A stretch of DNA of 64,000 nucleotides from Ruminococcus sp. (lineage in GTDB: Bacteria > Bacillota > Clostridia > Oscillospirales > Ruminococcaceae). Location of the stretch: assembly GCF_017464355.1 (NCBI RefSeq), contig NZ_JAFUAG010000044.1, forward strand, positions 1 through 64,000, in the 5' to 3' direction. Below are positions 1 through 64,000 of the stretch, piece after piece; within the stretch, counting starts at the first letter, position 1; every line of letters starts with the position of its first letter. Both the position numbers and the translations under genes were made by a program. The notes under the pieces were generated by a model. That model did no database searches and had not been told where the DNA came from. It was given only the letters and a program-made list of their open reading frames with translations.

Positions 1-48
1 GCGCATATACATCCCAACTTTGTATTCAGTCTGCTTTGGCAACATCAT
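1..48 (-). CDS. Serine recombinase, N-terminal end only (cut by window edge)
   Basis: Sixteen codons run off the left edge on the minus strand. They read MMLPKQTEYKVGMYMR, the usual opening (x-VG-x-YxR) of large serine recombinases carried by clostridial integrative elements, where the catalytic Ser follows shortly after. An AGGAG lies 2 nt before the first ATG and 5 nt before the second, so the second Met is the likelier start. A strong promoter with an overlapping inverted repeat lies just upstream (74-119). The family call rests on very few residues plus the mobile-element setting. Confidence 0.55.
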   Translation of the reverse strand, partial: MMLPKQTEYKVGMYMR

Positions 49-73
49 AACTCCTTTCTATTCCAAAGCAGCC

Positions 74-119
74 TTTTCCGATATGAGTCTATTATAGCGC
101 GCCATATCGGAAAAAGCAA
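74..119 (-). promoter_or_regulatory. Sigma-A promoter overlapped by a 12-bp inverted repeat
   Basis: On the minus strand, TTGCTT (114-119) and TATAAT (91-96) are separated by exactly 17 bp. The arms TTTTCCGATATG (74-85) and CATATCGGAAAA (103-114) are perfect inverted repeats, one in the spacer and one just past the -10. A dimeric repressor bound there would block the promoter. It drives the truncated recombinase, so autoregulation or element-encoded repression is the natural inference. Confidence 0.75.
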
Positions 120-138
120 TAGCTTTCAGAAAAAAGGA

Positions 139-428
139 TCATGCTGTTTCGGGAACACGATGAAGAAGCTCGTTTACAACTCTATTGTAGGCGTAATCGA
201 ACATCACATCGTTAATATCCCTGTCACCAATGAAGTGACTGATCACCGTATGCCGAACCCCCTCGACCTCGTAGGTGTTCGTTTGTGTCGGACAATCTTT
301 GTAAAGCTCGTCCATCTCCTGCATAGTTTTTACGCCTGCCTTTTCTCTCTCTACGGCATTTGTAGTTTTATTCGTTCTACACTATCCTTTCCGATAGCGC
401 GTTCCATTTTCGCACTTCCTGCTGTCAT
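139..428 (-). pseudogene. Small mobile-element protein with a frameshift
   Basis: The open frame from 324 down to 139 encodes 61 aa beginning MQEMDELYKDCP. Upstream, a second frame begins at an ATG at 428 with AGGA before it and runs into a TAG; a single frameshift around 370 would join it (MTAGSAKMERAIGKDSVERI) to the lower frame. The short basic product with a 'hTVxSHF' motif, just ahead of a serine recombinase, recalls the TnpW-like small proteins of integrative elements, but I cannot place it firmly. Alternatively only the 61-aa part is translated. Confidence 0.4.
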
Positions 429-488
429 GATCCTAAAAAATCGTCCCGTGCAGTCACGGGGAAAATGTACGGCGACCGTTCAGGCATT

Positions 489-605
489 TTAATCCTCATT
501 GCCGTCCTGCTTATCGTAGAACGCAATGTCATCGCTGTCCTCAGACGAGCGACCGCCGCCTGCAAGCTCTGCAATATCTGCACCGCTTGGCAGAGGGCTG
601 CCGCC
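489..605 (-). pseudogene. C-terminal scrap of an element protein
   Basis: A minus-strand frame ends at TAA (489-491) with an acidic tail containing GADIAELAGGG and ending YDKQDGNED. It has no start. The readable frame ends near 605, where plus-strand MobC-like sequence begins, so this looks like a deletion scar. I do not recognise the family. Confidence 0.35.
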
Positions 606-610
606 CCTGA

Positions 611-808
611 AACCCTGCACAGAAAAATAAGCTGAGCGAGATTCTCCGCCTTGCAAGGAACATCTCAGGCAACACTAACCAGATCGCCGTCCGTGCAAAC
701 AGCGGCGGCAGAGTTTACGATGATATTGCCGAGATCAAGGAAGGGGTGAATCGGCTCTGGCAACCACTAAGATATTTTCAATCTCTGCTGATGACCTTGC
801 AGCACTGA
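611..808 (+). pseudogene. MobC-like mobilisation protein, C-terminal fragment
   Basis: The frame after the TGA at 608 reads KLSEILRLARNISGNTNQIA, followed by a short helix-like tail ending near RLWQPL. This resembles the C-terminal helix of MobC relaxosome proteins (ribbon-helix-helix, help the relaxase at oriT). It has no start codon and no N-terminal DNA-binding half. It overlaps the relaxase remnant that follows, the usual mobC-relaxase arrangement. Confidence 0.6.
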
Positions 809-1161
809 ACTACATCGCAAATCCTGAAAAGACGGATAACGGCAGACTGATCATCACCGAAGGTTGCAGCTCTGATCCGTTGCAGGCGAGTCATGATTTT
901 TCTGAGATTCGGAAACACGGTACAGGCAAAAGCTCCGTTCTCGCCCAACACTTCATCGTCAGTTTCAAGCCTGGGGAAATTACTCCCGAACGAGCATTGC
1001 AGATTGGTCAGGAGATATGTGAGCAATTTCTGAAAGGCGAATATCAGTATTTCATGACCTGCCACATCGACAAGGAGCATACGCAAATATGCGCCATGAG
1101 CAGAGCCGAGGATAACAGCAAAAGCGTAAGAGGAACGACCTTGAATAGACCTATCCGCTGA
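757..1161 (+). pseudogene. Relaxase (MobA/MobL type), truncated N-terminal remnant
   Basis: The frame begins at a CTG where relaxases of this kind have ATG (reading ATTKIFSI) and continues to SVLAQHFIVSFKPGEITPER and YQYFMTCHIDKEHT. These match the N-terminal nicking domain of IME/CTn relaxases. It diverges just where the metal-binding HxH(N) triad should be completed, then stops at 1161 after about 135 codons instead of 400 or more. A stretch between SSDP and ASHDF also seems shortened. The product cannot be an active nickase. A relaxase C-terminal piece at 9279-9736 could come from the same or a related element. Confidence 0.7.
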
Positions 1162-1237
1162 AAAGAAAAACGCTCTGAGGAAACATTTTGTCCCCAGAGC
1201 TGTTCTCTTATCTCTTATTCCGTTTTTTGAATAAAGT

Positions 1238-1268
1238 ATCGGCGGACAGCCTTTGACTGTCCGCCGAT
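1238..1268. terminator. Perfect 12-bp hairpin downstream of the small peptide gene
   Basis: ATCGGCGGACAG and CTGTCCGCCGAT flank a 7-nt loop. It lies between the relaxase remnant and the minus-strand operon ending at 1283. No clean T-run follows on either strand, so it may work as a weak or bidirectional terminator. Confidence 0.5.
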
Positions 1269-1282
1269 GTTGTTATGCTTGA

Positions 1283-1408
1283 TCACTGTCTGGTTGCAGG
1301 GTTGGGGATAACAGGCAGTTCTTCGTCCTCGCCGCTTGCGGTGATGACGTCCTGCGTCTCAAACTCCACGATCTCCAGTTCCGGTGAGATGTATTTTTCT
1401 TTATCCAT
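1283..1408 (-). CDS. 41-aa peptide of the 'KYxSPELEIVEFE' kind
   Basis: The start is the ATG at 1408 with AGAGG about 10 nt upstream; the stop is TGA at 1283. The peptide begins MDKEKYISPELEIVEFETQD and continues through VITASGEDEELP. Very short proteins with this opening are common in Firmicutes, often beside secreted proteins, but I know of no assigned function. It starts 34 nt after the stop of the 929-aa secreted protein, so the two probably share the promoter at 4365-4393. There is no signal peptide and no cysteine. Confidence 0.7.
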   Translation of the reverse strand: MDKEKYISPELEIVEFETQDVITASGEDEELPVIPNPATRQ

Positions 1409-1442
1409 AGTCGTTTACCTCTGAATTATTTTGTATTGTAGT

Positions 1443-4232
1443 TTACCAATCGGGCTCTTCATCATTTCTGGCACCTTCGCCAAAATATGCTTTCGCAGCC
1501 TGTGCGTACTTATACAGCGCCTTGCAGACATTCTGCAAATTCTCATCACCTGAGCCGCCGTTCAGGACATTGTAGCAGTAGGTCATTGCGTTGTATGTCA
1601 CGCTGCTTTCCCCGAACTTCACGGTGAAATCATTTTCAAGCTCGCTTGCCTTGAGCCCTCTGATACGGGCAACTACATAATTACCGCTCTTTGAAGTCTC
1701 AACGGTCTTACCGTTGCAGGTAAACGTTGTATTCTCAGGCAGTCCCTTGAAATAGAGGGAAAGTGTTGTTTCGGACTTCAGTGAAAGCGTTGCACCCTCG
1801 AAGGTCACGCCCTCGGGAAGCTTTGCGTTATCGTTATACTTGAAATCAACAGGGACAGACACATCGTCCACAGCGGCCTTATAGCTGTCTGCAAAAGGTG
1901 TGCCCTCATCGAAATAGCTCTGCGAATATGCACCGTAGTTGAGCATTGCCTTGACCAGCGGTGCTGCCTTTTCGTATGCCTCGTCATCGTCGGTATGCAA
2001 GAGCAGATAGTCTGCATAATCCTTGACGGAATAGGTGTACTTCGTGCCTGCCTTATCGCCGTCAATCATCTGCGCTGTGATATCGGAAGCCATATCCTTT
2101 GCGGCAACATTGCACTTGAACACATAGTAGGTCTTGCCGCCGACTGTTTTCTGCGCTGCCTCGCTGACAAGCACCTTCGGTTTGTCACCGTTCGGGAGCG
2201 TAAACTGCATATATGCATTTTCATTTGCGGCCACGCTGTCATCAAGCTCCATGTAGAAGTTTACGCCGATGTCGCCCTCCAGACTGAGGGAGTAGCCCAT
2301 GAGATTCTCACCGATACCGTCGGAATAGACCTTCTTGCCGCAGGAGGTACATACGCCGTCCTCATCGAGGTCGTGCTCAATAGGCACCGATATCTCAAAC
2401 CTTGACATTTCGGGATCGTAGCTGACAAGCTCTCCGCCATTTACCTTTATAGTGAGATCATCTGTCAGATATGTGTTAAAGTTTGCTTGAATATAGCCGT
2501 AGATATTGTAACTTTTTCCACCTTGGAAAACGGTCTCATTGTTTTCCATTAGCCAGTTTGTATAGATCAGATTGTTATCATCTGTCAGCGATACACCTTC
2601 AGATAACTTAACTTCACAGGGTTTATATCTGGTCGTGCTGGCCTGAAAGCTTGTCTTAAGTTCCTTTCCACACTTGTAGTCAGGGCCTGTGGGGGCTGTG
2701 ATAGTCAGTTCGGATATCGGATCTGCCCACATTGCTTTGAAAGTAATGCCCTCGGCAGAAAGATCGCTGTAAAGCTCTTGAGAATAAAGCCATTCGCTCT
2801 GATAATCGGATTGGAGCCTGATCTGTCCCATAAACTTTTTACCGTCAGCATCTATCACATTCCCGTTAGCGATCTCTCTGGCACGATATGCAAAATCCTC
2901 CTCTACCTCGCCGACAGTATCTTTGTCCTTTGGAACAGCGTATGAGATTTCCGTGCCGTTTACTGTATATCCGCTTATGCCGCCGAACTTTTCCGCCAGT
3001 TTCTCGTGTCCTTTACCGAGATCAACAGTGACCGTTCTGCTTTCAACAAACTCAGCGTGGAGCACGACATCATGTTCGGGCATCTCAAAGAAATAGTACC
3101 CTTGCTCGTCTATATCACAGACATGGAACTTGCCGTCCGCTTCACCCCAAAGATCGGAAAGAGCATAGCCAACCTTCGGCCTTACATCAAGAAGAACTCT
3201 GTCGCCCGAATCAACCTTTACGGATTCGTTTTTTAGCTCCACCGTACCATTTTCAGATTTGGTTAAGGTAACTGTTTTTGTCGGGACAAACGTGGAGTAA
3301 ACAATTACATCGCTGTCAGGCATCATGAAGTAAAACTCGTTTTCCTGCTCTCCGTTTTTTTCCAAATCTACGCTGCCGGTAAACGAGACTACGTCTATGC
3401 CTTTGAACTTGTAGCCATCAGCAGGAGTGACTTTAAGATATACATAACTGTTTTCGTGGATGCTTTCCATCGACAGCGGGCTGGTCACCTCAACAATGCC
3501 ACGCTCGTTATTTTCATTGTTATAATTATCGATGTAAACATTAAGGATCTCGCTGAACTGCACATTCACAGTGGTATCAGCCTGAGGCATTTCAATATAG
3601 TATCCGCTCTCATCGTTCTGTATCTGTTTTGAAACTCTGCTACTGCCTTCATAGTAGCTGTATTCAGAAGTGCTTATGGTGTATCCCTCATCAGGTGTGA
3701 TGTCAAGATATACCCTCTCACCGGTGGGGTAGTCTGCCTTAGGTGACCTGACAGCAACAGTGCCGTTTTCAGTACCGGCCACCGTCAGCGTGCTGTATAT
3801 GGGGTTCATCTGTATCTGAACATTCACATTTCCCGTCATTGGCATTTTAAATTCATAAGTCACAATACGGTTCCCGGGATCGTCTTTTGAAGTGACATTG
3901 ATCGAATTGCTGACTGTACACTTCGCTGTCAACGTGGGTGTATAGCCGGAATTATACGCAACATTCACCTTGACCTTAGTACCGCCCTCAATAAATAACG
4001 AATCCGGGTTTTGGACATAATTCGTACTGTCTCCAACATAAACATAATAACCAATATCCGTTATGTTGCCCACTGTCTTGAAGCTGACGGTCTGCGTTCC
4101 CTGTTCCTCTGCACTTGCTGTGACAGATGTCCCCAAAAACAGGTCAACATTTGGGCAGGCCGGTACACTGCCTGCTACGATCATCAGAGCCAATGAAGCT
4201 GCCAGCGCCTTTCTCCAGAATCTTCCTTTCAT
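1443..4232 (-). CDS. Large secreted repeat protein (InlB-B-like repeats plus Ruminococcus C-terminal domain)
   Basis: 929 aa. A signal peptide (basic start, then ALAASLALMIVAG) with likely cleavage after TASA near residue 41. About four repeats of 85 to 90 aa follow (roughly 45-400), each with an 'ENGTVxV...GxxVxLxVxPxxGY' core and a 'MPxxDVxVxxxF' close, as in bacterial/InlB-B-like repeat domains. Near residue 640 a CTSCG motif follows an acidic stretch. The last 260 residues form a domain common in secreted Ruminococcus proteins, with DYADYLL, LVKAMLNYGAYSQ and KYAQAAKAYF. There is no dockerin, LPxTG or catalytic motif. A surface or binding role is inferred. AGGAGG precedes the ATG. Confidence 0.85.
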   Translation of the reverse strand: MKGRFWRKALAASLALMIVAGSVPACPNVDLFLGTSVTASAEEQGTQTVSFKTVGNITDIGYYVYVGDSTNYVQNPDSLFIEGGTKVKVNVAYNSGYTPTLTAKCTVSNSINVTSKDDPGNRIVTYEFKMPMTGNVNVQIQMNPIYSTLTVAGTENGTVAVRSPKADYPTGERVYLDITPDEGYTISTSEYSYYEGSSRVSKQIQNDESGYYIEMPQADTTVNVQFSEILNVYIDNYNNENNERGIVEVTSPLSMESIHENSYVYLKVTPADGYKFKGIDVVSFTGSVDLEKNGEQENEFYFMMPDSDVIVYSTFVPTKTVTLTKSENGTVELKNESVKVDSGDRVLLDVRPKVGYALSDLWGEADGKFHVCDIDEQGYYFFEMPEHDVVLHAEFVESRTVTVDLGKGHEKLAEKFGGISGYTVNGTEISYAVPKDKDTVGEVEEDFAYRAREIANGNVIDADGKKFMGQIRLQSDYQSEWLYSQELYSDLSAEGITFKAMWADPISELTITAPTGPDYKCGKELKTSFQASTTRYKPCEVKLSEGVSLTDDNNLIYTNWLMENNETVFQGGKSYNIYGYIQANFNTYLTDDLTIKVNGGELVSYDPEMSRFEISVPIEHDLDEDGVCTSCGKKVYSDGIGENLMGYSLSLEGDIGVNFYMELDDSVAANENAYMQFTLPNGDKPKVLVSEAAQKTVGGKTYYVFKCNVAAKDMASDITAQMIDGDKAGTKYTYSVKDYADYLLLHTDDDEAYEKAAPLVKAMLNYGAYSQSYFDEGTPFADSYKAAVDDVSVPVDFKYNDNAKLPEGVTFEGATLSLKSETTLSLYFKGLPENTTFTCNGKTVETSKSGNYVVARIRGLKASELENDFTVKFGESSVTYNAMTYCYNVLNGGSGDENLQNVCKALYKYAQAAKAYFGEGARNDEEPDW

Positions 4233-4254
4233 ATAGTATTACCTCCTTTATAGA

Positions 4255-4304
4255 TACAACAAAAGCGCACCCCACGGGACATAGTTATCCCGTAGAGTAC
4301 GCTT
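4255..4304 (-). promoter_or_regulatory. Structured 5' leader of the 929-aa gene
   Basis: In the transcript an 8-bp outer stem (AAGCGTAC with GTGCGCTT, one G-U pair) encloses a 3-nt internal loop and a 6-bp stem ACGGGA/TCCCGT. A TTTTGTTG stretch follows, then AGGAGG and the start codon. It could be an attenuator or a stabilising leader. I do not recognise a known riboswitch. Confidence 0.5.
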
Positions 4305-4343
4305 CTATTATCGTATGAAATTGTGAAAAGGGCGCAGTTATGC

Positions 4344-4363
4344 CTTGCTTGCTTGCTTGCTTG
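4344..4363 (-). repeat. (CAAG)5 tetranucleotide repeat at the transcription start
   Basis: Five perfect CTTG units on the plus strand (CAAG on the minus). The array begins 1 bp past the -10 box of the 929-aa gene's promoter, so the expected start site lies inside it. Confidence 0.9.
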
Positions 4364-4364
4364 A

Positions 4365-4393
4365 ATTATAGCACCCGAACATAACCCTGTCAA
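4365..4393 (-). promoter_or_regulatory. Consensus sigma-A promoter of the 929-aa gene
   Basis: On the minus strand, TTGACA (4388-4393) and TATAAT (4365-4370) with a 17-bp spacer, about 125 nt upstream of the ATG. Both boxes match consensus. Confidence 0.9.
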
Positions 4394-4584
4394 CCCCTTT
4401 TGAAAGACTAGTTGTAAACTTTCGGTAAACAAAGCCTTACATCTTTTTCCAATATTATACCATATCGCAGCGGAAAAGTCAATAGAATTTGCGTGAAAGG
4501 TATTAAAATTGCGTGAACAGTATAAAAATTGCTTAAGCGGTCTTTTGGGATTTGCTTCAAGGTGTAACAGTTATTTTTCGGGCA

Positions 4585-4620
4585 GGATATGCCTTCCGTT
4601 TCGCTTTGGAGAGCATATCC
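4585..4620. repeat. 8-bp inverted repeat in a gene-free stretch
   Basis: GGATATGC (4585-4592) and GCATATCC (4613-4620) around a 20-nt loop. No T-run follows. Apart from this, 4433-4720 shows no gene that I can support. Confidence 0.4.
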
Positions 4621-4719
4621 ATGTTGACTTATCGTATTACTCCTGAACTTCTCTCATCATCACCACGCCGTTCTCAAAGCCTGCCTTGTACGCAGTTCTC
4701 ATTTCAGCTGCGGAAGTCT

Positions 4720-5077
4720 CGCTCACGCAGTTGAGAATACTCTACAAGGAAAAAGTACAGTCTGCCGACAAGAAAAGATCAACTTCTGCCTTGATAAGTC
4801 TCAGAAGCTGATCGAGCATTACAGTATCGAGAAAAAGCGTGAGATAGTGGTTGACCTCCGTCATTTCGTGGGTTTCTATGAATTTATGATCCAAGTATCC
4901 AGCTTTGAGGATACAGAGCTTCACAAAAAATACAACTACATCATTCTTTCACATTGTCGGGCAGCGAACTTTACAGATAAGGCATTGGTATGTGACAGAG
5001 TGTCGAAGAATCTAAGGATCGTAGAATACTCTGCCTACGATTGTTTTTCCGATGATTTTTGTTCTTCTATCTGCTAA
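4720..5077 (+). pseudogene. Restriction enzyme R-subunit-like C-terminal remnant
   Basis: One frame reads LRILYKEKVQSADKKR; after a frameshift near 4775 the next reads INFCLDKSQKLIEHYSIEKK and then VDLRHFVGFYEFMIQVSSFE and DTELHKKYNYI. The 'FVxFYxFxxQVxxFxDxELxKxY' pattern resembles the C-terminal helical region of type I restriction HsdR and related helicases. There is no start and no ATPase part, and the sequence stops making sense after NYI. The family call is from memory of the motif and is tentative. Confidence 0.45.
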
Positions 5078-5127
5078 CGATAAAACAACTTTGAACCAGG
5101 TCCGGAATCAAAGTTCCCCATAAAACG

Positions 5128-5154
5128 AAAAGGACGGCGCAAACCGTCCTTTTT
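5128..5154. terminator. Bidirectional terminator
   Basis: AAAAGGACGG and CCGTCCTTTT form a 10-bp stem around CGCAAA. It lies just past the stop of the minus-strand NYN gene and has A/T runs on both sides. Confidence 0.85.
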
Positions 5155-5157
5155 CCG

Positions 5158-6483
5158 TTATTTCTGTATCTCGATCTCAAACTTTCCCTCGGAGTTGACC
5201 TTGAGCCGCAAGGTCTTGACATACCGATTGCAGAAATTCTCCATTTCCTTCATGGTAGCGGTCACTCTTGTGGCTTCGTATATCTTGTGTGTAAGTTCCA
5301 GCGGGTTCTCACCGACAAGCGAGGGCAAATGCTTTTCAAGCTCCGCAAAAAGGACAGCTCGCTTCATGTCCTCCGTTCCTGCGGTGCAGAAATCATCTAT
5401 GGCACAATAGTAGATGCCGTGCTGCGCGAGGGCGTTCTTGATCGCCGTTCCGCACTTTTCGTATTCGTACATAACGAGAAACTTCGCTTTCGGCAGGCTC
5501 TCGATGAGTCCCCAAAAGTCGGAATCACTCGACACAATGATAAATGATGTGATGCCGTCACGGTAGAAGTCCGTGACTACGCTTGCTGTCATTCGCACAT
5601 CGACCAGGGACTTTCGGTCAGATACTCTCTCTATCTCAATATGCTCAACTGGAATCTGCGTGAATTTCGACAGCCAGTCCCAGCCTGCTGTGGTGTGCGT
5701 GTCGTCGTAGAGCGTGATTTTCTCGATCTTGGCAAGTTCTTCAGGATTTAAGCCTTTCAGCACACTGTACAGCTTGTACGGGTTGGAGTTCTCACAATCG
5801 ACGGCGATCGCAGTTTTCTCGGCGCTGTCGATAAAATTATAAATATTGTTTCGTGTTTCATCATCTGCGTCCCGATATTTCGTGTAGTCGGTGAAGCTGT
5901 CATTATGCTGACCGTAGATGATCTTCAGGAACTTACGGTCGGAATAGACGATGCTTCCCACATCGGCAGGCTGCCAGTGAATATACATCTGAAACGGGTA
6001 GTGCTGAATATTCCCCATATACTTTGCAAATTCGTCTTTCAGCACTCCGGCTTTCTGATATTTCGGGATATAAAATAGATCCCGTATGTACTCCCATATG
6101 ATCCAGTCATAGAAAAGTCGGGAGCATTTATCAATGTTTTCGTTTATGAGCTTGGTGAAGTGATACATATACTTCTCGGCTCGGTAATTTGCCTGAATAA
6201 TTGGAAATCCCCACTTTTCAAGCTGTTTGATATTATCATTATCGTACCAATCAAGGGAAGTGAGGTTTTTCAGGTCATAGTGCATAGCGTTGTCCGTTTT
6301 CTTGAAATGCTGCAAGAGTACGGTACGGAGCTTGCACAAATATCGTATCACGGTAGCTTCACGGTCTGCATAGAGCTTGTCCAGCGTGTCCTTACATTCA
6401 GCAAAATGCGTTTCAAGAATATCTTTTCGGACACCAATTAAATATGAGATCGTGGTGACTACCTCTTTCGTATCAACGGTCAA
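5158..6483 (-). CDS. NYN-domain (PIN-like) protein, putative RNase
   Basis: 441 aa. The C-terminal half carries the NYN fold signature: an Asp strand in IAVDCENSNPYKL, an acidic helix KSLVDVRMTASVVTDFY, and SSDSDFWGLI. These supply the clustered acidic residues that bind metal in PIN/NYN nucleases. The first 230 residues are helical, rich in aromatic residues and unfamiliar, possibly a substrate or partner domain. The start is TTG at 6483, with AGGAGG 7 nt upstream overlapping the stop of a 17-aa leader ORF. Neighbours are mobile-element debris and cargo, so a defence or RNA-decay role is possible but not shown. Confidence 0.75.
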   Translation of the reverse strand: MTVDTKEVVTTISYLIGVRKDILETHFAECKDTLDKLYADREATVIRYLCKLRTVLLQHFKKTDNAMHYDLKNLTSLDWYDNDNIKQLEKWGFPIIQANYRAEKYMYHFTKLINENIDKCSRLFYDWIIWEYIRDLFYIPKYQKAGVLKDEFAKYMGNIQHYPFQMYIHWQPADVGSIVYSDRKFLKIIYGQHNDSFTDYTKYRDADDETRNNIYNFIDSAEKTAIAVDCENSNPYKLYSVLKGLNPEELAKIEKITLYDDTHTTAGWDWLSKFTQIPVEHIEIERVSDRKSLVDVRMTASVVTDFYRDGITSFIIVSSDSDFWGLIESLPKAKFLVMYEYEKCGTAIKNALAQHGIYYCAIDDFCTAGTEDMKRAVLFAELEKHLPSLVGENPLELTHKIYEATRVTATMKEMENFCNRYVKTLRLKVNSEGKFEIEIQK

Positions 6484-6494
6484 TGGAATACCTC

Positions 6495-6548
6495 CTATTC
6501 ATCGTGGATTTTCGGATAATCGTATTTTATAGGTAATATGCTTCCCAT
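6495..6548 (-). CDS. 17-aa leader ORF upstream of the NYN gene
   Basis: ATG at 6548 with GGAGGTGAG upstream encodes MGSILPIKYDYPKIHDE, then TAG. The stop codon is part of TAGGAGG, so it overlaps the ribosome-binding site of the NYN gene. Translating the short ORF would bring ribosomes to the weak TTG start. I see no amino-acid bias that would suggest attenuation. Confidence 0.6.
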   Translation of the reverse strand: MGSILPIKYDYPKIHDE

Positions 6549-6579
6549 TGCGCTCACCTCCGATCTGCTCTATAAATCT

Positions 6580-6608
6580 ATTATAGCACGAACGGCGGTA
6601 TATTGCAA
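6580..6608 (-). promoter_or_regulatory. Promoter of the leader ORF and NYN gene
   Basis: On the minus strand, TTGCAA (6603-6608), 17 bp, TATAAT (6580-6585). Confidence 0.8.
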
Positions 6609-6637
6609 TGGAAAGGGCGTGAAAAAGTGTGTAGAGA

Positions 6638-6666
6638 TTGACTTTTTCGGGTGTAAGTGTTATAAT
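6638..6666 (+). promoter_or_regulatory. Promoter of the 222-aa membrane gene
   Basis: TTGACT (6638-6643), 17 bp, TATAAT (6661-6666). The -35 and following bases (TTGACTTTTTCGGG) recur in the promoter at 7953, which suggests duplicated regulatory DNA. Confidence 0.85.
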
Positions 6667-6732
6667 AGCTGCATCGGTTAGCAATGTATAACCATGAGCT
6701 TAGTATTTTATTAGATATTGCGAGGGGCAATC

Positions 6733-7401
6733 ATGGATAAAAAATACACACTGCAAGGAATAATAGGCTGTGTTCTGTTCGGCATAGGTGACTGGCTGTT
6801 AGGGTTTGTTGATCCTGCAAAGGTAAACGGCGATGTGTTTTACTTTATCAGTGCAGGACACGGTGCTGAGTATCCGTCAGTAAAAATAACCATTACGATA
6901 GTAACCGCAGTGATCGGTGTTCTGTTCATGCATCAGGGCTGTACCCATATTTCCGATCTGATGAAGAATGATAAGGACAAGGCAGGAGCATCAAGAGTGT
7001 TTGCATTTCTGACTTTTGCCTGGCTTATCCTTCACTTTGTCGTAACGGTCAATGTTTATGCTTTTTCGTATATGTGCCGGAACTTCGGCAATGAACAGGC
7101 AGCACAGCTTTCACAGGATATGAGCAAGGTACTAAGCATTGGGCTTTACCTGTCCTACTTCATTATCGCCGTTGCTTTGATAGACCTGATATTGGTCATT
7201 GCAAGGGGGCGGACATATCTGAGCCGTAAGGAGGCGTTCTTCACACCTCTGACATGGATAGCTCTGATCGGAGCAGTTTCTATGCTCCTGCCTGAGAGCG
7301 CCTTTTCAAAAGGGCTTTACACATTCTGTATGAACGGCGGTATGATCGTGTGGTTCGCAAGAATGCTGTTTTGGAAGAAGCCCGTAAATCATCGGAAATA
7401 G
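6733..7401 (+). CDS. Integral membrane protein, unknown (possibly DUF6796-like)
   Basis: 222 aa from the ATG at 6733. GAGGGG lies just upstream; an upstream in-frame TTG at 6718 has no such site. About six hydrophobic helices are visible, starting with GIIGCVLFGIGDWLLGF. The N-terminal GIGDxLLG motif and overall layout recall DUF6796 membrane proteins, a low-confidence match. A second membrane gene starts 12 nt after its stop, so they are probably co-transcribed. Confidence 0.7.
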   Translation: MDKKYTLQGIIGCVLFGIGDWLLGFVDPAKVNGDVFYFISAGHGAEYPSVKITITIVTAVIGVLFMHQGCTHISDLMKNDKDKAGASRVFAFLTFAWLILHFVVTVNVYAFSYMCRNFGNEQAAQLSQDMSKVLSIGLYLSYFIIAVALIDLILVIARGRTYLSRKEAFFTPLTWIALIGAVSMLLPESAFSKGLYTFCMNGGMIVWFARMLFWKKPVNHRK

Positions 7402-7413
7402 GAGTGATGAAAG

Positions 7414-7923
7414 ATGTTGTTGAGCTTTTTATACGGTCTGATCGGTATCATACTGCTTACCGCCTATTGCCTGATCGGTGCTTTCGCTGTACCGCAGATC
7501 GCTTATTGGACTATGACACCAAATGCCCAAAAGCTACTTGAAGAATACTGTATCAGCAGGAAGTTCAACCTAAAAGGCAAGATCTCATTTGCAATACTGA
7601 CTGCGGTCTTTTGCGCTCTGTATCTGATCACGATCATATCGGCAGGAAAACAAGGAGTGAACTCCGGTATGAATTTTTGGCAGCTTAGTATCCGCTTTGT
7701 GATATTCTTTTGGATGATCTCTATCTTCGATGCTGTTGTTCTCGACTGGTGGATGTTCACCAAAACAAGGGTATTCGGCATACTCCTGAAACAAAAAACA
7801 GGCAAGACACCTTCCGTATGGAGCGTTGAACCGCAATGGGACGGTAAGGAGATACATAAACTTATCATAGAAGTTTTTGTATCGGCGGCACTTGCGTGGA
7901 TATTCCTGAAAGTAATGAAGTGA
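7414..7923 (+). CDS. Small membrane protein, unknown
   Basis: 169 aa with GGAGTGATG ahead of the ATG. Four hydrophobic segments: near residues 5-28, 50-72, 85-108 and 148-166. FFWMISIFDAVVLDWWMF sits in the third. The layout (short cytosolic loop after helix 1, an aromatic Asp-containing helix 3, a terminal helix) resembles the 156- and 165-aa proteins at 12434 and 12945, hinting at one divergent family. Function unknown. Confidence 0.7.
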   Translation: MLLSFLYGLIGIILLTAYCLIGAFAVPQIAYWTMTPNAQKLLEEYCISRKFNLKGKISFAILTAVFCALYLITIISAGKQGVNSGMNFWQLSIRFVIFFWMISIFDAVVLDWWMFTKTRVFGILLKQKTGKTPSVWSVEPQWDGKEIHKLIIEVFVSAALAWIFLKVMK

Positions 7924-7952
7924 TCGGTTTCATATTTCGCATAGCCCGTAGA

Positions 7953-7981
7953 TTGACTTTTTCGGGGTGGTTTGGTATAAT
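7953..7981 (+). promoter_or_regulatory. Promoter of the DUF6985-like gene
   Basis: TTGACT (7953-7958), 17 bp, TATAAT (7976-7981). A GAGGGGCAAT downstream copies the ribosome-binding region at 6721, here without a start codon. Confidence 0.8.
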
Positions 7982-8051
7982 AAGAGTAATCGAGGGGCAA
8001 TAGGACTTTCTCGCTTAAATCAGAATTATCATTCTCAACGGGAGGTCAATT

Positions 8052-8510
8052 ATGAAAGTAGATTACAGTAAATTTGAACGTGATGAAAGTTTGTACGGAG
8101 AAGTAACTGTTAAAGATCTTGACGGTTCTGAGAAAACTATTAAGGTAGAACTCGTAGAAAATGAAGATGAAGAAATACCCGAAGCAGAAAAAGAAACTTT
8201 GGAGTTCTTTATAGACAACTACTTGGAATATAAGCAGTTCTTATTAAAACCTATTTTTGAATACTATCAGAAATGTAGAAAGATGTGGGGTGCAATAGCA
8301 TCCGATGACCAGAAATTCCCTGAGATCAGCGATATAAATAAAATGTATGAAATGGTTTCGTTATACGCAATTGCAGTTCTTGACGAAAATCATTACGGAA
8401 AACGATCCATTAGTTTATATTATAATTGCACTTGGAGTGAAGAAGGAATGGGGATCATGGTTTCTGAATTCAATGTTGTTAAGATCGGAGACTCAGGCGA
8501 AGTATGGTAA
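8052..8510 (+). CDS. DUF6985-like protein, possible immunity protein
   Basis: 152 aa, GGGAGGTC upstream of the ATG. No signal or membrane segment; acidic. The ending, with CTWSEEGMGIMVSEFNVVKIG, matches the 'xxxCTWDEExGLGVxxxxxxVxxVG' close that I associate with DUF6985. Members are often found in immunity or toxin-neighbour islands. No cognate toxin is visible nearby, so the role stays open. Confidence 0.65.
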   Translation: MKVDYSKFERDESLYGEVTVKDLDGSEKTIKVELVENEDEEIPEAEKETLEFFIDNYLEYKQFLLKPIFEYYQKCRKMWGAIASDDQKFPEISDINKMYEMVSLYAIAVLDENHYGKRSISLYYNCTWSEEGMGIMVSEFNVVKIGDSGEVW

Positions 8511-8553
8511 ATACTCCTCAAACACGGATAGACCGTCCTCAACAGACGGCTAA

Positions 8554-8706
8554 CCGTTCAAAGGGCATTACGATTATATCCGTGTCAACGTCCCGAAAGG
8601 AGAGCGTGAGAAGATCAAGTCTTATGCGGAATCGCTCGGTATGAGCGTGAATAAGCTGTTGCTCACGGCGTTGGAGGAATTCAAGGCTAATCACGAGGGA
8701 AAATAA
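8554..8706 (+). pseudogene. Arc-like ribbon-helix-helix regulator fragment
   Basis: After an in-frame TAA the frame reads YDYIRVNVPKGEREKIKSYA, then ESLGMSVNKLLLTALEEF and a stop. This is the DNA-binding core of Arc/MetJ-type proteins carried on mobile elements. There is no start codon, so the N-terminus is lost. Confidence 0.65.
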
Positions 8707-8707
8707 T

Positions 8708-9265
8708 ATGCATACATTCAAGAAATATGATGGTGTTACCTTTGATGACAAGGGTAGAATCAATCACGGTACTATCGAATCAATCGAGAACGGAAGAGCA
8801 ACATTGTATTATTATCATCTTGATTATCCATGGAACGCAGATCATATTACATTACCGCTTGATAAGCTCGAATATGTTCCTCCTATTATTCTGACATTTG
8901 AGCAGATCAGAAAGCTATGTCGGTATGAACTCAGGTGGTCTGACATAAAGCGTGGTTATCCGGACTATACTTTTGTGTTTTTTGAAAAGGGTAAATTTCC
9001 TCTTACTGTCGAGGATATAAAAACCGCCTTACAAAAAATTCGAGTATCGAGAGATGATAACCAGACAATATACGATGATTGGTATTATCCGCTTCAGGAC
9101 TATATCTTTAATTACATTGATTCCTTTGAAATGGAGAACGGTCTGCGTCAATTCTTCGATAATTATTTCACTCAATATGATGATATTTATGATATGCTCA
9201 TGTCTGACACTCCATTTCAAAATGAGATAGACCAGATATTAGAGTGGCTCAATTCATATCTCTAA
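8708..9265 (+). CDS. Hypothetical soluble protein
   Basis: 185 aa, GAGGG about 7 nt before the ATG. It opens with a short beta-rich part (residues 1-55, with GVTFDDKGRINHGTIESIEN) followed by a helical acidic part rich in Tyr and Asp. No signal peptide or helix long enough to span a membrane. I do not recognise it. Its acidic character and position beside a DUF6985-like gene would suit a polymorphic-toxin immunity protein, but nothing direct supports that. Confidence 0.6.
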   Translation: MHTFKKYDGVTFDDKGRINHGTIESIENGRATLYYYHLDYPWNADHITLPLDKLEYVPPIILTFEQIRKLCRYELRWSDIKRGYPDYTFVFFEKGKFPLTVEDIKTALQKIRVSRDDNQTIYDDWYYPLQDYIFNYIDSFEMENGLRQFFDNYFTQYDDIYDMLMSDTPFQNEIDQILEWLNSYL

Positions 9266-9278
9266 GAGCATATTGTAA

Positions 9279-9736
9279 CTACTCCAAATCCCCATTCTTC
9301 TTACGCTTGCGGTCTTGCTGCTGCTCGTTGCGTTCCTGACGGAGAAACTCCTCAATGGTACGCTGTGCATCGGCAAGGTCACGCGCCCGCTTATCCGCTT
9401 CACGAAACTGCTGATCCTTCAATGAACGCTCCCCAATAAGGGCGTTTATTTTTTTGTCCAGGCTCTCCACGGTCGGGATATGTCCTGACGGGTATAGCTC
9501 CAACACTTTAGTGCGAATCTGCCCGTACTCGGTAAGCTCTGCGCTGTGTTCCTTTCGGTACTTCTTCGCAGCACTTCCGCTGAGGGCTTTCAGCTCCTCG
9601 CCGTACACTTTCAGCTTGCGGTATTTCCGCAGGACTGTCAGCTTCACCTGCAAGTCCTCGATCTCCGTTTTCATGTCGTTCAGCTCGGAGAGAAGATAAG
9701 TGACAGCGTTCCCGTCGGCAGCATAGCCACGGTCTT
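9279..9736 (-). pseudogene. Relaxase C-terminal remnant
   Basis: The minus-strand frame opens right after a TAA near 9737 with GYAADGNAVTYLLSELNDMK and continues 131 aa as a basic coiled coil (LRKYRKLKVYGEELKALSGS), ending in KRKKNGDLE. This is the C-terminal tail seen on MobL-type relaxases of clostridial mobilisable elements. The nicking domain is absent. An internal ATG at 9674 could still allow a 131-aa product. Confidence 0.6.
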
Positions 9737-9842
9737 ATACATCGACGATCTCGACAATGTTTTCATAGAATGGGTGAGCAACGGACGGCTGACCTCGTTT
9801 TCCAAAAAGAATTTCAAGAGCTTGTTTGATATGGCAGGATAA
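9708..9842 (+). pseudogene. Fragment of a small SH3-like element protein
   Basis: A plus-strand frame reads VPVGSIATVLYIDDLDNVFI and then EWVSNGRLTSFSKKNF before TAA. The pattern recalls the small barrel-like proteins (DUF4314 kind) that ride on integrative elements. It has no start and overlaps the antisense relaxase remnant by about 30 bp, so the junction is near 9708-9736. Confidence 0.4.
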
Positions 9843-9868
9843 TGATTCATTCAAATCACATAAAAACA

Positions 9869-9906
9869 AACTCCCCGGAACTGCTCATACGAACAGCTCC
9901 GGGGAG
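9869..9906 (-). terminator. Terminator of hsp20
   Basis: A 9-bp CTCCCCGGA/TCCGGGGAG stem extended by CTG/CAG across one mismatch. On the minus strand TTTGTTTTT follows, right after the hsp20 stop. Confidence 0.85.
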
Positions 9907-9937
9907 CATTATTTTGGGATCATAACTTAGCGAGGTA

Positions 9938-10381
9938 TTATCCCTCAATTGCAATATACTTGTGATTCTCCAGCTTCTTAGGCTCTGCCTTCGGAACGCA
10001 GATGTTCAGAACACCGTCCTCAAACTTCGCCTTCACATCGGCTTCTGTAACAGTATCACCGATATAGAAGCTCCTCTGCATTGCGCCTGCGTAACGCTCC
10101 TGACGGATCAGCTTGCCCTTCTCAGTTTTTTCGTCCTTGTCAAGACCCTTTGCGGCACTGACAGTCAGATAACCGTTCTGAAGCTCAAGATTGATCTGAT
10201 CTTTCTTGAAGCCCGGCAGGTCGATCACGATCTCATAGTGATCATCATGCTCATGAACATCAGTCTTCATGACCTGGGCGGCGTGTTTACCGTACAGCTT
10301 CTTCTCCACGTCTCTGCTAAAATCAGGGAATCTGAAGAGATCATCGAATAAGTTTTCACCGAAAATGCTTGGATACAACAT
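9938..10381 (-). CDS. hsp20: Hsp20/alpha-crystallin small heat-shock protein
   Basis: 147 aa. A short N-terminal arm (LFDDLFRFPDF) is followed by the alpha-crystallin domain: YEIVIDLPGFKKDQINLELQ, then GYLTVSA, and an A-x-F-x-DGVLNICVPK close (residues 45-140). ATP-independent holdase that keeps unfolding proteins soluble in the cytosol. AGGAGG is placed before the ATG. It is read from a promoter covered by a CIRCE element, so HrcA repression with heat induction is expected. It sits inside the accessory island, so it may be an imported copy. Confidence 0.95.
   Translation of the reverse strand: MLYPSIFGENLFDDLFRFPDFSRDVEKKLYGKHAAQVMKTDVHEHDDHYEIVIDLPGFKKDQINLELQNGYLTVSAAKGLDKDEKTEKGKLIRQERYAGAMQRSFYIGDTVTEADVKAKFEDGVLNICVPKAEPKKLENHKYIAIEG
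10263..10286. repeat. 24-bp direct repeat, copy 1 (within hsp20)
   Basis: Perfect copy of 10656-10679. Here it encodes the HAAQVMKTD part of Hsp20. Confidence 0.9.
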
Positions 10382-10493
10382 AGGTCAGTCCTCCTTTTTT
10401 ACTCGTAACATTGTTTCCATTGCTTCGAGCAAGGGGACGGAGGGTTCAGCACCCGGATCCTTTGGTGCTTCTCTGTTCCTTTGTTCTGACTAT

Positions 10494-10536
10494 ATTATAG
10501 CACTCTTGATTAGCACTGTCAAGGGGAGAGTGCTAA
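10494..10536 (-). promoter_or_regulatory. hsp20 promoter with CIRCE operator
   Basis: On the minus strand TTGACA (10517-10522), 17 bp, TATAAT (10494-10499). TTAGCACTG-N9-GAGTGCTAA at 10510-10536 is the HrcA-binding CIRCE element with one mismatch, overlapping the -35 box. A further GCACTC sits at 10500-10505. Confidence 0.9.
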
Positions 10537-10605
10537 TTTTCACACAGGTTTCATATTTTTTAACAAGAATGTCACATTGGGTCGTGAGCAATAATGATCT
10601 GCCGA

Positions 10606-10634
10606 TTGACCTTTTGACCGCAGTATGGTACAAT
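10606..10634 (+). promoter_or_regulatory. Promoter-like direct repeat, copy A
   Basis: TTGACC (10606-10611), 17 bp, TACAAT (10629-10634). The 23 bp at 10608-10630 recur exactly at 11660-11682. No gene follows directly; the next 270 bp hold only the 24-bp repeat copy and AT-rich DNA. Confidence 0.7.
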
Positions 10635-10655
10635 TATCTTATACCCTGCTATGCC

Positions 10656-10679
10656 GTCTTCATGACCTGGGCGGCGTGT
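10656..10679. repeat. 24-bp direct repeat, copy 2 (non-coding)
   Basis: Identical to 10263-10286, 393 bp away. The end of this copy also forms a GGCGGCG-TGT-CGCCGCC hairpin with following bases (10670-10686). Confidence 0.9.
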
Positions 10680-10903
10680 CGCCGCCTCCTGTTTCGCGGC
10701 AAAGCATAATGGAACGGAAGATCCTCACCGCGTGACCGAAAGTTTATGTTAATGTATGAAATAAACCGGCCTGAGCTGATAAACTCAACAAAACAATCTT
10801 CATTGATAAACTTAATGAACTGCAATATGCACAAAACTCATATTACTGTTTTATTTCCATCTACAAAAATTATGAATAAACCGTTAATCCTTAATAATGA
10901 TTG

Positions 10904-10932
10904 TTTACTTTTTCCAGGCGAATATGTATAAT
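10904..10932 (+). promoter_or_regulatory. Promoter of the GG-leader peptide genes
   Basis: TTTACT (10904-10909), 17 bp, TATAAT (10927-10932), about 50 nt before the first peptide gene. Confidence 0.8.
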
Positions 10933-10980
10933 AAACACATAGAGTAACACAACTCAACAAACTAAAAGGAGGTCACAAAT

Positions 10981-11271
10981 ATGGCTGATGTAATGGAGAA
11001 TAAAATTGAAAACAAAGAGATCGGCATTAATGATCTTGAAGACGTAAACGGTGGATATGCAATGAATGAAGGTGAGTGGTTCAGGATGTCTCGTTTTATG
11101 TTTACCGAAGAAGAGGTGCAAATAATAAAACAAAAAACGAATATTTCTCTTACGGAGTTTAAAGAATATACCTACAAAGATCTAAATAACATGGGTATCC
11201 CGGGAAATAGCACTAAAAAGGTACAACAATATTTAGAAGGATTAGGTGTTTATATAACAGTACATTATTAA
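10981..11271 (+). CDS. GG-leader peptide precursor 1 (bacteriocin-like)
   Basis: 96 aa with AGGAGG before the ATG. The N-terminus holds a leader ending in INDLEDVNGG, which fits the double-glycine class cut by C39-peptidase ABC exporters. The part after GG (about 70 aa, starting YAMNEGEWF) has no cysteine and is fairly polar, so it is not a typical class II bacteriocin core. It may instead be an exported effector or substrate peptide. No exporter or modifying enzyme lies in the window. Confidence 0.65.
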   Translation: MADVMENKIENKEIGINDLEDVNGGYAMNEGEWFRMSRFMFTEEEVQIIKQKTNISLTEFKEYTYKDLNNMGIPGNSTKKVQQYLEGLGVYITVHY

Positions 11272-11298
11272 ACAAAATAACTAAAGGAGGTCACTATT

Positions 11299-11553
11299 AT
11301 GACTGATGAAATAAACAAAAAACTTGAAAACGAAGAACTCGACCCGGAACAGCTCGAAGGTGTAGGCGGCGGTCTCATAGTTAACGGTGGTTTTTGTCGT
11401 AACGCACGAGTTGTTGATGATAAAACGGGTGAGATATTAAATTCAGACTGTTATTATGCTAAAGATGCCAAAAAAGTTGCCGAGCGTCTTAATGTAAGCA
11501 CAGAGATCATCAGCATGGCTGAGTATAAGGAACGTTTTGGAAAAGACATTTGA
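11299..11553 (+). CDS. GG-leader peptide precursor 2
   Basis: 84 aa, AGGAGG upstream, 28 nt after the first peptide gene. The leader ends LDPEQLEGVGGG. The core of about 58 aa contains two cysteines (GFCRNAR and NSDCYYA), which could form a disulfide, and a helical Lys/Glu-rich end. The shared leader style and spacing suggest the two are made and exported together by a transporter encoded elsewhere. Confidence 0.65.
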   Translation: MTDEINKKLENEELDPEQLEGVGGGLIVNGGFCRNARVVDDKTGEILNSDCYYAKDAKKVAERLNVSTEIISMAEYKERFGKDI

Positions 11554-11610
11554 TCTGTCCATCAGGATCGATTCAAAAACATGAGAAAAGTGGATTAACA
11601 AATAAGCACG

Positions 11611-11650
11611 AAAGGCATTGCAGGTACCAACCTGCAATGCCTTTCTTTTA
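11611..11650 (+). terminator. Strong terminator after the peptide genes
   Basis: AAAGGCATTGCAGGT and its complement form a perfect 15-bp stem around ACCA, followed by CTTTT. Confidence 0.9.
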
Positions 11651-11659
11651 CTTCTGATC

Positions 11660-11686
11660 GACCTTTTGACCGCAGTATGGTATAAT
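11660..11686 (+). promoter_or_regulatory. Promoter-like direct repeat, copy B
   Basis: The 23 bp at 11660-11682 equal those at 10608-10630. TATAAT (11681-11686) is consensus but the -35 has decayed to TCGACC. It reads into a headless integrase fragment. Confidence 0.6.
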
Positions 11687-11693
11687 TATCCTA

Positions 11694-12137
11694 TATAAAA
11701 AGCTCTGCGGCAAAGATTACATTACGGAATTTGAGGGCTTTGTATGCTGTGATCCGTATGGAAAGCTCATCAGTCCGAACACGGTAACGCACGACTTCCA
11801 CGAGGTCATCAAGAAGAACGGTCTGAAAATGCTCCGTTTCCATGATCTCCGTCACAGCTGTGCCAGCCTTTTGCTTGCAAACGATATTCCGATGAAGGCT
11901 ATTCAGGAATGGCTCGGTCATGTGACATTCAATATCACGGCGAACCTTTATAGCCATCTGGACTATCATGCTAAGGTCACTTCGGCTGAGACTATTGCAA
12001 GGGTTCTCAGCGGAAAAAAAGAAGATACTCCCACCGACACAAAAGAGACTGTGTCGGAAGAAGCACCCAAGAAGTCAAACAACAGAAAAAAGAAGAAAGA
12101 CACATCTGCGGACAAGTCACAGCCCGCAGCCGTGTAA
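11694..12137 (+). pseudogene. Tyrosine integrase, C-terminal catalytic fragment
   Basis: From YKKLCGKDYITEF onward the frame matches phage/ICE integrases of the Tn916 type. It shows FHDLRHSCASLLL (His-x-x-Arg box), WLGHVTFN and the nucleophile Tyr in ANLYSHL, then a Lys/Thr/Ser-rich tail to 12137. The arm-binding and core-binding domains and the first catalytic Arg are missing and there is no start. It shows that a tyrosine-recombinase element once sat here besides the serine-recombinase one at the left edge. Confidence 0.8.
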
Positions 12138-12194
12138 TTATATAATATAGTGTGACAAGACAGATGAAGAAATGGAAAATTTCAAAAAAGAGCG

Positions 12195-12232
12195 ATTTTG
12201 GTAGAAAAAACGGTAGAAAATTTTGGTAGAAG
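12195..12232. repeat. Three GGTAGAA repeats downstream of the integrase
   Basis: GGTAGAA at 12200, 12212 and 12225, spaced 12 and 13 bp, each preceded by T/C-rich or A-rich bases. Position just past int suggests integrase arm-type sites or attachment-site DNA. The rest of 12138-12318 shows no gene. Confidence 0.45.
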
Positions 12233-12318
12233 TCAATTATATGATTTCACAGGAGTTTCGCAAAAGCCGTAATACCGAAAGAAAAAGCACATAAAACGAA
12301 AAGGTTCATATAATGCGC

Positions 12319-12347
12319 TGGACATTGCCCCGATTTTATGCTATAAT
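12319..12347 (+). promoter_or_regulatory. Promoter of the small membrane gene pair
   Basis: TGGACA (12319-12324), 17 bp, TATAAT (12342-12347). Confidence 0.7.
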
Positions 12348-12433
12348 ATAGATATTCAGTTTGCTGCCACTAACTCAAATACACACATCGTTGAAGGGCT
12401 GAATGATATGAATATACCTGTGATATTGTTGAA

Positions 12434-12904
12434 ATGCTGATCTTTTCGATCCTGTTTACCGTGATGTGTTTCAAAACATCAGGGAAGAGCACTACTGTAC
12501 AGATCCATAACTATCCGCCCGAAATACAGGAGGAATACTTCAAGACACATGAGCGTGTCCCGACTGGACCGCTTTCTAAAAGAGTGGTTCTTACAAAGGG
12601 GATCACGATACTGATCTTTGCAGCCGTGCTTGTGGTTATGGCGCTTCCGGCAGGTGCCCAGGACTTCCTGCAGGGATCTCTGTTTGCCTTTGGAATGATG
12701 GCGTGGATCGGGGCTTATGATACGTTCTTCATTGATTGGGTGCTGTTCGCCGATCTGAAGCGTTTCCGCCTTGAAGGGACGGAGCATATGGACAACGCCT
12801 ATCATCAGAAGTGGTTTCATCTGAAAGGAATGCTGTTTCCGGGAATTGTATTTGCACTTTTACCCTCGGCACTGGTGGGGGTACTTGTGTCTATCATAAA
12901 GTGA
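12434..12904 (+). CDS. Small membrane protein, unknown (N-terminus uncertain)
   Basis: 156 aa from the first ATG at 12434, which lacks a good ribosome site. An ATG at 12408 with AAGGG upstream begins MNIPVILLKC and then hits TGA, so the true start may have been lost by a small frameshift. Four hydrophobic segments; helix 3 holds DTFFIDWVLF, and the protein ends in ALVGVLVSIIK. It resembles the proteins at 7414 and 12945 in size and plan. Function unknown. Confidence 0.6.
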   Translation: MLIFSILFTVMCFKTSGKSTTVQIHNYPPEIQEEYFKTHERVPTGPLSKRVVLTKGITILIFAAVLVVMALPAGAQDFLQGSLFAFGMMAWIGAYDTFFIDWVLFADLKRFRLEGTEHMDNAYHQKWFHLKGMLFPGIVFALLPSALVGVLVSIIK

Positions 12905-12944
12905 ATGATATTCCGAGAACAATGCAACAACAGGAGGGAAATCA

Positions 12945-13442
12945 GTGAATCTAACAAGAACCATTTTAGACGGCATCGTCCTTTGTTTCATTTTTAATGC
13001 GATAGTCGGACTGTTTTTCTTTGTCACGCCACAGGGATACAGTGTCATGTTCCCGAAAGGGATCCGTGAAGCCGCAAAGCCTTATGTCACCAGAAAAGAC
13101 CGTCGCATTATGCACCGGGCGATCTATCCGCTGTATCCGCTGATGTTTCTGTACATGGCACTGAGTGCGCATCTTGCGGGTGTGGAGGGCTTCTGGCATT
13201 TCTTCCGGACGGGATATATCGAAATGATGTTTGTGAATGTCGGTGATTTTCTGCTCCTCGATGTACTCGGCAGAATGTATGTCATGGACAAGGGACTCAT
13301 CAAGGGGGCGGAAGATCACCCTGACTGGAAATGGCACGGCTGGTGGAAGCTTGCCGTGCCGGAGCATGGACTTGCGTGGACTTTCATCTTCTGCCCGCTG
13401 ACAGGTCTGATCGTAGCGGGAATCGGGGCGCTGATCACATGA
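12945..13442 (+). CDS. Small membrane protein, unknown
   Basis: 165 aa, GTG start with AGGAGGG 6 nt upstream. Four hydrophobic segments; after the first comes a polar loop with basic residues, and helix 3 includes VNVGDFLLLDVLG. It ends LTGLIVAGIGALIT. Co-directional with 12434 and the broken gene at 13459, so three related membrane genes were probably in one operon. Confidence 0.7.
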   Translation: MNLTRTILDGIVLCFIFNAIVGLFFFVTPQGYSVMFPKGIREAAKPYVTRKDRRIMHRAIYPLYPLMFLYMALSAHLAGVEGFWHFFRTGYIEMMFVNVGDFLLLDVLGRMYVMDKGLIKGAEDHPDWKWHGWWKLAVPEHGLAWTFIFCPLTGLIVAGIGALIT

Positions 13443-13458
13443 TTTGGAGTGCAGCAAA

Positions 13459-13543
13459 ATGATTCTCATTCAGCTCATATTGTATTGCTTGCTGTTCACA
13501 GCAATGGTGCGGGTCATAGTCGGCAAGGGCGCTCTATCATTTT
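13459..13543 (+). pseudogene. Third small membrane gene, truncated at the island edge
   Basis: ATG at 13459 opens a hydrophobic helix (MILIQLILYCLLFTAMVRVI) that fits the first helix of the preceding proteins. After about 28 codons the sequence passes straight into the 3' end of queA on the other strand. The remaining open frame to 13731 is antisense to queA and is not real. Confidence 0.6.
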
Positions 13544-14593
13544 TCAGACTATCATCATGGAGTCGCCGAATGAGAAGAAACGGTACTTTTCCTCAACGGC
13601 GATCTTGTAGGCGTTCATGGTGTTCTCGTAGCCTGCAAAGGCGGAAACCAGCATTATCAGCGTGCTTTCGGGCAGGTGGAAGTTGGTTATCAGCCCGTCC
13701 AGCACCCGAAACTCAAACCCCGGATAAATGAATATCTCGGTGAAGCCGTCGCAGGGGCGGATATCTCCGTACAGCGCCGCTACGCTCTCCAGTGTGCGGC
13801 AGGAGGTCGTGCCCACCGCGATCACCCGTCCGCCCTCAGCCTTGGTCTTGTTTATCAGCTCCGCTGTCCTCTCGGGAAGCTCGTAATGCTCGCGGTGCAT
13901 CTTGTGGTCAAGCACCATTTCTTCCTTTACAGGGCGGAAAGTCCCCAGGCCGACGTGCAGGGTCACATAAGCTATATTGACGCCCATTTTTTCAATGTCC
14001 GCCAGCTGTTCTTTAGTAAAGTGCAGCCCCGCTGTAGGTGCGGCGGAAGAGCCTATCTCGTTGGAATAAACTGTCTGATAGCGCTCCTTGTCGGTGAGCT
14101 TTTCGGTGATGTAGGGGGGCAGAGGCATCTGGCCTATCTCGTCCAGTGCCGCAAAGAAGTTTGTATTATCATCGCATTCAAACTTTGCTATGCGGTTGCC
14201 GTCTTCAAGAACTTCGGTTATCTCCGCTTTCAGTATGCCCCCGCCGAACACGAAGCGCCTGCCCACACGAGCCTTTTTTCCCGGGCGGCAGAGTATCTCC
14301 CATTCAAGATTGCCCCTCTGCTCCACCAGCAGGAATTCGATGAAAGAGTGGGTATCCTCGGTCTCGCCGTAAATTCGCGCGGGCAGCACCCTTGAATCGT
14401 TCAGCACCAGCAAGTCACCCTTTTTCAGGTGGTCGCATAGATTATAGAAATGGTCGTGGCTGACTGCACCCGTTTTCCTGTCAAGGCAAAGCATACGGGA
14501 AGCGTTCCTGGGCTCGATAGGGGTCTGGGCTATCAGCTCCTGGGGAAGGTCATAGTAAAAGTCGGATTTTTTCATGTTCTCAAGATCAAGCAT
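13544..14593 (-). CDS. queA: S-adenosylmethionine:tRNA ribosyltransferase-isomerase
   Basis: 349 aa from the ATG at 14593, which has AAGGAG about 10 nt upstream; frame extends further up without a site. QueA transfers the ribosyl part of SAM to 7-deazaguanine in tRNA to make epoxyqueuosine. Family marks: FYYDLPQELIAQTPIEPR at the start, RLLVLND-like DLLVLNDSRVLPAR, AAPTAGLHF, HVGLGTFRPV and NFHLPESTLIMLVSAFAG near the end. Full length. Its 3' end abuts the accessory island with no terminator of its own visible. Confidence 0.97.
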   Translation of the reverse strand: MLDLENMKKSDFYYDLPQELIAQTPIEPRNASRMLCLDRKTGAVSHDHFYNLCDHLKKGDLLVLNDSRVLPARIYGETEDTHSFIEFLLVEQRGNLEWEILCRPGKKARVGRRFVFGGGILKAEITEVLEDGNRIAKFECDDNTNFFAALDEIGQMPLPPYITEKLTDKERYQTVYSNEIGSSAAPTAGLHFTKEQLADIEKMGVNIAYVTLHVGLGTFRPVKEEMVLDHKMHREHYELPERTAELINKTKAEGGRVIAVGTTSCRTLESVAALYGDIRPCDGFTEIFIYPGFEFRVLDGLITNFHLPESTLIMLVSAFAGYENTMNAYKIAVEEKYRFFSFGDSMMIV

Positions 14594-14732
14594 TTTTTCT
14601 ATTCTCCTTAAAGAAATATCTGTCGTACCCGCAGGGCGGTCATATGTCCGCAAAGGGCGGAAAGTTCCTGCATCGCAGGCGGTAATTTACAAAAAATTCA
14701 TAAAAATATTGCCGTTAAGGCGGTCAGGTCTA

Positions 14733-14761
14733 TTGACAAGCGGTGGAATATGTGTTATCCT
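14733..14761 (+). promoter_or_regulatory. Promoter of the lysine-biosynthesis leader
   Basis: TTGACA (14733-14738), 17 bp, TATCCT (14756-14761), about 14 nt ahead of the riboswitch. Confidence 0.8.
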
Positions 14762-14774
14762 ATGGTTTAGAACA

Positions 14775-14956
14775 GATAGAGGTGCAGTTGAGATGAGTAG
14801 CACTTGTCTGCGTCAGTTCCCCTGACGCTAAGCAGCCCATGCGAATGACTTGTGCAAAAGGTGATACTGCCGAAGCCTGCGGCTCGGGAACCCGCTTGCT
14901 GACTGATGGTTCAACAGATCATCGGTTGTCATCATGCTTTATGATGGAGTGCTATC
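14775..14956 (+). promoter_or_regulatory. Lysine riboswitch (L-box)
   Basis: The closing stem pairs GATAG (14775-14779) with CTATC (14952-14956). Inside are the conserved AGAGGTGC start, GATACTGCCGAAG, TTGCTGACTGATGG and GGAGTGCTATC ending of the L-box. It lies ahead of asd-dapA-dapB, the expected target. Lysine binding should favour the terminator at 15005. Confidence 0.93.
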
Positions 14957-15004
14957 GGCGAGTTTTTTATTTTGCCAACATTCTTAATTATAATGTATGA
15001 TGCG

Positions 15005-15026
15005 CCGGTTTTCAACCGGTTTTTTT
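15005..15026 (+). terminator. Riboswitch-controlled terminator
   Basis: CCGGTT-TTC-AACCGG followed by seven T, 49 nt past the L-box and 104 nt before asd. Confidence 0.85.
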
Positions 15027-15129
15027 GTTATATGTCAAATTTTTATGTTTTGCGCAAAATTTCCGCATATACCTTTGAGGTTCTTGTAGGATATGACGGC
15101 GTGGCGCAAGAGGAAAAGGAGTTTTTGTT

Positions 15130-16215
15130 ATGGAAAAGAAGTTCAAGGTTGGTATCATCGGTGCGACCGGTATGGTTGGTCAGAGATTTTCTCTGATACT
15201 CGACAAGCACCCATGGTTCGATGTAGTTTGTCTGGCAGCTTCCCCCAGGAGCGCAGGCAAGACTTATAAGGAAGCAGCAGGCAGCAAGTGGAAGCTGGCT
15301 GACCCCATGCCCAAGTCCATGGAAGACATGGTCATAATGAACGCAGAGGAAGACGTTGAGAAGATAGCTTCTATGGTCGACTTCGTTTTCTGCGCAGTTG
15401 ATATGAAGAAGGACGAGATCAGAGCTCTGGAAGAAAAGTACGCTAAGGCTGAGTGCCCTGTAGTTTCCAACAACTCTGCTCACAGACATACCGATGATGT
15501 TCCTATGGTCATCCCCGAGATCAACCCCGACCACATAGAGATCATCGCTTCCCAGAGAAAGAGACTGGGCACCAAGAGAGGCTTCATCGCAGTTAAGTCC
15601 AACTGCTCACTGCAGAGCTATGTTCCCGCACTGGCACCTCTGCACACCAAGTACAAGGTAACTAAGGCGCTGGCCTGCACATATCAGGCTATCAGCGGCG
15701 CAGGCAGAACTTTCGAGACATGGCCTGAGATACTCGACAACGTTATCCCTTATATCGGCGGCGAGGAAGAGAAGAGCGAGCAGGAGCCCATGAAGATCTG
15801 GGGCCACATCGAGGGCGACAAGATCGTTGACGCTACCGAGCCCGCTATCACAGCACAGTGCCTGAGAGTTCCCGTTTCCGACGGCCACACTGCTGCTGTA
15901 TTCGTAAGCTTCGAGAAGAAGCCTACCAAGGAAGAGATCCTCCAGGCATGGAAGGAATTTGCAGGCGTTCCTCAGGAGATGCAGCTGCCTTCTGCTCCCA
16001 AGCAGTTCCTCAACTACTTCGAGGAGAACGACAGACCCCAGGCTAAGCTGGACAGAAACCTTGAGGGCGGCATGGCTGTTTCCATAGGCAGACTGAGAGA
16101 AGATACTCAGTATGACTACAAGTTCGTTTGCCTGTCCCACAACACCCTGAGAGGTGCAGCAGGCGGCGCTGTTCTGCTGGCTGAACTGCTGGCTGCAAAA
16201 GGCTATTTTGACTGA
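15130..16215 (+). CDS. asd: Aspartate-semialdehyde dehydrogenase
   Basis: 361 aa, AAAAGGAG upstream. Reduces aspartyl phosphate to aspartate semialdehyde with NADPH. GIIGATGMVGQRF is the Rossmann loop; the catalytic Cys is C159 in KSNCSLQ; VPVSDGHTAAVFV carries the conserved His region. Length and motifs fit the archaeal/fungal-like branch that also occurs in Firmicutes. First gene behind the lysine riboswitch. Confidence 0.95.
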   Translation: MEKKFKVGIIGATGMVGQRFSLILDKHPWFDVVCLAASPRSAGKTYKEAAGSKWKLADPMPKSMEDMVIMNAEEDVEKIASMVDFVFCAVDMKKDEIRALEEKYAKAECPVVSNNSAHRHTDDVPMVIPEINPDHIEIIASQRKRLGTKRGFIAVKSNCSLQSYVPALAPLHTKYKVTKALACTYQAISGAGRTFETWPEILDNVIPYIGGEEEKSEQEPMKIWGHIEGDKIVDATEPAITAQCLRVPVSDGHTAAVFVSFEKKPTKEEILQAWKEFAGVPQEMQLPSAPKQFLNYFEENDRPQAKLDRNLEGGMAVSIGRLREDTQYDYKFVCLSHNTLRGAAGGAVLLAELLAAKGYFD

Positions 16216-16237
16216 TCTGTTAACTAGATAAAGCAGC

Positions 16238-16810
16238 ATGGACTACTTTATTTCAGATATGCACTTTGGTCATGAGGACAGAGTGAAGTGGGACGCCAGA
16301 CCTTTTAAAGACGCAGCCGAGATGTTCTCGGTCATGCGTGAAAGGTGGAACGCAAGGGTCAGGGAAGATGACGATGTGTGGATAGTCGGTGACTTTACTT
16401 ATTACGGTGAGACCGATGATGAGAACATACGTCATTATGCGCTGAGCCTTAACGGCAGGAAGCACCTTATATACGGCAATCATGATGACCGTATAAAAAA
16501 TTCTCCCGCACTTCAGCATCTGTTCTGTGAATGTGTATACGAGAAATACATCGAGCGTGACGGCAGGAAGATATTCCTTGCACACTACCCGATGGTAGAA
16601 TGGTATCGCAGACCTCAGGGCTGTGTGCTTATCTACGGTCATATCCATGGCAGCTGTGATGACGGCTATGATTTCATGGCAACACACCGTAAAGATGAGG
16701 CATTCAATGCGGGCTGCATGATAAACGGCTATGTTCCCGTAACTTTTGAAGAACTTGCCCTGAACAACGAGTCATTCCGTCAACAATATATATCCGATAA
16801 GGAGAAATGA
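16238..16810 (+). CDS. Calcineurin-like metallophosphoesterase
   Basis: 190 aa. Metal-binding motifs appear in order: SDMHFGHED (D-x-H), VGDF, YGNHDD, LAHYP and YGHIHG. Short single-domain member, cytosolic. The ribosome site is weak. It lies between asd and dapA in the lysine operon, its stop overlapping the dapA start region, so it is co-expressed; substrate unknown and a lysine-pathway role is not implied by the family. Confidence 0.85.
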   Translation: MDYFISDMHFGHEDRVKWDARPFKDAAEMFSVMRERWNARVREDDDVWIVGDFTYYGETDDENIRHYALSLNGRKHLIYGNHDDRIKNSPALQHLFCECVYEKYIERDGRKIFLAHYPMVEWYRRPQGCVLIYGHIHGSCDDGYDFMATHRKDEAFNAGCMINGYVPVTFEELALNNESFRQQYISDKEK

Positions 16811-16812
16811 TC

Positions 16813-17709
16813 ATGAAGAAGACTATTTTTACAGGCGCAGGTGTGGCTATCGTCACACCTATGAACGCCGACGGTTCTATCAATTTTGATAAGCTGGGTG
16901 AGCTTATCGAATGGCAGATAGCCGAGGGTACCGATGCTATAATCATCTGCGGTACCACAGGCGAAAGCTCTACCATGACCGATGAGGAGCATATCGAAAC
17001 TATCAGATATGCCGTTGAAAAGGTCAACCACAGGATACCTGTTATAGCAGGCACAGGCTCCAACCACACCGATTATGCTGTAGGCCTCTCAAAGAAGGCT
17101 GAGGAGATCGGCGCTGACGCTATACTGCTGGTAACACCTTATTACAATAAGACCTCCCAGCGCGGTCTTATCACCCATTACACCACTATTGCAAATGCAG
17201 TTGATATCCCCATAATACTCTACAATGTTCCCTCCAGAACAGGTGTTAACATCACCCCCGAGACTCTGAAGGAGCTGTCTAAGGTAGAGAACATCGTGGC
17301 TGTTAAGGAAGCCAGCGGCAATATCTCCCAGATAGCAAGAGTTGCTGCCCTCTGCGGCGATGACCTGGATATCTATTCGGGCAACGATGATCAGATCGTG
17401 CCTATCATGGCTATCGGCGGCAAGGGTGTCATCTCGGTGCTCTCAAACGTTATGCCTAAGGAAACTCACGAGATAGCACAGCTGTGTCTTGAAAACAAGT
17501 ATCCCGAAGCTCAGGCTAAGATGAACAAGCTGGTGGACTTCGCAAACAACAATGGTCTGTTCTGCGATGTTAACCCCATTCCCGTAAAGGAAGCCCTGAA
17601 CATCATGGGCAGGGAGGTCGGCGAGTGCAGACTGCCCCTGGTAAGAATGGAAGAGGCTAAGATCGAAAAGCTCAGAGCTAAGATGGCTGAGCTGGGTCTG
17701 GCAAAGTAA
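16813..17709 (+). CDS. dapA: 4-Hydroxy-tetrahydrodipicolinate synthase
   Basis: 298 aa. The ATG at 16813 is 8 nt from AAGGAG; an in-frame ATG at 16807 is too close. Condenses pyruvate with aspartate semialdehyde. CGTTGESSTM, VTPYYNK, YNVPSRTG and the Schiff-base lysine K165 in AVKEASGN are all present. Full length. Confidence 0.96.
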   Translation: MKKTIFTGAGVAIVTPMNADGSINFDKLGELIEWQIAEGTDAIIICGTTGESSTMTDEEHIETIRYAVEKVNHRIPVIAGTGSNHTDYAVGLSKKAEEIGADAILLVTPYYNKTSQRGLITHYTTIANAVDIPIILYNVPSRTGVNITPETLKELSKVENIVAVKEASGNISQIARVAALCGDDLDIYSGNDDQIVPIMAIGGKGVISVLSNVMPKETHEIAQLCLENKYPEAQAKMNKLVDFANNNGLFCDVNPIPVKEALNIMGREVGECRLPLVRMEEAKIEKLRAKMAELGLAK

Positions 17710-17724
17710 AGGAACATTTATGAT

Positions 17725-17750
17725 GAGGGCGGATAGTTCTGCCCTCTTTT
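17725..17750 (+). terminator. Weak hairpin between dapA and dapB
   Basis: GAGGGC/GCCCTC around a 10-nt loop and four T. dapB follows without a clear promoter, so it probably only lowers read-through. Confidence 0.5.
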
Positions 17751-17794
17751 CATAAGGATATGTATTATCTGTACAACAGAAAGGACTGATAAAA

Positions 17795-18553
17795 ATGACA
17801 GACATAGTTATCTGCGGCGCCAGCGGACATATGGGCAGAGTAATTGCCGAGGTCATAAATAACCGTGAGGATTGCAGGGTAGCTGCGGGTATCGACAAGG
17901 TAACAGCGCAGTACGGCGATTTTCCCATAGTTTCATCGGTAAGTGAGCTGACCGTGAAGCCCGATGTCATCATCGACTTCTCTCACCCCTCCAGCCTTGA
18001 TGACCTGCTGAACTACTGCCTTACCAACGGCACAGCGCTGGTCATAGGCTCCACAGGCTATAATGATGAGCAGACTGCTAAGATAAAGAAGGCCGCTGAG
18101 CAGATTCCCCTGTTCTTCACCTTCAATATGTCCCTGGGTGTTAACCTGCTGGCTGACCTGGCCAAGCGTGCCACCAAGATACTGGGCGACCAGTTTGACA
18201 TCGAGATAATCGAGAAGCACCATAACCAGAAGCTTGACGCACCCTCGGGCACAGCCATAATGCTGGCAAATGCCATCAACGAGGAGCTGGACAACAGATG
18301 CTCCTACACCTATGACAGACATTCTGTAAGAGCCAAGAGGACAAAGAATGAGATAGGTATGCATTCTGTAAGAGGCGGCACTATCGTGGGCGAGCATGAG
18401 ATAATCTTTGCAGGCCGTGACGAGGTCGTTTCACTCAAGCATGAGGCTCACTCAAAGTCGGTATTTGCAGTTGGCGCTGTAAATGCAGCAGTGTTCCTCT
18501 GCGGCAAGCCTGCTGGGCTCTATGCTATGGGCGACCTGCTGGCTGAGGCTTAA
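17795..18553 (+). CDS. dapB: 4-Hydroxy-tetrahydrodipicolinate reductase
   Basis: 252 aa, AAAGGA before the ATG. GASGHMGRV is the nucleotide-binding loop; IEKHHNQKLDAPSGTA is the family signature with catalytic His and Lys. Third step of the lysine/diaminopimelate branch in the same transcript as asd and dapA. Confidence 0.96.
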   Translation: MTDIVICGASGHMGRVIAEVINNREDCRVAAGIDKVTAQYGDFPIVSSVSELTVKPDVIIDFSHPSSLDDLLNYCLTNGTALVIGSTGYNDEQTAKIKKAAEQIPLFFTFNMSLGVNLLADLAKRATKILGDQFDIEIIEKHHNQKLDAPSGTAIMLANAINEELDNRCSYTYDRHSVRAKRTKNEIGMHSVRGGTIVGEHEIIFAGRDEVVSLKHEAHSKSVFAVGAVNAAVFLCGKPAGLYAMGDLLAEA

Positions 18554-18575
18554 GCTTTTATATAGTTTATAAGAC

Positions 18576-18611
18576 AGTTCGGGCGGCTATTTTGCCGTCC
18601 GAACTTTTTTT
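18576..18611 (+). terminator. Terminator of the asd-dapA-dapB operon
   Basis: A 12-bp stem AGTTCGGGCGGC/GCCGTCCGAACT with one mismatch, then seven T. Confidence 0.9.
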
Positions 18612-18612
18612 G

Positions 18613-18641
18613 TTGACTTTGAAACTGCCCTGTGCTATAAT
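18613..18641 (+). promoter_or_regulatory. Promoter of the 119-aa and dockerin genes
   Basis: TTGACT (18613-18618), 17 bp, TATAAT (18636-18641). Confidence 0.88.
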
Positions 18642-18662
18642 TATCGCAAAGAGGTGAGATAA

Positions 18663-19022
18663 GTGGATAATGCCCTTGAAAGATATATACATGAAAATGC
18701 CCTGCGGCCTGATGTGCTGATCTTCCGTGAACCCGAGGAGTTTGTAAAATTGCTGTACGCTTCGGGGGAAAGGGCTGATATGCTGGTGTGGTATGAGTAT
18801 ACTTCTATAGCCGAACAGGGAAGTTCTCTCGGTGGAGGAGGCTATGCCGACCCGAAAAATGAGGGCTTCATGTGGGCGGAAACACCTTTCTTCCATATGC
18901 TGACAAAGGGGCAGAGGCGGGAAGAACTGCTTTCTCTGATAAGAACTTTCACGCAGAGATACCGGGGGCATGAACTCGCCCCCGAATTTTATCTCTCAAA
19001 ACATGAGGAGGAACAAAAGTGA
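18663..19022 (+). CDS. Hypothetical cytosolic protein
   Basis: 119 aa, GTG start with GAGGTGAG upstream. No signal, membrane helix or known motif. It opens MDNALERYIHENALRPDVLI and has a Gly-rich SSLGGGGYADP stretch. Its stop overlaps the GTG of the secreted dockerin gene, so the two are translationally coupled. Unrecognised. Confidence 0.7.
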   Translation: MDNALERYIHENALRPDVLIFREPEEFVKLLYASGERADMLVWYEYTSIAEQGSSLGGGGYADPKNEGFMWAETPFFHMLTKGQRREELLSLIRTFTQRYRGHELAPEFYLSKHEEEQK

Positions 19023-20296
19023 AAAAACTATCAGCCATACTTGCCGCCACAGGGGCAGGCCTTACCATGACCTGTATCACGGCGGCCGCGGGAAATTTTG
19101 ATTATTATGTGGACGACAGCGGCAATGCCATAGTCACAAAAGTTGATAATGTACGTACTGTCAGGATAGAGAGTGTACGCAGCGGCCATGCTGTCACAGA
19201 ACTGCGTTCCTCTGCCTTTATGGGCTGTTCAAAAACGGTGCTGTTCTTTATACCCGATTCTGTCACCAAAATAGATGAGCGCTCGGTGGGCTACTATATC
19301 GACGAGGATATGAAGATAGTCAAAAATGAGGGCATCACCATCTTTACCGAGAGCGAAGATTCCGCTGCGGCTAAGTATGCCAGGGCCAACGGCTTCCAGG
19401 TCAAGCACTATATCGAAGCCCCGAGTGATGTATTCACCTATGCGGGCAGCCGTGAAAATATGGAAGCCTATGCCAAAAGCAAGGGCCTCTGGCTGGGTGA
19501 GAGGACAGTGACCGATGAAAACGGAACCCCCGAAACGCTCTTAGAATACTGCCTTGCTGACATGAGACAGGATAATGCCTGGGACGGCGCTAACCTGACT
19601 TATTATTTTACCGATCTCAAATATGCCAGGGAGGATAACGGCATACTCTACATGGTAGATGATGACAAGGCCTGGGTGGTAGCTTTTTCTGAACCGAAGA
19701 CCGCCTATGTCATACCCGATATTGTATTCGGGAAAAAGGTCGAAGGCATCAGGCCTACCTGCGGAGATCACATCGTACTGCTGGACAGCAGCGGCAACTG
19801 GTCTTCAAGCGGATATTTTGTGAATAATCATCTTCACGCATATTTCTCGGATCTCAAAGATACTGTCAGGATCATTCTTCCCAGGGAATGCACCGTTCCT
19901 TTCCTGGACATAGAGTATGTTTCCGATGAAGAGACAGGTTCGCTGGGACCTGTGAAGAAAGAGCCTTACATCTTAGTTCAGGACGAAAAATTTGAAAGGC
20001 TGGACGCTCACTTCTATTACTATCAGGGCAGCAAAGCCGAGGAAGCTGTGCTTGCCACCAGAGAAGAAAGCGCCCTTCGCCGTGAGTACCATGAGCTTGT
20101 CTACGGGGACGTTAATTTTGACGGTGAGATAAATGTCACCGACCTGGTGCTGACCGCCGCCCATGTACGTTCCATAAAAGCCCTCAACGAAGCTGCACAT
20201 CTGGTCGCCGACATTGATGTCAACGAATATGTGAACGTCACCGACCTCAGCGCCATTGCAGCCCATGTCAAGGGTATAAGAGATCTGCCCTCATAA
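19019..20296 (+). CDS. Secreted dockerin protein with a partial BspA-like LRR segment
   Basis: 425 aa, GTG start overlapping the previous stop. Signal peptide MKKLSAILAATGAGLTMTCI, cleavage near residue 24. Residues 50-130 resemble a worn leucine-rich repeat (ELRSSAFMGCSKTVLFFIPD). Residues 130-355 are unfamiliar. The C-terminal 65 residues (361-425) are a type I dockerin: YGDVNFDGEINVTDLVL and a second half with INVTDL-like NVTDLSAIAAHV, each a Ca-binding loop and helix. The second loop (DIDVNEYVNV) is less typical. Likely attached to a cellulosome-type scaffold outside the cell. Confidence 0.85.
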   Translation: MKKLSAILAATGAGLTMTCITAAAGNFDYYVDDSGNAIVTKVDNVRTVRIESVRSGHAVTELRSSAFMGCSKTVLFFIPDSVTKIDERSVGYYIDEDMKIVKNEGITIFTESEDSAAAKYARANGFQVKHYIEAPSDVFTYAGSRENMEAYAKSKGLWLGERTVTDENGTPETLLEYCLADMRQDNAWDGANLTYYFTDLKYAREDNGILYMVDDDKAWVVAFSEPKTAYVIPDIVFGKKVEGIRPTCGDHIVLLDSSGNWSSSGYFVNNHLHAYFSDLKDTVRIILPRECTVPFLDIEYVSDEETGSLGPVKKEPYILVQDEKFERLDAHFYYYQGSKAEEAVLATREESALRREYHELVYGDVNFDGEINVTDLVLTAAHVRSIKALNEAAHLVADIDVNEYVNVTDLSAIAAHVKGIRDLPS

Positions 20297-20298
20297 GA

Positions 20299-20336
20299 AA
20301 AGCCCCGAAGCGTAATTATGCTTCGGGGCTTTATTG
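20299..20336. terminator. Bidirectional terminator
   Basis: AAAGCCCCGAAGC/GCTTCGGGGCTTT, a perfect 13-bp stem, serves the dockerin gene and the convergent small gene. Confidence 0.9.
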
Positions 20337-20337
20337 T

Positions 20338-20526
20338 TCAGTTATCCGGCTGCTGACGTTCCTTTATCCATTCCGGTAATTCTTCACTGTCCGCGTCAGG
20401 GAATATCTTTCGCCTGTAAAGACCGTCCCGATAAAAGCTGCCTATGGTAAATTTATCATAGCCTTCAAGCATGGGTATCCTGCCTGTTTCGATATGTATT
20501 TTAAGGTCATCAAGTGTCAATGTCAT
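20338..20526 (-). CDS. Small hypothetical protein
   Basis: About 62 aa, beginning MTLTLDDLKIHIETGRIP. AGGAG lies at 20530-20534, too near the ATG at 20529, 3 nt from the ATG at 20526 and 9 nt from an in-frame TTG at 20520, so the start is uncertain by a few codons. A promoter sits upstream at 20546-20574. No known domain. Confidence 0.6.
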   Translation of the reverse strand: MTLTLDDLKIHIETGRIPMLEGYDKFTIGSFYRDGLYRRKIFPDADSEELPEWIKERQQPDN

Positions 20527-20545
20527 CATCTCCTCACTGACACAT

Positions 20546-20574
20546 ATGATAGCATACCTGTGAACTCTAGTCAA
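20546..20574 (-). promoter_or_regulatory. Promoter of the small hypothetical gene
   Basis: On the minus strand TTGACT (20569-20574), 17 bp, TATCAT (20546-20551). Confidence 0.75.
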
Positions 20575-20644
20575 GAGGGATTCACGGCCTTTCAGCAAAA
20601 AGTCACGGCTCATCTGCGGGAAGTATCCCGCGGCAAAAAAGGGG

Positions 20645-20673
20645 TTGCAATTTATAGACCATTGTGATATAAT
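20645..20673 (+). promoter_or_regulatory. fhs promoter
   Basis: TTGCAA (20645-20650), 17 bp, TATAAT (20668-20673). Confidence 0.85.
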
Positions 20674-20711
20674 TTAAGTGTATTATTTTGTTTAGAAAGG
20701 AACTGATCGCA

Positions 20712-22382
20712 ATGCTGTCAGATATCGAAATAGCCAAGCAGGCTAAAATGCTGAAGATCTCCGAGATCGCAGGTAAACTGGGTATCACTGAGGAGGAATA
20801 TGAGCCTTACGGACATTACAAGGCTAAGCTCTCCGAGGAACTTTATGAGAAGACCAAGGACAAGCCCGACGGTAAGCTGATACTTGTAACAGCCATAAAC
20901 CCCACCCCCGCAGGTGAGGGCAAGACCACTATCTCTGTGGGCCTGCATGAGGCTATGCACGTTATCGGCAAGAACTCTATCCTCGCTTTGCGTGAGCCTT
21001 CCCTGGGACCTGTCTTCGGCATAAAGGGCGGTGCTGCAGGCGGCGGCTACGCGCAGGTAGTGCCTATGGAGGATATCAACCTGCACTTCACAGGTGATAT
21101 GCACGCCATAACTGCGGCCAACAACCTGCTCTGCGCACTTATAGATAACAGTATGCAGCAGGGCAATCCTCTGCATATCGACCAGAGGCGCATCATGTTC
21201 AAGAGATGTCTTGATATGAACGACCGTGCCCTGAGAGATATCGTCATCGGTCTGGGTTCAAAGGTCAACGGTATACCCCGTGAGGATTCTTTCCAGATCA
21301 CTGTGGCTTCCGAGATAATGGCTATACTTTGTCTGGCGGCAGACCTTGATGACCTCAAAAAGCGTATCGAGAGGATACTTGTAGCCTACAATACCGAGGG
21401 CAAGCCTGTTTTTGCCAAGGATATAGGCGGCTGCGGTGCTATGGTGGCTCTGCTCAAGGACGCCCTCAAGCCCAACCTCGTGCAGACCCTCGAGAACAAT
21501 CCCGCACTGATACACGGCGGCCCTTTTGCGAATATCGCCCACGGCTGCAACTCTGTCCGTGCCACCAAGCTGGCGCTTAAGCTGGCTGACTATACTATTA
21601 CAGAAGCAGGCTTCGGCTCTGATCTGGGCGCTGAGAAGTTCTTTGATATCAAGTGCCGTTTTGCAGGCCTGAAGCCCAGCTGTGTAGTGCTGGTAGCCAC
21701 TATCCGTGCGCTGAAATACAACGGTGGTGTGCCCCGTGCCGAACTGACCGAGGAAAATGTTCCCGCACTGGAAAAGGGTATCGTAAATCTTAAGACCCAT
21801 ATCGAGAATATGCGCAAGTTCGGTGTGCCTGTGGTGGTTGCTATCAACCGTTTCGGCACCGATACCGAGGCCGAGATAGAGGTCATCAAGTCCACCTGCG
21901 CTGAAATGGGCGTTGAAGTTTCCCTGGCCGAGATATTTGCCAAGGGCGGCGTCGGCGGAACGGACCTGGCACAGAAGGTAGTTGATACTATCGAGAACAA
22001 CGAGAGCAACTTCAAGCCTATCTATGATGAAAAGCTGCCTATCAAGGAAAAGCTGGATATCATAGCAAAGGAGATATACCGTGCTGACGGTGTCATCTAC
22101 ACCGCCCAGGCCGAGAAGGCACTCAAGGAGATAAATGAGCTGGGCTACGGCGACATTCCCGTATGTGTGGCAAAGACCCAGTATTCGCTTTCCGATGACC
22201 CCGCAAAGCTGGGCAAGCCCGAGAACTTCGAGATAACTGTCCGTGACCTGAGGGTGTCCGCAGGCGCAGGCTTCGTGGTGGCGTACACAGGCGATATCAT
22301 GACCATGCCCGGTCTGCCCAAGGTGCCCGCCGCAAACAATATCGACTGTGATAACAAGGGCAACATCTACGGTCTGTTCTGA
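20712..22382 (+). CDS. fhs: Formate-tetrahydrofolate ligase
   Basis: 556 aa from the ATG at 20712 (AAAGGA upstream). Makes 10-formyl-THF from formate, THF and ATP in one-carbon metabolism. Marks: [16 protein letters not shown] (P-loop), [35 protein letters not shown] and the ending [12 protein letters not shown]. Normal family length, intact. Confidence 0.97.
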
Positions 22383-22402
22383 TAGATAGAACGAGGTGTG
22401 TG

Positions 22403-23599
22403 ATGAAGAAGAAGGTCAACCCGAACAGTGTGACATCAGGGGAGATCGACATAGATAAGTCCATAAAAATGGATAAAAAGCATAAGCATACCCAACTGAA
22501 ATGGCTGGTGGGCAGCACGGTGTTATTCCTGCTGCTCAACGGCATATCCCAGGTCAGCACGGCTTTCTGCGACTTTTACCAGCGGTGGGTCTATCCTCTC
22601 TGGGGGCAGACCTACGGGCGGCTGACCTCGCTGCTGCCATTTTCATTCGGGGAATTCCTCATAGCGCTGGCAGTTTTCGGCTTACCTGTATCACTGCTTG
22701 CGATGATAGTGCTGCTCATCATAAAAAAGGGCAGGCGGAAAAAGGTGGCAAGGGTCTTCGGCTTTGTTTACGGCTGGATACTTGTGTTTATCCTCGGTAC
22801 AGAAACGCTGAACTGTTTCGTGCTGTACCATACCTCTACCTTTGAGGAACTAAACGGCATACCCACCTCGCAGCACACCGATGAAGAGCTGGAAAAACTG
22901 GCTTTCAGGATAGTTGGTCAGATAAACGAGCTTTCGGTGCAGGTGCAGCGTGATGATGAGGGTAAGTTCATTCTTACGGCGGATAAAGATGATACTGCAA
23001 GAAAGGCTGTGGCAGCCCTTGACAGCGAGTTCAGAAACTTCGGCGGATACTATGTCCACCCGAAAGGCATTTATTGCTCGTTTTTCATGAGCCAGATGGA
23101 TCTTATGGGTATTTATTTTCCCTTTTCCATGGAGGCCAACTATAACACCGAAATGTACAGCGCCAAGCAGCCCTGCACTATCTGCCACGAGATAGCCCAC
23201 ACCAAGGGCTTCATGCGGGAGGAGGAGGCTAACTTCATCGCCTTTGTGGCCTGCGACCGCTGTGACGATTTGGATTACCGCTATTCGGGCTACCTTTCGG
23301 CACTCAGCTATGTGCGCAACAAGCTGTTTGAATATGCGGACGATGAGACCAAGATAAGGCTCGATAACGAGATATCCGACCGGGTCTGGACGGATATCGA
23401 CGCTAACCGCGAATACTGGAAAAGCGTTGAAGAAGCCGAAGATACGGTCTTTGACAGCCAGACGGTCAGCGAGGTGAGCGATAAGGCCATGGAAGCTTCG
23501 CTCCACGCAAACGGTGTTAAGGACGGCAAAAAGTCCTACGGCAGAATGGTAGACCTTATGCTGAACTATTACGGCGAACACAGTTTCGTCGGTGAATAA
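22403..23599 (+). CDS. DUF3810 membrane protein, metalloprotease-like
   Basis: 398 aa; ATG at 22403 with GAGGTG upstream. Three hydrophobic segments lie near residues 33-55, 78-108 and 115-135, then a large outer domain. CHEIAHTKGFMREEEANFIA carries HExxH plus a downstream Glu, as in zinc peptidases, which is the DUF3810 signature. Substrate unknown. It ends 14 nt before tsaE. Confidence 0.85.
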   Translation: MKKKVNPNSVTSGEIDIDKSIKMDKKHKHTQLKWLVGSTVLFLLLNGISQVSTAFCDFYQRWVYPLWGQTYGRLTSLLPFSFGEFLIALAVFGLPVSLLAMIVLLIIKKGRRKKVARVFGFVYGWILVFILGTETLNCFVLYHTSTFEELNGIPTSQHTDEELEKLAFRIVGQINELSVQVQRDDEGKFILTADKDDTARKAVAALDSEFRNFGGYYVHPKGIYCSFFMSQMDLMGIYFPFSMEANYNTEMYSAKQPCTICHEIAHTKGFMREEEANFIAFVACDRCDDLDYRYSGYLSALSYVRNKLFEYADDETKIRLDNEISDRVWTDIDANREYWKSVEEAEDTVFDSQTVSEVSDKAMEASLHANGVKDGKKSYGRMVDLMLNYYGEHSFVGE

Positions 23600-23613
23600 C
23601 AGGTTGTGATAAA

Positions 23614-24075
23614 TTGAACTATACATACAAAACAGCTTCCCCCGAGGAGACCATAAGCCTCGGGCGGGAGATAGGCAGGCGCCTGCGGGGCGGTGATGTG
23701 ATAGCCTACCGCGGCGGTCTGGGTGCAGGCAAGACCACCATAACGAGGGGTATCTCCGAGGGCCTTGGCCTTGGGGACGAAGTCACCTCGCCTACCTTTG
23801 CTCTGGTGAATGAGTACCGAAAAAAGGACTGCAAACTCAGCCTTATACATTTTGATATGTACCGTATAACCTCGGGAGAAGACCTGGAAACTACGGGATT
23901 TTACGATTATATGGACGATGACGCGGTGCTGGCGGTGGAGTGGTCTGAGAATATCGGGGACGAGCTTCCCGAGAACTGCATAATATTAACGATAGACAGG
24001 CTTTCCGAGGAGGAGCGTCAGCTCACCCTTGAGGTCTGTGACGGAGATGACAGATTTGAAGATATTAGCTATTGA
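23614..24075 (+). CDS. tsaE: tRNA threonylcarbamoyladenosine biosynthesis ATPase TsaE
   Basis: 153 aa, TTG start with a poor ribosome site. GLGAGKTTITRGI is the Walker A, TSPTFALVNEY the family box, and HFDMYRI and EWSEN the rest. Works with TsaB and TsaD to make t6A37 in tRNA. tsaB follows with an overlap of about 20 nt. Confidence 0.93.
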   Translation: MNYTYKTASPEETISLGREIGRRLRGGDVIAYRGGLGAGKTTITRGISEGLGLGDEVTSPTFALVNEYRKKDCKLSLIHFDMYRITSGEDLETTGFYDYMDDDAVLAVEWSENIGDELPENCIILTIDRLSEEERQLTLEVCDGDDRFEDISY

Positions 24076-24748
24076 TACCAGCGGAAAGATAGCCTCGGTG
24101 GCTGTCAGCCATGATGGCAGTCTGCTGTGGGAGAAGACGGTGTTCACAAAACTTACCCATTCCCAGGTCATACTTCCCATGGTGACACAGGCGCTGGAAG
24201 AAACAGGGTTTGACTATTCTGAACTTGACGCCATTGCCGTTGCCAACGGCCCCGGGTCCTACACAGGCCTGAGGATAGGCATAGGTGCGGTCAAGGGCAT
24301 ATGCCTGGGGGCGCCCTCTATCAGGGCGGCAGGCATTTCCACTTTGCTGGCGCTGGCCTATAACTGCGCTGCTTTCGAGGGCAGGATAGCCGCCGTTATG
24401 CGGGCAAGACTGGGGATAATCTATGCGGCGGAGTTTGAATGCTCCCACGGGAAGATCACCAGAGTCACCGAGGACAAGGTCTGCACCGAGGACGAATTTT
24501 TCAGCGGTATGGACTTCTGCGGTGAGACAATGCTGGTGGGCGACTGCGCCGAGGAGCTGAAAAACAGCCGTTTTGCGGATAACGAACACGTTGTGACCGC
24601 ACCGAAAAATTCCGTGCTGCAAAGGGCTTCATCGCTGTGCGCCGCCCTTGAAGATGACAGCGGGCTGCTGTGTTCGGCGGACAATCTGAGCGTTTCTTAC
24701 CTGCAGGCTACCAAGGCGGAAAAGGACAAGGCTCACAGGGACAGTTAA
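24056..24748 (+). CDS. tsaB: tRNA threonylcarbamoyladenosine biosynthesis protein TsaB
   Basis: 230 aa. TTG at 24056 gives MKILAIDTSGKIASV, the usual opening, and is 8 nt from GGAG; an ATG at 24047 has no spacing. VANGPGSYTGLRIG is the family signature. Inactive ASKHA-fold partner of TsaD. No rimI-like gene follows. Confidence 0.9.
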   Translation: MKILAIDTSGKIASVAVSHDGSLLWEKTVFTKLTHSQVILPMVTQALEETGFDYSELDAIAVANGPGSYTGLRIGIGAVKGICLGAPSIRAAGISTLLALAYNCAAFEGRIAAVMRARLGIIYAAEFECSHGKITRVTEDKVCTEDEFFSGMDFCGETMLVGDCAEELKNSRFADNEHVVTAPKNSVLQRASSLCAALEDDSGLLCSADNLSVSYLQATKAEKDKAHRDS

Positions 24749-24779
24749 GACAAACTGAATATATATCGGAGGTAACATT

Positions 24780-25220
24780 ATGAAAATTGCAATAGGCTGC
24801 GACCACGCAGGTCCCGAACTTAAGGAAGAGGTTCTTGCTTATCTGGACGAGATAGGCGTTGAATACGTTGATCTCGGTGTACAGAAGGGCGAGAAGTGCG
24901 ATTATCCCGACAAGGCAAAAGAGGTATGTGCTAAAGTTACCGGCGGCGAGTGTGAGCTGGCTGTGCTTATCTGCGGTACGGGCATAGGTATGTCCATGGC
25001 GGCAAACAAGGTCAAGGGCATAAGGGCTGCCTGCTGCTCGGATTATTTCTCTGCCAAATTCACCCGTGCCCACAATGACGCAAACGTGCTGTGCATCGGC
25101 GCAAGGGTAGTCGGCGCAGGTCTTGCCTGCGAGCTGATAAAGGTCTTCCTTGATACACCTTTCGAGGGCGGCAGACATCAGCGCAGGGTAGATAAGATAC
25201 ACGATATCGAAAACGTATAA
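24780..25220 (+). CDS. rpiB: Ribose-5-phosphate isomerase B
   Basis: 146 aa, GGAGG upstream. GCDHAGPELK, a catalytic Cys in LICGTGIGMSMAANK, and RAHNDANVL are typical of RpiB/LacAB. Interconverts ribose- and ribulose-5-phosphate. Confidence 0.95.
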   Translation: MKIAIGCDHAGPELKEEVLAYLDEIGVEYVDLGVQKGEKCDYPDKAKEVCAKVTGGECELAVLICGTGIGMSMAANKVKGIRAACCSDYFSAKFTRAHNDANVLCIGARVVGAGLACELIKVFLDTPFEGGRHQRRVDKIHDIENV

Positions 25221-25274
25221 CGTAAAAATTTTGTAAATTTAGCCTGATTGTTTTGTAAGTATTGACGAAAATAT

Positions 25275-25326
25275 CTCTCCGAAATTGGTCGTTTTGTTTC
25301 AAAAACGGCTTTTCGGAGAGTTTTTG
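25275..25326 (+). terminator. Terminator after rpiB
   Basis: CTCTCCGAAA/TTTCGGAGAG outer stem with an inner CGTTTT/AAAACG, then a T-run. Confidence 0.85.
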
Positions 25327-25350
25327 TTTTTATTTGGCAATTTGTTCCTA

Positions 25351-25379
25351 TTGACAAGCGGGGCAAAATCTAGTATAAT
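25351..25379 (+). promoter_or_regulatory. Promoter of the lysozyme gene
   Basis: TTGACA (25351-25356), 17 bp, TATAAT (25374-25379). A leader of about 140 nt follows. Confidence 0.9.
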
Positions 25380-25527
25380 GTACAGGATAAAATGTAACCG
25401 TTGTGTAATAATTCACTGTTTTTGTAACTGTAAAGTTTCGGGCTGTCTGCGGACAAGTCTGAAAAGTCGGGAAAAATTTTCTTACAAAATGGTGCGATGT
25501 GTAACTTTTTATGGAGGTCTATATAAT

Positions 25528-27774
25528 ATGAGTTTTATTAAAGCGGCAGCAGCAGCGGGGCTTGCCTGCATCATAGGCGCAGGAATGTCCCTTACGGCAA
25601 TGGCACAGGCTGTTACTGCTGACGATGTTATGGCTGACAGTCAGGAGATCGAGCTGGTCTCTGCTGACCCTAAGCAGGACGGAGAATACCTGAAATTCAA
25701 GCATGAGCAGATAGCAGAAGCTTTCGGCAGCAAATCGCCTGCGGGAAAGATAAAGCGTGACTACACCACCGTGTGTGAGTTCGGCAGCTATCTCTACCAC
25801 GATACCCGCTTCAACGGCATGGAAAGAACTTTCTGTATCGACGTTTCTCAGTGGCAGTCTAATATCGACTGGAACGCTGTAAAGAGAGACGGCATAAACA
25901 AGACCATAATCAGGCTTGGTGTCCGCGGCTACGGCTCTGCAGGCACACTGATGATGGACGACAAGTTCTACCAGAACATAAACGGCGCCAAGGCGGCAGG
26001 CCTTGAGGTCGGTGTTTACTTCTACACCCAGGCTATCAATGTATGGGAGGCTCAGCAGGAGGCTGATTACTGCGCAAATGCACTTTCCGGTTACAGCCTT
26101 GAACTTCCCGTATACTTTGATATCGAGAGCGTTGACTTTGCTTATGGCAGACTTGACCACGCAGGACTTAACAAGGATCAGAAGACCGAGCTTTGCAAAG
26201 CCTTCTGCGACAGGATAGAGAGCTACGGCTACCAGTCGGGCGTATATGCTAACCTCAACTGGCTGACCTGGCTGATAAACGGCCCTGAACTCGGACAGAA
26301 TTACAAGACCTGGGTAGCAGCTTACCAGAGCTCGCTGAATTATCCCGGCATATACGATATGTGGCAGTATTCCAGCAGTGCACAGATAGACGGTATCTAC
26401 GGCAACGTTGATATAAGCGTGTGCTACGATGTTGACTATGCCCCCGCCGATACTGTAAATGTTGATATCGACAACGGTGTCATCAGCTGGAATCCTGTAA
26501 GCGGTGCTGACGGATATACCGTTTACGGCGCTGACGCTGACGGCAGCAATTCTTTTGTGATATCCGATACTAAAGGCACTCAGTTCGATATAAGCGGACA
26601 GAGCGCAGCCAAGTTCTGCGTGGCAGCTTACAACTACTACTCAGGCGCAAGATATTACGGCAATTCTTCCGCCTATGTGGACGGTTTCCGCGGTACTGTC
26701 AGTGACGTTGAGGTCGAGAGAAGCGGTATCGACGAAGTTGACCTCAGCTGGGGCAAGGTAGATGAGGCTGTGGGCTACAAGGTCTACACTTCAAGAGGCG
26801 GCGATTACGAATATGACGGCAAGACGACTTCTGAACGCTATACCGTAGAGGGCGAAAATCTTGAAAATGTTACTGTAAAGATCAGACCCTACAACGAAAA
26901 CGGCGTTGAGGGCGGCTGGTCCGAGGAGATCGCACTGCCGGGCAATTACCCCGTTGAAACTCCTCATATGGAGCGCATGGGCACTAAACTCATGTGGACA
27001 GCCCTTGACGATGCTGACGGCTATATCGTCACCTTTACGGATGCTGAGGGCGGCAGCGAGGAATTCTTTGCTGATACCAACAGTATGTTCATCGACGACA
27101 GCAAAACAGGCAGCTACACTGTTCAGTCCTACTACAAGCTTGACGGACAGTTCATGCGTTCACCCGCTTCAAATGCCTGCGGCTTCAAGGGCATAAGCTA
27201 TCCTCCCGCAGGGGAAGTAAAGCTTGACTCGGGCGACGGCGAGCTGGTATGGAACAGGATAGACGATGCACTGGGCTATGTGGTCTATGAACTTACCGCC
27301 GAGGGCAATGATGTCGAGGTGGCAAGAGTAAATGAGTGCAGGTATTCTTCCGATGACCTGACAGGTACTGTTTACTTTGTAAAGGCTTACAATGCCAAGA
27401 ACGATGAAGAGTTCTTCACCGAGGCTTCAAACCGTATAGTGATCTCTCTTCCCGAAGTTACCGAGGCTAAGCTTGATGCCCTGACAGATGACCACGCTGT
27501 CATCAGCTGGAACAGCATTGAGGGCTGCAGCGAGTACATGGTATACCTGGATATGGGCACAGGCTACAAGCTGTACAGCACCGTAAAGGGTTCCATGGCA
27601 GTTATTGGCGGACTTAAGGACGCAGAGTTTGCAAGCGTCCGTGTAAAGGGCTATGTGGGCGATGAGGAAGTGCTGAGTTTCGGCGCGTTCTCCAATCAGC
27701 TGTATATCATAGGCGATGAGGAAACAAGACCTCAGCAGGAAGTATTCAGCTTTGACGACCTGATAAAAAAGTAA
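25528..27774 (+). CDS. Secreted GH25 lysozyme with Fn3-like repeats
   Basis: 748 aa from the ATG at 25528 with GGAGG 10 nt upstream (the open frame extends upstream without signal peptide). Signal peptide to about residue 28. The GH25 muramidase domain spans roughly 100-315: D105 in IDVSQWQ, and D198/E200 in VYFDIES are the catalytic acids; WQYSSSAQIDG closes the barrel. Four or five repeats of about 85 aa follow with 'ISWNxVxGADGYxVY' motifs, as in fibronectin type III-like modules. No dockerin or anchor. It should cut peptidoglycan in the wall or outside the cell. Confidence 0.92.
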   Translation: MSFIKAAAAAGLACIIGAGMSLTAMAQAVTADDVMADSQEIELVSADPKQDGEYLKFKHEQIAEAFGSKSPAGKIKRDYTTVCEFGSYLYHDTRFNGMERTFCIDVSQWQSNIDWNAVKRDGINKTIIRLGVRGYGSAGTLMMDDKFYQNINGAKAAGLEVGVYFYTQAINVWEAQQEADYCANALSGYSLELPVYFDIESVDFAYGRLDHAGLNKDQKTELCKAFCDRIESYGYQSGVYANLNWLTWLINGPELGQNYKTWVAAYQSSLNYPGIYDMWQYSSSAQIDGIYGNVDISVCYDVDYAPADTVNVDIDNGVISWNPVSGADGYTVYGADADGSNSFVISDTKGTQFDISGQSAAKFCVAAYNYYSGARYYGNSSAYVDGFRGTVSDVEVERSGIDEVDLSWGKVDEAVGYKVYTSRGGDYEYDGKTTSERYTVEGENLENVTVKIRPYNENGVEGGWSEEIALPGNYPVETPHMERMGTKLMWTALDDADGYIVTFTDAEGGSEEFFADTNSMFIDDSKTGSYTVQSYYKLDGQFMRSPASNACGFKGISYPPAGEVKLDSGDGELVWNRIDDALGYVVYELTAEGNDVEVARVNECRYSSDDLTGTVYFVKAYNAKNDEEFFTEASNRIVISLPEVTEAKLDALTDDHAVISWNSIEGCSEYMVYLDMGTGYKLYSTVKGSMAVIGGLKDAEFASVRVKGYVGDEEVLSFGAFSNQLYIIGDEETRPQQEVFSFDDLIKK

Positions 27775-27790
27775 CATAAACATGAAGTTC

Positions 27791-27839
27791 ATGCCATAGT
27801 ATTTTCGGCTGTGAAGCGGAGGTACTATGGCATTTTTTT
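27791..27839 (+). terminator. Terminator after the lysozyme gene
   Basis: ATGCCATAGTA/TACTATGGCAT around a 21-nt loop, then seven T. Confidence 0.88.
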
Positions 27840-27858
27840 GACAGAAAGGAGTTCTGAC

Positions 27859-28455
27859 ATGACAGATATCACCGCGAAGATACTTGAAGCTTCTAAAAAC
27901 AAAGACATCACTGTTGTGGGCATAGACGGCCTGGGCGGTGCGGGCAAAAGCACCATATCCGAGACCCTGTGCAACGAGCTGGAGGATAATGACATAAACA
28001 CCATTCTTCTGCATATAGATAATCTTATCCACCCGAGGGCGGTGCGCTATAACCCCGCCTATCCCCAGTGGCAGTGCTATTACGACCTCCAGTGGAGGTT
28101 TGATCACTTCACAAAGGTCATAAACGAACTGAAAGCAGGGAAGACCTGCAGCGTCGAACTTTATGACAAGGACAACGACAGCTACTTCACCGAAGACTAC
28201 GCAGCAGCGGGAAAGACCGTCATCGTGGTGGAGGGTATCTTCCTGCAGAGAAAAGAGTATGCAGGCGTTTTCGACTATATGGTATATATAGATATCCCCG
28301 AGGAGGAAAGGCTCACAAGGGTGCTGAAGCGCGATACCTATATCGGCAATGAGCAGGAGATAAGGGATAAATACGAGAACAGGTATTTCCCCGCCGAGCG
28401 CCGCTATTTCGCAGAGTATGCCCCCGATAAGAACGCAGACTTCGTGGTGCGGTAA
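27859..28455 (+). CDS. Uridine kinase-like P-loop protein
   Basis: 198 aa; ATG at 27859 with AAAGGAG upstream. GIDGLGGAGKSTIS is the Walker A, followed by LLHIDNLIHP, VVEGIFLQR and a lid RVLKRD. These fit the uridine kinase/phosphoribulokinase-like family. Substrate not certain, as this family also includes poorly studied kinases. Confidence 0.8.
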   Translation: MTDITAKILEASKNKDITVVGIDGLGGAGKSTISETLCNELEDNDINTILLHIDNLIHPRAVRYNPAYPQWQCYYDLQWRFDHFTKVINELKAGKTCSVELYDKDNDSYFTEDYAAAGKTVIVVEGIFLQRKEYAGVFDYMVYIDIPEEERLTRVLKRDTYIGNEQEIRDKYENRYFPAERRYFAEYAPDKNADFVVR

Positions 28456-28470
28456 GAAAGAGGCGGACAT

Positions 28471-28696
28471 ATGGAAGAATATATAAAAATGCTCGGCGGC
28501 ATAAAGACAGAGGAAGAATTCCCTCGGTTTATGTAGCTTTTGTGCCGACAGTTGAAGACCCCGCTGTCAGGGACTATCCGGAAGTCCTTTCCGCCCGGGC
28601 AGACCGCCCCATGAAAACATAAACCGGGACTTCATCGCCACTATTCTCTATGCGGGAAGTAGCGGGAAGTATCTGCGAGTGAACTTAATGACTTAA
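28471..28696 (+). pseudogene. Decayed small gene
   Basis: ATG at 28474 opens MEEYIKMLGGIKTEEEFPRF and stops after 21 codons. A second stretch reads VAFVPTVEDPAVRDYPEVLS before another stop. Together they look like one gene with stops or frameshifts. No family recognised. Confidence 0.4.
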
Positions 28697-28735
28697 GCCC
28701 TGAAGCGGCCTGCACGGCCCTCGGGGCTTTTTTTT
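28695..28735 (+). terminator. Terminator
   Basis: GCCCTGA..GGCC / GGCC..TCGGGGC stem and eight T. Confidence 0.8.
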
Positions 28736-28776
28736 CGTGCAGAGGGCATAAGCTTATGAAAAATCAGTGAAATCAC

Positions 28777-28805
28777 TTGCAAAAGCAGGGCAGATGTGTT
28801 ATAAT
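28777..28805 (+). promoter_or_regulatory. Promoter of the lipoprotein gene
   Basis: TTGCAA (28777-28782), 17 bp, TATAAT (28800-28805). Confidence 0.85.
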
Positions 28806-28840
28806 CATAGTGTATGAAATGACTTAGAAACGGGAGTGAT

Positions 28841-30187
28841 GTGGTGCGCGGTATTCGTAAATGTACGGCTGCGGCAGTTATATCTGCAAGTGTGATATTC
28901 AGCAGCTGTACAGGAATGAGCTTTACTGTTGACGGTCTGCTGAATGCTCCCAAACTCACCGAAGAACAGGGTGAGATACACGAAGCCCTTACCGCAGCGG
29001 TGGGCGGCAGTGTAACACTGAAATATCCCAGAAACGGCGATAACCGTTCAGCTTTTGTTATAACAAATCTTGACGGCGAGGTCGGTGAGGAAGCACTGGT
29101 CTTCTACGAGTACAATTCGGGCGGCGGCTCTGATGAGGGCATACGCGTGAACCTACTGGATAAGGACGAGGAGGGCAAGTGGTACTCGGTAAAAGAGCTT
29201 GCAGGTGCAGGCACCGAGGTGGACAGGGTAATAATCTCGCAAATGGGCGAGAAGAACAGGTATAATGTGCTGGTAGGCTATCAGTCCGTTACGGGCAGTG
29301 AGTGCCAGCTGGAGGTATACAGCTGCTACGACGGAGACTTCAAGCGGGTGGGTACAGATACCTATTCCGTCATGGATACGCTGGATATAAATTATGACGG
29401 CTACCGTGAGATAGTCACCATTCAGCGGCAGACCAACAATGATACAGGCGCTGTCACCGCAAAGGCCTCGCTGCTTGATATGGACGGGGACAAGCTGGTG
29501 AAGAGTGAGGGCATAGATATGTGCGCCAATGTGCAGAGCTATGTCAACACCTACTCGGGCCTGCTGAACAAACAGCATGAGGCTATTTTCATTGACGGCC
29601 TTGACCAGGACGGCGACTTGCAGACAGAGATAGTATACTACAGGTATTCCAGTTTGCAGAACCCCATGCAGCTCAGCCCCCAGAAGCTCCTGCCATTGTG
29701 TAAGAGGCCTGCGGGCTACTACAGCACCGATGTGGACGGGGACGGTATAGTTGAGATACCCTCCACCAGACCCATGACGGGCTATGAGAATGCCATAATC
29801 GATGAAATGGTCTACATGACCACCTGGAACATATACGAAGATTTCTTCAACCTGACCGAGAAGTACCGCGGGTATTATTCCATATCCAACGGCTATTTCT
29901 TCGCCTTCCCCAACAGGTGGAACGACCTGGTGACGGTCAAGCGCGAGCCTGATACTTCCGAGCTGGTGTTCTACAAGTATGAGGGGGACATCAATGACTC
30001 CACCACCGAGATAATGCGTATCTGCGCTGTCAGCCGACAGGAGAGCCAGTCTTATCTCGATGACGGCTATAAGGTCATAGCCAGCAAGGGTCAGCTGGAT
30101 TATTTTGTAAAGCTGCCCGAGGATAAGCGTGAGCCCCTTATACTGACCATAGATGAAGTAAGGAACAATTTCTACATAGTTGACTGA
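28841..30187 (+). CDS. Lipoprotein with repeated DxDGD loops, unknown
   Basis: 448 aa, GTG start; a second GTG at 28844 is better spaced from GGGAG. Lipobox IFSSC at the end of a short signal peptide. Acidic loops DINYDGYRE, DQDGDLQTE and DVDGDGIVE resemble FG-GAP/VCBS-like Ca-binding repeats of a propeller-type fold. Located before a two-component pair, so it may serve as an envelope sensor or partner; this is only positional inference. Confidence 0.75.
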   Translation: MVRGIRKCTAAAVISASVIFSSCTGMSFTVDGLLNAPKLTEEQGEIHEALTAAVGGSVTLKYPRNGDNRSAFVITNLDGEVGEEALVFYEYNSGGGSDEGIRVNLLDKDEEGKWYSVKELAGAGTEVDRVIISQMGEKNRYNVLVGYQSVTGSECQLEVYSCYDGDFKRVGTDTYSVMDTLDINYDGYREIVTIQRQTNNDTGAVTAKASLLDMDGDKLVKSEGIDMCANVQSYVNTYSGLLNKQHEAIFIDGLDQDGDLQTEIVYYRYSSLQNPMQLSPQKLLPLCKRPAGYYSTDVDGDGIVEIPSTRPMTGYENAIIDEMVYMTTWNIYEDFFNLTEKYRGYYSISNGYFFAFPNRWNDLVTVKREPDTSELVFYKYEGDINDSTTEIMRICAVSRQESQSYLDDGYKVIASKGQLDYFVKLPEDKREPLILTIDEVRNNFYIVD

Positions 30188-30198
30188 GATGAGAAAAA

Positions 30199-30410
30199 GT
30201 GAACACCCGGTACAGGGCAAAGCTTGAAAAGAAGCTTGCCGCCTTTGTTTCCGAGCTTGAATATGAGAACTGCAGACCCATTGCAGGCGGCGAAAGCTTT
30301 GTCAGGTCGAAAAAAGAGTTTGAGATCTTAGAGATGTTCAGTCCGCTTTTCTCATGACCGATGAAGACCTTGAAAAAACAATGATATTTGATAACGGAAA
30401 AATATACTGA
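30199..30410 (+). pseudogene. Two short overlapping ORFs, probably one broken gene
   Basis: GTG at 30199 encodes 52 aa (opening VNTRYRAKLEKKLAAFVSEL) to TGA at 30355. An ATG overlapping that stop opens MTDEDLEKTMIFDNGKIY to 30410. The ATGA overlap could be real coupling, but one frameshift would give a single 70-aa protein. Confidence 0.4.
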
Positions 30411-30437
30411 ATACTTTACCGAGAGGAGAGTTTTGCA

Positions 30438-31142
30438 ATGAAAAAAGTGCTTGTTTGTGAAGATGAAGACTCTATCCGCGAGTTTGTCGTGATAAATCTG
30501 GTGAGAAGCGGCTATGAGGTCGTGGACGTCAACTGCGGCGAAGAAGCGCTGAAAGCTTATGAAGAGAACGAGGGTGCCTTCGATGTGGCACTGCTGGATA
30601 TAATGATGCCGGGTATCGATGGTATGCAGGTGTGCAAGAAGATAAGGGAGAAGAATTCTGCCATGGGCATAATCATGCTCTCTGCCAAGAGCCAGGAAAT
30701 GGATAAGATATCCTGCCTGATGAGCGGCGCAGATGACTACATAACCAAACCCTTCTCCATATCCGAGCTTATCGCCAGAGTAGATGCGGTGTGCAGGAGA
30801 GTGAACCGTTCTGCGGTAAAGCCCGAGGAAGCTTCTACCATAACATCGGGGCCTTTCGTGCTTAACCTGAAGAGCCGCACTGTGCTGAAAAACGGCAAGC
30901 AGATCGATCTGACACAGGTCGAATACCAGATAATGGAGTATTTCTTCAAGAACCAGAACGCTGCCCTGGACCGTTCCAGCATACTCAACCATATCTGGGG
31001 TGAAAGCTATTACGGAGATGACAAGATAGTCGATGTAAATATCAGACGTATCCGCATGAAGATAGAGGACGAACCCTCCAACCCCAAGTATATACTGACT
31101 ATCTGGGGCTTCGGCTACAAGTGGTCGGGCGGCAGCAACTGA
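30438..31142 (+). CDS. OmpR/PhoB-family response regulator
   Basis: 234 aa, GAGGAGAG upstream. Receiver domain 1-120 with phospho-acceptor D54 in ALLDIMMPG and K in ITKPFS; winged-helix DNA-binding domain 135-232. The kinase gene follows 10 nt later. Confidence 0.93.
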   Translation: MKKVLVCEDEDSIREFVVINLVRSGYEVVDVNCGEEALKAYEENEGAFDVALLDIMMPGIDGMQVCKKIREKNSAMGIIMLSAKSQEMDKISCLMSGADDYITKPFSISELIARVDAVCRRVNRSAVKPEEASTITSGPFVLNLKSRTVLKNGKQIDLTQVEYQIMEYFFKNQNAALDRSSILNHIWGESYYGDDKIVDVNIRRIRMKIEDEPSNPKYILTIWGFGYKWSGGSN

Positions 31143-31152
31143 GGGGTATAAA

Positions 31153-32679
31153 TTGAGCGTATCAAGCAAACGTAAGTACCGCGGGGGAGAAAGTATAACT
31201 CGCCACTGGCTGGTGAACAGCATGGGCATAGTAACGCTCATACTGCTGCTGGTGGAGATAGTTATGATCTTCATCGTGAGAAGCTACTATTACAGCTCTG
31301 CCAAGCAGTACGTCACCTCAAAGATGAATGTCATAACCACCTCGGTGATGAATTCCTCGGGGGATACCACCAACTACAATGCCGAGATAAGGAATATCGT
31401 AGAGACCTATGAGGACAAGGACAGGATAGAACTTATGGCTATAACCGCCGACGGCACTGTTGATGTCACCTCCTCGGGATTTTCCCTGCAGGGCGGCGAC
31501 AGCATGAGCGATTATGCCGAGGCAAAGGCTTCCGCCGCAGGCAACGCAGCCCAGATAATCAGGCTGGGCACAGGTGAGAAGGTCGTGGCGGTTACGGCAG
31601 TCATATCCCCTAAGGGCTGCGACTATGAGGCACTTAGGATGCTCAGCTCCATGAAGAACATAGACAGGCAGATCGGCATGATAGTGCTGGTCATATCCGC
31701 TATAGTGACGGGCATAGTCCTGCTCATGTTCTTTACGGGTATGTACTTCATCAGGCAGATAGTAATACCTATACGGGGCATAGCCGATATCACCCATAAG
31801 TACGCAAAGGGCGATTTTTCCAAGCGAATCGAGAAAAAGAGCGAGGACGAGCTGGGTGAGCTTTGCGACTCTATCAACAACATGGCGGAGGAGCTTTCAA
31901 ATACCGAGCAGATGAAGAACGAGTTCATATCCTCTGTTTCCCACGAACTGAGAACGCCCCTTACAGCTATCAAGGGCTGGACGGAAACGGTCTCGGCCAT
32001 GTACGGCGATGTGGAAACCTTCAAAAAGGGTATGCGCGTCATCAACAGCGAGACCGAAAGACTTTCGCAAATGGTGGAGGAACTGCTGGATTTCTCCCGT
32101 ATACAGGATAACAGGCTGCTGCTTCAGATGGATACTATCGACATACTGGCCGAGCTGGGCGAAACTGTGCTGATCTACCAGGAAAGGGCAAGAGCCCTGG
32201 GCATAACCCTGAATTACTTCGAGCCCGATATGCTGCCCTTTGTATACGGCGACAAGAACAGGCTCAGACAGGTGTTTATCAATGTGGTGGACAATGCCAT
32301 AAAGTATTCCGACAAAGGCGATACCGTTTCGGTGGAAGCCTATGAGGAAGACGGTGAGATATGCATATCCGTATCCGATACGGGCATAGGTATCTCCAAG
32401 GAAGACCTGCCTCGTATCAAGCAGAAGTTCTTCAAGGCGAACCATACCCGCCGCGGTTCGGGCATAGGCCTGGCGGTGGCGGACGAGATAATCGCAAGAC
32501 ACGGCGGTACTATCACCATTGACAGTGAACAGGGTGTGGGCACTACCGTTATGATAACCCTGCCGTTCATCGAGCAGGAGGAGAAGTCGGAGGAGAGCGA
32601 TACTGTTGATGTGGAGCTGATATCCTCTGATGATAAGCCCGAGGGGGCTGTAGAAAGGAAAGAGACCGATGAGCAGTAA
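31153..32679 (+). CDS. Membrane sensor histidine kinase
   Basis: 508 aa, TTG start with GAGGGG upstream. TM1 near 20-42, an outer sensor region, TM2 near 176-200, HAMP, then HisKA with His about residue 264 in SVSHELRTPLTAIKGW, and HATPase with DNAIKYS, DTGIGI and GSGIGLAVADE. An acidic tail of about 35 residues follows the catalytic domain and overlaps the next gene's start. Acts on the regulator just upstream. Confidence 0.93.
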   Translation: MSVSSKRKYRGGESITRHWLVNSMGIVTLILLLVEIVMIFIVRSYYYSSAKQYVTSKMNVITTSVMNSSGDTTNYNAEIRNIVETYEDKDRIELMAITADGTVDVTSSGFSLQGGDSMSDYAEAKASAAGNAAQIIRLGTGEKVVAVTAVISPKGCDYEALRMLSSMKNIDRQIGMIVLVISAIVTGIVLLMFFTGMYFIRQIVIPIRGIADITHKYAKGDFSKRIEKKSEDELGELCDSINNMAEELSNTEQMKNEFISSVSHELRTPLTAIKGWTETVSAMYGDVETFKKGMRVINSETERLSQMVEELLDFSRIQDNRLLLQMDTIDILAELGETVLIYQERARALGITLNYFEPDMLPFVYGDKNRLRQVFINVVDNAIKYSDKGDTVSVEAYEEDGEICISVSDTGIGISKEDLPRIKQKFFKANHTRRGSGIGLAVADEIIARHGGTITIDSEQGVGTTVMITLPFIEQEEKSEESDTVDVELISSDDKPEGAVERKETDEQ

Positions 32680-33640
32680 CTCAAATGCGGGCAAGGAAAA
32701 ATTCAAGTCTAAAATAGGCGGACAGGCAGTCATCGAGGGCGTTATGATGCGTGGCATCGATAAAATGTCCATGGCGAACCGTCTGCCTAACGGCGAGATA
32801 GATATAGATATCTGGGAGATAAAGGGCGGCAAGAACCCCGCGTGGTATAGAAAGACCCCGTTTATCCGCGGTATCTTCAACTTTGTTACCTCCATGCTGG
32901 ACGGCTATAAGTGTATATCGAAGTCAGTAGATAAGCAGATGACCGATGAAGATGAGGAAGAACCCACAAAGTTCGAGCAGTGGCTGGAGGATAAGCTTGG
33001 CGACAAGCTCATGCCTGTGGTCTCGGGGATATCCATGGTCGTCGGTGTGGCGCTGGCGCTGTTTTTATTCATGTGGGTGCCCTCTGCGCTGATCAAGCTG
33101 GTGGAGCATATTGCAGGCACCGAGTTCAATGCGGTGGTGAAGAACATCATCGAGGGTCTGCTGAAGATAGGCATATTCGTGGGCTATACAGCCCTTACAG
33201 CCCTTATGCCCGATATGAAGCGCCTTTACGAATACCACGGCGCCGAGCATAAGACCATAGCCTGCTACGAAGCCGAGACCGAGCTGACACCCGAAAATGT
33301 CAAGGGCTTCGTGCGTTTCCACCCAAGGTGCGGCACGAGCTTTATTTTTCTGGTGCTTTTCATTAGTATTTTTATCAACACCATCTTCCGTATAAGCTGG
33401 GCTAGCCTGCCCCTGCGCGTGCTGTGCAAGCTGGCACTGCTGCCTGTGGTGACGGGCATAGCCTATGAACTCATACGTCTGGCAGGAAAATACGACAATG
33501 CTTTCACACGCATATTCTCAGCCCCCGGCCTGTGGATACAGCGCATAACCACCCGTGAGCCTGAAACTGACGAGATCGAGTGTGCCATTGCTGCGCTGAA
33601 AGCCGTTATCCCCGAGAACAAAGAGGACGATAAATGGTGA
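32669..33640 (+). CDS. DUF1385 family membrane protein
   Basis: 323 aa; ATG overlaps the kinase stop, with GAAAGGAAAG upstream. GGQAVIEGVMMRG and EYHGAEHKTIACYE with FHPRCGTSF are the family marks; several membrane helices lie in the middle. Members sit next to prmC and prfA in Firmicutes; function not known to me. Confidence 0.92.
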   Translation: MSSNSNAGKEKFKSKIGGQAVIEGVMMRGIDKMSMANRLPNGEIDIDIWEIKGGKNPAWYRKTPFIRGIFNFVTSMLDGYKCISKSVDKQMTDEDEEEPTKFEQWLEDKLGDKLMPVVSGISMVVGVALALFLFMWVPSALIKLVEHIAGTEFNAVVKNIIEGLLKIGIFVGYTALTALMPDMKRLYEYHGAEHKTIACYEAETELTPENVKGFVRFHPRCGTSFIFLVLFISIFINTIFRISWASLPLRVLCKLALLPVVTGIAYELIRLAGKYDNAFTRIFSAPGLWIQRITTREPETDEIECAIAALKAVIPENKEDDKW

Positions 33641-34488
33641 CCTACAAGCAGCTCCTCAAAGAGCAGACAGAGGGTCTTGTCAAAGCGGGCAACGACAATG
33701 CTGTGTTCGATGGGGCGGAGCTTCTGGGGCTTGCCCTTGGGGTCGACTGCCGCAGCGGTGCCTTTGAAGCACTGACCGAAAAGCCTGCGGAAGAAAGCGT
33801 AAAGGCTGAGTTTGAAGCCCTCTGCGAAAGGCGGAAAAAGGGCGAGCCCCTCCAGTATATACTGGGAGAGTGGGAGTTCTATGGGCTGACGGTAAAGGTC
33901 GGCAAAGGGGTGCTGATACCCCGTCAGGACACCGAGACACTGGTGGAGCTGATAGTAGACAAGTACAAAAATTCGGATAATTTAGTCGTGACAGACCTCT
34001 GCGCTGGCAGCGGCTGCATTGCCCTGGCGCTGGAAAAATATCTTGGGTGCAGGGAGGTCTATGCCGTTGAAAAAAGCGAGGCTGCCGCAAAATATCTTGC
34101 GGAAAATATTAAGCTGAACGGCTCTGCGGTGAAGCTGGTCATGGGCGATGTGCTGAAAGAGGAAACAGCAGAAAGTCTGCCCGTGGCGGATATAATAACC
34201 TGCAACCCCCCTTACCTTACCTCGGCGGACATGGCTGCCCTGCAGACGGAAGTCACCCATGAACCTGCCGAAGCGCTTTTCGGCGGAGAGGACGGCCTTG
34301 ACCTCTACCGTGCCGTTACAAGGATATGGAAGGACCGCCTTGTATCAGGAGGCACGCTTATTTACGAGATAGGTGCAGGCCAGGAAGATGACGTTATGCA
34401 GATAATGGTGCAGCACGGTTTTGAGAACGTGCGGTGCAGACCCGACCCCTGCGGGATGATGCGCTGTGTTATGGGTACAAAAAAATGA
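33634..34488 (+). CDS. prmC: Release factor glutamine methyltransferase
   Basis: 284 aa, ATG overlapping the previous stop. LQYILGEWEFYG and LIPRQDTETLVE, the SAM loop DLCAGSGCIALAL, and the catalytic NPPY (CNPPYLTS). Methylates the GGQ Gln of release factors. prfA is not adjacent here. Confidence 0.95.
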   Translation: MVTYKQLLKEQTEGLVKAGNDNAVFDGAELLGLALGVDCRSGAFEALTEKPAEESVKAEFEALCERRKKGEPLQYILGEWEFYGLTVKVGKGVLIPRQDTETLVELIVDKYKNSDNLVVTDLCAGSGCIALALEKYLGCREVYAVEKSEAAAKYLAENIKLNGSAVKLVMGDVLKEETAESLPVADIITCNPPYLTSADMAALQTEVTHEPAEALFGGEDGLDLYRAVTRIWKDRLVSGGTLIYEIGAGQEDDVMQIMVQHGFENVRCRPDPCGMMRCVMGTKK

Positions 34489-34844
34489 ACACTAAAGATA
34501 TTGTCAACGATAAGAACTAATATGAATGCGACGGCGGCAGGGTGTATTTATGCTATGATGACGAGAAAGAGTTCTATGAGCCGTACACTTCTTACACTGA
34601 TGAGTCATACAGGGATATCCGCACGCTGTTTATCCCAAACAGCATGAACGGCAAGGCGGTGGTCATCTATGGCGGCCTGCTTCACGGTATGTCTGCAACT
34701 AAACGCTTTAAGGTCGCCCCCGACGACCCCTGTTTCTGTTTGTATGAGGGCAGCAGTGCGGGTCTGCTGAAAGCGAAATGGCATTATAACTGCGTCATAC
34801 CCAAAAAAGGTGAACTGAACGATGACGGCGAAAGGAAAGAATAG
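34485..34844 (+). pseudogene. Small gene with an in-frame TAA at codon 12
   Basis: ATG at 34485 overlaps the prmC stop (ATGA) and opens MNTKDIVNDKN, then TAA (34518-34520). The same frame continues at once as YECDGGRVYLCYDDEKEF for over 100 codons to 34844. A GTG at 34542 could restart it (100 aa) but has only a weak GGCAGG beside it. The coupled start makes a nonsense change or sequencing error the likelier reading. Family not recognised. Confidence 0.6.
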
Positions 34845-34848
34845 CTGA

Positions 34849-35397
34849 ATGCTGTATATAATCAGACACGGCAGAACAGATTGGAATGTGCTGCATAAAC
34901 TCCAGGGCAGAACGGATATCCCCCTGAATGATGAAGGGCGGCAGATGGCCAGGGAGGCGGGAGAGAAATACCGTGATGTGCATTTTGATGTCTGCTACTG
35001 CTCACCCCTTGTAAGGGCGAGGGAAACGGCCGAGCTGCTGCTGGCCGGCAGAGATGTCCCCATAATACCCGATGACAGGCTGGTGGAAATGTGCTTTGGC
35101 GAATACGAGGGTGTGGAGAACAGCTTTTCTCTGCCCGATTGCCCTATAAACGTGCTTTTCCACGAACCTGATAAATTCAATGGCGCAGGTGGTGCCGAAA
35201 CTCTCGATGAACTGTTTGCAAGAACAGGCAGCTTCCTGAAAGGTACAGCCTATCCCTTGGTGGAACAGGGGAAAGATGTGCTGATAGTAGGCCACGGTGC
35301 CATGAATTCTTCCATAGTAAGTCAGGTGAGAAAATTCCCCAGGAAAGACTTCTGGAGCGCAGGTATCGAAAACTGCAAGCTGATGAGGCTGATATGA
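34849..35397 (+). CDS. Histidine phosphatase (phosphoglycerate mutase-like)
   Basis: 182 aa, AAAGGAAAG upstream. RHGRTDWN gives the catalytic His and Arg, GRTDIPLNDEGR the next box, ERxxET-like VRARETAELL, and GHGAMN the second His. Cytosolic; substrate among phospho-sugars, nucleotides or cobalamin precursors unknown. Confidence 0.9.
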   Translation: MLYIIRHGRTDWNVLHKLQGRTDIPLNDEGRQMAREAGEKYRDVHFDVCYCSPLVRARETAELLLAGRDVPIIPDDRLVEMCFGEYEGVENSFSLPDCPINVLFHEPDKFNGAGGAETLDELFARTGSFLKGTAYPLVEQGKDVLIVGHGAMNSSIVSQVRKFPRKDFWSAGIENCKLMRLI

Positions 35398-35418
35398 CCA
35401 TATCTCGGAGGTGTTCTT

Positions 35419-35853
35419 ATGATACGTGAAGTGAGAGAAAGCGACTTCGATGAGCTGCTGCGCCTTTATATGCAGCTGCATGATAACCCTTTCCCCGAAA
35501 AGGACAAACGTGTGACAGAGATATGGCAAAATATCCTCGATGACAAAAACCACCATATCATCGTCGCTGAGGAGGAGGGACATCTGGTGTCCTCCTGCGT
35601 ATGTGTCATAATACCGAACCTTACCAGAGGCCAGCGGCCTTATGCTTTTGTGGAGAATGTCATCACTGACAAAGGCCACCGCAAAAAGGGTCTTGCCACC
35701 GCTTGTCTTAACTATGCCAAAGATATAGCCCTGCGGGAGAACTGCTACAAGATGATGCTGCTGACAGGCTCAAAGGAGCAGAGCACCCTGAATTTCTATG
35801 AGAGGGCAGGCTACAATAAAAACGACAAAACAGCCTTTATACAGTGGCTGTAG
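35419..35853 (+). CDS. GNAT-family acetyltransferase
   Basis: 144 aa, GGAGGTG upstream. Opens MIREVRESDFDELLRLY; acetyl-CoA loop region around VITDKGHRKKGLATACLNYA; ends with FYERAGYNKNDKTAF. Substrate unknown. Confidence 0.9.
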   Translation: MIREVRESDFDELLRLYMQLHDNPFPEKDKRVTEIWQNILDDKNHHIIVAEEEGHLVSSCVCVIIPNLTRGQRPYAFVENVITDKGHRKKGLATACLNYAKDIALRENCYKMMLLTGSKEQSTLNFYERAGYNKNDKTAFIQWL

Positions 35854-35892
35854 GTCAATACAGAACATCGCCGTCAGGCGGCGGGTGATACT

Positions 35893-36272
35893 TTGAAAAA
35901 CAGAAAGAACTACCTTAAGCGCCGTGCGAAGCTCAGGCGGCTGACCAATGAGGGCTTTGCCTTTGAAACTTCGACGGAATGTGAATACTGCGGGGAAAGG
36001 CTTTATGACTTCCCCTTGTATGATGCCAAGGGCTGCCTTAAATGCGGCAATTGGGCGGAAGATGTCTGCGGGGACCCGAAGTGCCCCTGTGCAGCAGAAG
36101 ACCTGCCTCGCCCCCTGGCATATATTTTGAGGCAGGGGAGAATGCAGGCCGCGCTGTTATGCGCAAGAGGAGCCTGCAGGATAACTACTTCCACAAGACG
36201 AACGGGGCTTCAAAAAGGCAGAAAAAACGTTTGCTGTACGATAAACTGAACAGCAAATGGTATGTGTACTAA
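35893..36272 (+). pseudogene. Zinc-ribbon protein with a frameshift in a C-run
   Basis: A TTG start opens MKNRKNYLKRRAKLRRL. Two Cys pairs follow (CEYCG and CLKCG) and then CGDPKCPC, a zinc-ribbon-like set. At CCCCC (36111-36115) the frame goes off. Adding one C would continue into PPGIYFEAGENAG and SLQDNYFHKTNGASKRQ to the stop at 36272, about 126 aa in all. The basic tail in the second frame looks coding. Either an indel or sequencing error. Confidence 0.6.
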
Positions 36273-36314
36273 ATTTGGTACACATATATATTCGTATCGA
36301 AAAATGCGCTTACA

Positions 36315-36347
36315 GTCCGTACAAACGGACAGTTAATGTGTTATAAT
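36315..36347 (+). promoter_or_regulatory. recA promoter with palindromic operator candidate
   Basis: TATAAT at 36342-36347; no good -35 can be seen. GTCCGT-ACAA-ACGGAC (36315-36330) is a perfect palindrome in the -35 area. It differs from the Bacillus LexA box but sits where LexA would act. Confidence 0.55.
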
Positions 36348-36403
36348 ATATGCAGGAAAGAAAATTTCCCGAAAATATCATTTTGGAAAGGAAATAAAAA
36401 AAT

Positions 36404-37633
36404 ATGGCTATCGACAAGAAGAAAAAGGAAAAGTCACCCCAGGTACACAACATAACCGACGCAGAGGAGAGAAAGAAGGCTCTTGAAACTGCCATCGCCT
36501 ATATCGAGAAGCAGTTCGGCAAGGGCGCTATCATGAAGCTTGGCGACGCAAGAGCCATGGACGTTGAGGCTATCCCCACAGGTTCCATGACGCTGGATAT
36601 GGCGCTGGGTATCGGCGGTGTGCCCAGGGGACGTATCATCGAGATATACGGACCTGAGTCCTCGGGTAAGACCACAGTTGCGCTGCACATAATCGCCGAG
36701 ACCCAGAAAATGGGCGGCGAGGTAGCTTTCATCGACGTTGAACACGCTCTTGACCCTGTTTATGCCCAGAACCTGGGCGTGGATATCGACAGTATGCTGG
36801 TATCCCAGCCCGACAGCGGCGAGCAGGCGCTGGAGATAGCTGAGGCGCTGGCAAGGTCGGGCGCTATCGACTGTATCGTCATCGACTCGGTAGCCGCCAT
36901 GGTAACAAAGGCTGAGATAGACGGCGAAATGGGCGACACCCATGTGGGTCAGCTGGCAAGACTAATGTCCCAGGCCATGAGAAAGCTGACCAGCGTTGTA
37001 TCAAAATCAAACACCACCTGCGTGTTCATCAACCAGGTGCGTGAGAAGATAGGCGTTATGTACGGCAACCCCGAAACTACCCCCGGCGGCCGTGCGCTCA
37101 AGTTCTATGCCTCCGTCAGGATAGAGGTAAGGCGCGGCGAGCAGATAAAGGACGGCGGCGAGGTCATCGGCAACCGCACCCGCTGCAAGGTCGTTAAGAA
37201 CAAGGTGGCTCCTCCTTTCAAGGAGTGTGAGTTCGATATCATGTACGGCAAGGGAGTTTCCCGTGTGGGCGAAGTCCTTGATGCCGCTGTTGACCTTGGC
37301 ATAGCCAAGAAGGGCGGCGCATGGTTCAGCTATAACGATGTCAAGCTGGGACAGGGCCGTGACAACTCCAAGCAGTTCCTGCTGGATCACCCCGATATAA
37401 TGGCTGAGATCGAGGAGAAGATAAAGGTGCAGACAGCTGAGGCCCTTGAAGCTGCCAACAAGAAAAAGGAGAAGAAGTCCAAGCTGGAAGAAAAGGCCAA
37501 CGCGGGGGCAGGCATCTCTGATGATGATGAGGGCGGAGTTATAAAGAAGGTAACTTCCGATGAGCCCGAAACACCCTCAGAGGAGAATTTTGAGGAGTTC
37601 GCACCTGTGGACATCGACAGCTTCGGTGAGTGA
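36404..37633 (+). CDS. recA: Recombinase RecA
   Basis: 409 aa, GGAAAGGAA upstream. Walker A GPESSGKT (83-90), [21 protein letters not shown], and [22 protein letters not shown] (L2 region). The C-terminus beyond residue 345 is long, with a Lys-rich then acidic tail. Homologous recombination and LexA co-protease. recX follows 3 nt later. Confidence 0.98.
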
Positions 37634-37636
37634 TAG

Positions 37637-38272
37637 ATGTTAAAGATCACCAACGTTTCCAGATACAAGGGAATGACCTGTATGATCGAATTCGAGGACA
37701 GGGACACGGAATTTCTCAATCAGGAGATAGTGAGCAGATATAACTTAAAGGCAGGCATGAGTCTGCCTTTGTCTGCGTGGGAAGATATAAAGGCCGATGA
37801 AGAGTACCGCAAGGCACGGGAAAGGGCGCTGTATCTTCTTGACTACAGGGACTATTCCTATGTGGAGCTTTTTCACAAGCTGGAAAAGAATTACTCCGAG
37901 GACACCTGCTATCGGGTCATGGATAAAATGGTCGAAATGGGTACCATAAACGACCGCCGCTATGCCGAGGGGCTGGCGCGGCATTATGTGGAGGTAAAGC
38001 ATTTCGGCAGCCGCAGGGCTTATCAGGAAATGCGGGGCAAGGGTCTTACAGGGGAGGTCATAAAGCTTGCTCTGCAGGTATATGATGAAGATGAGGAGAC
38101 CACCTGGTACGACAGGCTTTACGAACTGGTGGAGAAGAAATATCTTCGGTACCTTGAAGATGAAAAGGGCATAAACCGCGTGAAAAATGCCCTGGTGAGG
38201 TACGGCTACAGCTACGACCTCATAAAGGAAGTCCTCAGGGATATAGGGGAAGAATACGGCGAGGAGGATTAA
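37637..38272 (+). CDS. recX: RecX regulatory protein
   Basis: 211 aa. Helical repeats with ALYLLDYRDYSYVELFHKL and INDRRYAEGLARHYVEVKHF, typical of RecX, which limits RecA filaments. Just behind recA as in many bacteria. Confidence 0.9.
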   Translation: MLKITNVSRYKGMTCMIEFEDRDTEFLNQEIVSRYNLKAGMSLPLSAWEDIKADEEYRKARERALYLLDYRDYSYVELFHKLEKNYSEDTCYRVMDKMVEMGTINDRRYAEGLARHYVEVKHFGSRRAYQEMRGKGLTGEVIKLALQVYDEDEETTWYDRLYELVEKKYLRYLEDEKGINRVKNALVRYGYSYDLIKEVLRDIGEEYGEED

Positions 38273-38275
38273 GTT

Positions 38276-38680
38276 TTGGATAAGATAAGGTATAATGAGG
38301 AGCAGGAGGCTTTCGAGATCGACTATCAGCTCTGGGGAAAAAGCGTGACAGTGCTTTTCTATATGGAAGATCAGCAGGAGATAATAGGGAATATCTCGGA
38401 GATAGCCGACCTGCTGGGCAGGCTTGACCGCAACAAGAAAAGGATAGCCGAGATAATCAAGCGCGACGGCCGCTATGACAAGAAAAAATTCCCGCTGCTC
38501 ACCTCAGCTGAGATAGAAGAGCAGATGAAGATAGAGAGCGCCTTTGTAGACATGGACGAGGACGGCATAGTCCTGGGGGCTACCGCCGTTACGGATAACG
38601 GCGCCCTGGGCGAAGGTGTCATGGTGGAACTGCTGAGCGACGGCTCCCTGGAGATAAGCTCCGCAGGCAAACTGATGTAA
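38276..38680 (+). CDS. Hypothetical cytosolic protein
   Basis: 134 aa; TTG start, GAGGATT upstream, 3 nt after recX, so the same transcript. It opens MDKIRYNEEQEAFEIDYQLW and has a WGKSVTVLFY strand reminiscent of DUF2262-like proteins; uncertain. Co-location with recA-recX is probably not functional. Confidence 0.7.
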   Translation: MDKIRYNEEQEAFEIDYQLWGKSVTVLFYMEDQQEIIGNISEIADLLGRLDRNKKRIAEIIKRDGRYDKKKFPLLTSAEIEEQMKIESAFVDMDEDGIVLGATAVTDNGALGEGVMVELLSDGSLEISSAGKLM

Positions 38681-38687
38681 ATATATG

Positions 38688-38720
38688 AAAAGTGCAGCCC
38701 TGTGAGGGACTGCACTTTTT
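38688..38720 (+). terminator. Terminator of the recA operon
   Basis: AAAAGTGCAG..CTGCACTTTTT with an inner CCT/AGG pairing. Confidence 0.9.
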
Positions 38721-38817
38721 CAGCATATTACACGGCAGCGGGAACGTCAAAATAGCTTTATCAACGGGAAAAATCATGAAGAAAAAGCGTAAGAATGCTG
38801 AATTTTCAGCGCAGGTC

Positions 38818-38846
38818 TTTACAAACAGGGAGAAACGTGCTATAAT
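38818..38846 (+). promoter_or_regulatory. rimO promoter
   Basis: TTTACA (38818-38823), 17 bp, TATAAT (38841-38846). Confidence 0.85.
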
Positions 38847-38895
38847 ACATAGATGTAATTGTAAAAAAGTTTACTTTGATAGGAGTCCTTATCGT

Positions 38896-40227
38896 ATGGC
38901 TACTAGAGTAGGTATGGTTTCTCTTGGGTGTCCCAAAAATCAGGTGGACGCCGAGCATATGCTGTTTGACCTGAAAAAAGAGGGTTATCAGATAGTTGCC
39001 GATGCAGCGCTGGCAGATGTGGTAGTTGTCAACACCTGCGGATTTATTGAAAGCGCCAAGCAGGAGGCTATCGATACTATCCTTGAATTCTGCACCCTTA
39101 AGCAGGAGGGCAGGATAAAGGCGGTCATCGCTACAGGTTGTCTGGCTGAGCGTTACCGTGATGAGATGAAGAAAGAGATGCCCGAGCTTGATGCGGTAGT
39201 AGGTCTTGGTTCAAATGCGAAGCTTCCCGAGATAATCAGGGATATCTACCGCGGCACCGAACAGATATGCGCTTACGGCAGCAAGACGGACCTGCCTATG
39301 GAGGGCGGACGTATCATATCCACCGAGCCGTTTTATGCATATATTAAGATAGCAGAGGGCTGCTCCAACAACTGCACCTACTGCGCAATACCCGCCATAC
39401 GCGGCAGGTTCCGCAGCAGGAAGATGGAGGATATACTTGAAGAAGCAAAGTGGCTGGCCGAACACGGTGTCACCGAACTGGTGATCATCGCCCAGGATAC
39501 TACCCGCTACGGCGAGGATATCTACGGCAAGTCCATGCTGCCCGAGCTGCTGACAAAGCTTTGTGAGATAGAGGGCTTCAAGTGGATAAGAACGCTTTAC
39601 AGCTACCCCGAGCGTATCAGCGATGAGTTCATCGATGTGCTGGCTAAGGAGGATAAGCTGGTAAAATATATTGATATGCCCGTGCAGCACTGCAACAGGG
39701 ACGTGCTGAGAGCCATGAACCGCCCCTGCGATGAAGCCTACCTGCTGGAGCTGATACAGAAGCTCCGTGCAAGGGTGCCTGGGATAGTGCTGAGGACTAC
39801 GCTGATAGCAGGCTTCCCAGGGGAGACTGAGGCGCAGTTCGAGGAACTCTGTGAATTCGTGAAAAACGTGGGCTTTGAAAGACTTGGCTGCTTTGCATAT
39901 TCCCCTGAGGAGGGCACCAAGGCCTACTCCATGCCCGACCAGATAGATGAAACTACCAAAAACAGGCGTGCCGACATCATCATGCAGGAGCAGATGCTGG
40001 TGGCTGACCGCTATAATCAGGCTCAGCTGGGCAAGACTATAGAGGTAGTCTGTGAGGGCTTTGACCGCTATGCGGAATGCTATTTCGGCAGAGGCACCGC
40101 TGATGCCCCCGAGATAGACGGAAAGATATTTTTCACCTCCGAGAAAAAGGTGCAGATAGGTCAGTATGTCAGGGTGGAGCTTTTTGATACCCTTGATTAT
40201 GACCTGCTGGGTACTGTTGTAGAATAG
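38896..40227 (+). CDS. rimO: Ribosomal protein S12 methylthiotransferase
   Basis: 443 aa from the ATG at 38896 (AGGAG 10 nt upstream). First cluster cysteines C12 (SLGCPKNQVD), C48 (NTCGF) and one in ATGCLAER; radical-SAM cluster EGCSNNCTYCAIP; TRAM-like C-terminal barrel. Adds a methylthio group to S12 Asp88. Full length. Confidence 0.95.
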   Translation: MATRVGMVSLGCPKNQVDAEHMLFDLKKEGYQIVADAALADVVVVNTCGFIESAKQEAIDTILEFCTLKQEGRIKAVIATGCLAERYRDEMKKEMPELDAVVGLGSNAKLPEIIRDIYRGTEQICAYGSKTDLPMEGGRIISTEPFYAYIKIAEGCSNNCTYCAIPAIRGRFRSRKMEDILEEAKWLAEHGVTELVIIAQDTTRYGEDIYGKSMLPELLTKLCEIEGFKWIRTLYSYPERISDEFIDVLAKEDKLVKYIDMPVQHCNRDVLRAMNRPCDEAYLLELIQKLRARVPGIVLRTTLIAGFPGETEAQFEELCEFVKNVGFERLGCFAYSPEEGTKAYSMPDQIDETTKNRRADIIMQEQMLVADRYNQAQLGKTIEVVCEGFDRYAECYFGRGTADAPEIDGKIFFTSEKKVQIGQYVRVELFDTLDYDLLGTVVE

Positions 40228-40239
40228 GAGGTGCGATGA

Positions 40240-40833
40240 ATGAAAAGCATGAATTTACCTAACAGGCTCACCGTGCTGAGAGTGGTGCTGATACCGTTTT
40301 TTATGATATTCCTGCTCTGGTTTGAGATAGGTGAGCGCCTGCATACCATACTTGCGATGATAGTTTTCATCGCCGCTTCGCTGACAGATATGCTGGACGG
40401 CAAGATAGCAAGAAAGCAAAATCTGGTAACTACTTTCGGCAAGTTCCTTGACCCCCTGGCAGATAAGCTGCTGGTCATGGTGGCGCTGATAAGCTTCACC
40501 TTTGAGCGCTGGATAGACCCCGTGGCAGTAGTTATCATACTGGCCCGTGAGTTTATGGTGACAGGCCTGAGATTAGTCGTGGCAGGCGAGGGCGTTGTTG
40601 TAGCCGCAGGCATCTGGGGCAAGCTGAAAACTGCCTTTACCATGGTGGCGCTGATAGCTATCATGTTCCTGCAGATACTGTTCCCCGAGCTTAAGGGAGC
40701 CCCCGACCTCAACTGGCATTCACCTGTGTTCCTTATAAATGAGGCGCTCATCTGGATTTCCGTTGTGCTTACGGTCATCTCGGGTGCTATATATCTGAAG
40801 GCTTACGGAAAGTATATCGACCCCAACGAATAA
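40240..40833 (+). CDS. pgsA: CDP-diacylglycerol-glycerol-3-phosphate 3-phosphatidyltransferase
   Basis: 197 aa. AGGAGGTG upstream; an ATG 4 nt earlier is out of frame and soon stops. DMLDGKIARKQNLVTTFGKF with LDPLADK gives the CDP-alcohol phosphotransferase motif DGx2ARx8Gx3Dx3D. Four to six membrane helices. Makes phosphatidylglycerol phosphate. Confidence 0.94.
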   Translation: MKSMNLPNRLTVLRVVLIPFFMIFLLWFEIGERLHTILAMIVFIAASLTDMLDGKIARKQNLVTTFGKFLDPLADKLLVMVALISFTFERWIDPVAVVIILAREFMVTGLRLVVAGEGVVVAAGIWGKLKTAFTMVALIAIMFLQILFPELKGAPDLNWHSPVFLINEALIWISVVLTVISGAIYLKAYGKYIDPNE

Positions 40834-40850
40834 TATATATCCAAAATGCG

Positions 40851-41097
40851 TATCAGCAAAAGTACCCCCGCTGCGGAACTGCAGAGAGGAGCCGTTCGGT
40901 GCAAGGCTCTGTTCGGGCGAGGTGAAGTGCGGCTGACAGCAGGGAGTGAGGAAAGGCAACGAGTATTCCTCCCCGAAGACCCGCGTTAAGGGTGCAGAGA
41001 TCGTACAGATATTTGTACAGTAAAGCGGAGTGGGACCGCGTGTGAGAGATCATTCGCCTCCGGGTACGTCAGCAGACGTATTCGGGGGCTTTTTTAT
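40851..41097 (+). promoter_or_regulatory. T-box leader, probably cysteine-specific
   Basis: Contains GCAGAGAGGAG in stem I, the T-box bulge GAGTGGGACCGCG (41028-41040), and a terminator GCCTCCGGGTACGTC/GACGTATTCGGGGGC with six T (41056-41095). A TGC triplet at 40928-40930 lies where the specifier loop should be and would read Cys. cysE and cysS downstream agree. No clear promoter is seen between pgsA and the leader. Confidence 0.9.
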
Positions 41098-41107
41098 AGG
41101 AGGGCTT

Positions 41108-41791
41108 ATGGTCGGCTTTGAAAGTCTGCTTAAAGGCGCCTGCAATACCCGTGAGATAGAAGGTGTTGCCAACAGGGGAGTTTTCCTGCGCAGCGGTGCG
41201 CTGGCGGCGCTGACAGAGGAAGATGTCTGTACCCTGAAAGAAAAGGGCATAACGACCCTCATAGACCTGCGTACTGAGGAGGAAGTTTCCCGCAGACCCT
41301 GTACGCTGTCTGACAGGGAAGAGTTTTCATATCACCACCTGCCCATAGCCGAGGGCAGCGAACCGCCTGCCTGCCTTGAAAATGTGCCCTTATCCTATAT
41401 GTGCATAGCAGAGGCTGAGAATATGGCAGAGGTCTTCCGAAAGCTGGCAAATGCCTGCGGGGGTGCAGTGTACTTCTGTACGGCAGGCAAGGACAGAACA
41501 GGCGTGGTAAGCGCCATTTTGCAGCTGCTGGCGGGTGTCGAAGATGAGGTCATCATAAAAGACTACACCCTCAGCCGTGAATACAACAAGGCGCTGCTTG
41601 AAGCCTATCTTTCAGCCCACCCTGAGACCGACAGGCAGACGGTGCTGGCAAATGAGGTCAGCATGGCGGGCTTTCTGAAGCTGTTTCGGGAAAAATATCG
41701 CAGCGCCGAAAGCTATCTTGCTGTGCCCGGGCTTTCTGAAAACGAGATAAACAAACTCAGATCAAAACTGATAAATAATGAGGTGCTGTAA
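41108..41791 (+). CDS. Tyrosine/lipid phosphatase-like protein
   Basis: 227 aa; ATG at 41108 right after AGGAGGG. FCTAGKDRTGVVSA is the Cx5R active site of the Tyr_phosphatase3 kind (also lipid phosphatases); FLRSGALAALTEEDV and TTLIDLRTEEEV are typical of the N-terminal half. First gene under the T-box; its stop overlaps the cysE start. Confidence 0.88.
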   Translation: MVGFESLLKGACNTREIEGVANRGVFLRSGALAALTEEDVCTLKEKGITTLIDLRTEEEVSRRPCTLSDREEFSYHHLPIAEGSEPPACLENVPLSYMCIAEAENMAEVFRKLANACGGAVYFCTAGKDRTGVVSAILQLLAGVEDEVIIKDYTLSREYNKALLEAYLSAHPETDRQTVLANEVSMAGFLKLFREKYRSAESYLAVPGLSENEINKLRSKLINNEVL

Positions 41792-42462
41792 TGGGAAGCA
41801 TTATCAAACGCATCATAAATAGCTATAAAGCTGAGATACAGTCCATCAAGGACAGGGACCCCGCAGCCACAAGTACCCTGGAGATACTGACCTACGCAGG
41901 TCTTCATGCGGTGGCGATGTACCGTGTGGCACACTGGTTCTATATAAGGGACTTCAAGTTCATCGCAAGGTCGATCTCCCAGACCGCCCGCTTTCTTACG
42001 GGTATCGAGATACACCCTGGTGCTAAGATAGGCAAGGGTCTGCTGATAGACCACGGCGCAGGGGTCGTCATAGGTGAGACCGCTGAGATAGGTGATAACT
42101 GCCTGCTGTACCAGGGCTGTACCCTGGGCGGTACGGGCAAAGACCAGGGCAAGCGCCACCCGACCCTGGGCAACAACGTAATGGTCGGCTGTGGCGCCAA
42201 GGTGCTGGGGCCTTTCAAGGTGGGGGACAACTCCAAGATAGCCGCCAATGCGGTGGTGCTGGAGTCTGTTCCTGCCAACTGTACAGCTGTGGGCGTGCCT
42301 GCAAGAGTAGTCAAGCAAAACGGCAAGCGTACCCTTGACCTTGACCAGGTGCATATCCCCGACCCTGTTTCTCAGGAACTCTGCAAGGACAGACTTGAAC
42401 TTGACCGCCTGAGAAAGCGTGTGGCCGAACTGGAGCGCCGTCTGGAACAGGAGGGTAAATAA
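41791..42462 (+). CDS. cysE: Serine O-acetyltransferase
   Basis: 223 aa. Left-handed beta-helix hexapeptide repeats from GIEIHPGAKIGKG; active-site region DHGAGVVIGETAEIGD, GGTGKDQGKRHPTLGNNV. The tail is a charged coil. First step of cysteine synthesis; control by a Cys T-box makes sense. Confidence 0.95.
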   Translation: MGSIIKRIINSYKAEIQSIKDRDPAATSTLEILTYAGLHAVAMYRVAHWFYIRDFKFIARSISQTARFLTGIEIHPGAKIGKGLLIDHGAGVVIGETAEIGDNCLLYQGCTLGGTGKDQGKRHPTLGNNVMVGCGAKVLGPFKVGDNSKIAANAVVLESVPANCTAVGVPARVVKQNGKRTLDLDQVHIPDPVSQELCKDRLELDRLRKRVAELERRLEQEGK

Positions 42463-43140
42463 ATGGACAATTATGAACTTATAGACATGATGTTGTCAAA
42501 GCCCTGGCTGCTCACAGGTGAGAGCCTGACCGCCCTGAGGTTCTTCCTCAACGGATATTCCTACTGTAAGCTTGAGTATAAGCTCATTGAAGACGAAACG
42601 AAATATGAACTGTTCCCCCTGCCCTGGAAATTCTTCGGTATCTATGTCAGAGATCAGATACCCGTGGACTGCGGCGAGCGTGAGTGGTATTACCAGATGA
42701 TGACCTACTACGGTGACAAAGAGGGCTACCGTATGTTCTGCCATTTCTATCAGGAATTCCGCAGCCTGAAAATAACCTCGGTGCGCCGTATGCCCCTGAA
42801 TGAAGACCAGATGATATTTTACCGTGAAGCCCTGGACAGAAAAATGGAAGACAGCTATGGTGAGCCTGAGTATGAACAGCTTGTTCATGCAAACAAGCTC
42901 TTCCCGATGTCGGTCTATCTCATAGCGTTGTCCGACGGCAGCTGTCTTGTGGCCGTGGAGGATACCGAGTTCGTAAGGCTGAAGCTATGCTTCTTCAAAA
43001 ACGAACAGCGTGCTGAAAAATATGTTTACAGCCAGTTTTGCAGCTTAGACGCAAACTGGTTCGAGATAACAGGGGTCAGCGAACTGAGATTTCCAAAGCC
43101 CCTTATCAGTGATATGTATTATTCGGATATGGAACGTTGA
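42463..43140 (+). CDS. Hypothetical protein in the cysteine operon
   Basis: 225 aa, AGGGTAAATA upstream, starting one base after the cysE stop. Soluble, rich in Tyr and Phe; opens MDNYELIDMMLSKPWLLTGE. No motif recognised. It is firmly within the T-box operon. Confidence 0.75.
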   Translation: MDNYELIDMMLSKPWLLTGESLTALRFFLNGYSYCKLEYKLIEDETKYELFPLPWKFFGIYVRDQIPVDCGEREWYYQMMTYYGDKEGYRMFCHFYQEFRSLKITSVRRMPLNEDQMIFYREALDRKMEDSYGEPEYEQLVHANKLFPMSVYLIALSDGSCLVAVEDTEFVRLKLCFFKNEQRAEKYVYSQFCSLDANWFEITGVSELRFPKPLISDMYYSDMER

Positions 43141-43169
43141 AAAGCAAATTTTAAATTGGAGGACTTAAA

Positions 43170-44585
43170 ATGAGGATCTATAACACACTTTCCCACAAGG
43201 TAGAAGAATTTGTACCAAACACAGCGGGCAAGGTGGCAATGTACACCTGCGGCCCCACAGTTTACCACTATGCCCACATAGGCAACCTGAGAAGCTACAT
43301 CATGGAAGATGTGCTGGAAAAGTATATGCGCTGGACAGGACTTGATGTAAAGCGTGTCATGAATATAACCGATGTAGGCCACCTGACCAGCGACGGTGAC
43401 ACGGGCGATGACAAAATGCTCAAGGGCGCAAAGCGTGAGCATAAGACCGTTATGGAGATAGCAAAGTTCTATACCGATGCTTTTTTCACTGACTGTGGTA
43501 AGCTGAATATCAAGACCCCCGATGTGGTCGCACCTGCAACTACCTATATAGACGAGTTCATCAAGGTCATCACTTCTCTTATAGAAAAAGGCTATGCCTA
43601 TGAGGCAGGCGGAAATATCTACTTTGATACCTCAAAGCTGAAGGAGTACTATGTGTTCCATAATTTCAGCGCCGAGGACCTGGAGGTCGGTGTCCGCGAG
43701 GGTGTTGAGGAAGACACCAACAAGCGCAACAAGGCTGACTTCGTGCTGTGGTTCACAAAGAGCAAGTTCGATGACCAGGAGCTTAAGTGGGAGTCCCCCT
43801 GGGGCGTAGGCTATCCCGGCTGGCATATCGAATGCTCCTGCATATCCATGAAAAATTTGGGCGAATACCTTGATATCCACTGCGGCGGTGTTGACAATAT
43901 CTTCCCCCATCACACCAATGAGATAGCCCAGTCAGAAGCCTACATCGGCCACAAGTGGTGCAACTACTGGTTCCACGTTCATCACCTCAACACCGATACA
44001 GGCAAGATGTCCAAGTCAAAGGGCGAGTTTCTCACCGTATCCCTGCTGGAGGAAAAGGGCTATGACCCGCTGGTTTACCGTTTCTTCTGCCTGCAGAGCC
44101 ATTACAGAAAGTCGCTGGTGTTCTCCTGGGAGAACCTTGACAACGCAAAGACCGCCTATGACAAGCTTACCGCAAGGGTGGCCGCACTGCTGGCCGAGGG
44201 CAGCAAGGGTGAGGTAGTTCAGGCTGACTTTGATGAACTGAAAGCAAAGTTCACCGCTGCCATGGACGATGATATCAACACCTCCAACGGCATTACCGCT
44301 TTGTATGATGTCTTCAAGGCAGACACCACCCCCGCCACTAAGCTGGCACTCATCGAAGACTTCGACAAGGTGCTTGACATAGGCATGATAAAGGCCGCAG
44401 AAAAGCTCAATGAGGAAAAGAAGGGTGCTGATATCCCCGCTGAGGTAATGGCACTGGTGGAGGAAAGACAGACAGCCAGAAAAGCCAAGGATTTCGCTAA
44501 GGCCGATGAACTGCGCGACAAGATAGCAGCCCTGGGCTATGCCGTAAAGGAGACCCGCCAGGGTACCGAGATAACCAAGCTTTGA
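43170..44585 (+). CDS. cysS: Cysteinyl-tRNA synthetase
   Basis: 471 aa, GGAGG upstream. CGPTVYHYAHIGN (HIGH box), zinc ligands in HIECSCIS and HHTNEIAQSEA, and KMSKSKG. DALR-like C-terminus ends TRQGTEITKL. Full length. Confidence 0.97.
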   Translation: MRIYNTLSHKVEEFVPNTAGKVAMYTCGPTVYHYAHIGNLRSYIMEDVLEKYMRWTGLDVKRVMNITDVGHLTSDGDTGDDKMLKGAKREHKTVMEIAKFYTDAFFTDCGKLNIKTPDVVAPATTYIDEFIKVITSLIEKGYAYEAGGNIYFDTSKLKEYYVFHNFSAEDLEVGVREGVEEDTNKRNKADFVLWFTKSKFDDQELKWESPWGVGYPGWHIECSCISMKNLGEYLDIHCGGVDNIFPHHTNEIAQSEAYIGHKWCNYWFHVHHLNTDTGKMSKSKGEFLTVSLLEEKGYDPLVYRFFCLQSHYRKSLVFSWENLDNAKTAYDKLTARVAALLAEGSKGEVVQADFDELKAKFTAAMDDDINTSNGITALYDVFKADTTPATKLALIEDFDKVLDIGMIKAAEKLNEEKKGADIPAEVMALVEERQTARKAKDFAKADELRDKIAALGYAVKETRQGTEITKL

Positions 44586-44597
44586 TCGGAGGAAGAA

Positions 44598-45470
44598 ATG
44601 GAAAAGAAAAAGCAGAACTATTACGATACCAAACGCAAAAGCCGTTTCAGAACATATTTCCAGTTCTCCATGATAGCTTTGTGCTTTGTGCTGGTGTTCA
44701 CCCTGTTCCAGGCCTGCCAGCGTGCCAAGAACGGCGGCGGCCTTGACCCCGAGGACGTTGAGCTGGTGCAGTTTGAGCTTCCCGCTGACGACGCCCCTGT
44801 GGTGGTCTTTGAAACTACCGCAGGCAATTTCACTGCTGTGCTTTACCCCGATAAAGCCCCTGAATTCGTCAAGTATTTTGAGGGTCTTGTAAACGACGGC
44901 TACTATGACGGCACCTACATTTTCGCAGTGCAGGAAGATGTCTACTTCATGGGCGGCTCAAAGGCCTCAGACGGCACCGATACCAACGATACCGACAAAA
45001 CTGCTCTTGAACCCGAGCTGGATAAGGACCTCTGGCCTTTCCGCGGTGCGCTTATCTCCTACGGAGATAAGGGGGGCACTATCCTCAACAAGAAGATAAT
45101 GTCGGGCAGCAGGATACTGTTTGTCGATACCGTGGAATTCACCGATGAGTTCAAGGAAGAGCTTGACTCCGCAGGGGGCAACAACGACCTGGTGGAGGCT
45201 TTCAAGAAAAAGGGCGGCATACCCAATTTCTCCCAGCAGTACACCATTTTTGCCCAGGTATATGATGGTTTTGATGCCTATGATGCTATCTGCAAGGCAG
45301 AGGTCACTAATGAGGATACCCTGAGCCCCAAGGAGGAGATAAGGATAAACAAGGCCTATATGTCCACCTACGGCGAACACAAGAACGACAGCTTCTTCGA
45401 CCCCGATACTGTCACCCTTGAGGGCGCCGACAGAGCTGCCACCGATGCTGAAGATACTCTGGATAAATAA
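44598..45470 (+). CDS. Cyclophilin-type peptidyl-prolyl isomerase lipoprotein
   Basis: 290 aa, GGAGGAAG upstream. Basic start, hydrophobic run and Cys in LFQAC suggest a lipid anchor. VVFETTAGNFTAVLYPDKAP and FEGLVNDGYYDGTYIFAV fit the cyclophilin opening; the active-site core is divergent (MGGSKASDGTDTND rather than QGGDP). May assist folding of exported proteins. Confidence 0.8.
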   Translation: MEKKKQNYYDTKRKSRFRTYFQFSMIALCFVLVFTLFQACQRAKNGGGLDPEDVELVQFELPADDAPVVVFETTAGNFTAVLYPDKAPEFVKYFEGLVNDGYYDGTYIFAVQEDVYFMGGSKASDGTDTNDTDKTALEPELDKDLWPFRGALISYGDKGGTILNKKIMSGSRILFVDTVEFTDEFKEELDSAGGNNDLVEAFKKKGGIPNFSQQYTIFAQVYDGFDAYDAICKAEVTNEDTLSPKEEIRINKAYMSTYGEHKNDSFFDPDTVTLEGADRAATDAEDTLDK

Positions 45471-45478
45471 TGTACCGC

Positions 45479-45509
45479 GAGCGCTGTGTTTTAACATGGC
45501 GCTCTTTTT
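45479..45509 (+). terminator. Terminator of the cysteine operon
   Basis: GAGCGC/GCGCTC with an inner TGTT/ACAT, then five T. Confidence 0.85.
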
Positions 45510-45582
45510 GTGCATAGTTAATAGCAAATCGGGAAAAATTACAGTAAAATCCTACATTAGAGGTGGCTGTGTTCATTTTGGG

Positions 45583-45625
45583 TTAACAAAACGTCGGTAT
45601 TTTGTTAATTGGCTTGTGTTATAAT
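45583..45625 (+). promoter_or_regulatory. Promoter with 9-bp inverted repeat
   Basis: TATAAT at 45620-45625 with no good -35. TTAACAAAA (45583-45591) and TTTTGTTAA (45600-45608) are perfect arms 8 bp apart just upstream, likely an activator or repressor site. Confidence 0.6.
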
Positions 45626-45734
45626 ACACTCTGTACGAATATGTCCTACTGCGGCGCTTTTTGTTGTATGCGGGATACTTTAGACGTTTATCAGAGCCGC
45701 CCGTGCGGGCGCTTTGTTGTGAAATGAGGATAAA

Positions 45735-46994
45735 ATGGTTAAAAATAACATGAAATTCGTGGTAGGCATAGCTATCATACTGGTAGTGCTGTTTTCCGCA
45801 GTCGTAGTAAGATATTCCCTGAAAAAAGACCCTCTTACCGTTGACAGCAGTTCTTCCCGTACCGGCGACATGAGGGCAGATGACAGAGATGTCACAGGGG
45901 CAGAAGATGTCCTTGATACCGAGCTTATCTCTTCCGTTGACGGCGAAGAAGAACCTGAACTTGTGGACGACGGCGGTGCGGTAGTGACACAGTCCACCGA
46001 AAAGATAGATAACCACCGCAAAAAGGGTGAACAGATTGAAGCTTCAACTACCACCACCAAGGCTTCTGATGACTCGGCAGCCTCCGATAAGAAGCTGAAA
46101 GCCGCCCAGGCTCTTGATGATGCGGCTGAAAAGTACAACGCTGCTGCGGCAAAGCTTGACCAGGCCAACGCTGCCCTGAACGATGCAAAGTCTAAGAAGG
46201 AGCAGCTGCAGAGCGACCTCAATGCTGCCAAGCAGAGGCTCGATGATGCCAAGAAGAACTACGATGAGGGTCAGGCCAATAACTATGATCGCGGCCTGTA
46301 CGCTTTCTTTGAGTCCATAAATTCAGGGGAAGGTCTTGATACCTTCAACGGTTCTGATTATTACGGTTCAGTTGAATCGGGCAATCCCGATGATGCAGTG
46401 TCTATTGATAATATCAGGAGAAGCATAGATTTCCTGAATGAAGCCAATTCGCTGAGAGCAGGTGAGGGCAAGCCCGAACTGAAAGTCAGCTGCAGGCTTA
46501 TGGCGCTGGCTGTAATGAACAACGATGTGGCTTCAAATGTAGACCAGGGCGCAAACAACACAGGCCTTACCGAGAATCTGGCTTTCGGTTTTGATGACCC
46601 TTTCAGAGTATGGTATGACGAAGAAAGGGATAATAACGGCGGCGACTATCAGACTCTGGTCAGCGATGAATGTGTGGCAGCAGGCTTTGCTGTCAGCAGC
46701 AAGAACGGCAAGAATGTTCACAACATGATCTTCGCCCGCGATGACCAGGACCACGGCGACCTGATGACAGTATCCCAGTTTGCAGATATGTTCAACGGCT
46801 TCTACGACAATGCCGTAAGGGGCAAGGGCTTTGCGGCTGAGGAAGAAGAATATGCCCGCATCGAAAAGGCATACAACGATGCCAAGCAGGAAGTCACCGA
46901 TAAGGAAGCCGCTGCTCAGAAGGCTTCCAGCGCACTTGGTTCAGCAAATACCGTATATGAGCAGAAGCTGAAAGCTTATCAGGCTTTCGGGTAA
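45735..46994 (+). CDS. Membrane-anchored CAP/SCP-domain protein with coiled coils
   Basis: 419 aa. N-terminal anchor helix FVVGIAIILVVLFSAVVV, acidic linker, coiled coil with LDQANAALNDAKSKKEQLQS (about 120-180), a CAP domain (about 215-370; IDFLNEANSLRAGEGKPEL, TENLAFG, GFAVSSKNGKNVHNMIFA), then a second coiled coil. CAP proteins are secreted binding proteins of unclear activity. Confidence 0.82.
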   Translation: MVKNNMKFVVGIAIILVVLFSAVVVRYSLKKDPLTVDSSSSRTGDMRADDRDVTGAEDVLDTELISSVDGEEEPELVDDGGAVVTQSTEKIDNHRKKGEQIEASTTTTKASDDSAASDKKLKAAQALDDAAEKYNAAAAKLDQANAALNDAKSKKEQLQSDLNAAKQRLDDAKKNYDEGQANNYDRGLYAFFESINSGEGLDTFNGSDYYGSVESGNPDDAVSIDNIRRSIDFLNEANSLRAGEGKPELKVSCRLMALAVMNNDVASNVDQGANNTGLTENLAFGFDDPFRVWYDEERDNNGGDYQTLVSDECVAAGFAVSSKNGKNVHNMIFARDDQDHGDLMTVSQFADMFNGFYDNAVRGKGFAAEEEEYARIEKAYNDAKQEVTDKEAAAQKASSALGSANTVYEQKLKAYQAFG

Positions 46995-47031
46995 AATATA
47001 GTTAGGCTTGTCCTCGGCTATGAGAATATTT

Positions 47032-47080
47032 CGCTGTCCTGCCCTTCAAACGTGTAATGTCGGGCATGACAGCGTTTTTT
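47032..47080 (+). terminator. Terminator after the CAP gene
   Basis: CGCTGTCCTGCCC..GGGCATGACAGCG (two mismatches) and six T. An ATG at 47057 lies inside this hairpin and is not used as a start. Confidence 0.88.
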
Positions 47081-47092
47081 GGAAGTGTTAAT

Positions 47093-48853
47093 TTGAGATC
47101 AGGAAAAAGGATAATAAGCACAGCACTGGTCTGTGCAGCCCTTTGCAATATGGCAGGGCTTGCTGCCTCGGCAGAGGAAAGGGCAGCTATAAAAATATCT
47201 GCGGATAATGAGATAGCTGTCTTCTCGGGCTGGGGCACAGGGCTTTACTGCTGGGGTGAAACACTCGGCAGCTCGGAAAAGCTTTCCACTGAGGCGGCAC
47301 AGCTGCTTTACGGCGAGAACGGCCTCGGTATGGATATAGTAAGATATGACCTGGGCGGCGGTGATGACCCAAGGCATGACCACTACCTCAACGACAATGC
47401 CGTAGCCGAGGGCTGGTGGAGCCCGAACGGTCTTGATACGGAGAATATGCTCTACAGCCTTGATATCTCCCTGGACGGCAGACAGCTGAATACCCTCAGG
47501 AAGGTCAACAGCGTTACAGAAGGCAGCGCAGTTATCGAGATGTGTTCCTTTTCGCCCCCCTACTTTATGACCAACAGCGGCTGCACAGCAGGGGCGGTCT
47601 ACTCGGGGGAAGATAACATCAGGGAGGACTGCTATGATGACTATGCAGGCTATATTGCCTCTGCGGCGGCAAAGCTTAAGGAAACGGGCATAAATGTCAG
47701 CAGCGTCGCACCTATGTATGAACCCTCTTCACTGCACTGGCGTGCCTTTGACTCAGCCCGTGAAGGCTGCCATGTTTCACAGGGGGATCCCCAGTCAAAG
47801 CTTATAACTCAGCTGCGGCAGTCCCTGGATAACAAGGGGCTTTCATCTGTGACCATATCCGCCGCCGATGAAACTGATATGACAACAGCTGCCACGGGAA
47901 TGAATGCGCTGACACCACAGGCAAAGTCCTATACCGACAGGCTGACCGTACATTACATCTCAGGGTCAGCAGATGACCTCCGTGCCGCGGCGGAAAGAAG
48001 ACCTGTCTGGGTGACAGAGGTTGACGGCCTTTACACCGCAGGGGAAAATGCAGGGGAAATGTCCGCAGGGCTTGGCCTTGGCAAGCGGATAATAGCTGAT
48101 ATAAACAACGCAGGTGCTTCCGCCTGGCTGATGTGGCAGGCTGTCATCTCAGGCACCCCCGACCTTGAAAACAGCTATCTGGGACTTGTCCACCTTGATA
48201 ACAAAACGGCTGAACTCAAGCTTTCTCAGCGCTACTATACCTTTGGCCAGTTCAGCAGATATATCCGCCCATCATCAACTGTCATCGCGGTGGACGAAAA
48301 CACTATCGCCGCCTACGACAGCAGCAAGGGCGAGCTTGCCATAGTCGCCGTTAATGATACGGCTGCAGCAAAGCCCGTGAAGTTCTCGCTTGACGGCTTT
48401 GACCTGCTGAAGACCTCAGCTGTCACCGAGGTGCGAACCTCGGGCAGCCTGGCGGAGGGCGAACACTGGGCAGAAAAAGAGAACGCTGCCACACTTTACA
48501 GAACAGGCTTTTCTGCCGACCTGGCACCGAATTCCGTTACTACATATGTGTTGAGCGATGTTATGCTGCACGTTGAGGGTACCCTTGGGGATATCAACTG
48601 CGACGGCGATATCAATATAACCGACCTCAACCTGGTGGCCGCCCATGTAAAGGCCATACGTGCCCTGGACGCTGAGGAACTCATACTGGCCGATGTCAAC
48701 GGTGACGGCGATGTGAATGTCACAGATGTCTCTCTGGTGGCTGCCCATGTAAAGGGTCTGCGGGCACTGGAGAGCGTAAGAAGGTATACCGAAGACGATA
48801 TACTGACCGATGAAGAGACCACCGCCGATGAGGACACAACAGGTCCCGAATGA
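47093..48853 (+). CDS. Secreted GH30-like glycoside hydrolase with dockerin
   Basis: 586 aa from the TTG at 47093, 5-7 nt after GGAAG and past the terminator; this gives a clean signal peptide (MRSGKRIISTALVCAALCNM). The catalytic domain opens FSGWGTGLYCWGE and GLGMDIVRYDLGGGDDPRHD, as in GH30 (endo-1,6-galactanase/xylanase clan). Candidate acid/base E210 in APMYEPSS and nucleophile E309 in WVTEVDG. A beta-sandwich part follows (to 490). Residues 499-560 are a dockerin with two loops (GDINCDGDINITDLNL and DVNGDGDVNVTDVSL), then an acidic Thr-rich tail. Substrate not certain. Confidence 0.87.
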   Translation: MRSGKRIISTALVCAALCNMAGLAASAEERAAIKISADNEIAVFSGWGTGLYCWGETLGSSEKLSTEAAQLLYGENGLGMDIVRYDLGGGDDPRHDHYLNDNAVAEGWWSPNGLDTENMLYSLDISLDGRQLNTLRKVNSVTEGSAVIEMCSFSPPYFMTNSGCTAGAVYSGEDNIREDCYDDYAGYIASAAAKLKETGINVSSVAPMYEPSSLHWRAFDSAREGCHVSQGDPQSKLITQLRQSLDNKGLSSVTISAADETDMTTAATGMNALTPQAKSYTDRLTVHYISGSADDLRAAAERRPVWVTEVDGLYTAGENAGEMSAGLGLGKRIIADINNAGASAWLMWQAVISGTPDLENSYLGLVHLDNKTAELKLSQRYYTFGQFSRYIRPSSTVIAVDENTIAAYDSSKGELAIVAVNDTAAAKPVKFSLDGFDLLKTSAVTEVRTSGSLAEGEHWAEKENAATLYRTGFSADLAPNSVTTYVLSDVMLHVEGTLGDINCDGDINITDLNLVAAHVKAIRALDAEELILADVNGDGDVNVTDVSLVAAHVKGLRALESVRRYTEDDILTDEETTADEDTTGPE

Positions 48854-48872
48854 TATATTATTTGATAAAAAT

Positions 48873-48904
48873 GCCCGAAAAAGCTTGCTTCTTCGGGCTT
48901 TCTT
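48873..48904 (+). terminator. Terminator
   Basis: GCCCGAA/TTCGGGC and a TTTCTTTT run. Confidence 0.8.
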
Positions 48905-48919
48905 TTGTATTTACAGCAA

Positions 48920-48948
48920 TTGACAGCAGGGGAGTATTGAGGTATAAT
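48920..48948 (+). promoter_or_regulatory. Promoter of the LRR-dockerin gene
   Basis: TTGACA (48920-48925), 17 bp, TATAAT (48943-48948). The leader holds two hairpins: GGGGACA/TGTCCCC (near 48980-49001) and CTCC/GGAG (near 49008-49024). Confidence 0.88.
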
Positions 48949-49045
48949 ATATTGGTGTAATCGTTTTGTAATAATTTTTGGGGACAAGGCTGTTTGTCCC
49001 CGTAAAACTCCCTGTTTCGGGGAGAATGAAATGTGAGGTATAACT

Positions 49046-50035
49046 ATGTTAAATAAAAAACTGGCAGCTTGTCTTGCAGCTGCAGTGTTCGTTTTTGGCG
49101 GAACTTCTGCTGTGCCCGTGATAAACTACGATACCGCCGTTACCGCTTCGGCTGAGACTTCGGGCAATTTCACTTACGTCAGCGTCAGCGGAGGTGTGGC
49201 TGTCACCGCCTATGCCGTTAACAGCGGTGCGGTGGAGATACCCTCTTCCATAAACGGCAGCAAGGTGGTCGCTGTGGCCGAACAGGCTTTCTATCAGTGC
49301 GACGGCATAACTTCCGTAAAGATACCCGACAGCGTCACATCTATAGGTGACAGCGCTTTTATGGATTGCTCATCGCTCAGCAAGGTGACTTTCGGTAATT
49401 CCGTAAAGGAAATTGGTGTCTGCGCATTCAGCGGCTGCACCGCCCTTAACAATGTAAAGCTGCCCAAGTCCCTGAAGACCGTGAAGGAAGCCGCTTTTGC
49501 TGACTGCACTTCTCTCAGCAGCCTTGAACTCCCCGATACCGATACCGAGTATCTCAGCGAAGCTTTCCTGGGCTGCACCGCTTTGAAGTCTGTTAAAATA
49601 CCAAAGGCTGTTACCTATATCGAGGAAGGCGCTTTCGGCGTGGTCATCAGCGATGATGAGTCCGCGGTGTATTCAAATGTCAGCGGCTTTAAGCTGAACT
49701 GTTACATGAATTCTCAGGCCTATGTCTATGCAGTAGAGCAGGGCATAAATTATAACATTCTTGACCCTGAGACTCCCGATACCACCTTTGATACCCCTGT
49801 GACCGATGACCCCGATGATGACACCACAGGCGATGAGAGCGAAACAGGCGATGTAAACGGTGACGGCGATGTCAACGTTTCTGATGTTACAATTTTGGCA
49901 GCCCAGGTCAAGGCCATAAGGCCGCTGGATAACAAGAGCCTGAAAAGAGCCGATGTAAACAGTGACGGCCACGTAAATGTCACCGATATAAATCTGGTGG
50001 CTGCCCATGTGAAGGGCATAAGGCCTCTTAAGTAA
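49046..50035 (+). CDS. Secreted BspA-type LRR protein with dockerin
   Basis: 329 aa. Signal peptide to about residue 37 (TASAE). Residues 60-235 are LRR_5 repeats of 23 aa such as AFYQCDGITSVKIPDSVTSI and AFMDCSSLSKVTFGNSVKEI. A Thr/Asp linker leads to a dockerin (about 268-329) with DVNGDGDVNVSDVTI and DVNSDGHVNVTDINL. No enzyme domain. A structural or binding cellulosome component is likely. Confidence 0.9.
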   Translation: MLNKKLAACLAAAVFVFGGTSAVPVINYDTAVTASAETSGNFTYVSVSGGVAVTAYAVNSGAVEIPSSINGSKVVAVAEQAFYQCDGITSVKIPDSVTSIGDSAFMDCSSLSKVTFGNSVKEIGVCAFSGCTALNNVKLPKSLKTVKEAAFADCTSLSSLELPDTDTEYLSEAFLGCTALKSVKIPKAVTYIEEGAFGVVISDDESAVYSNVSGFKLNCYMNSQAYVYAVEQGINYNILDPETPDTTFDTPVTDDPDDDTTGDESETGDVNGDGDVNVSDVTILAAQVKAIRPLDNKSLKRADVNSDGHVNVTDINLVAAHVKGIRPLK

Positions 50036-50100
50036 TAATACGTTTTATTGGACACTTCTGCTTTTCCCGGCAGAGGTGTCTTTCTCATTTCTGCCTGCCC

Positions 50101-50129
50101 TTTACAAAACAAAAAATAAATGTTATAAT
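50101..50129 (+). promoter_or_regulatory. Promoter of the two-component pair
   Basis: TTTACA (50101-50106), 17 bp, TATAAT (50124-50129). Confidence 0.8.
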
Positions 50130-50154
50130 ATCAGACGAAAGGCAGGCGCAGAAA

Positions 50155-50835
50155 ATGGATATAAAAATAGCCGTTATTGAAGACGACCGCGAGATAAACA
50201 AGATACTCAAGGAACTGCTGACAGACAGCGGATATACAGTAGAACAGGCTTTTGACGGCGATGAAGCCTCAAAGCTGCTGGCACAGCAAAGCTTCGACCT
50301 GGTGCTTATGGATCTCATGCTGCCCTATAAAAGCGGTGAAAGGCTCATTGGCGAAATGCGTGAAACTTCCGATACACCTGTTATAGTCATATCGGCAAAA
50401 TCCATGAAGGAGACCAAGCTTGAAGTCCTGCGCCTGGGTGCAGATGATTATATCATCAAGCCCTTTGACCTTGACGAAGTTCTGGTGCGCATTGAAGTAG
50501 TCCTGCGCCGCACAGGTACTTTCGCTGTGGATAATACCCTTGAAGCAGGGGAGCTGGTCTTCAATACAGAGGAAAATTCTGTAACTGTCAGCGGCAAGCC
50601 TGTCAAGCTTACCGCCAAGGAGCTTATGCTGCTCAGGCTTTTCATGGAGCATCCCCAGAAAGTTTATACCAAGGCAGAACTCTACGAAAACGTCTGGAAC
50701 GACACATATTACTACGAAGACAACACCATAAACGTCCATGTGAGCAACCTGCGCTCAAAGCTGAAAAAGGCAGGCGGCAGGGACTTCATCGACACCGTAT
50801 GGGGCATAGGCTACCGCCTGAAAGGGGATCAGTGA
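50155..50835 (+). CDS. OmpR-family response regulator
   Basis: 226 aa. Receiver with D53 in LVLMDLMLPYKSG and K in IIKPFD; winged helix 130-225 ending DTVWGIGYRLKG. The stop overlaps the kinase start (TGATG). Upstream of a BcrA-type ABC operon, as in bacitracin/lantibiotic resistance clusters. Confidence 0.93.
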   Translation: MDIKIAVIEDDREINKILKELLTDSGYTVEQAFDGDEASKLLAQQSFDLVLMDLMLPYKSGERLIGEMRETSDTPVIVISAKSMKETKLEVLRLGADDYIIKPFDLDEVLVRIEVVLRRTGTFAVDNTLEAGELVFNTEENSVTVSGKPVKLTAKELMLLRLFMEHPQKVYTKAELYENVWNDTYYYEDNTINVHVSNLRSKLKKAGGRDFIDTVWGIGYRLKGDQ

Positions 50836-51722
50836 TGTTGTTTGTCATTGCGGGGCTGGGGGTGCTTTGTCTTGGGCTGACAGCTTATATCATCGTGATG
50901 AAGCGTCAGCTGAAAAACATGACCCGTGAGCTTGACCGCACTTCTTCTGCCAACTATGACCGCCTGCTGCTAATTCAGCTGTTCGACAGGGATATCAACG
51001 AACTGGCAAATTCCATAAACCGCAGTATAGATGAACACAACAGGCTAAAGCATGAGGCAGAGCAGACAGAGCTTGCCCTGCGGCAGTCGGTCTCGGATAT
51101 AGCCCATGACCTGCGTACCCCCCTTTCTGTCATCAAGGGCGACTTGCAGCTTATCCTGCGGGAAGATGACCTTTCTCCGCGGGTGCGGGATTATGCGGAG
51201 GTCTGCCTTGAAAAGACCGAGCGCCTCAAGGCCATGAGCGACCAGTTCTTTGAGCTGGCTGTCCTTGAAAGCGACCGTGACAAGGCGGCCATAAAGCGGT
51301 TGGATATCACAAAGCTGCTCATGTCCTTCATTGCCGAGCATGAGGGCGTCATCAGGCTGGCAGGTATTGAGCCCGAGATCGAGCTTCCGCCGAAAACAGT
51401 TTTTATCATGGCAGACGAAGCCCTGGTCAGCCGAATGCTTGGCAACCTGCTGGGCAACGTGCTGAAATATTCCTGCGGCAGCTTTACCCTTGAACTCACC
51501 GAGGAGGGAAGAGTCACTATCTCAAACCCGGTCAGCGGCACCCTGCCCGATGCTTCCCGCCTTTTCGAGCGCACCTACCGCGCCGACCAAGCCCGCAGCG
51601 GCAGCAGCGCAGGCCTGGGGCTGTATATAGTAAAGCTTCTGGCAGAAAAACAAGGTGCCGAGGTCAAAGCCGCCGCCGAAAATGGTATACTTTCCGTTAC
51701 CGTGGCTTTCCGACAAAAATGA
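50835..51722 (+). CDS. Short-sensor histidine kinase
   Basis: 295 aa from the ATG at 50835 (AAAGGGG upstream). One N-terminal TM (3-22), little outer sequence, HisKA with H91 in DIAHDLRTPLSVIKGD, and HATPase with GNLLGNVLKYS and SSAGLGLYIVKLL. The intramembrane-type layout fits kinases that sense through an ABC partner. Confidence 0.9.
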   Translation: MLFVIAGLGVLCLGLTAYIIVMKRQLKNMTRELDRTSSANYDRLLLIQLFDRDINELANSINRSIDEHNRLKHEAEQTELALRQSVSDIAHDLRTPLSVIKGDLQLILREDDLSPRVRDYAEVCLEKTERLKAMSDQFFELAVLESDRDKAAIKRLDITKLLMSFIAEHEGVIRLAGIEPEIELPPKTVFIMADEALVSRMLGNLLGNVLKYSCGSFTLELTEEGRVTISNPVSGTLPDASRLFERTYRADQARSGSSAGLGLYIVKLLAEKQGAEVKAAAENGILSVTVAFRQK

Positions 51723-51727
51723 TATCG

Positions 51728-51757
51728 ATGCACCTCTCTTTGCGGGAGGTGCATTTT
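51728..51757 (+). terminator. Terminator after the kinase gene
   Basis: ATGCACCTC/GAGGTGCAT and four T. The following 108 bp before the ATPase are AT-rich with repeated TTTAAG/CTTAAG words that may bind the regulator. Confidence 0.85.
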
Positions 51758-51865
51758 AATTTGTGAATATTCTGTAAACTATAAATTTATTTAAGAAATT
51801 CTTTAAGTTTATATTTTAGACTTAAGAACAAGAAAACAGAACAACATCTGAAAGGAGCGTTCAAA

Positions 51866-52828
51866 ATGTCAGAAACGATAATGAGCGTAAGCGGATTGAC
51901 CAAGCAGTATATGAAAAACACCGTGGTAAAGGGTGTTGATTTCAGAATACGCAAAGGCATGATATGCGGCCTGGTTGGCCCCAACGGCGCAGGCAAGACC
52001 ACTATCATGAAAATGCTGGGCGGCCTGGTCATACCTACCGAGGGCAGCATTGATATCTTCGGTGAAACAGAAGAAAAGGGGCTGGCGCATTCAAGGAGCC
52101 GCATGAGCTTCATGATAGAAACGCCCTATGCCAAGCAGAACATGACGGCCAAAGAAAACCTTGAAAAACTCAGGCTGCAAAAAGGCCTCCCCGATAAGGG
52201 CAGGATAGATGAGGTGCTCGACATAGTAGGCCTTTCCGACACTGGCAAAAAGACCGTCAAGAACTTTTCCCTGGGCATGAAGCAGCGCCTGGGCATAGCA
52301 GGGGCAATGCTGACAAAGCCCGAGATAATGGTGCTTGACGAACCTGTCAACGGCCTTGACCCCGAGGGTATAGTCGAGATACGAGAGCTGCTGCTTAAGC
52401 TCAACCGTGAGCAGCACGTTACCATACTCATCTCATCTCACCTGCTCAGCGAGCTTTCTCTCCTCTGTACCGACTACCTGTTTATCCGCCATGGTGAGAT
52501 AGTGCAGGACATCTCCGCAGAAGAACTTAGCCGTCAGTGCCATGAGTTCTACTGCATAAGCACCGACAAAAACGCACTCCTCCCCGCAGTGCTGGAGAAC
52601 AAGCTGGGCATAAAGGACTTCACCGTGCAGAAGGACGGAACGGTGCATATCTACGAGAAGACCAACGATATCAGGCTCATCTCAAAGACCCTTTTCGAGA
52701 ACGGCCTGATACCCACAGAGATACATATGCACGATGCAAATCTTGAAGAATACTATATGAAACTGGTAGGTGACGACGATGCAGAACAGAACAAAAGATC
52801 GGACAACAAAACTGATGATAAAAAGTAG
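51866..52828 (+). CDS. ABC transporter ATPase (BcrA/antibiotic-efflux type)
   Basis: 320 aa, AAAGGAG upstream. Walker A GPNGAGKTT, signature FSLGMKQRLGIA, Walker B MVLDEPVNGLDPEG, switch His in ISSHLL. The 80-residue C-terminal extension is usual in BcrA-like ATPases. Powers the permeases downstream. Confidence 0.93.
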   Translation: MSETIMSVSGLTKQYMKNTVVKGVDFRIRKGMICGLVGPNGAGKTTIMKMLGGLVIPTEGSIDIFGETEEKGLAHSRSRMSFMIETPYAKQNMTAKENLEKLRLQKGLPDKGRIDEVLDIVGLSDTGKKTVKNFSLGMKQRLGIAGAMLTKPEIMVLDEPVNGLDPEGIVEIRELLLKLNREQHVTILISSHLLSELSLLCTDYLFIRHGEIVQDISAEELSRQCHEFYCISTDKNALLPAVLENKLGIKDFTVQKDGTVHIYEKTNDIRLISKTLFENGLIPTEIHMHDANLEEYYMKLVGDDDAEQNKRSDNKTDDKK

Positions 52829-52958
52829 TGCAGCTGTACTTGCAGCACTGTTGGCAATGATGACAGCTGCAAGTCCCCGCACATATACATCAATACATCT
52901 CAGAAGCCTTATACCATGCGGGATATACGCAGAAAAGGCAGGTGGACTTTATGTATAA
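52779..52958 (+). CDS. Possible 59-aa peptide with a signal-like helix
   Basis: ATG at 52779 with AGGTGA upstream, inside the ATPase 3' end but in another frame. It reads a basic start, then SSAAVLAALLAMMTA and a short polar tail with one Cys. It fills the 120-nt gap between ATPase and permease and overlaps both, a pattern expected of a coupled small gene. Could be chance. Confidence 0.4.
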   Translation: MQNRTKDRTTKLMIKSSAAVLAALLAMMTAASPRTYTSIHLRSLIPCGIYAEKAGGLYV

Positions 52959-53742
52959 TGTAATAAAAGCCCAGTGCTATCAGCTGCTGCACAGCCTCAG
53001 CACCTATGTGGTGGCAGTGTTGGGTATCCTGTTCATGATACTTATGTGTGCTATAGATGATTTTGACAGCAACAGTATGTGCGGGGGCTATTTCGCCATG
53101 ATGACAAATGAGGCCGTAAGCTCGGCACTTTCCATGATAGTTATGGTGTACACCGCATTCATCTGTGCAGGGGATATGAAGGACAAGACCATAAACTATG
53201 AGGTCCTGACAGGCACAGGGCGCAGTGCTGTATACTTCGGAAGGATCATCACTGCGGTGGTGGTAAGTATCATCTGCCATATCCTGTTTCTCGTAGTTCC
53301 TCCCATGATAGTCACAGCTATATACGGCTGGGGAGGAACGATCCCTGTATCAGACTTTGTTCTGCGTATCGTATCGGCATTGTTCCCGCTGTTAAGGCTG
53401 ACTATGCTGTACGCATTCCTGAGCTTTATTTTCAAAAGCTCAGCTCTTGTCTGTGCGGCAGGCTATGTGCTGACTTTCCTGGAGGTAATATTATCTGTTA
53501 TGCTGCAGGAATTTTTCCCTGATACTGTGGTGCCTATGTATGTATTCTCGTTAAATGCCATCACTAAGCTGCTGGTACCCGCTAATTACGGCTTCGGCTT
53601 TGAAGATGGCAAGGACATCACAGTGGTAAAGGATCTGCTTCAGACCTCAACTGCTGTTCACGGCATGGCAGCAGGTTTGCTGGGCTGTGTGGTCTTCGGA
53701 ATACTGGGCTGCACTGTCTTTAAGAAGAAAGATATGGGGTGA
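52951..53742 (+). CDS. ABC-2 type permease subunit 1
   Basis: 263 aa; ATG at 52951 is 7 nt from AGGTGG. About six membrane helices; VLTGTGRSAVYFGRI after helix 2 is the usual BcrB-like pattern. Paired with the next gene, with which it shares length and layout. Confidence 0.85.
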   Translation: MYNVIKAQCYQLLHSLSTYVVAVLGILFMILMCAIDDFDSNSMCGGYFAMMTNEAVSSALSMIVMVYTAFICAGDMKDKTINYEVLTGTGRSAVYFGRIITAVVVSIICHILFLVVPPMIVTAIYGWGGTIPVSDFVLRIVSALFPLLRLTMLYAFLSFIFKSSALVCAAGYVLTFLEVILSVMLQEFFPDTVVPMYVFSLNAITKLLVPANYGFGFEDGKDITVVKDLLQTSTAVHGMAAGLLGCVVFGILGCTVFKKKDMG

Positions 53743-53746
53743 CGAC

Positions 53747-54535
53747 ATGAAGAATTTGATAAAAGCACAGATATATCAGATAACGCATACCAGGGTATAC
53801 CTCTGGGTCTTCATAATGGCAGTGATAATAGCCTCCATATTCGGTTTTTCAGAATACCTGAACGGTGCCGACAGCCTTAATGAGGGTGAGCTGCTGACCG
53901 CCTCTGACTATTTCACCAGATATGATATGTTGCCGGTACTGGCAATGGAATTCATGAGTTTCTTCTCCTGCTTTATCGCGGCGGAAGACTTCGGCGACAA
54001 GACCGCAAACTACGAACTCATGTCGGGAAGGCTGCGCTCACAGAGTTTTCTTGCAAGGGTCATCACCATTATCCTTGCAAACACCCTGCTTGGTCTTTTC
54101 ATGATGACCCTGCCCCTGCTGATATACACAGCAATAACAGGCTGGGGCGACAGCGTTACCGTTGCAACCGCCGCCCAAAGGATACTTCTCATGGTCTTTC
54201 CGTTTTTCAGGATATCCTGCTTTTTTACGCTGGCAGCCTTTATCATAAGGCGGCCGGGCATAGCCTTTATCGCCTGCTACGGTGCGATGAATTTGCCGTT
54301 ATTACTGCCTGTCAATAATGAGAGTACGGGCGTTATGCTTACATTATCGACCTCCCGCAAGCTGCTGCATTTTGATTACTGGGCGACCTTCGGTCTTGAG
54401 CGTGATGCTCAGGCGATATATGACCAGGGTCTGGACAGCGCATTCGTTATAAGGTGCATAATAGTTTCACTGGCAGTTGGTGCAGCTTATATCGGCCTGG
54501 CCTACAGCTATTTCCACAAGGACGACATCGAGTAA
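53747..54535 (+). CDS. ABC-2 type permease subunit 2
   Basis: 262 aa; ATG at 53747 after GGGGTGA, 4 nt from the previous stop. Six helices. ELMSGRLRSQSFLARVITII matches the first permease's EVLTGTGRSAVYFGRIITAV, so both come from one duplication and probably form a heterodimer. Confidence 0.85.
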   Translation: MKNLIKAQIYQITHTRVYLWVFIMAVIIASIFGFSEYLNGADSLNEGELLTASDYFTRYDMLPVLAMEFMSFFSCFIAAEDFGDKTANYELMSGRLRSQSFLARVITIILANTLLGLFMMTLPLLIYTAITGWGDSVTVATAAQRILLMVFPFFRISCFFTLAAFIIRRPGIAFIACYGAMNLPLLLPVNNESTGVMLTLSTSRKLLHFDYWATFGLERDAQAIYDQGLDSAFVIRCIIVSLAVGAAYIGLAYSYFHKDDIE

Positions 54536-54547
54536 GGGGGCGGCAGA

Positions 54548-56203
54548 ATGAATAAGCTAGAAACAATGGATATCACCATCATAGCAGTGCTGCCTGTTAT
54601 CAGCATAGTGCTGTGGTTCCTGGCAGGCTATTTTGAAAAGGTGAAAAGCTCCCGCTGGCGGCTGTGCTGGCTGGCACCTGCCTTGATCACCATGCTGCTT
54701 ACATACATAGCAGGCTTTGACAAGCTGATGATACCCGCATATCTTTCGGCGGCAGTGCTGCTGGCAGGCCTGTTAAGACCCGATATAAAGTCAAGGCGGA
54801 CAGCCTCTGCTGCTGCAGCGGTGCTGGCTATAGCGGCCTTGCCTGCCTGTCTGTTCGTAAAGGGCTACCACACGGCGGACTATGTCAAAGATTTCAAAAA
54901 AGGGTTTGCGGCCATTAAAGCACACTATGTCCTTTCAGAGCATAAGCAGATAGACTGGGACGCACTTTATGACAAATACCTGCCACGGTTCGAGAAAGCA
55001 AACGAAGAACACGACAAGGTACTCAACGAGATAGTCTGGAACAAGTTCTGCGCCGAGTTCCACGACCTCCATGTCTGCTATGCATCGGATAACGAAAATA
55101 TGAAGGCCGCCAATAAGCGTGCAGGGGGCAATGACTACGGTCTGGTAATAACCAAGCTGGCAGACGGCAGCTTTGCGGCAGTTCAGGTCGATGACAGCCT
55201 TAAGCCCCTGGGCATACACAACGGCACTCCTGTTATCAGCTGGAACGGTATGTCCCCCGATGAGGCAGACTCCCTTTCTGAACTGGCAGAGATGCAGAAC
55301 TACGGTGACGAGGACAACGCTGATTTCTACAAGGGCTTTTTTGCCGCAGGCACAGGGGGAGATACCTCCGAGATAGTATACCTTGACGACGACGGCACCG
55401 AGAAAAGAGCAGAATTGTCCAAATTATCGGACGATTATTACAGCCGCTTCGAGAAGGCCTATGACACTATAAATCAGGGGCTCAACAAGGGTCACATGAC
55501 CGTCACCAAGCTAAACGACACAACCGCCGTCCTGCGTGTAAAGACCATGAGCTTCGACAGCGTATCCGAGAAAGACAAGCACGCCTCCATGCAGAACGAG
55601 CTTCGTGAGAACATACTTGAAATGAAGTCACAGGGGGTGCGTGATATCGTCATAGATATCCGTGAGAACAACGGCGGTTCGGGAACTATGGTAAAAGCCA
55701 TAACCCAGCTGTTCGCCCCCGAGGGAGAGCAGTATTACGTCACCGATGCCTACTGGGACAGCGAGAAACATACCTACATATCCGAGGGTGAGGGCAAATG
55801 GAAAACAGGAAGCGATGTCACCTTTGAGGGCGAGAACATACTTGGCGATGAGGGCAGGATAGTGCTGCTGGTAACAGCCCATTCCGTCAGCGCCGCCGAC
55901 CACCTGACCCATGTGATGAGTTCTTTCGATAACACCACTGTCATGGGATTTACCGAGCCTTCAGGCTCAGCCCAGGGTGTTACACCTACCTATCTTGAAA
56001 GCGGGGTCTTCCAGTTCTCCGAGTCGCTCATGCTGAACAGGGACGGCAGTATCTTCATTGACAGCGGCACCGACTGGCAGTCGGAAAACGAACTGGACAT
56101 AAAAGTGCCCTACGACCAAAAGGCGCTTAAAGCTCTCTTCGATGACGGCGAAGACTACCTCATGGATCAGTGCCTTGATTATCTGGCAAACCTTGAAAGA
56201 TAG
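54548..56203 (+). CDS. Membrane-anchored S41-like peptidase
   Basis: 551 aa, GGGGGCGG upstream. Three or four N-terminal helices (to about 108), then an extracytoplasmic part. A PDZ-like stretch (VQVDDSLKPLGIHNGTPVIS) precedes the S41 core: VRDIVIDIRENNGGSG and a nucleophile in SVSAADHLTHVM; the catalytic Lys is not obvious. Last gene of the ABC operon. S41 enzymes cut exported proteins or peptides, so it may act on the transporter's substrate. Confidence 0.83.
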   Translation: MNKLETMDITIIAVLPVISIVLWFLAGYFEKVKSSRWRLCWLAPALITMLLTYIAGFDKLMIPAYLSAAVLLAGLLRPDIKSRRTASAAAAVLAIAALPACLFVKGYHTADYVKDFKKGFAAIKAHYVLSEHKQIDWDALYDKYLPRFEKANEEHDKVLNEIVWNKFCAEFHDLHVCYASDNENMKAANKRAGGNDYGLVITKLADGSFAAVQVDDSLKPLGIHNGTPVISWNGMSPDEADSLSELAEMQNYGDEDNADFYKGFFAAGTGGDTSEIVYLDDDGTEKRAELSKLSDDYYSRFEKAYDTINQGLNKGHMTVTKLNDTTAVLRVKTMSFDSVSEKDKHASMQNELRENILEMKSQGVRDIVIDIRENNGGSGTMVKAITQLFAPEGEQYYVTDAYWDSEKHTYISEGEGKWKTGSDVTFEGENILGDEGRIVLLVTAHSVSAADHLTHVMSSFDNTTVMGFTEPSGSAQGVTPTYLESGVFQFSESLMLNRDGSIFIDSGTDWQSENELDIKVPYDQKALKALFDDGEDYLMDQCLDYLANLER

Positions 56204-56214
56204 CTGACTTGAAC

Positions 56215-56257
56215 AAAAATACCCGAAAAACGGTGTTTCCGCTTTCGGGTATTTTTC
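56215..56257. terminator. Bidirectional terminator
   Basis: AAATACCCGAAA..TTTCGGGTATTT between convergent genes, with A and T runs on both sides. Confidence 0.9.
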
Positions 56258-56260
56258 ATA

Positions 56261-57055
56261 TCACTTTTCGCAGAACTCATACACCCTGTCGTAAAAGTCC
56301 TTTGCCTCCTCATAGGCTCCGTGGCCGAGACCCCTGTATATGTGCATCTCACTGTGGGGGATAAGCTTTTTCAGCTCGTGGTGGGCAGCGGTGCCTACGG
56401 TCTTGTCCTCATCTCCCGCCAGTATCAGGGTAGGGCAGGTGATGTCTTTCAGCTTGCCCCGCCCGTCATACCTCAGTATAGCCTTTGCATTTATCAGAAA
56501 TCTCTCCTTGTCAGCAGGCTTTATCAGCCTGGCGGAAAGCTTCAGCATGACACGGTTTTTCTTAAGATACCCCTTTGAATAGGTCTTCTCAGCAGTGTCC
56601 GTCATCAGGCGGGCATATTCACCCTTTTCCACCATATCTATCCAGCTGCTGACAGCTTTTGCGGCTGCGTCGCCCGCATAAGGGGCTGTCACTGCAAGTA
56701 TGAGCTTTTCCACCATATGCGGGTATCCTGACGCCATACACTGGGCTATCATTCCCCCCTGAGATACCCCCAGCACCGCAGCTTTCTCTATCCCCAGACT
56801 TTTCAGCGCCCTTATCTGGTCAGCCGCCATATCCTCTATGGAATATCCCTCGGGCATTTTGTTCTTCCTGCTGAATATATAGACGGTGTACTCCTTAATA
56901 AACCTCCTGTAGGGCGCCGACAGAAAAAGTGCCTTGCCTTTCACCGTAGCCATGCCGTCGGAAAGCCCCGGTATCGCCGCCAGAACTTTCTTCCCCTTGC
57001 CGAAGCTTGCATAGTACATCTCGGTATCATCAATAACAACACTGCCGTTTTTCAT
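56261..57055 (-). CDS. Alpha/beta hydrolase
   Basis: 264 aa. Nucleophile elbow GVSQGGM, acid in LAGDEDKTVG, and His in GLGHGAYEE. No signal peptide. Downstream of a TetR gene (15 nt gap), so probably controlled by it. Substrate unknown. Confidence 0.9.
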   Translation of the reverse strand: MKNGSVVIDDTEMYYASFGKGKKVLAAIPGLSDGMATVKGKALFLSAPYRRFIKEYTVYIFSRKNKMPEGYSIEDMAADQIRALKSLGIEKAAVLGVSQGGMIAQCMASGYPHMVEKLILAVTAPYAGDAAAKAVSSWIDMVEKGEYARLMTDTAEKTYSKGYLKKNRVMLKLSARLIKPADKERFLINAKAILRYDGRGKLKDITCPTLILAGDEDKTVGTAAHHELKKLIPHSEMHIYRGLGHGAYEEAKDFYDRVYEFCEK

Positions 57056-57070
57056 AGCTTTCTCCTTTTC

Positions 57071-57667
57071 TTAAAGACCGTTTTTCAGTATCTCCAGATA
57101 TCTTTCAAGACGTCCAAGGTACTCCTCTTTTAAAACTGCCGTGTCGCCCTCAGCCGAGAAATCTCTCTTGAAGCCCTCCAGCACCCAGCGTATGACCGTA
57201 AGTACCTCATCTCTGCCGTGCTTTATGCCGTCCATGTCGGTGTCTTCAAGTAAGGCCTCATACATCTTGTTCCTGCTGTCTTTGTATCTTTCGCAGAGCT
57301 TTTCATATATCCCGCCCCGTTCTGCTGACATGGCTATCATGAAACGCCCCTCTCTCGGGTGGTCGATGTACCAGCTTATCTCCGCCGATGAATAGGCAGT
57401 TATCTTTTCAAGCAGCCCCGCAGGAAGTCTGCCTGCTTTGGCCATATCTTCCCCCATTGCCGCAGATACAGTTTCTATCAGATAAAAATACAGGTCTTCC
57501 TTGTTCTCAAAATACTTGAAAAGGCTGCCCTTGCTGATACCGCAGCTTTTTACTATCCTGTTGGTGGAACTGTTCTCGTAGTCGTACAAGGCAAACTCCT
57601 CCAGCGCCGCATTTATCACCCGCTGTCTTTTTGCTTCTTCCAGTTCAAGAAAAACTTTCTTTGGCAT
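57071..57667 (-). CDS. TetR-family regulator
   Basis: 198 aa, AGGAGGTA upstream. HTH in the first 55 residues: INAALEEFALYDYENSSTNR and CGISKGSLFKYFENKEDLY. The C-terminal ligand domain is helical. A perfect operator-like palindrome lies at its promoter start site, so it likely represses itself and the hydrolase. Confidence 0.93.
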   Translation of the reverse strand: MPKKVFLELEEAKRQRVINAALEEFALYDYENSSTNRIVKSCGISKGSLFKYFENKEDLYFYLIETVSAAMGEDMAKAGRLPAGLLEKITAYSSAEISWYIDHPREGRFMIAMSAERGGIYEKLCERYKDSRNKMYEALLEDTDMDGIKHGRDEVLTVIRWVLEGFKRDFSAEGDTAVLKEEYLGRLERYLEILKNGL

Positions 57668-57684
57668 AAGTACCTCCTTTGGCT

Positions 57685-57740
57685 ACCAGTGACCACCTGG
57701 TCACTGGTGACAGTATACACCATATCCCTCCGTTTGTCAA
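57685..57740 (-). promoter_or_regulatory. TetR promoter and 24-bp operator palindrome
   Basis: On the minus strand TTGACA (57735-57740), 17 bp, TATACT (57712-57717). ACCAGTGACCA-CC-TGGTCACTGGT (57685-57708) is a perfect palindrome lying just past the -10, over the start site. Confidence 0.92.
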
Positions 57741-57910
57741 GGGGGTCATCACGGAAATACCAGTATTCTCCGCGGGCTTGCAAAAGAGAGGATAATGTGG
57801 TAAAATAAAAACAAAAAATATTTTTATTTTTTAAAGACTTTTTAATCGTTGCCGTGTTATCCTTAAGCTAATGTAAGACAGAAAAACTGACATCGGCAGA
57901 GGTGCGTATC

Positions 57911-60376
57911 ATGTATTTAAAAATGCTGAAAAGCGAGCTGAAAACCAATAAGGGACTTAATGCAGTGCTGTTTGTGTTCATAGCCATATCAGCAGTGCTT
58001 ATGTTCGTCAGCGCAGTGCAGATATTTTCATTCTTCCTTTCAAATGAAGCTACATATCAGCGCTGTAATATGGTCGATCTTTGTTTCATCATCGAATCCC
58101 GCGAATATAAGATAGACGCACGCCGCAAGGCCTCGGAAAATACCTTTGATGAAGAGGGATATATCAAAGACTTTGAACGTGTGGATATGCTGCATTTCCT
58201 TGTTGATCAGCTGGACTTTGATAATATTGAAGAGAAGAGCAGCAGTGCGCTGGACGGCAAGATCATCTTTCTGACAGATATGCCAAAGAAATATGATCTT
58301 CTCCGCGATGAGAATGATAACGCCTTTGAAGTGCCCAGCGGCTGTATCGCCCTGCCTACTTCTGTCAAGGCCACCGAAGCTGTCGATGTGGGCGATAAGG
58401 TCAGGGTAACTACCGAAATGGGCAATGTATACGAATTGACTGTCTGCGGATTTTTCAAAGAGTCTATCAGCTACTCGTGGCTGAGAAGATTTGTCATCTC
58501 AGATGAAGACCTTGCAGTGCTGGCAAAGGATTGCCATTATGTGTCAGACCTCTATCAGATCAATGTTGACAAGGATAAGTTTTTAAGCTCATCTTCATCA
58601 GGATCGGATATCTCAGATGTCCTCACCGAAAAACTCAGGGAAAATGGTATAGAACCCTACCAGACCATATACCAGGGCCTTGAGGACAACAGTATAATGA
58701 TGCTGATACTCTCTGTTTTCCTGACCATGATAAGCGTGTTCATGATACTTATAATCCTCATGACCATACGCTTCACCATGATCGCAGCCCTGAAGGAAGA
58801 GGAAAAAGAGATAGGTATGCTCCGTGCTATCGGTGCTGAATCAAGAGGGCTCAGGTGGCTGTTCATCACCAAGTATGTGGGCTTCTCGGTGGTCGGCGGA
58901 ATTATCGGCGTCATAGCAGGTCCCATAGTTTCAAGGATAGTGCTGAAGCTTTTCAGCCCCAACACCGTTATGCCATCGGTGGCAGAGATGCTCCTCTGCG
59001 GCATACCTGCGGTGTGTCTTATCTCAGGGGTGATGATACTTTTCTCCCTGAGCGTCATGAGGCGCATAAACAGGATATCCGTCATAGATGCCATACACGG
59101 CGAAAACCACGGCGAGCGCTTTGGCAGCAGTGAGGTCATGTTCCTCTACAAGCGCAGAAAAATGCCCGTGCCGCTTTACCTTGCCCTGTCGGATATAGCC
59201 AAGCGTTTCAAGCGATATCTATTCCTGCTCATAGCCTATGTGCTTGGAGTCAGCATAATGCTCATAACCGTTAACCTGAGAAACTCGGTCATCAGCGAAA
59301 GATTTCTCTGCTACTCCCAGATGTATGCCTTCGATTTTGATATCGAGCTTGATGACCCCGTACTGCGCAAGGAAATGATCAAGCGCGCCAAGCGTGAAGG
59401 TGTGACTATCTTCCATATAATAGATGAAGAGCTTAAGGCCGCAGGCTTACCCGTCCACTTCGATTTCTGCAATTCTGCCAGCGGTATAATCACCATAGAT
59501 GAAGACCCCACAGATGATATCACCCTGGGACTGAACTATTCTGTTTTAGGAAATATCAAAGACCTTGACTGCTATACCTACCGCGAGGGCGGCAAGCCCG
59601 TCAAGAAAAACGAGATAGCCATGAGCTATTTTACAGCCAACAAGTACGGCTTGAAAATAGGTGATACCATATCGGTCGATATAGCAGAAGCAAGCATAGA
59701 TGATCCGAAAGGTGAGTATGTTACACACCAGATGGTCATCACTGGCTTTATAGATGCCGTCGAGGATAACGGCGGAATGAGATTTATTCTTCTTTCCCCT
59801 GAATATGAACTGCCTGACACAGGCTCATATGAATGGCTGGCCTCCAGGATAGATGCCCCCGACAGCGAAAAGGATGAGGTCGTGGAGCAGATAAAGGAGC
59901 TGTTCCCCGGGTGTACTGTAAGGAACGGAACTGAAGTAGCCAGATATCAGCTGGCTGAGTACGACAGTATATTCGCCATGCTGGAATATGTCATGGGCGG
60001 TACGGTCATATTCATCACAGTGCTTATGACTTACCTCTACCTGAACATTTTCATAGCCGAGGAGACCCGCGAGATAGCACTGCTGAAAAGCCTGGGTTTC
60101 ACCGACGGTTCTGTGCGGGCATGGCAGCTCATAAGGCTCATGGTGCTGACGGGCTCGGCTATCATCATAGCTATAATATTTGTAAAAACAGCAGGCACAG
60201 TGTTCATACGCAAGCTGTTCGAGCTGGTGCCCCTTTCGGGATTTTCGTTCCTGCCCGAGTATCTGTTCAGCTTCGGGCTGATACCGCTGGCAGCTTTCAT
60301 GACAGTGGGCATAACAACGCTGCTCAGGCTTACTACCATAGGCAGGATAAGCGTCAGCAGGATAAATGAGGAGTAA
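57911..60376 (+). CDS. FtsX-like ABC permease, two-domain
   Basis: 821 aa; ATG at 57911 is 8 nt from AGAGG. TM1 near 18-40, an outer domain, FtsX domain 1 (about 260-390, with KEEEKEIGMLRAIGAESRGL), a central helix near 435-455, a second outer domain, FtsX domain 2 (about 690-805, with ETREIALLKSLGFTDGSVRA). Like MacB/BceB-type exporters or lipoprotein movers. The ATPase follows 8 nt later. Confidence 0.9.
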   Translation: MYLKMLKSELKTNKGLNAVLFVFIAISAVLMFVSAVQIFSFFLSNEATYQRCNMVDLCFIIESREYKIDARRKASENTFDEEGYIKDFERVDMLHFLVDQLDFDNIEEKSSSALDGKIIFLTDMPKKYDLLRDENDNAFEVPSGCIALPTSVKATEAVDVGDKVRVTTEMGNVYELTVCGFFKESISYSWLRRFVISDEDLAVLAKDCHYVSDLYQINVDKDKFLSSSSSGSDISDVLTEKLRENGIEPYQTIYQGLEDNSIMMLILSVFLTMISVFMILIILMTIRFTMIAALKEEEKEIGMLRAIGAESRGLRWLFITKYVGFSVVGGIIGVIAGPIVSRIVLKLFSPNTVMPSVAEMLLCGIPAVCLISGVMILFSLSVMRRINRISVIDAIHGENHGERFGSSEVMFLYKRRKMPVPLYLALSDIAKRFKRYLFLLIAYVLGVSIMLITVNLRNSVISERFLCYSQMYAFDFDIELDDPVLRKEMIKRAKREGVTIFHIIDEELKAAGLPVHFDFCNSASGIITIDEDPTDDITLGLNYSVLGNIKDLDCYTYREGGKPVKKNEIAMSYFTANKYGLKIGDTISVDIAEASIDDPKGEYVTHQMVITGFIDAVEDNGGMRFILLSPEYELPDTGSYEWLASRIDAPDSEKDEVVEQIKELFPGCTVRNGTEVARYQLAEYDSIFAMLEYVMGGTVIFITVLMTYLYLNIFIAEETREIALLKSLGFTDGSVRAWQLIRLMVLTGSAIIIAIIFVKTAGTVFIRKLFELVPLSGFSFLPEYLFSFGLIPLAAFMTVGITTLLRLTTIGRISVSRINEE

Positions 60377-60384
60377 GGTGACAT

Positions 60385-61143
60385 ATGGAAAAGCTACTTA
60401 AAGTTAACAGCCTCTGCAAGACTTATATACTCAAAGGCAGCAGCAACAACGTGCTTCGCAATGTGGATCTGGAAATTGAGGCAGGGGAGTTCGTGTGCGT
60501 TATGGGACCCAGCGGCAGCGGCAAATCCACACTGCTGTACACCGTCAGCGGAATGGATGTCATGACCTCGGGAAGTGTCATCTTTGACGGCAAGGATATC
60601 TCAAAGCTTGATAAAAAAGAACTTGCCGCCCTCCGCCTGAATGAAATGGGCTTCATCTTCCAGCAAATGTATATGCTGAAAAAGCTGTGTATCCTTGATA
60701 ACATACTGCTCCCGGGCTTTCAGTCAGGGGCAGACAGAAAGGCCGTGCGTGAAAGGGCAGAAGAACTCATGCGCAGGCTTGATATCATCGACTGCGCCGA
60801 ACGTGAGATCACCGAGGTCTCAGGGGGACAGCTGCAGCGTGCCTGCCTGTGCAGGGCGCTGATAAACGACCCCAAGATGATATTCGCTGATGAGCCCACA
60901 GGTGCCCTTAACTCCAGGGCGGCAGAGGAAGTTATGCATGAACTTACAGAGGCCAACCGCCGCGGCACCACAGTGCTGATGATAACCCACAGCGTCAGGG
61001 TGGCAGCCCAGTGCGGGAGAGTGCTGTACCTTATGGACGGCGATATCCAGGGCGAGCTGGAGCTGGGGACTCTTGAAAACGAGAGCGAGCTTCCCGCAAG
61101 AGAAAGAAAGCTGAACAACTGGCTTATGGACAGGGGCTGGTAA
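60385..61143 (+). CDS. ABC transporter ATPase (LolD/MacB/BceA type)
   Basis: 252 aa. Walker A GPSGSGKST, Q-loop FIFQQMYML, signature EVSGGQLQRACLCRAL, Walker B MIFADEPTGALNS, His in MITHSV. Partner of the preceding permease. Confidence 0.95.
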   Translation: MEKLLKVNSLCKTYILKGSSNNVLRNVDLEIEAGEFVCVMGPSGSGKSTLLYTVSGMDVMTSGSVIFDGKDISKLDKKELAALRLNEMGFIFQQMYMLKKLCILDNILLPGFQSGADRKAVRERAEELMRRLDIIDCAEREITEVSGGQLQRACLCRALINDPKMIFADEPTGALNSRAAEEVMHELTEANRRGTTVLMITHSVRVAAQCGRVLYLMDGDIQGELELGTLENESELPARERKLNNWLMDRGW

Positions 61144-61144
61144 T

Positions 61145-62521
61145 ATGAAAAATATTATTAAACAAACAGCAGCAGTTTTGTGTGCTGCACTGATATTTTC
61201 GGGCTGCGGAAAAAAGTTCACGCCCCCTGCTGCAGAGGGTGCTATAAAGCCCGTTGACACCATGTATATGGAGAACCGCTACGAGGGCACAGCCCCCGCA
61301 GTTGAGGCCACCGAAAGCACATTCTCCTCTGAGGACGGTCTTTGCGTTATCGAGAAGAAGGCTTCCTATTACGATGTCACCCTTGACTACGAAAAGGGCA
61401 CTGCTGAAGAAGTCGGCCGTGCTTACGGCGAAACGCTGAAAGCCTCCATGCCTGAATATGCCGAGATATTCGAGCCATATATCTTCGAGAATATTGAGGA
61501 ATGCCTGCCGATACTGAAAGGCGACTACAGCAAGCTGCAGTACCGTGTCAACACTATAATGGAGTCTATGCCAAAGGACTACCGCGCTGAACTTGAAGCC
61601 TTTGCTATGGCACTCAGCGGCGGCGAAACAGGCTATGCCGAGGACGGCAAGATAAGCTGCGATGAGGCCTGCCTTATCAGCCTTATACCCGATGTCCTGC
61701 GCCCTACCAACTGCAGCGCTGTCAGCCTCAGCGGCGAGAGAACAGCCTCAGGTGAGCGCCTTACTGCCCGTCTGCTGGACTGGGACCTTGGCTCGGACAG
61801 ACAGATGTGCAGAGCCCATTGTGTAGTACATTATTTAAACGGCGAAAGGACTTTCACCTCCATAGGCAGCCTTGGTATGCTCTCTGTACTCACGGGCATA
61901 AACGATGACGGTCTGATGATGGGTGAATTCGATGTGGGCAGCGGCAATGCCGAGAGTTATGTCTGCGAGGGCAGGACCAGCTATTCCTATGCCATAAGAC
62001 ATTGCCTTGAAGAATACGACGACGCCTCAGCAGCAGGGAAGTATGTGGTCGAACACGCCGAAGACTACACCTACTGCGTGAACATAATGCTCACAGATGC
62101 AGATGAAGCCCTGTGCGCCGAGATAGTCTGCACAGGTGATGAAAAAGACGGAAGGTCTCTTCTGCGTGACGGCAGCAGCGAACTGAACCCGGGACTTGAC
62201 TGGGACGACCCCGAGGTGCTTTGCATAGTAAATTCCTATGCCGCCAGAGGCAACTATGACGGCTTAACAGATGTCAGGGACAATATAGTACGCTGGAAGA
62301 AATTCAAAAAGCTTTTCTGCGGCTGTGAGAATGTTACGGTGGGGCGTTTCAAAGAGCTGCTCTGCTGTGAAAAGCAGGCTGATTGTATGAACAATATCCG
62401 CAATTCAGGCACGGTGCATATGGTCATTGCGGACTATTCGGATAATTCGATCCAGGCATTTTTCGCCCCCGCTGAGGGCAACACAGAGACCCCCGAGTTT
62501 GTCAGCCTGGGCAGCTGGTAG
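61145..62521 (+). CDS. Lipoprotein resembling C45/choloylglycine-type Ntn amide hydrolase
   Basis: 458 aa. Lipobox FSGC then GKK. Residues 75-175 are helical. From PTNCSAVSL a domain begins with a possible Cys nucleophile, followed by TARLLDWDLG, SIGSLGMLSVLTGINDDGLM and a late CIVNSY; these resemble the AAT/C45 and choloylglycine hydrolase pattern (xxCTS, RNxDW, GxNExGL). If so, it cleaves N-acyl bonds outside the membrane. A precursor cut before the Cys would be unusual for a lipid-anchored form. Operon with the ABC genes (1 nt gap). Confidence 0.7.
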   Translation: MKNIIKQTAAVLCAALIFSGCGKKFTPPAAEGAIKPVDTMYMENRYEGTAPAVEATESTFSSEDGLCVIEKKASYYDVTLDYEKGTAEEVGRAYGETLKASMPEYAEIFEPYIFENIEECLPILKGDYSKLQYRVNTIMESMPKDYRAELEAFAMALSGGETGYAEDGKISCDEACLISLIPDVLRPTNCSAVSLSGERTASGERLTARLLDWDLGSDRQMCRAHCVVHYLNGERTFTSIGSLGMLSVLTGINDDGLMMGEFDVGSGNAESYVCEGRTSYSYAIRHCLEEYDDASAAGKYVVEHAEDYTYCVNIMLTDADEALCAEIVCTGDEKDGRSLLRDGSSELNPGLDWDDPEVLCIVNSYAARGNYDGLTDVRDNIVRWKKFKKLFCGCENVTVGRFKELLCCEKQADCMNNIRNSGTVHMVIADYSDNSIQAFFAPAEGNTETPEFVSLGSW

Positions 62522-62530
62522 GAGGATAAT

Positions 62531-63211
62531 ATGACAGATATACTTATCATCGAAGACGACCCCGAGCTGGGTAGTCTTGTCAGAGATTTTCTTAAAAAAG
62601 AGGGCTTTTCGGTAAGGCTTTGCGCTGACGCCGAAACAGCCCTTGCGCTGCTTTCGGAAGAAGCCTTCGGGCTGGCACTTCTTGACATAATGCTGCCGGG
62701 CATGGACGGCTTTGAGACCTGCGCAGCTATCCGTGAAAAGCGGAATATCCCTATACTTATGATGAGTGCCCTGACCGATGAAGAAAGCAAGCTGACAGGC
62801 TACGGCAACGGCGCTGACGATTATATCGACAAGCCCTTTTCCATAAAGGTGCTCACCGCAAAGATAAGGGCGCTGATGCGGCGGTATACCGAGCCCGTTC
62901 CCTCAGATGTCATGGAGAGCCGCGGGATAGTCCTTGATGTTTCGGCTCACCGCGTCACCAAGGGCGGCAGGGAGCTTCCGCTGAATGCCAAGGAGTTTGA
63001 GCTGCTGCGCTGCCTTATGGAGCATGAGGGCGAAGCCATGACCCGTGAAGAACTGTTCAACGCGGTCTGGGGCATAGACTGCTTTACCGAGCCCAGTACG
63101 GTAAGCGTACATATACGCTGGCTCCGTGAAAAACTGGAGGACGACCCGAATTCCCCCGCACTTATACAGACAGTGTGGAAGCGGGGCTACAGGTTCGGTG
63201 ACGGCACATGA
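62531..63211 (+). CDS. OmpR-family response regulator
   Basis: 226 aa, GGAGG upstream. D52 in LALLDIMLPGMDG, K in YIDKPFS, winged helix ending TVWKRGYRFGDG. Its stop overlaps the kinase start (ATGA). In the same run of genes as the FtsX transporter. Confidence 0.93.
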   Translation: MTDILIIEDDPELGSLVRDFLKKEGFSVRLCADAETALALLSEEAFGLALLDIMLPGMDGFETCAAIREKRNIPILMMSALTDEESKLTGYGNGADDYIDKPFSIKVLTAKIRALMRRYTEPVPSDVMESRGIVLDVSAHRVTKGGRELPLNAKEFELLRCLMEHEGEAMTREELFNAVWGIDCFTEPSTVSVHIRWLREKLEDDPNSPALIQTVWKRGYRFGDGT

Positions 63212-64000
63212 AGCGGCTGAGGATATACGCAGTTATCCTGCTGGTCTGCTATTTAGCGGCAGCAGCAGGCTTCTGCCTGTGGTATAAATTACGGGACAGC
63301 AGCAGCTCTTATCGCAATGTAGCTGTCAACCGCATAAATGCAGAGCTTTCCGAAGCTGACGAGGAACCCTGCGCTGTTATAGAAAAGCAGCTGCCTCAGT
63401 GGCGGCATACCTACGGTGATAACTGCCCCGACAGTATCATGTTTATCCCCCTTGATGACAGCGGAAAGGTCTTCCTTACAGCGGATAACAACGCTTTCAC
63501 CGTATGTGCCCTTTACCGCAGCGGAAAGCTGGCGGGGGCGGTGCAGTACGGCTATGTACAAACTGCGGATGATGCCGTTGTTTATGCAGCACTTACAGCT
63601 ATCGGCAGCTGCCTGCTGCTTACGGCTGCCATGGGTGTATATATTTATCTGAATATACTCAAGCCCTTCCGTGAGCTTTCAGATTACCCCGAGCGCCTTG
63701 CACGTCTGCATACCACAGGCCGCCTCCCCGAAAGCAGGAGCAGGTTTTTCGGCAAGTATATCTGGGGCATGAATATGCTGGCCGACCGCCTTGAAAATGA
63801 CCGCCGCCACATAGGCCGCCTTGAATATCAGCGGCAGACCTTGCTGGCCTCCATCGCCCATGGGGTCAAGACCCCCGTGGCTAACATAAGGCTGTATGCC
63901 TCAGCTATCATGACAGGCCTTTATGCCGATACCAGCACCGATGCCGACATAGCCCGCAAGATAGATGACAATGCCGAGAAGATAGGCAGAATGTCCGCTG
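63208..64000 (+). CDS. Sensor histidine kinase, cut by window end
   Basis: 264 codons are visible. TM1 near 5-25, an outer loop of about 95 residues, TM2 near 126-149, then HisKA with H218 in SIAHGVKTPVANIRL. The catalytic domain lies beyond the window. Confidence 0.88.
   Translation, partial: MKRLRIYAVILLVCYLAAAAGFCLWYKLRDSSSSYRNVAVNRINAELSEADEEPCAVIEKQLPQWRHTYGDNCPDSIMFIPLDDSGKVFLTADNNAFTVCALYRSGKLAGAVQYGYVQTADDAVVYAALTAIGSCLLLTAAMGVYIYLNILKPFRELSDYPERLARLHTTGRLPESRSRFFGKYIWGMNMLADRLENDRRHIGRLEYQRQTLLASIAHGVKTPVANIRLYASAIMTGLYADTSTDADIARKIDDNAEKIGRMSA

Follow-up and report, generated by a model that had tools for sequence, protein, structure and literature searches.

A predicted exported mini-protein pair of Ruminococcus with possibly fast-changing cores and an unlinked NHLM-type C39 exporter

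A contig of Ruminococcus sp. (NZ_JAFUAG010000044.1; its first 64,000 nucleotides, the whole stretch of DNA that was analysed, are referred to as the window) carries two adjacent genes for small peptides with GG leaders, located between two copies of a promoter-like repeat. This arrangement raises the question of whether the peptides are exported, by which machinery and to what end, and whether the repeats are the ends of a mobile unit. The original prediction held that this could be an undescribed exported pair carried as a small movable cassette. Here, both genes, designated P1 and P2, and their surroundings were compared with the rest of the genome and with relatives in the genus and family (loci, genomes and contigs are given as L, G and C numbers).

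The gene architecture proposed at the outset was borne out (Table 1): tandem peptides of 96 and 84 residues, leaders ending in NGG and VGGG, a promoter-like site of their own, no cysteine in the first mature core and two in the second. A terminator is present as well, with a stem of 16 bp instead of the 15 bp first given, and similar stems are located 3′ of the relatives in L061, L062, and L063. The sequence AAAGGAGGTCAC stands upstream of both genes, which are 71% identical over a 90-bp stretch comprising the ribosome site and the leader. As a bare count, the promoter-like sites in 10500-11800 are weak evidence (seven, versus 4.2 with an sd of 2.2 in shuffles); they are considered credible because the same sites recur in relatives, not because of the pattern count. 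Neither a modifying enzyme adjoining the pair nor an immunity gene was recognised in the list of open reading frames around it. No curated cut-off in Pfam or NCBIfam was reached by P1 or P2, and no PHROG was matched at E 0.001, so that the description of the pair as undescribed holds within these libraries; the two core families are new to the libraries searched.

Table 1. Coordinates of the P1/P2 cassette and of the features on either side of it (positions in the window)
Feature	Position	Strand	Details
hsp20 gene flanking left repeat	9938..10381	-	PF00011, 75.7 bits
Left repeat copy	10599..10643	+	23-bp exact core 10608-10630; part of hsp20 flank, as in L032, L033, L035, L037
24-bp exact copy of hsp20 piece (10263-10286)	10656..10679	+	Where likeness to sister hsp20 site L032 stops
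Cassette 5′ region	10730..10980	+	Promoter-like TTTACT-17-TATAAT at 10904-10932, ribosome site; 196/224 aligned positions identical to L061
P1 gene	10981..11271	+	96 aa; GG leader residues 1-25, ends VNGG; 71-aa Cys-free core
P2 gene	11299..11553	+	84 aa; GG leader residues 1-25, ends VGGG; 59-aa core, fold predicted
Intrinsic terminator	11610..11645	+	16-bp stem; -28.6 kcal/mol, z -9.6
Right repeat copy	11651..11695	+	23-bp core 11660-11682; in L061 too, directly after same terminator; usual downstream gene missing here
Tyrosine integrase gene, 3′ remnant	11697..12137	+	PF00589, 40.6 bits for 11829-12134; similarity to other loci begins 11697

The remark that no exporter is near the pair is right for this contig, because the only match to the C39 domain in the whole genome is on another contig (C15), the exporter and the cassette thus being unlinked in this genome. 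The C39 exporter that was to be looked for elsewhere in the genome is therefore present; it is of the NHLM type and stands beside a GG peptide. Its gene (L007:11589-13766) scored 925.9 bits with TIGR03796 (cut-off 853.3), and the gene next to it scored 719 bits with TIGR03797, the ABC2 partner (cut-off 709.4). Upstream are a 137-aa protein with a below-cut-off match to the HlyD-like TIGR03794 (29.9 bits) and a STAS protein, and downstream come a protein of 142 aa and a GG peptide of 94 aa whose leader is of the P1/P2 type. In the crystal structure of the Lachnospiraceae C39 protease LahT, as presented in the sections of the source drawn on here, the leader anchors V-4, L-7, and L-12 sit in a hydrophobic groove (PMC6363468). 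At positions -4/-7/-12, P1 has V/L/I and P2 has V/L/L, with GG at -2/-1. This direct anchor reading supports recognition of P1 and P2 by a C39 exporter and, together with the presence of that exporter, upholds the predicted export of the pair as far as sequence can tell.

Leader profiles extended the search to other putative cargo. A profile trained on P1, P2, the C15 peptide, and a relative in G019, run against the genome at E up to 0.1, gave eight hits: P1, P2, and the C15 peptide themselves, a tandem trio on C28, and two more on C11. As the first three had served for training, only the other five are new. The converse profile, built from 15 leaders of the GG-peptide arrays in L064-L066, performed less well: at E up to 10 it missed both P1 and P2 in their own genome, and its hits were the C15 peptide (E 0.036), a single peptide on C11 (0.13), and a site on C14 (0.3). 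The C28 peptides (L051:3174-5566, or C28:39173-41565; 72, 69, and 69 aa) come after a set of genes for a STAS protein, an anti-sigma ATPase, and a SigF-like sigma factor, for which the SigF model was the best match, below its cut-off; this order suggests that peptide export is tied there to a sporulation-type sigma operon. On C11 (L052:2124-5887), a GG peptide with a long leader and CxxC pairs adjoins a radical SAM gene; the same stretch also encodes a GG peptide of 84 aa and a fusion protein of the STAS-phosphotransferase kind.

Relatives of the pair are sparse in the genus, where P2 was found in two of 29 genomes (its own and G019, on contig C134) and P1 in its own alone (1/29). Across 396 genomes of the family, including the window's own, the alignment of P2 with its G019 relative gave at least five matches and P1 gave three, and a scan of contigs brought the P2 loci to at least nine; the P1 relatives are in L059, L060, and L064:1390-1671. 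In L064, L065, and L066 the relatives are located within long runs of GG-leader genes. NHLM ABC genes stand at the head of the run in L065 and L066 and adjoin the relative in L068 (three of nine P2 loci among the matches listed); the ABC1 genes of these three loci exceed the cut-off, with the assignment matched by coordinates. The 8-kb contig L064 has P1 and P2 relatives in one array and no exporter. By eye, many array cores of L064-L066 contain paired Cys and His residues with a zinc-finger- or ribbon-like spacing, so that exported mini-proteins may include zinc-binding folds.

The two core families are not bound to one kind of leader. P1 cores follow short leaders in the window and L064 and long ones in L059 and L060; weak Nif11 matches were obtained for two of the four P1 family members (best E 0.0068), presumably L059 and L060, given their long leaders. 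Likewise, P2 cores are found under short leaders and under one long leader (L068, L069). At the level of sequence, these combinations, along with the slot exchange described below, establish the core as an independent module, occurring under other leader types, and a slot as able to take a different core.

Carriers of these cores also tend to have the exporter. C39 was detected in 80 of the 396 family genomes (E 1e-10), and, among the matches listed, it is present in five of the six genomes other than the index one that match P1 or P2 (hypergeometric p 0.0015). Leaving out G072, a doubtful match, the count is four of five (p 0.006), and if G402, which matches mainly in the leader, is left out as well, it is three of four (p 0.027); three of the genomes in this comparison share one genus and are thus not independent. 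TIGR03796 exceeded its cut-off in eight of 12 distinct carrier genomes (9/13 handles; G362 and G423, being identical in coordinates and scores, were counted once). Among the remaining carriers, G019 has a part of the exporter only (578.6 bits), and no match above 335 bits was obtained in G398, G417, or G418. In the window's genus as a whole, TIGR03796 exceeded the cut-off in eight of 29 genomes.

The chemistry of the cores bears on what kind of product they might be. The predicted structure of P2 has a mean pLDDT of 76.6; confidence is low for the leader and reaches block means of 84-91 from residue 31 onwards. The structure comprises strands at residues 25-29, 36-40, and 46-52, a helix at 54-63, a short strand at 70-72, and a helix at 73-80; comparison with the PDB gave no convincing match. 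For P1, structure prediction was not reliable. Both mature peptides are computed to be soluble (pI 5.8 and 6.4) and to have no membrane-like stretch, a respect in which typical pore-forming class II bacteriocins differ from them. Soluble, mildly acidic cores, the folded state predicted for P2 and the failure of the array-trained leader profile to recover either peptide would also suit small cytosolic proteins in which GG is incidental. This reading is considered most improbable: GG is invariant in all 11 P2 and all four P1 family members aligned, which also have hydrophobic residues at -4 and -7, the cores are present in exporter-linked arrays, and leaders of other types that precede the same core likewise terminate in GG.

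Export of the pair could also concern RiPP precursors whose modifying enzyme acts in trans, for which the radical SAM genes adjoining the long-leader GG peptide on C11 and in the L065 array region could be cited. Such modification is quite unlikely for P1 and P2, in that cysteine is not conserved in P2 (the window copy has two residues, the L061 copies one and three) and is missing from the P1 core, and what is conserved in the P2 core includes a predicted hairpin, VVDDKTGEIL, instead of a stretch rich in Cys, Ser, or Thr. Unmodified exported proteins are the preferred reading.

For P2 pairs among the window, L061a, L061b, L062, and L063, core omega was 1.5-3.3 (seven of 10 possible pairs). 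Three P2 pairs of L064-L066 gave core values of 2.1, 1.75, and undefined (eight nonsynonymous and zero synonymous changes), and for L068/L069 the core value was 1.17 and that of the whole stretch 0.84. The P1 relatives L059 and L060 differ in the core by 28 nonsynonymous and two synonymous changes. Seven control comparisons (ABC2, a sigma factor, three other neighbours, and hsp20 twice) yielded 0.05-0.33; a single one of them, L062/L063, involves two members of the five-copy set. Nine comparisons of other GG cargo yielded 0.07-0.51 in five cases, 1.02 for one pair of the C28 peptides of the window's genome, and undefined values in three (no synonymous changes). Under a one-ratio codon model, omega for the five close P2 cores was ~4.5, rejecting 1 (2dlnL 14.1, p 0.00017), and that for all eight P2 cores was ~1.2, not different from 1 (p 0.37). 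The leaders of the eight copies gave ~0.3, again rejecting 1 (p 0.00003); those of the five copies were not distinguishable from neutral (p 0.62), and the leaders of the window and L061 differ by six nonsynonymous and zero synonymous changes. Since the five-copy leader does not differ from 1, the core/leader contrast rests on eight copies: fast core change is seen for the five P2 copies, and slow leader change for the eight only.

Pooling disjoint P1 and P2 pairs gave a one-sided p of 0.0013 (0.012 for P2 alone), and in Fisher tests the seven single pairs ranged from about 0.03 to 0.26, with none below 0.029. Sites with at least three residues among the five P2 copies (30, 32-34, 50-56, 58-60, 62-63, 68-69, and 78) are clustered (p 0.00025) and correspond mainly to the loop after strand 1 and to the end of strand 3 plus helix 1. 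As the selection tests were chosen post hoc and on few sequences, they constitute a strong lead, not proof, that the exported parts of P1 and P2 could be changing unusually fast, as do molecules of microbial competition.

Rapid change would also be expected of exported pheromones co-evolving with a receptor. Pheromones are usually shorter than cores of 59 and 71 aa, and a fold is predicted for P2; inspection by eye of the surroundings of P1/P2 and of their relatives revealed neither a sensor kinase nor a receptor. This explanation is regarded as unlikely, even with GG peptides of the same genome located near regulators (the STAS gene beside the exporter, and the STAS/anti-sigma/SigF-like set before the C28 trio) and with pheromones being carried by C39 exporters too, as the portions of two papers used here indicate (PMC8836110, PMC7018657). 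A role of the unmodified pair in competition is kept as the preferred reading.

The cassette itself is found outside the genus. Window positions 10730-11693 are homologous to L061:245-1265 in G063, from another genus (g36), with blastn giving 1059 columns at 69.6%. Taken part by part, the sequences upstream to the ribosome site agree as given in Table 1, the slot-1 leaders are identical at 52/75 positions, the slot-2 leaders at 69/75, the slot-2 cores at 143/175, and the 3′ parts with terminator and right repeat at 114/129; shuffle percentages of this part-wise comparison are not comparable, as shuffled pairs align over few columns. The slot-1 cores give no real alignment (30 columns of 216, 21 identical), because slot 1 of L061 has a P2-type core and that of the window has P1. 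These identities indicate a common two-gene frame in which the core of one slot differs. Within the window, the P1 and P2 cores show a marginal likeness (16 of 1000 shuffles scored as high), and P1 scored above all 1000 shuffles against its L064 relative. A further kind of exchange appears in L062 and L063, whose flanks are 96-99% alike and whose P2 genes are far apart (dS 0.05 for a flank gene; dS 0.175 and dN 0.274 for the P2 core), a pattern that fits replacement of the P2 gene by another allele.

Whether the cassette moves as a unit delimited by its flanking repeats depends on what the repeats are. As first described, two identical 23-bp copies each cover a -35 to -10 span: the exact 23-mer, GACCTTTTGACCGCAGTATGGTA, occurs twice in the window, both strands counted, and each copy spans a sigma-70-like promoter (TTGACC-17-TACAAT on the left and TCGACC-17-TATAAT on the right). 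It is the core of a 45-bp repeat whose two copies are 89% identical. With the best candidates per genome scored, at least nine further places were matched, and the repeat is not a chance occurrence; it is a conserved candidate promoter in at least eight of 28 congeneric genomes. At eight of nine relative sites it is followed by barstar/exonuclease genes, whole or damaged (partly by eye): both genes in L031 and L035 (by Pfam matches and by likeness, respectively), an exonuclease gene in L034 and L038, and cut or damaged versions in L032, L033, L036, and L037. In L039 it precedes a different gene, neither barstar nor exonuclease (partly by eye). The arrangements in L031, L034, L035, and L038, with barstar plus exonuclease or exonuclease alone behind one highly conserved 45-bp promoter, apparently represent a decaying unit in several Ruminococcus-type genomes.

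In L032, L033, L035, and L037 (four sites in three genomes; 95-96% identity), the repeat is located at the same hsp20 flank, and the left window copy is for this reason taken to be the hsp20-side promoter. These sister sites supply the comparison with an empty site that had been proposed: each has a single repeat, and a motif scan found no GG peptide near it, the sequence of L033 stopping ~0.8 kb past the repeat. The right copy came with the cassette and stands after the same terminator as in L061, where no left copy was found within 475 bp upstream of the pair. Both window copies are without their usual downstream gene. Beyond the left copy, the window still tracks the hsp20 sites, L032 to 10656 and L035 to 10652, before foreign DNA begins; this continuation of ~10 bp speaks against a simple crossover inside the repeat. 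At the start of the foreign DNA, the perfect 24-bp copy of an internal hsp20 piece (Table 1) looks like a template-switch scar. Upstream of hsp20, at 10500-10540, there is an inverted repeat that resembles a CIRCE (HrcA) operator. The translations of L032:7540-8932 (G004:C20) contain repeated motifs of the kind that CRISPR arrays give.

Taken together, the flanking repeats are best read as conserved promoters joined by rearrangement at a spot damaged in several genomes, and homologous recombination at the repeat may have contributed to the present order. That they are instead the ends of a small mobile cassette, excised and inserted as a unit, is very unlikely: the insert does lie between direct copies, the four sister sites have one copy, and the right copy accompanies the cassette in L061, but the repeat precedes barstar/exonuclease genes elsewhere, the likeness to the sister sites runs on past the left copy, the 475 bp upstream of the L061 pair show no such copy, and the three inverted pairs detected in 9600-12800 in a search for the terminal inverted repeats of an insertion sequence or transposon are not at the repeats. 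Of the proposed small movable cassette, transferability is thus supported in part and the 23-bp repeats as unit ends are not: the pair behaves as a transferable cassette because its homologue is present in another genus and single-repeat hsp20 sites without a GG peptide exist.

Several known systems resemble P1 and P2 in part; the likenesses and differences given here refer to those portions of the cited papers that were drawn on. As in NHLM/NHLP export (TIGR03794, TIGR03796, TIGR03797; BMC Biol 2010, PMC2887384), there is an exporter pair over the cut-off, with GG leaders and variable cores after GG. In contrast to that system, P1 and P2 are away from the exporter with no modifying enzyme recognised beside them, and their cores fall into conserved families that vary in patches and are not wholly unrelated tails (PMC2887384); unlike NHLP/Nif11 precursors (TIGR03793, TIGR03798, PF07862), they have short leaders with no NHase-like or Nif11 match. 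MAM of Faecalibacterium prausnitzii is a GG-leader protein and a non-classic bacteriocin for which a C39 exporter elsewhere in the chromosome was suggested in several strains; it is a different protein, likened to P1/P2 by description (GG leader, distant exporter) (PMC8836110). The Lah system of Lachnospiraceae has many GG precursors per cell and, in LahT, a tolerant C39 protease using V-4, L-7, and L-12, but its precursors are part of a lanthipeptide cluster and carry leaders of the Nif11 type, with two quoted core masses below 3 kDa (PMC6363468). Class IIb two-peptide bacteriocins share the two successive GG-leader genes with apparently one promoter, and are defined by GxxxG, AxxxA, or SxxxS in both peptides, whereas P2 has one AxxxA and P1 none (PMC13289728). 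What sets P1 and P2 apart from known cargo is the exchange of cores between leaders and slots together with a sign of diversifying selection on a folded core. In the mostly open-licence literature searched, none of the titles listed dealt with NHLM export in Ruminococcus or with selection acting on GG-leader cores, and the sole paper containing both 'NHLM' and 'Ruminococcus' concerns Sjogren's syndrome. P1 and P2 may figure in the tables of a gut class II bacteriocin atlas (PMC12648078) or of the Hungate1000 survey (PMC13289728).

The explanation that best accommodates these observations is that P1 and P2 are probably an unmodified exported mini-protein pair, served by an NHLM C39 exporter encoded elsewhere and acting, again probably, in competition. 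The two genes would be co-transcribed from the promoter-like site at 10904-10932, with transcription stopping at 11610-11645. The exporter on the other contig, for which the gene, the partner subunit, and the matching anchor residues were found, would bind the leaders at V-4, L-7, and L/I-12, cut after Gly-25, and send out cores of 71 and 59 aa. In the P2 core, a constant scaffold with two variable patches (30-34 and 50-63) suggests contact with a partner that also changes, which would most likely be met in competition with related rumen bacteria. If positive selection in the core is real, it would indicate that some target in the rumen is under pressure, and the residues to test are named above.

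Genome mining for secreted peptides usually begins at an exporter or an enzyme and then looks beside it. Cargo genes standing alone, at least one of them with a core predicted to be a small folded domain, could be missed by such exporter- or enzyme-centred mining. A broader proposal, tentative and held at well under even likelihood, is that rumen Ruminococcus and their relatives maintain a repertoire of folded, unmodified mini-protein binders with fixed scaffolds and fast-changing patches, in which cores would be swapped between leaders and slots, the cassette would cross genera, and any resident NHLM exporter would serve. If this is true, these bacteria would possess an arms-race secretion system whose cargo need not adjoin its exporter.
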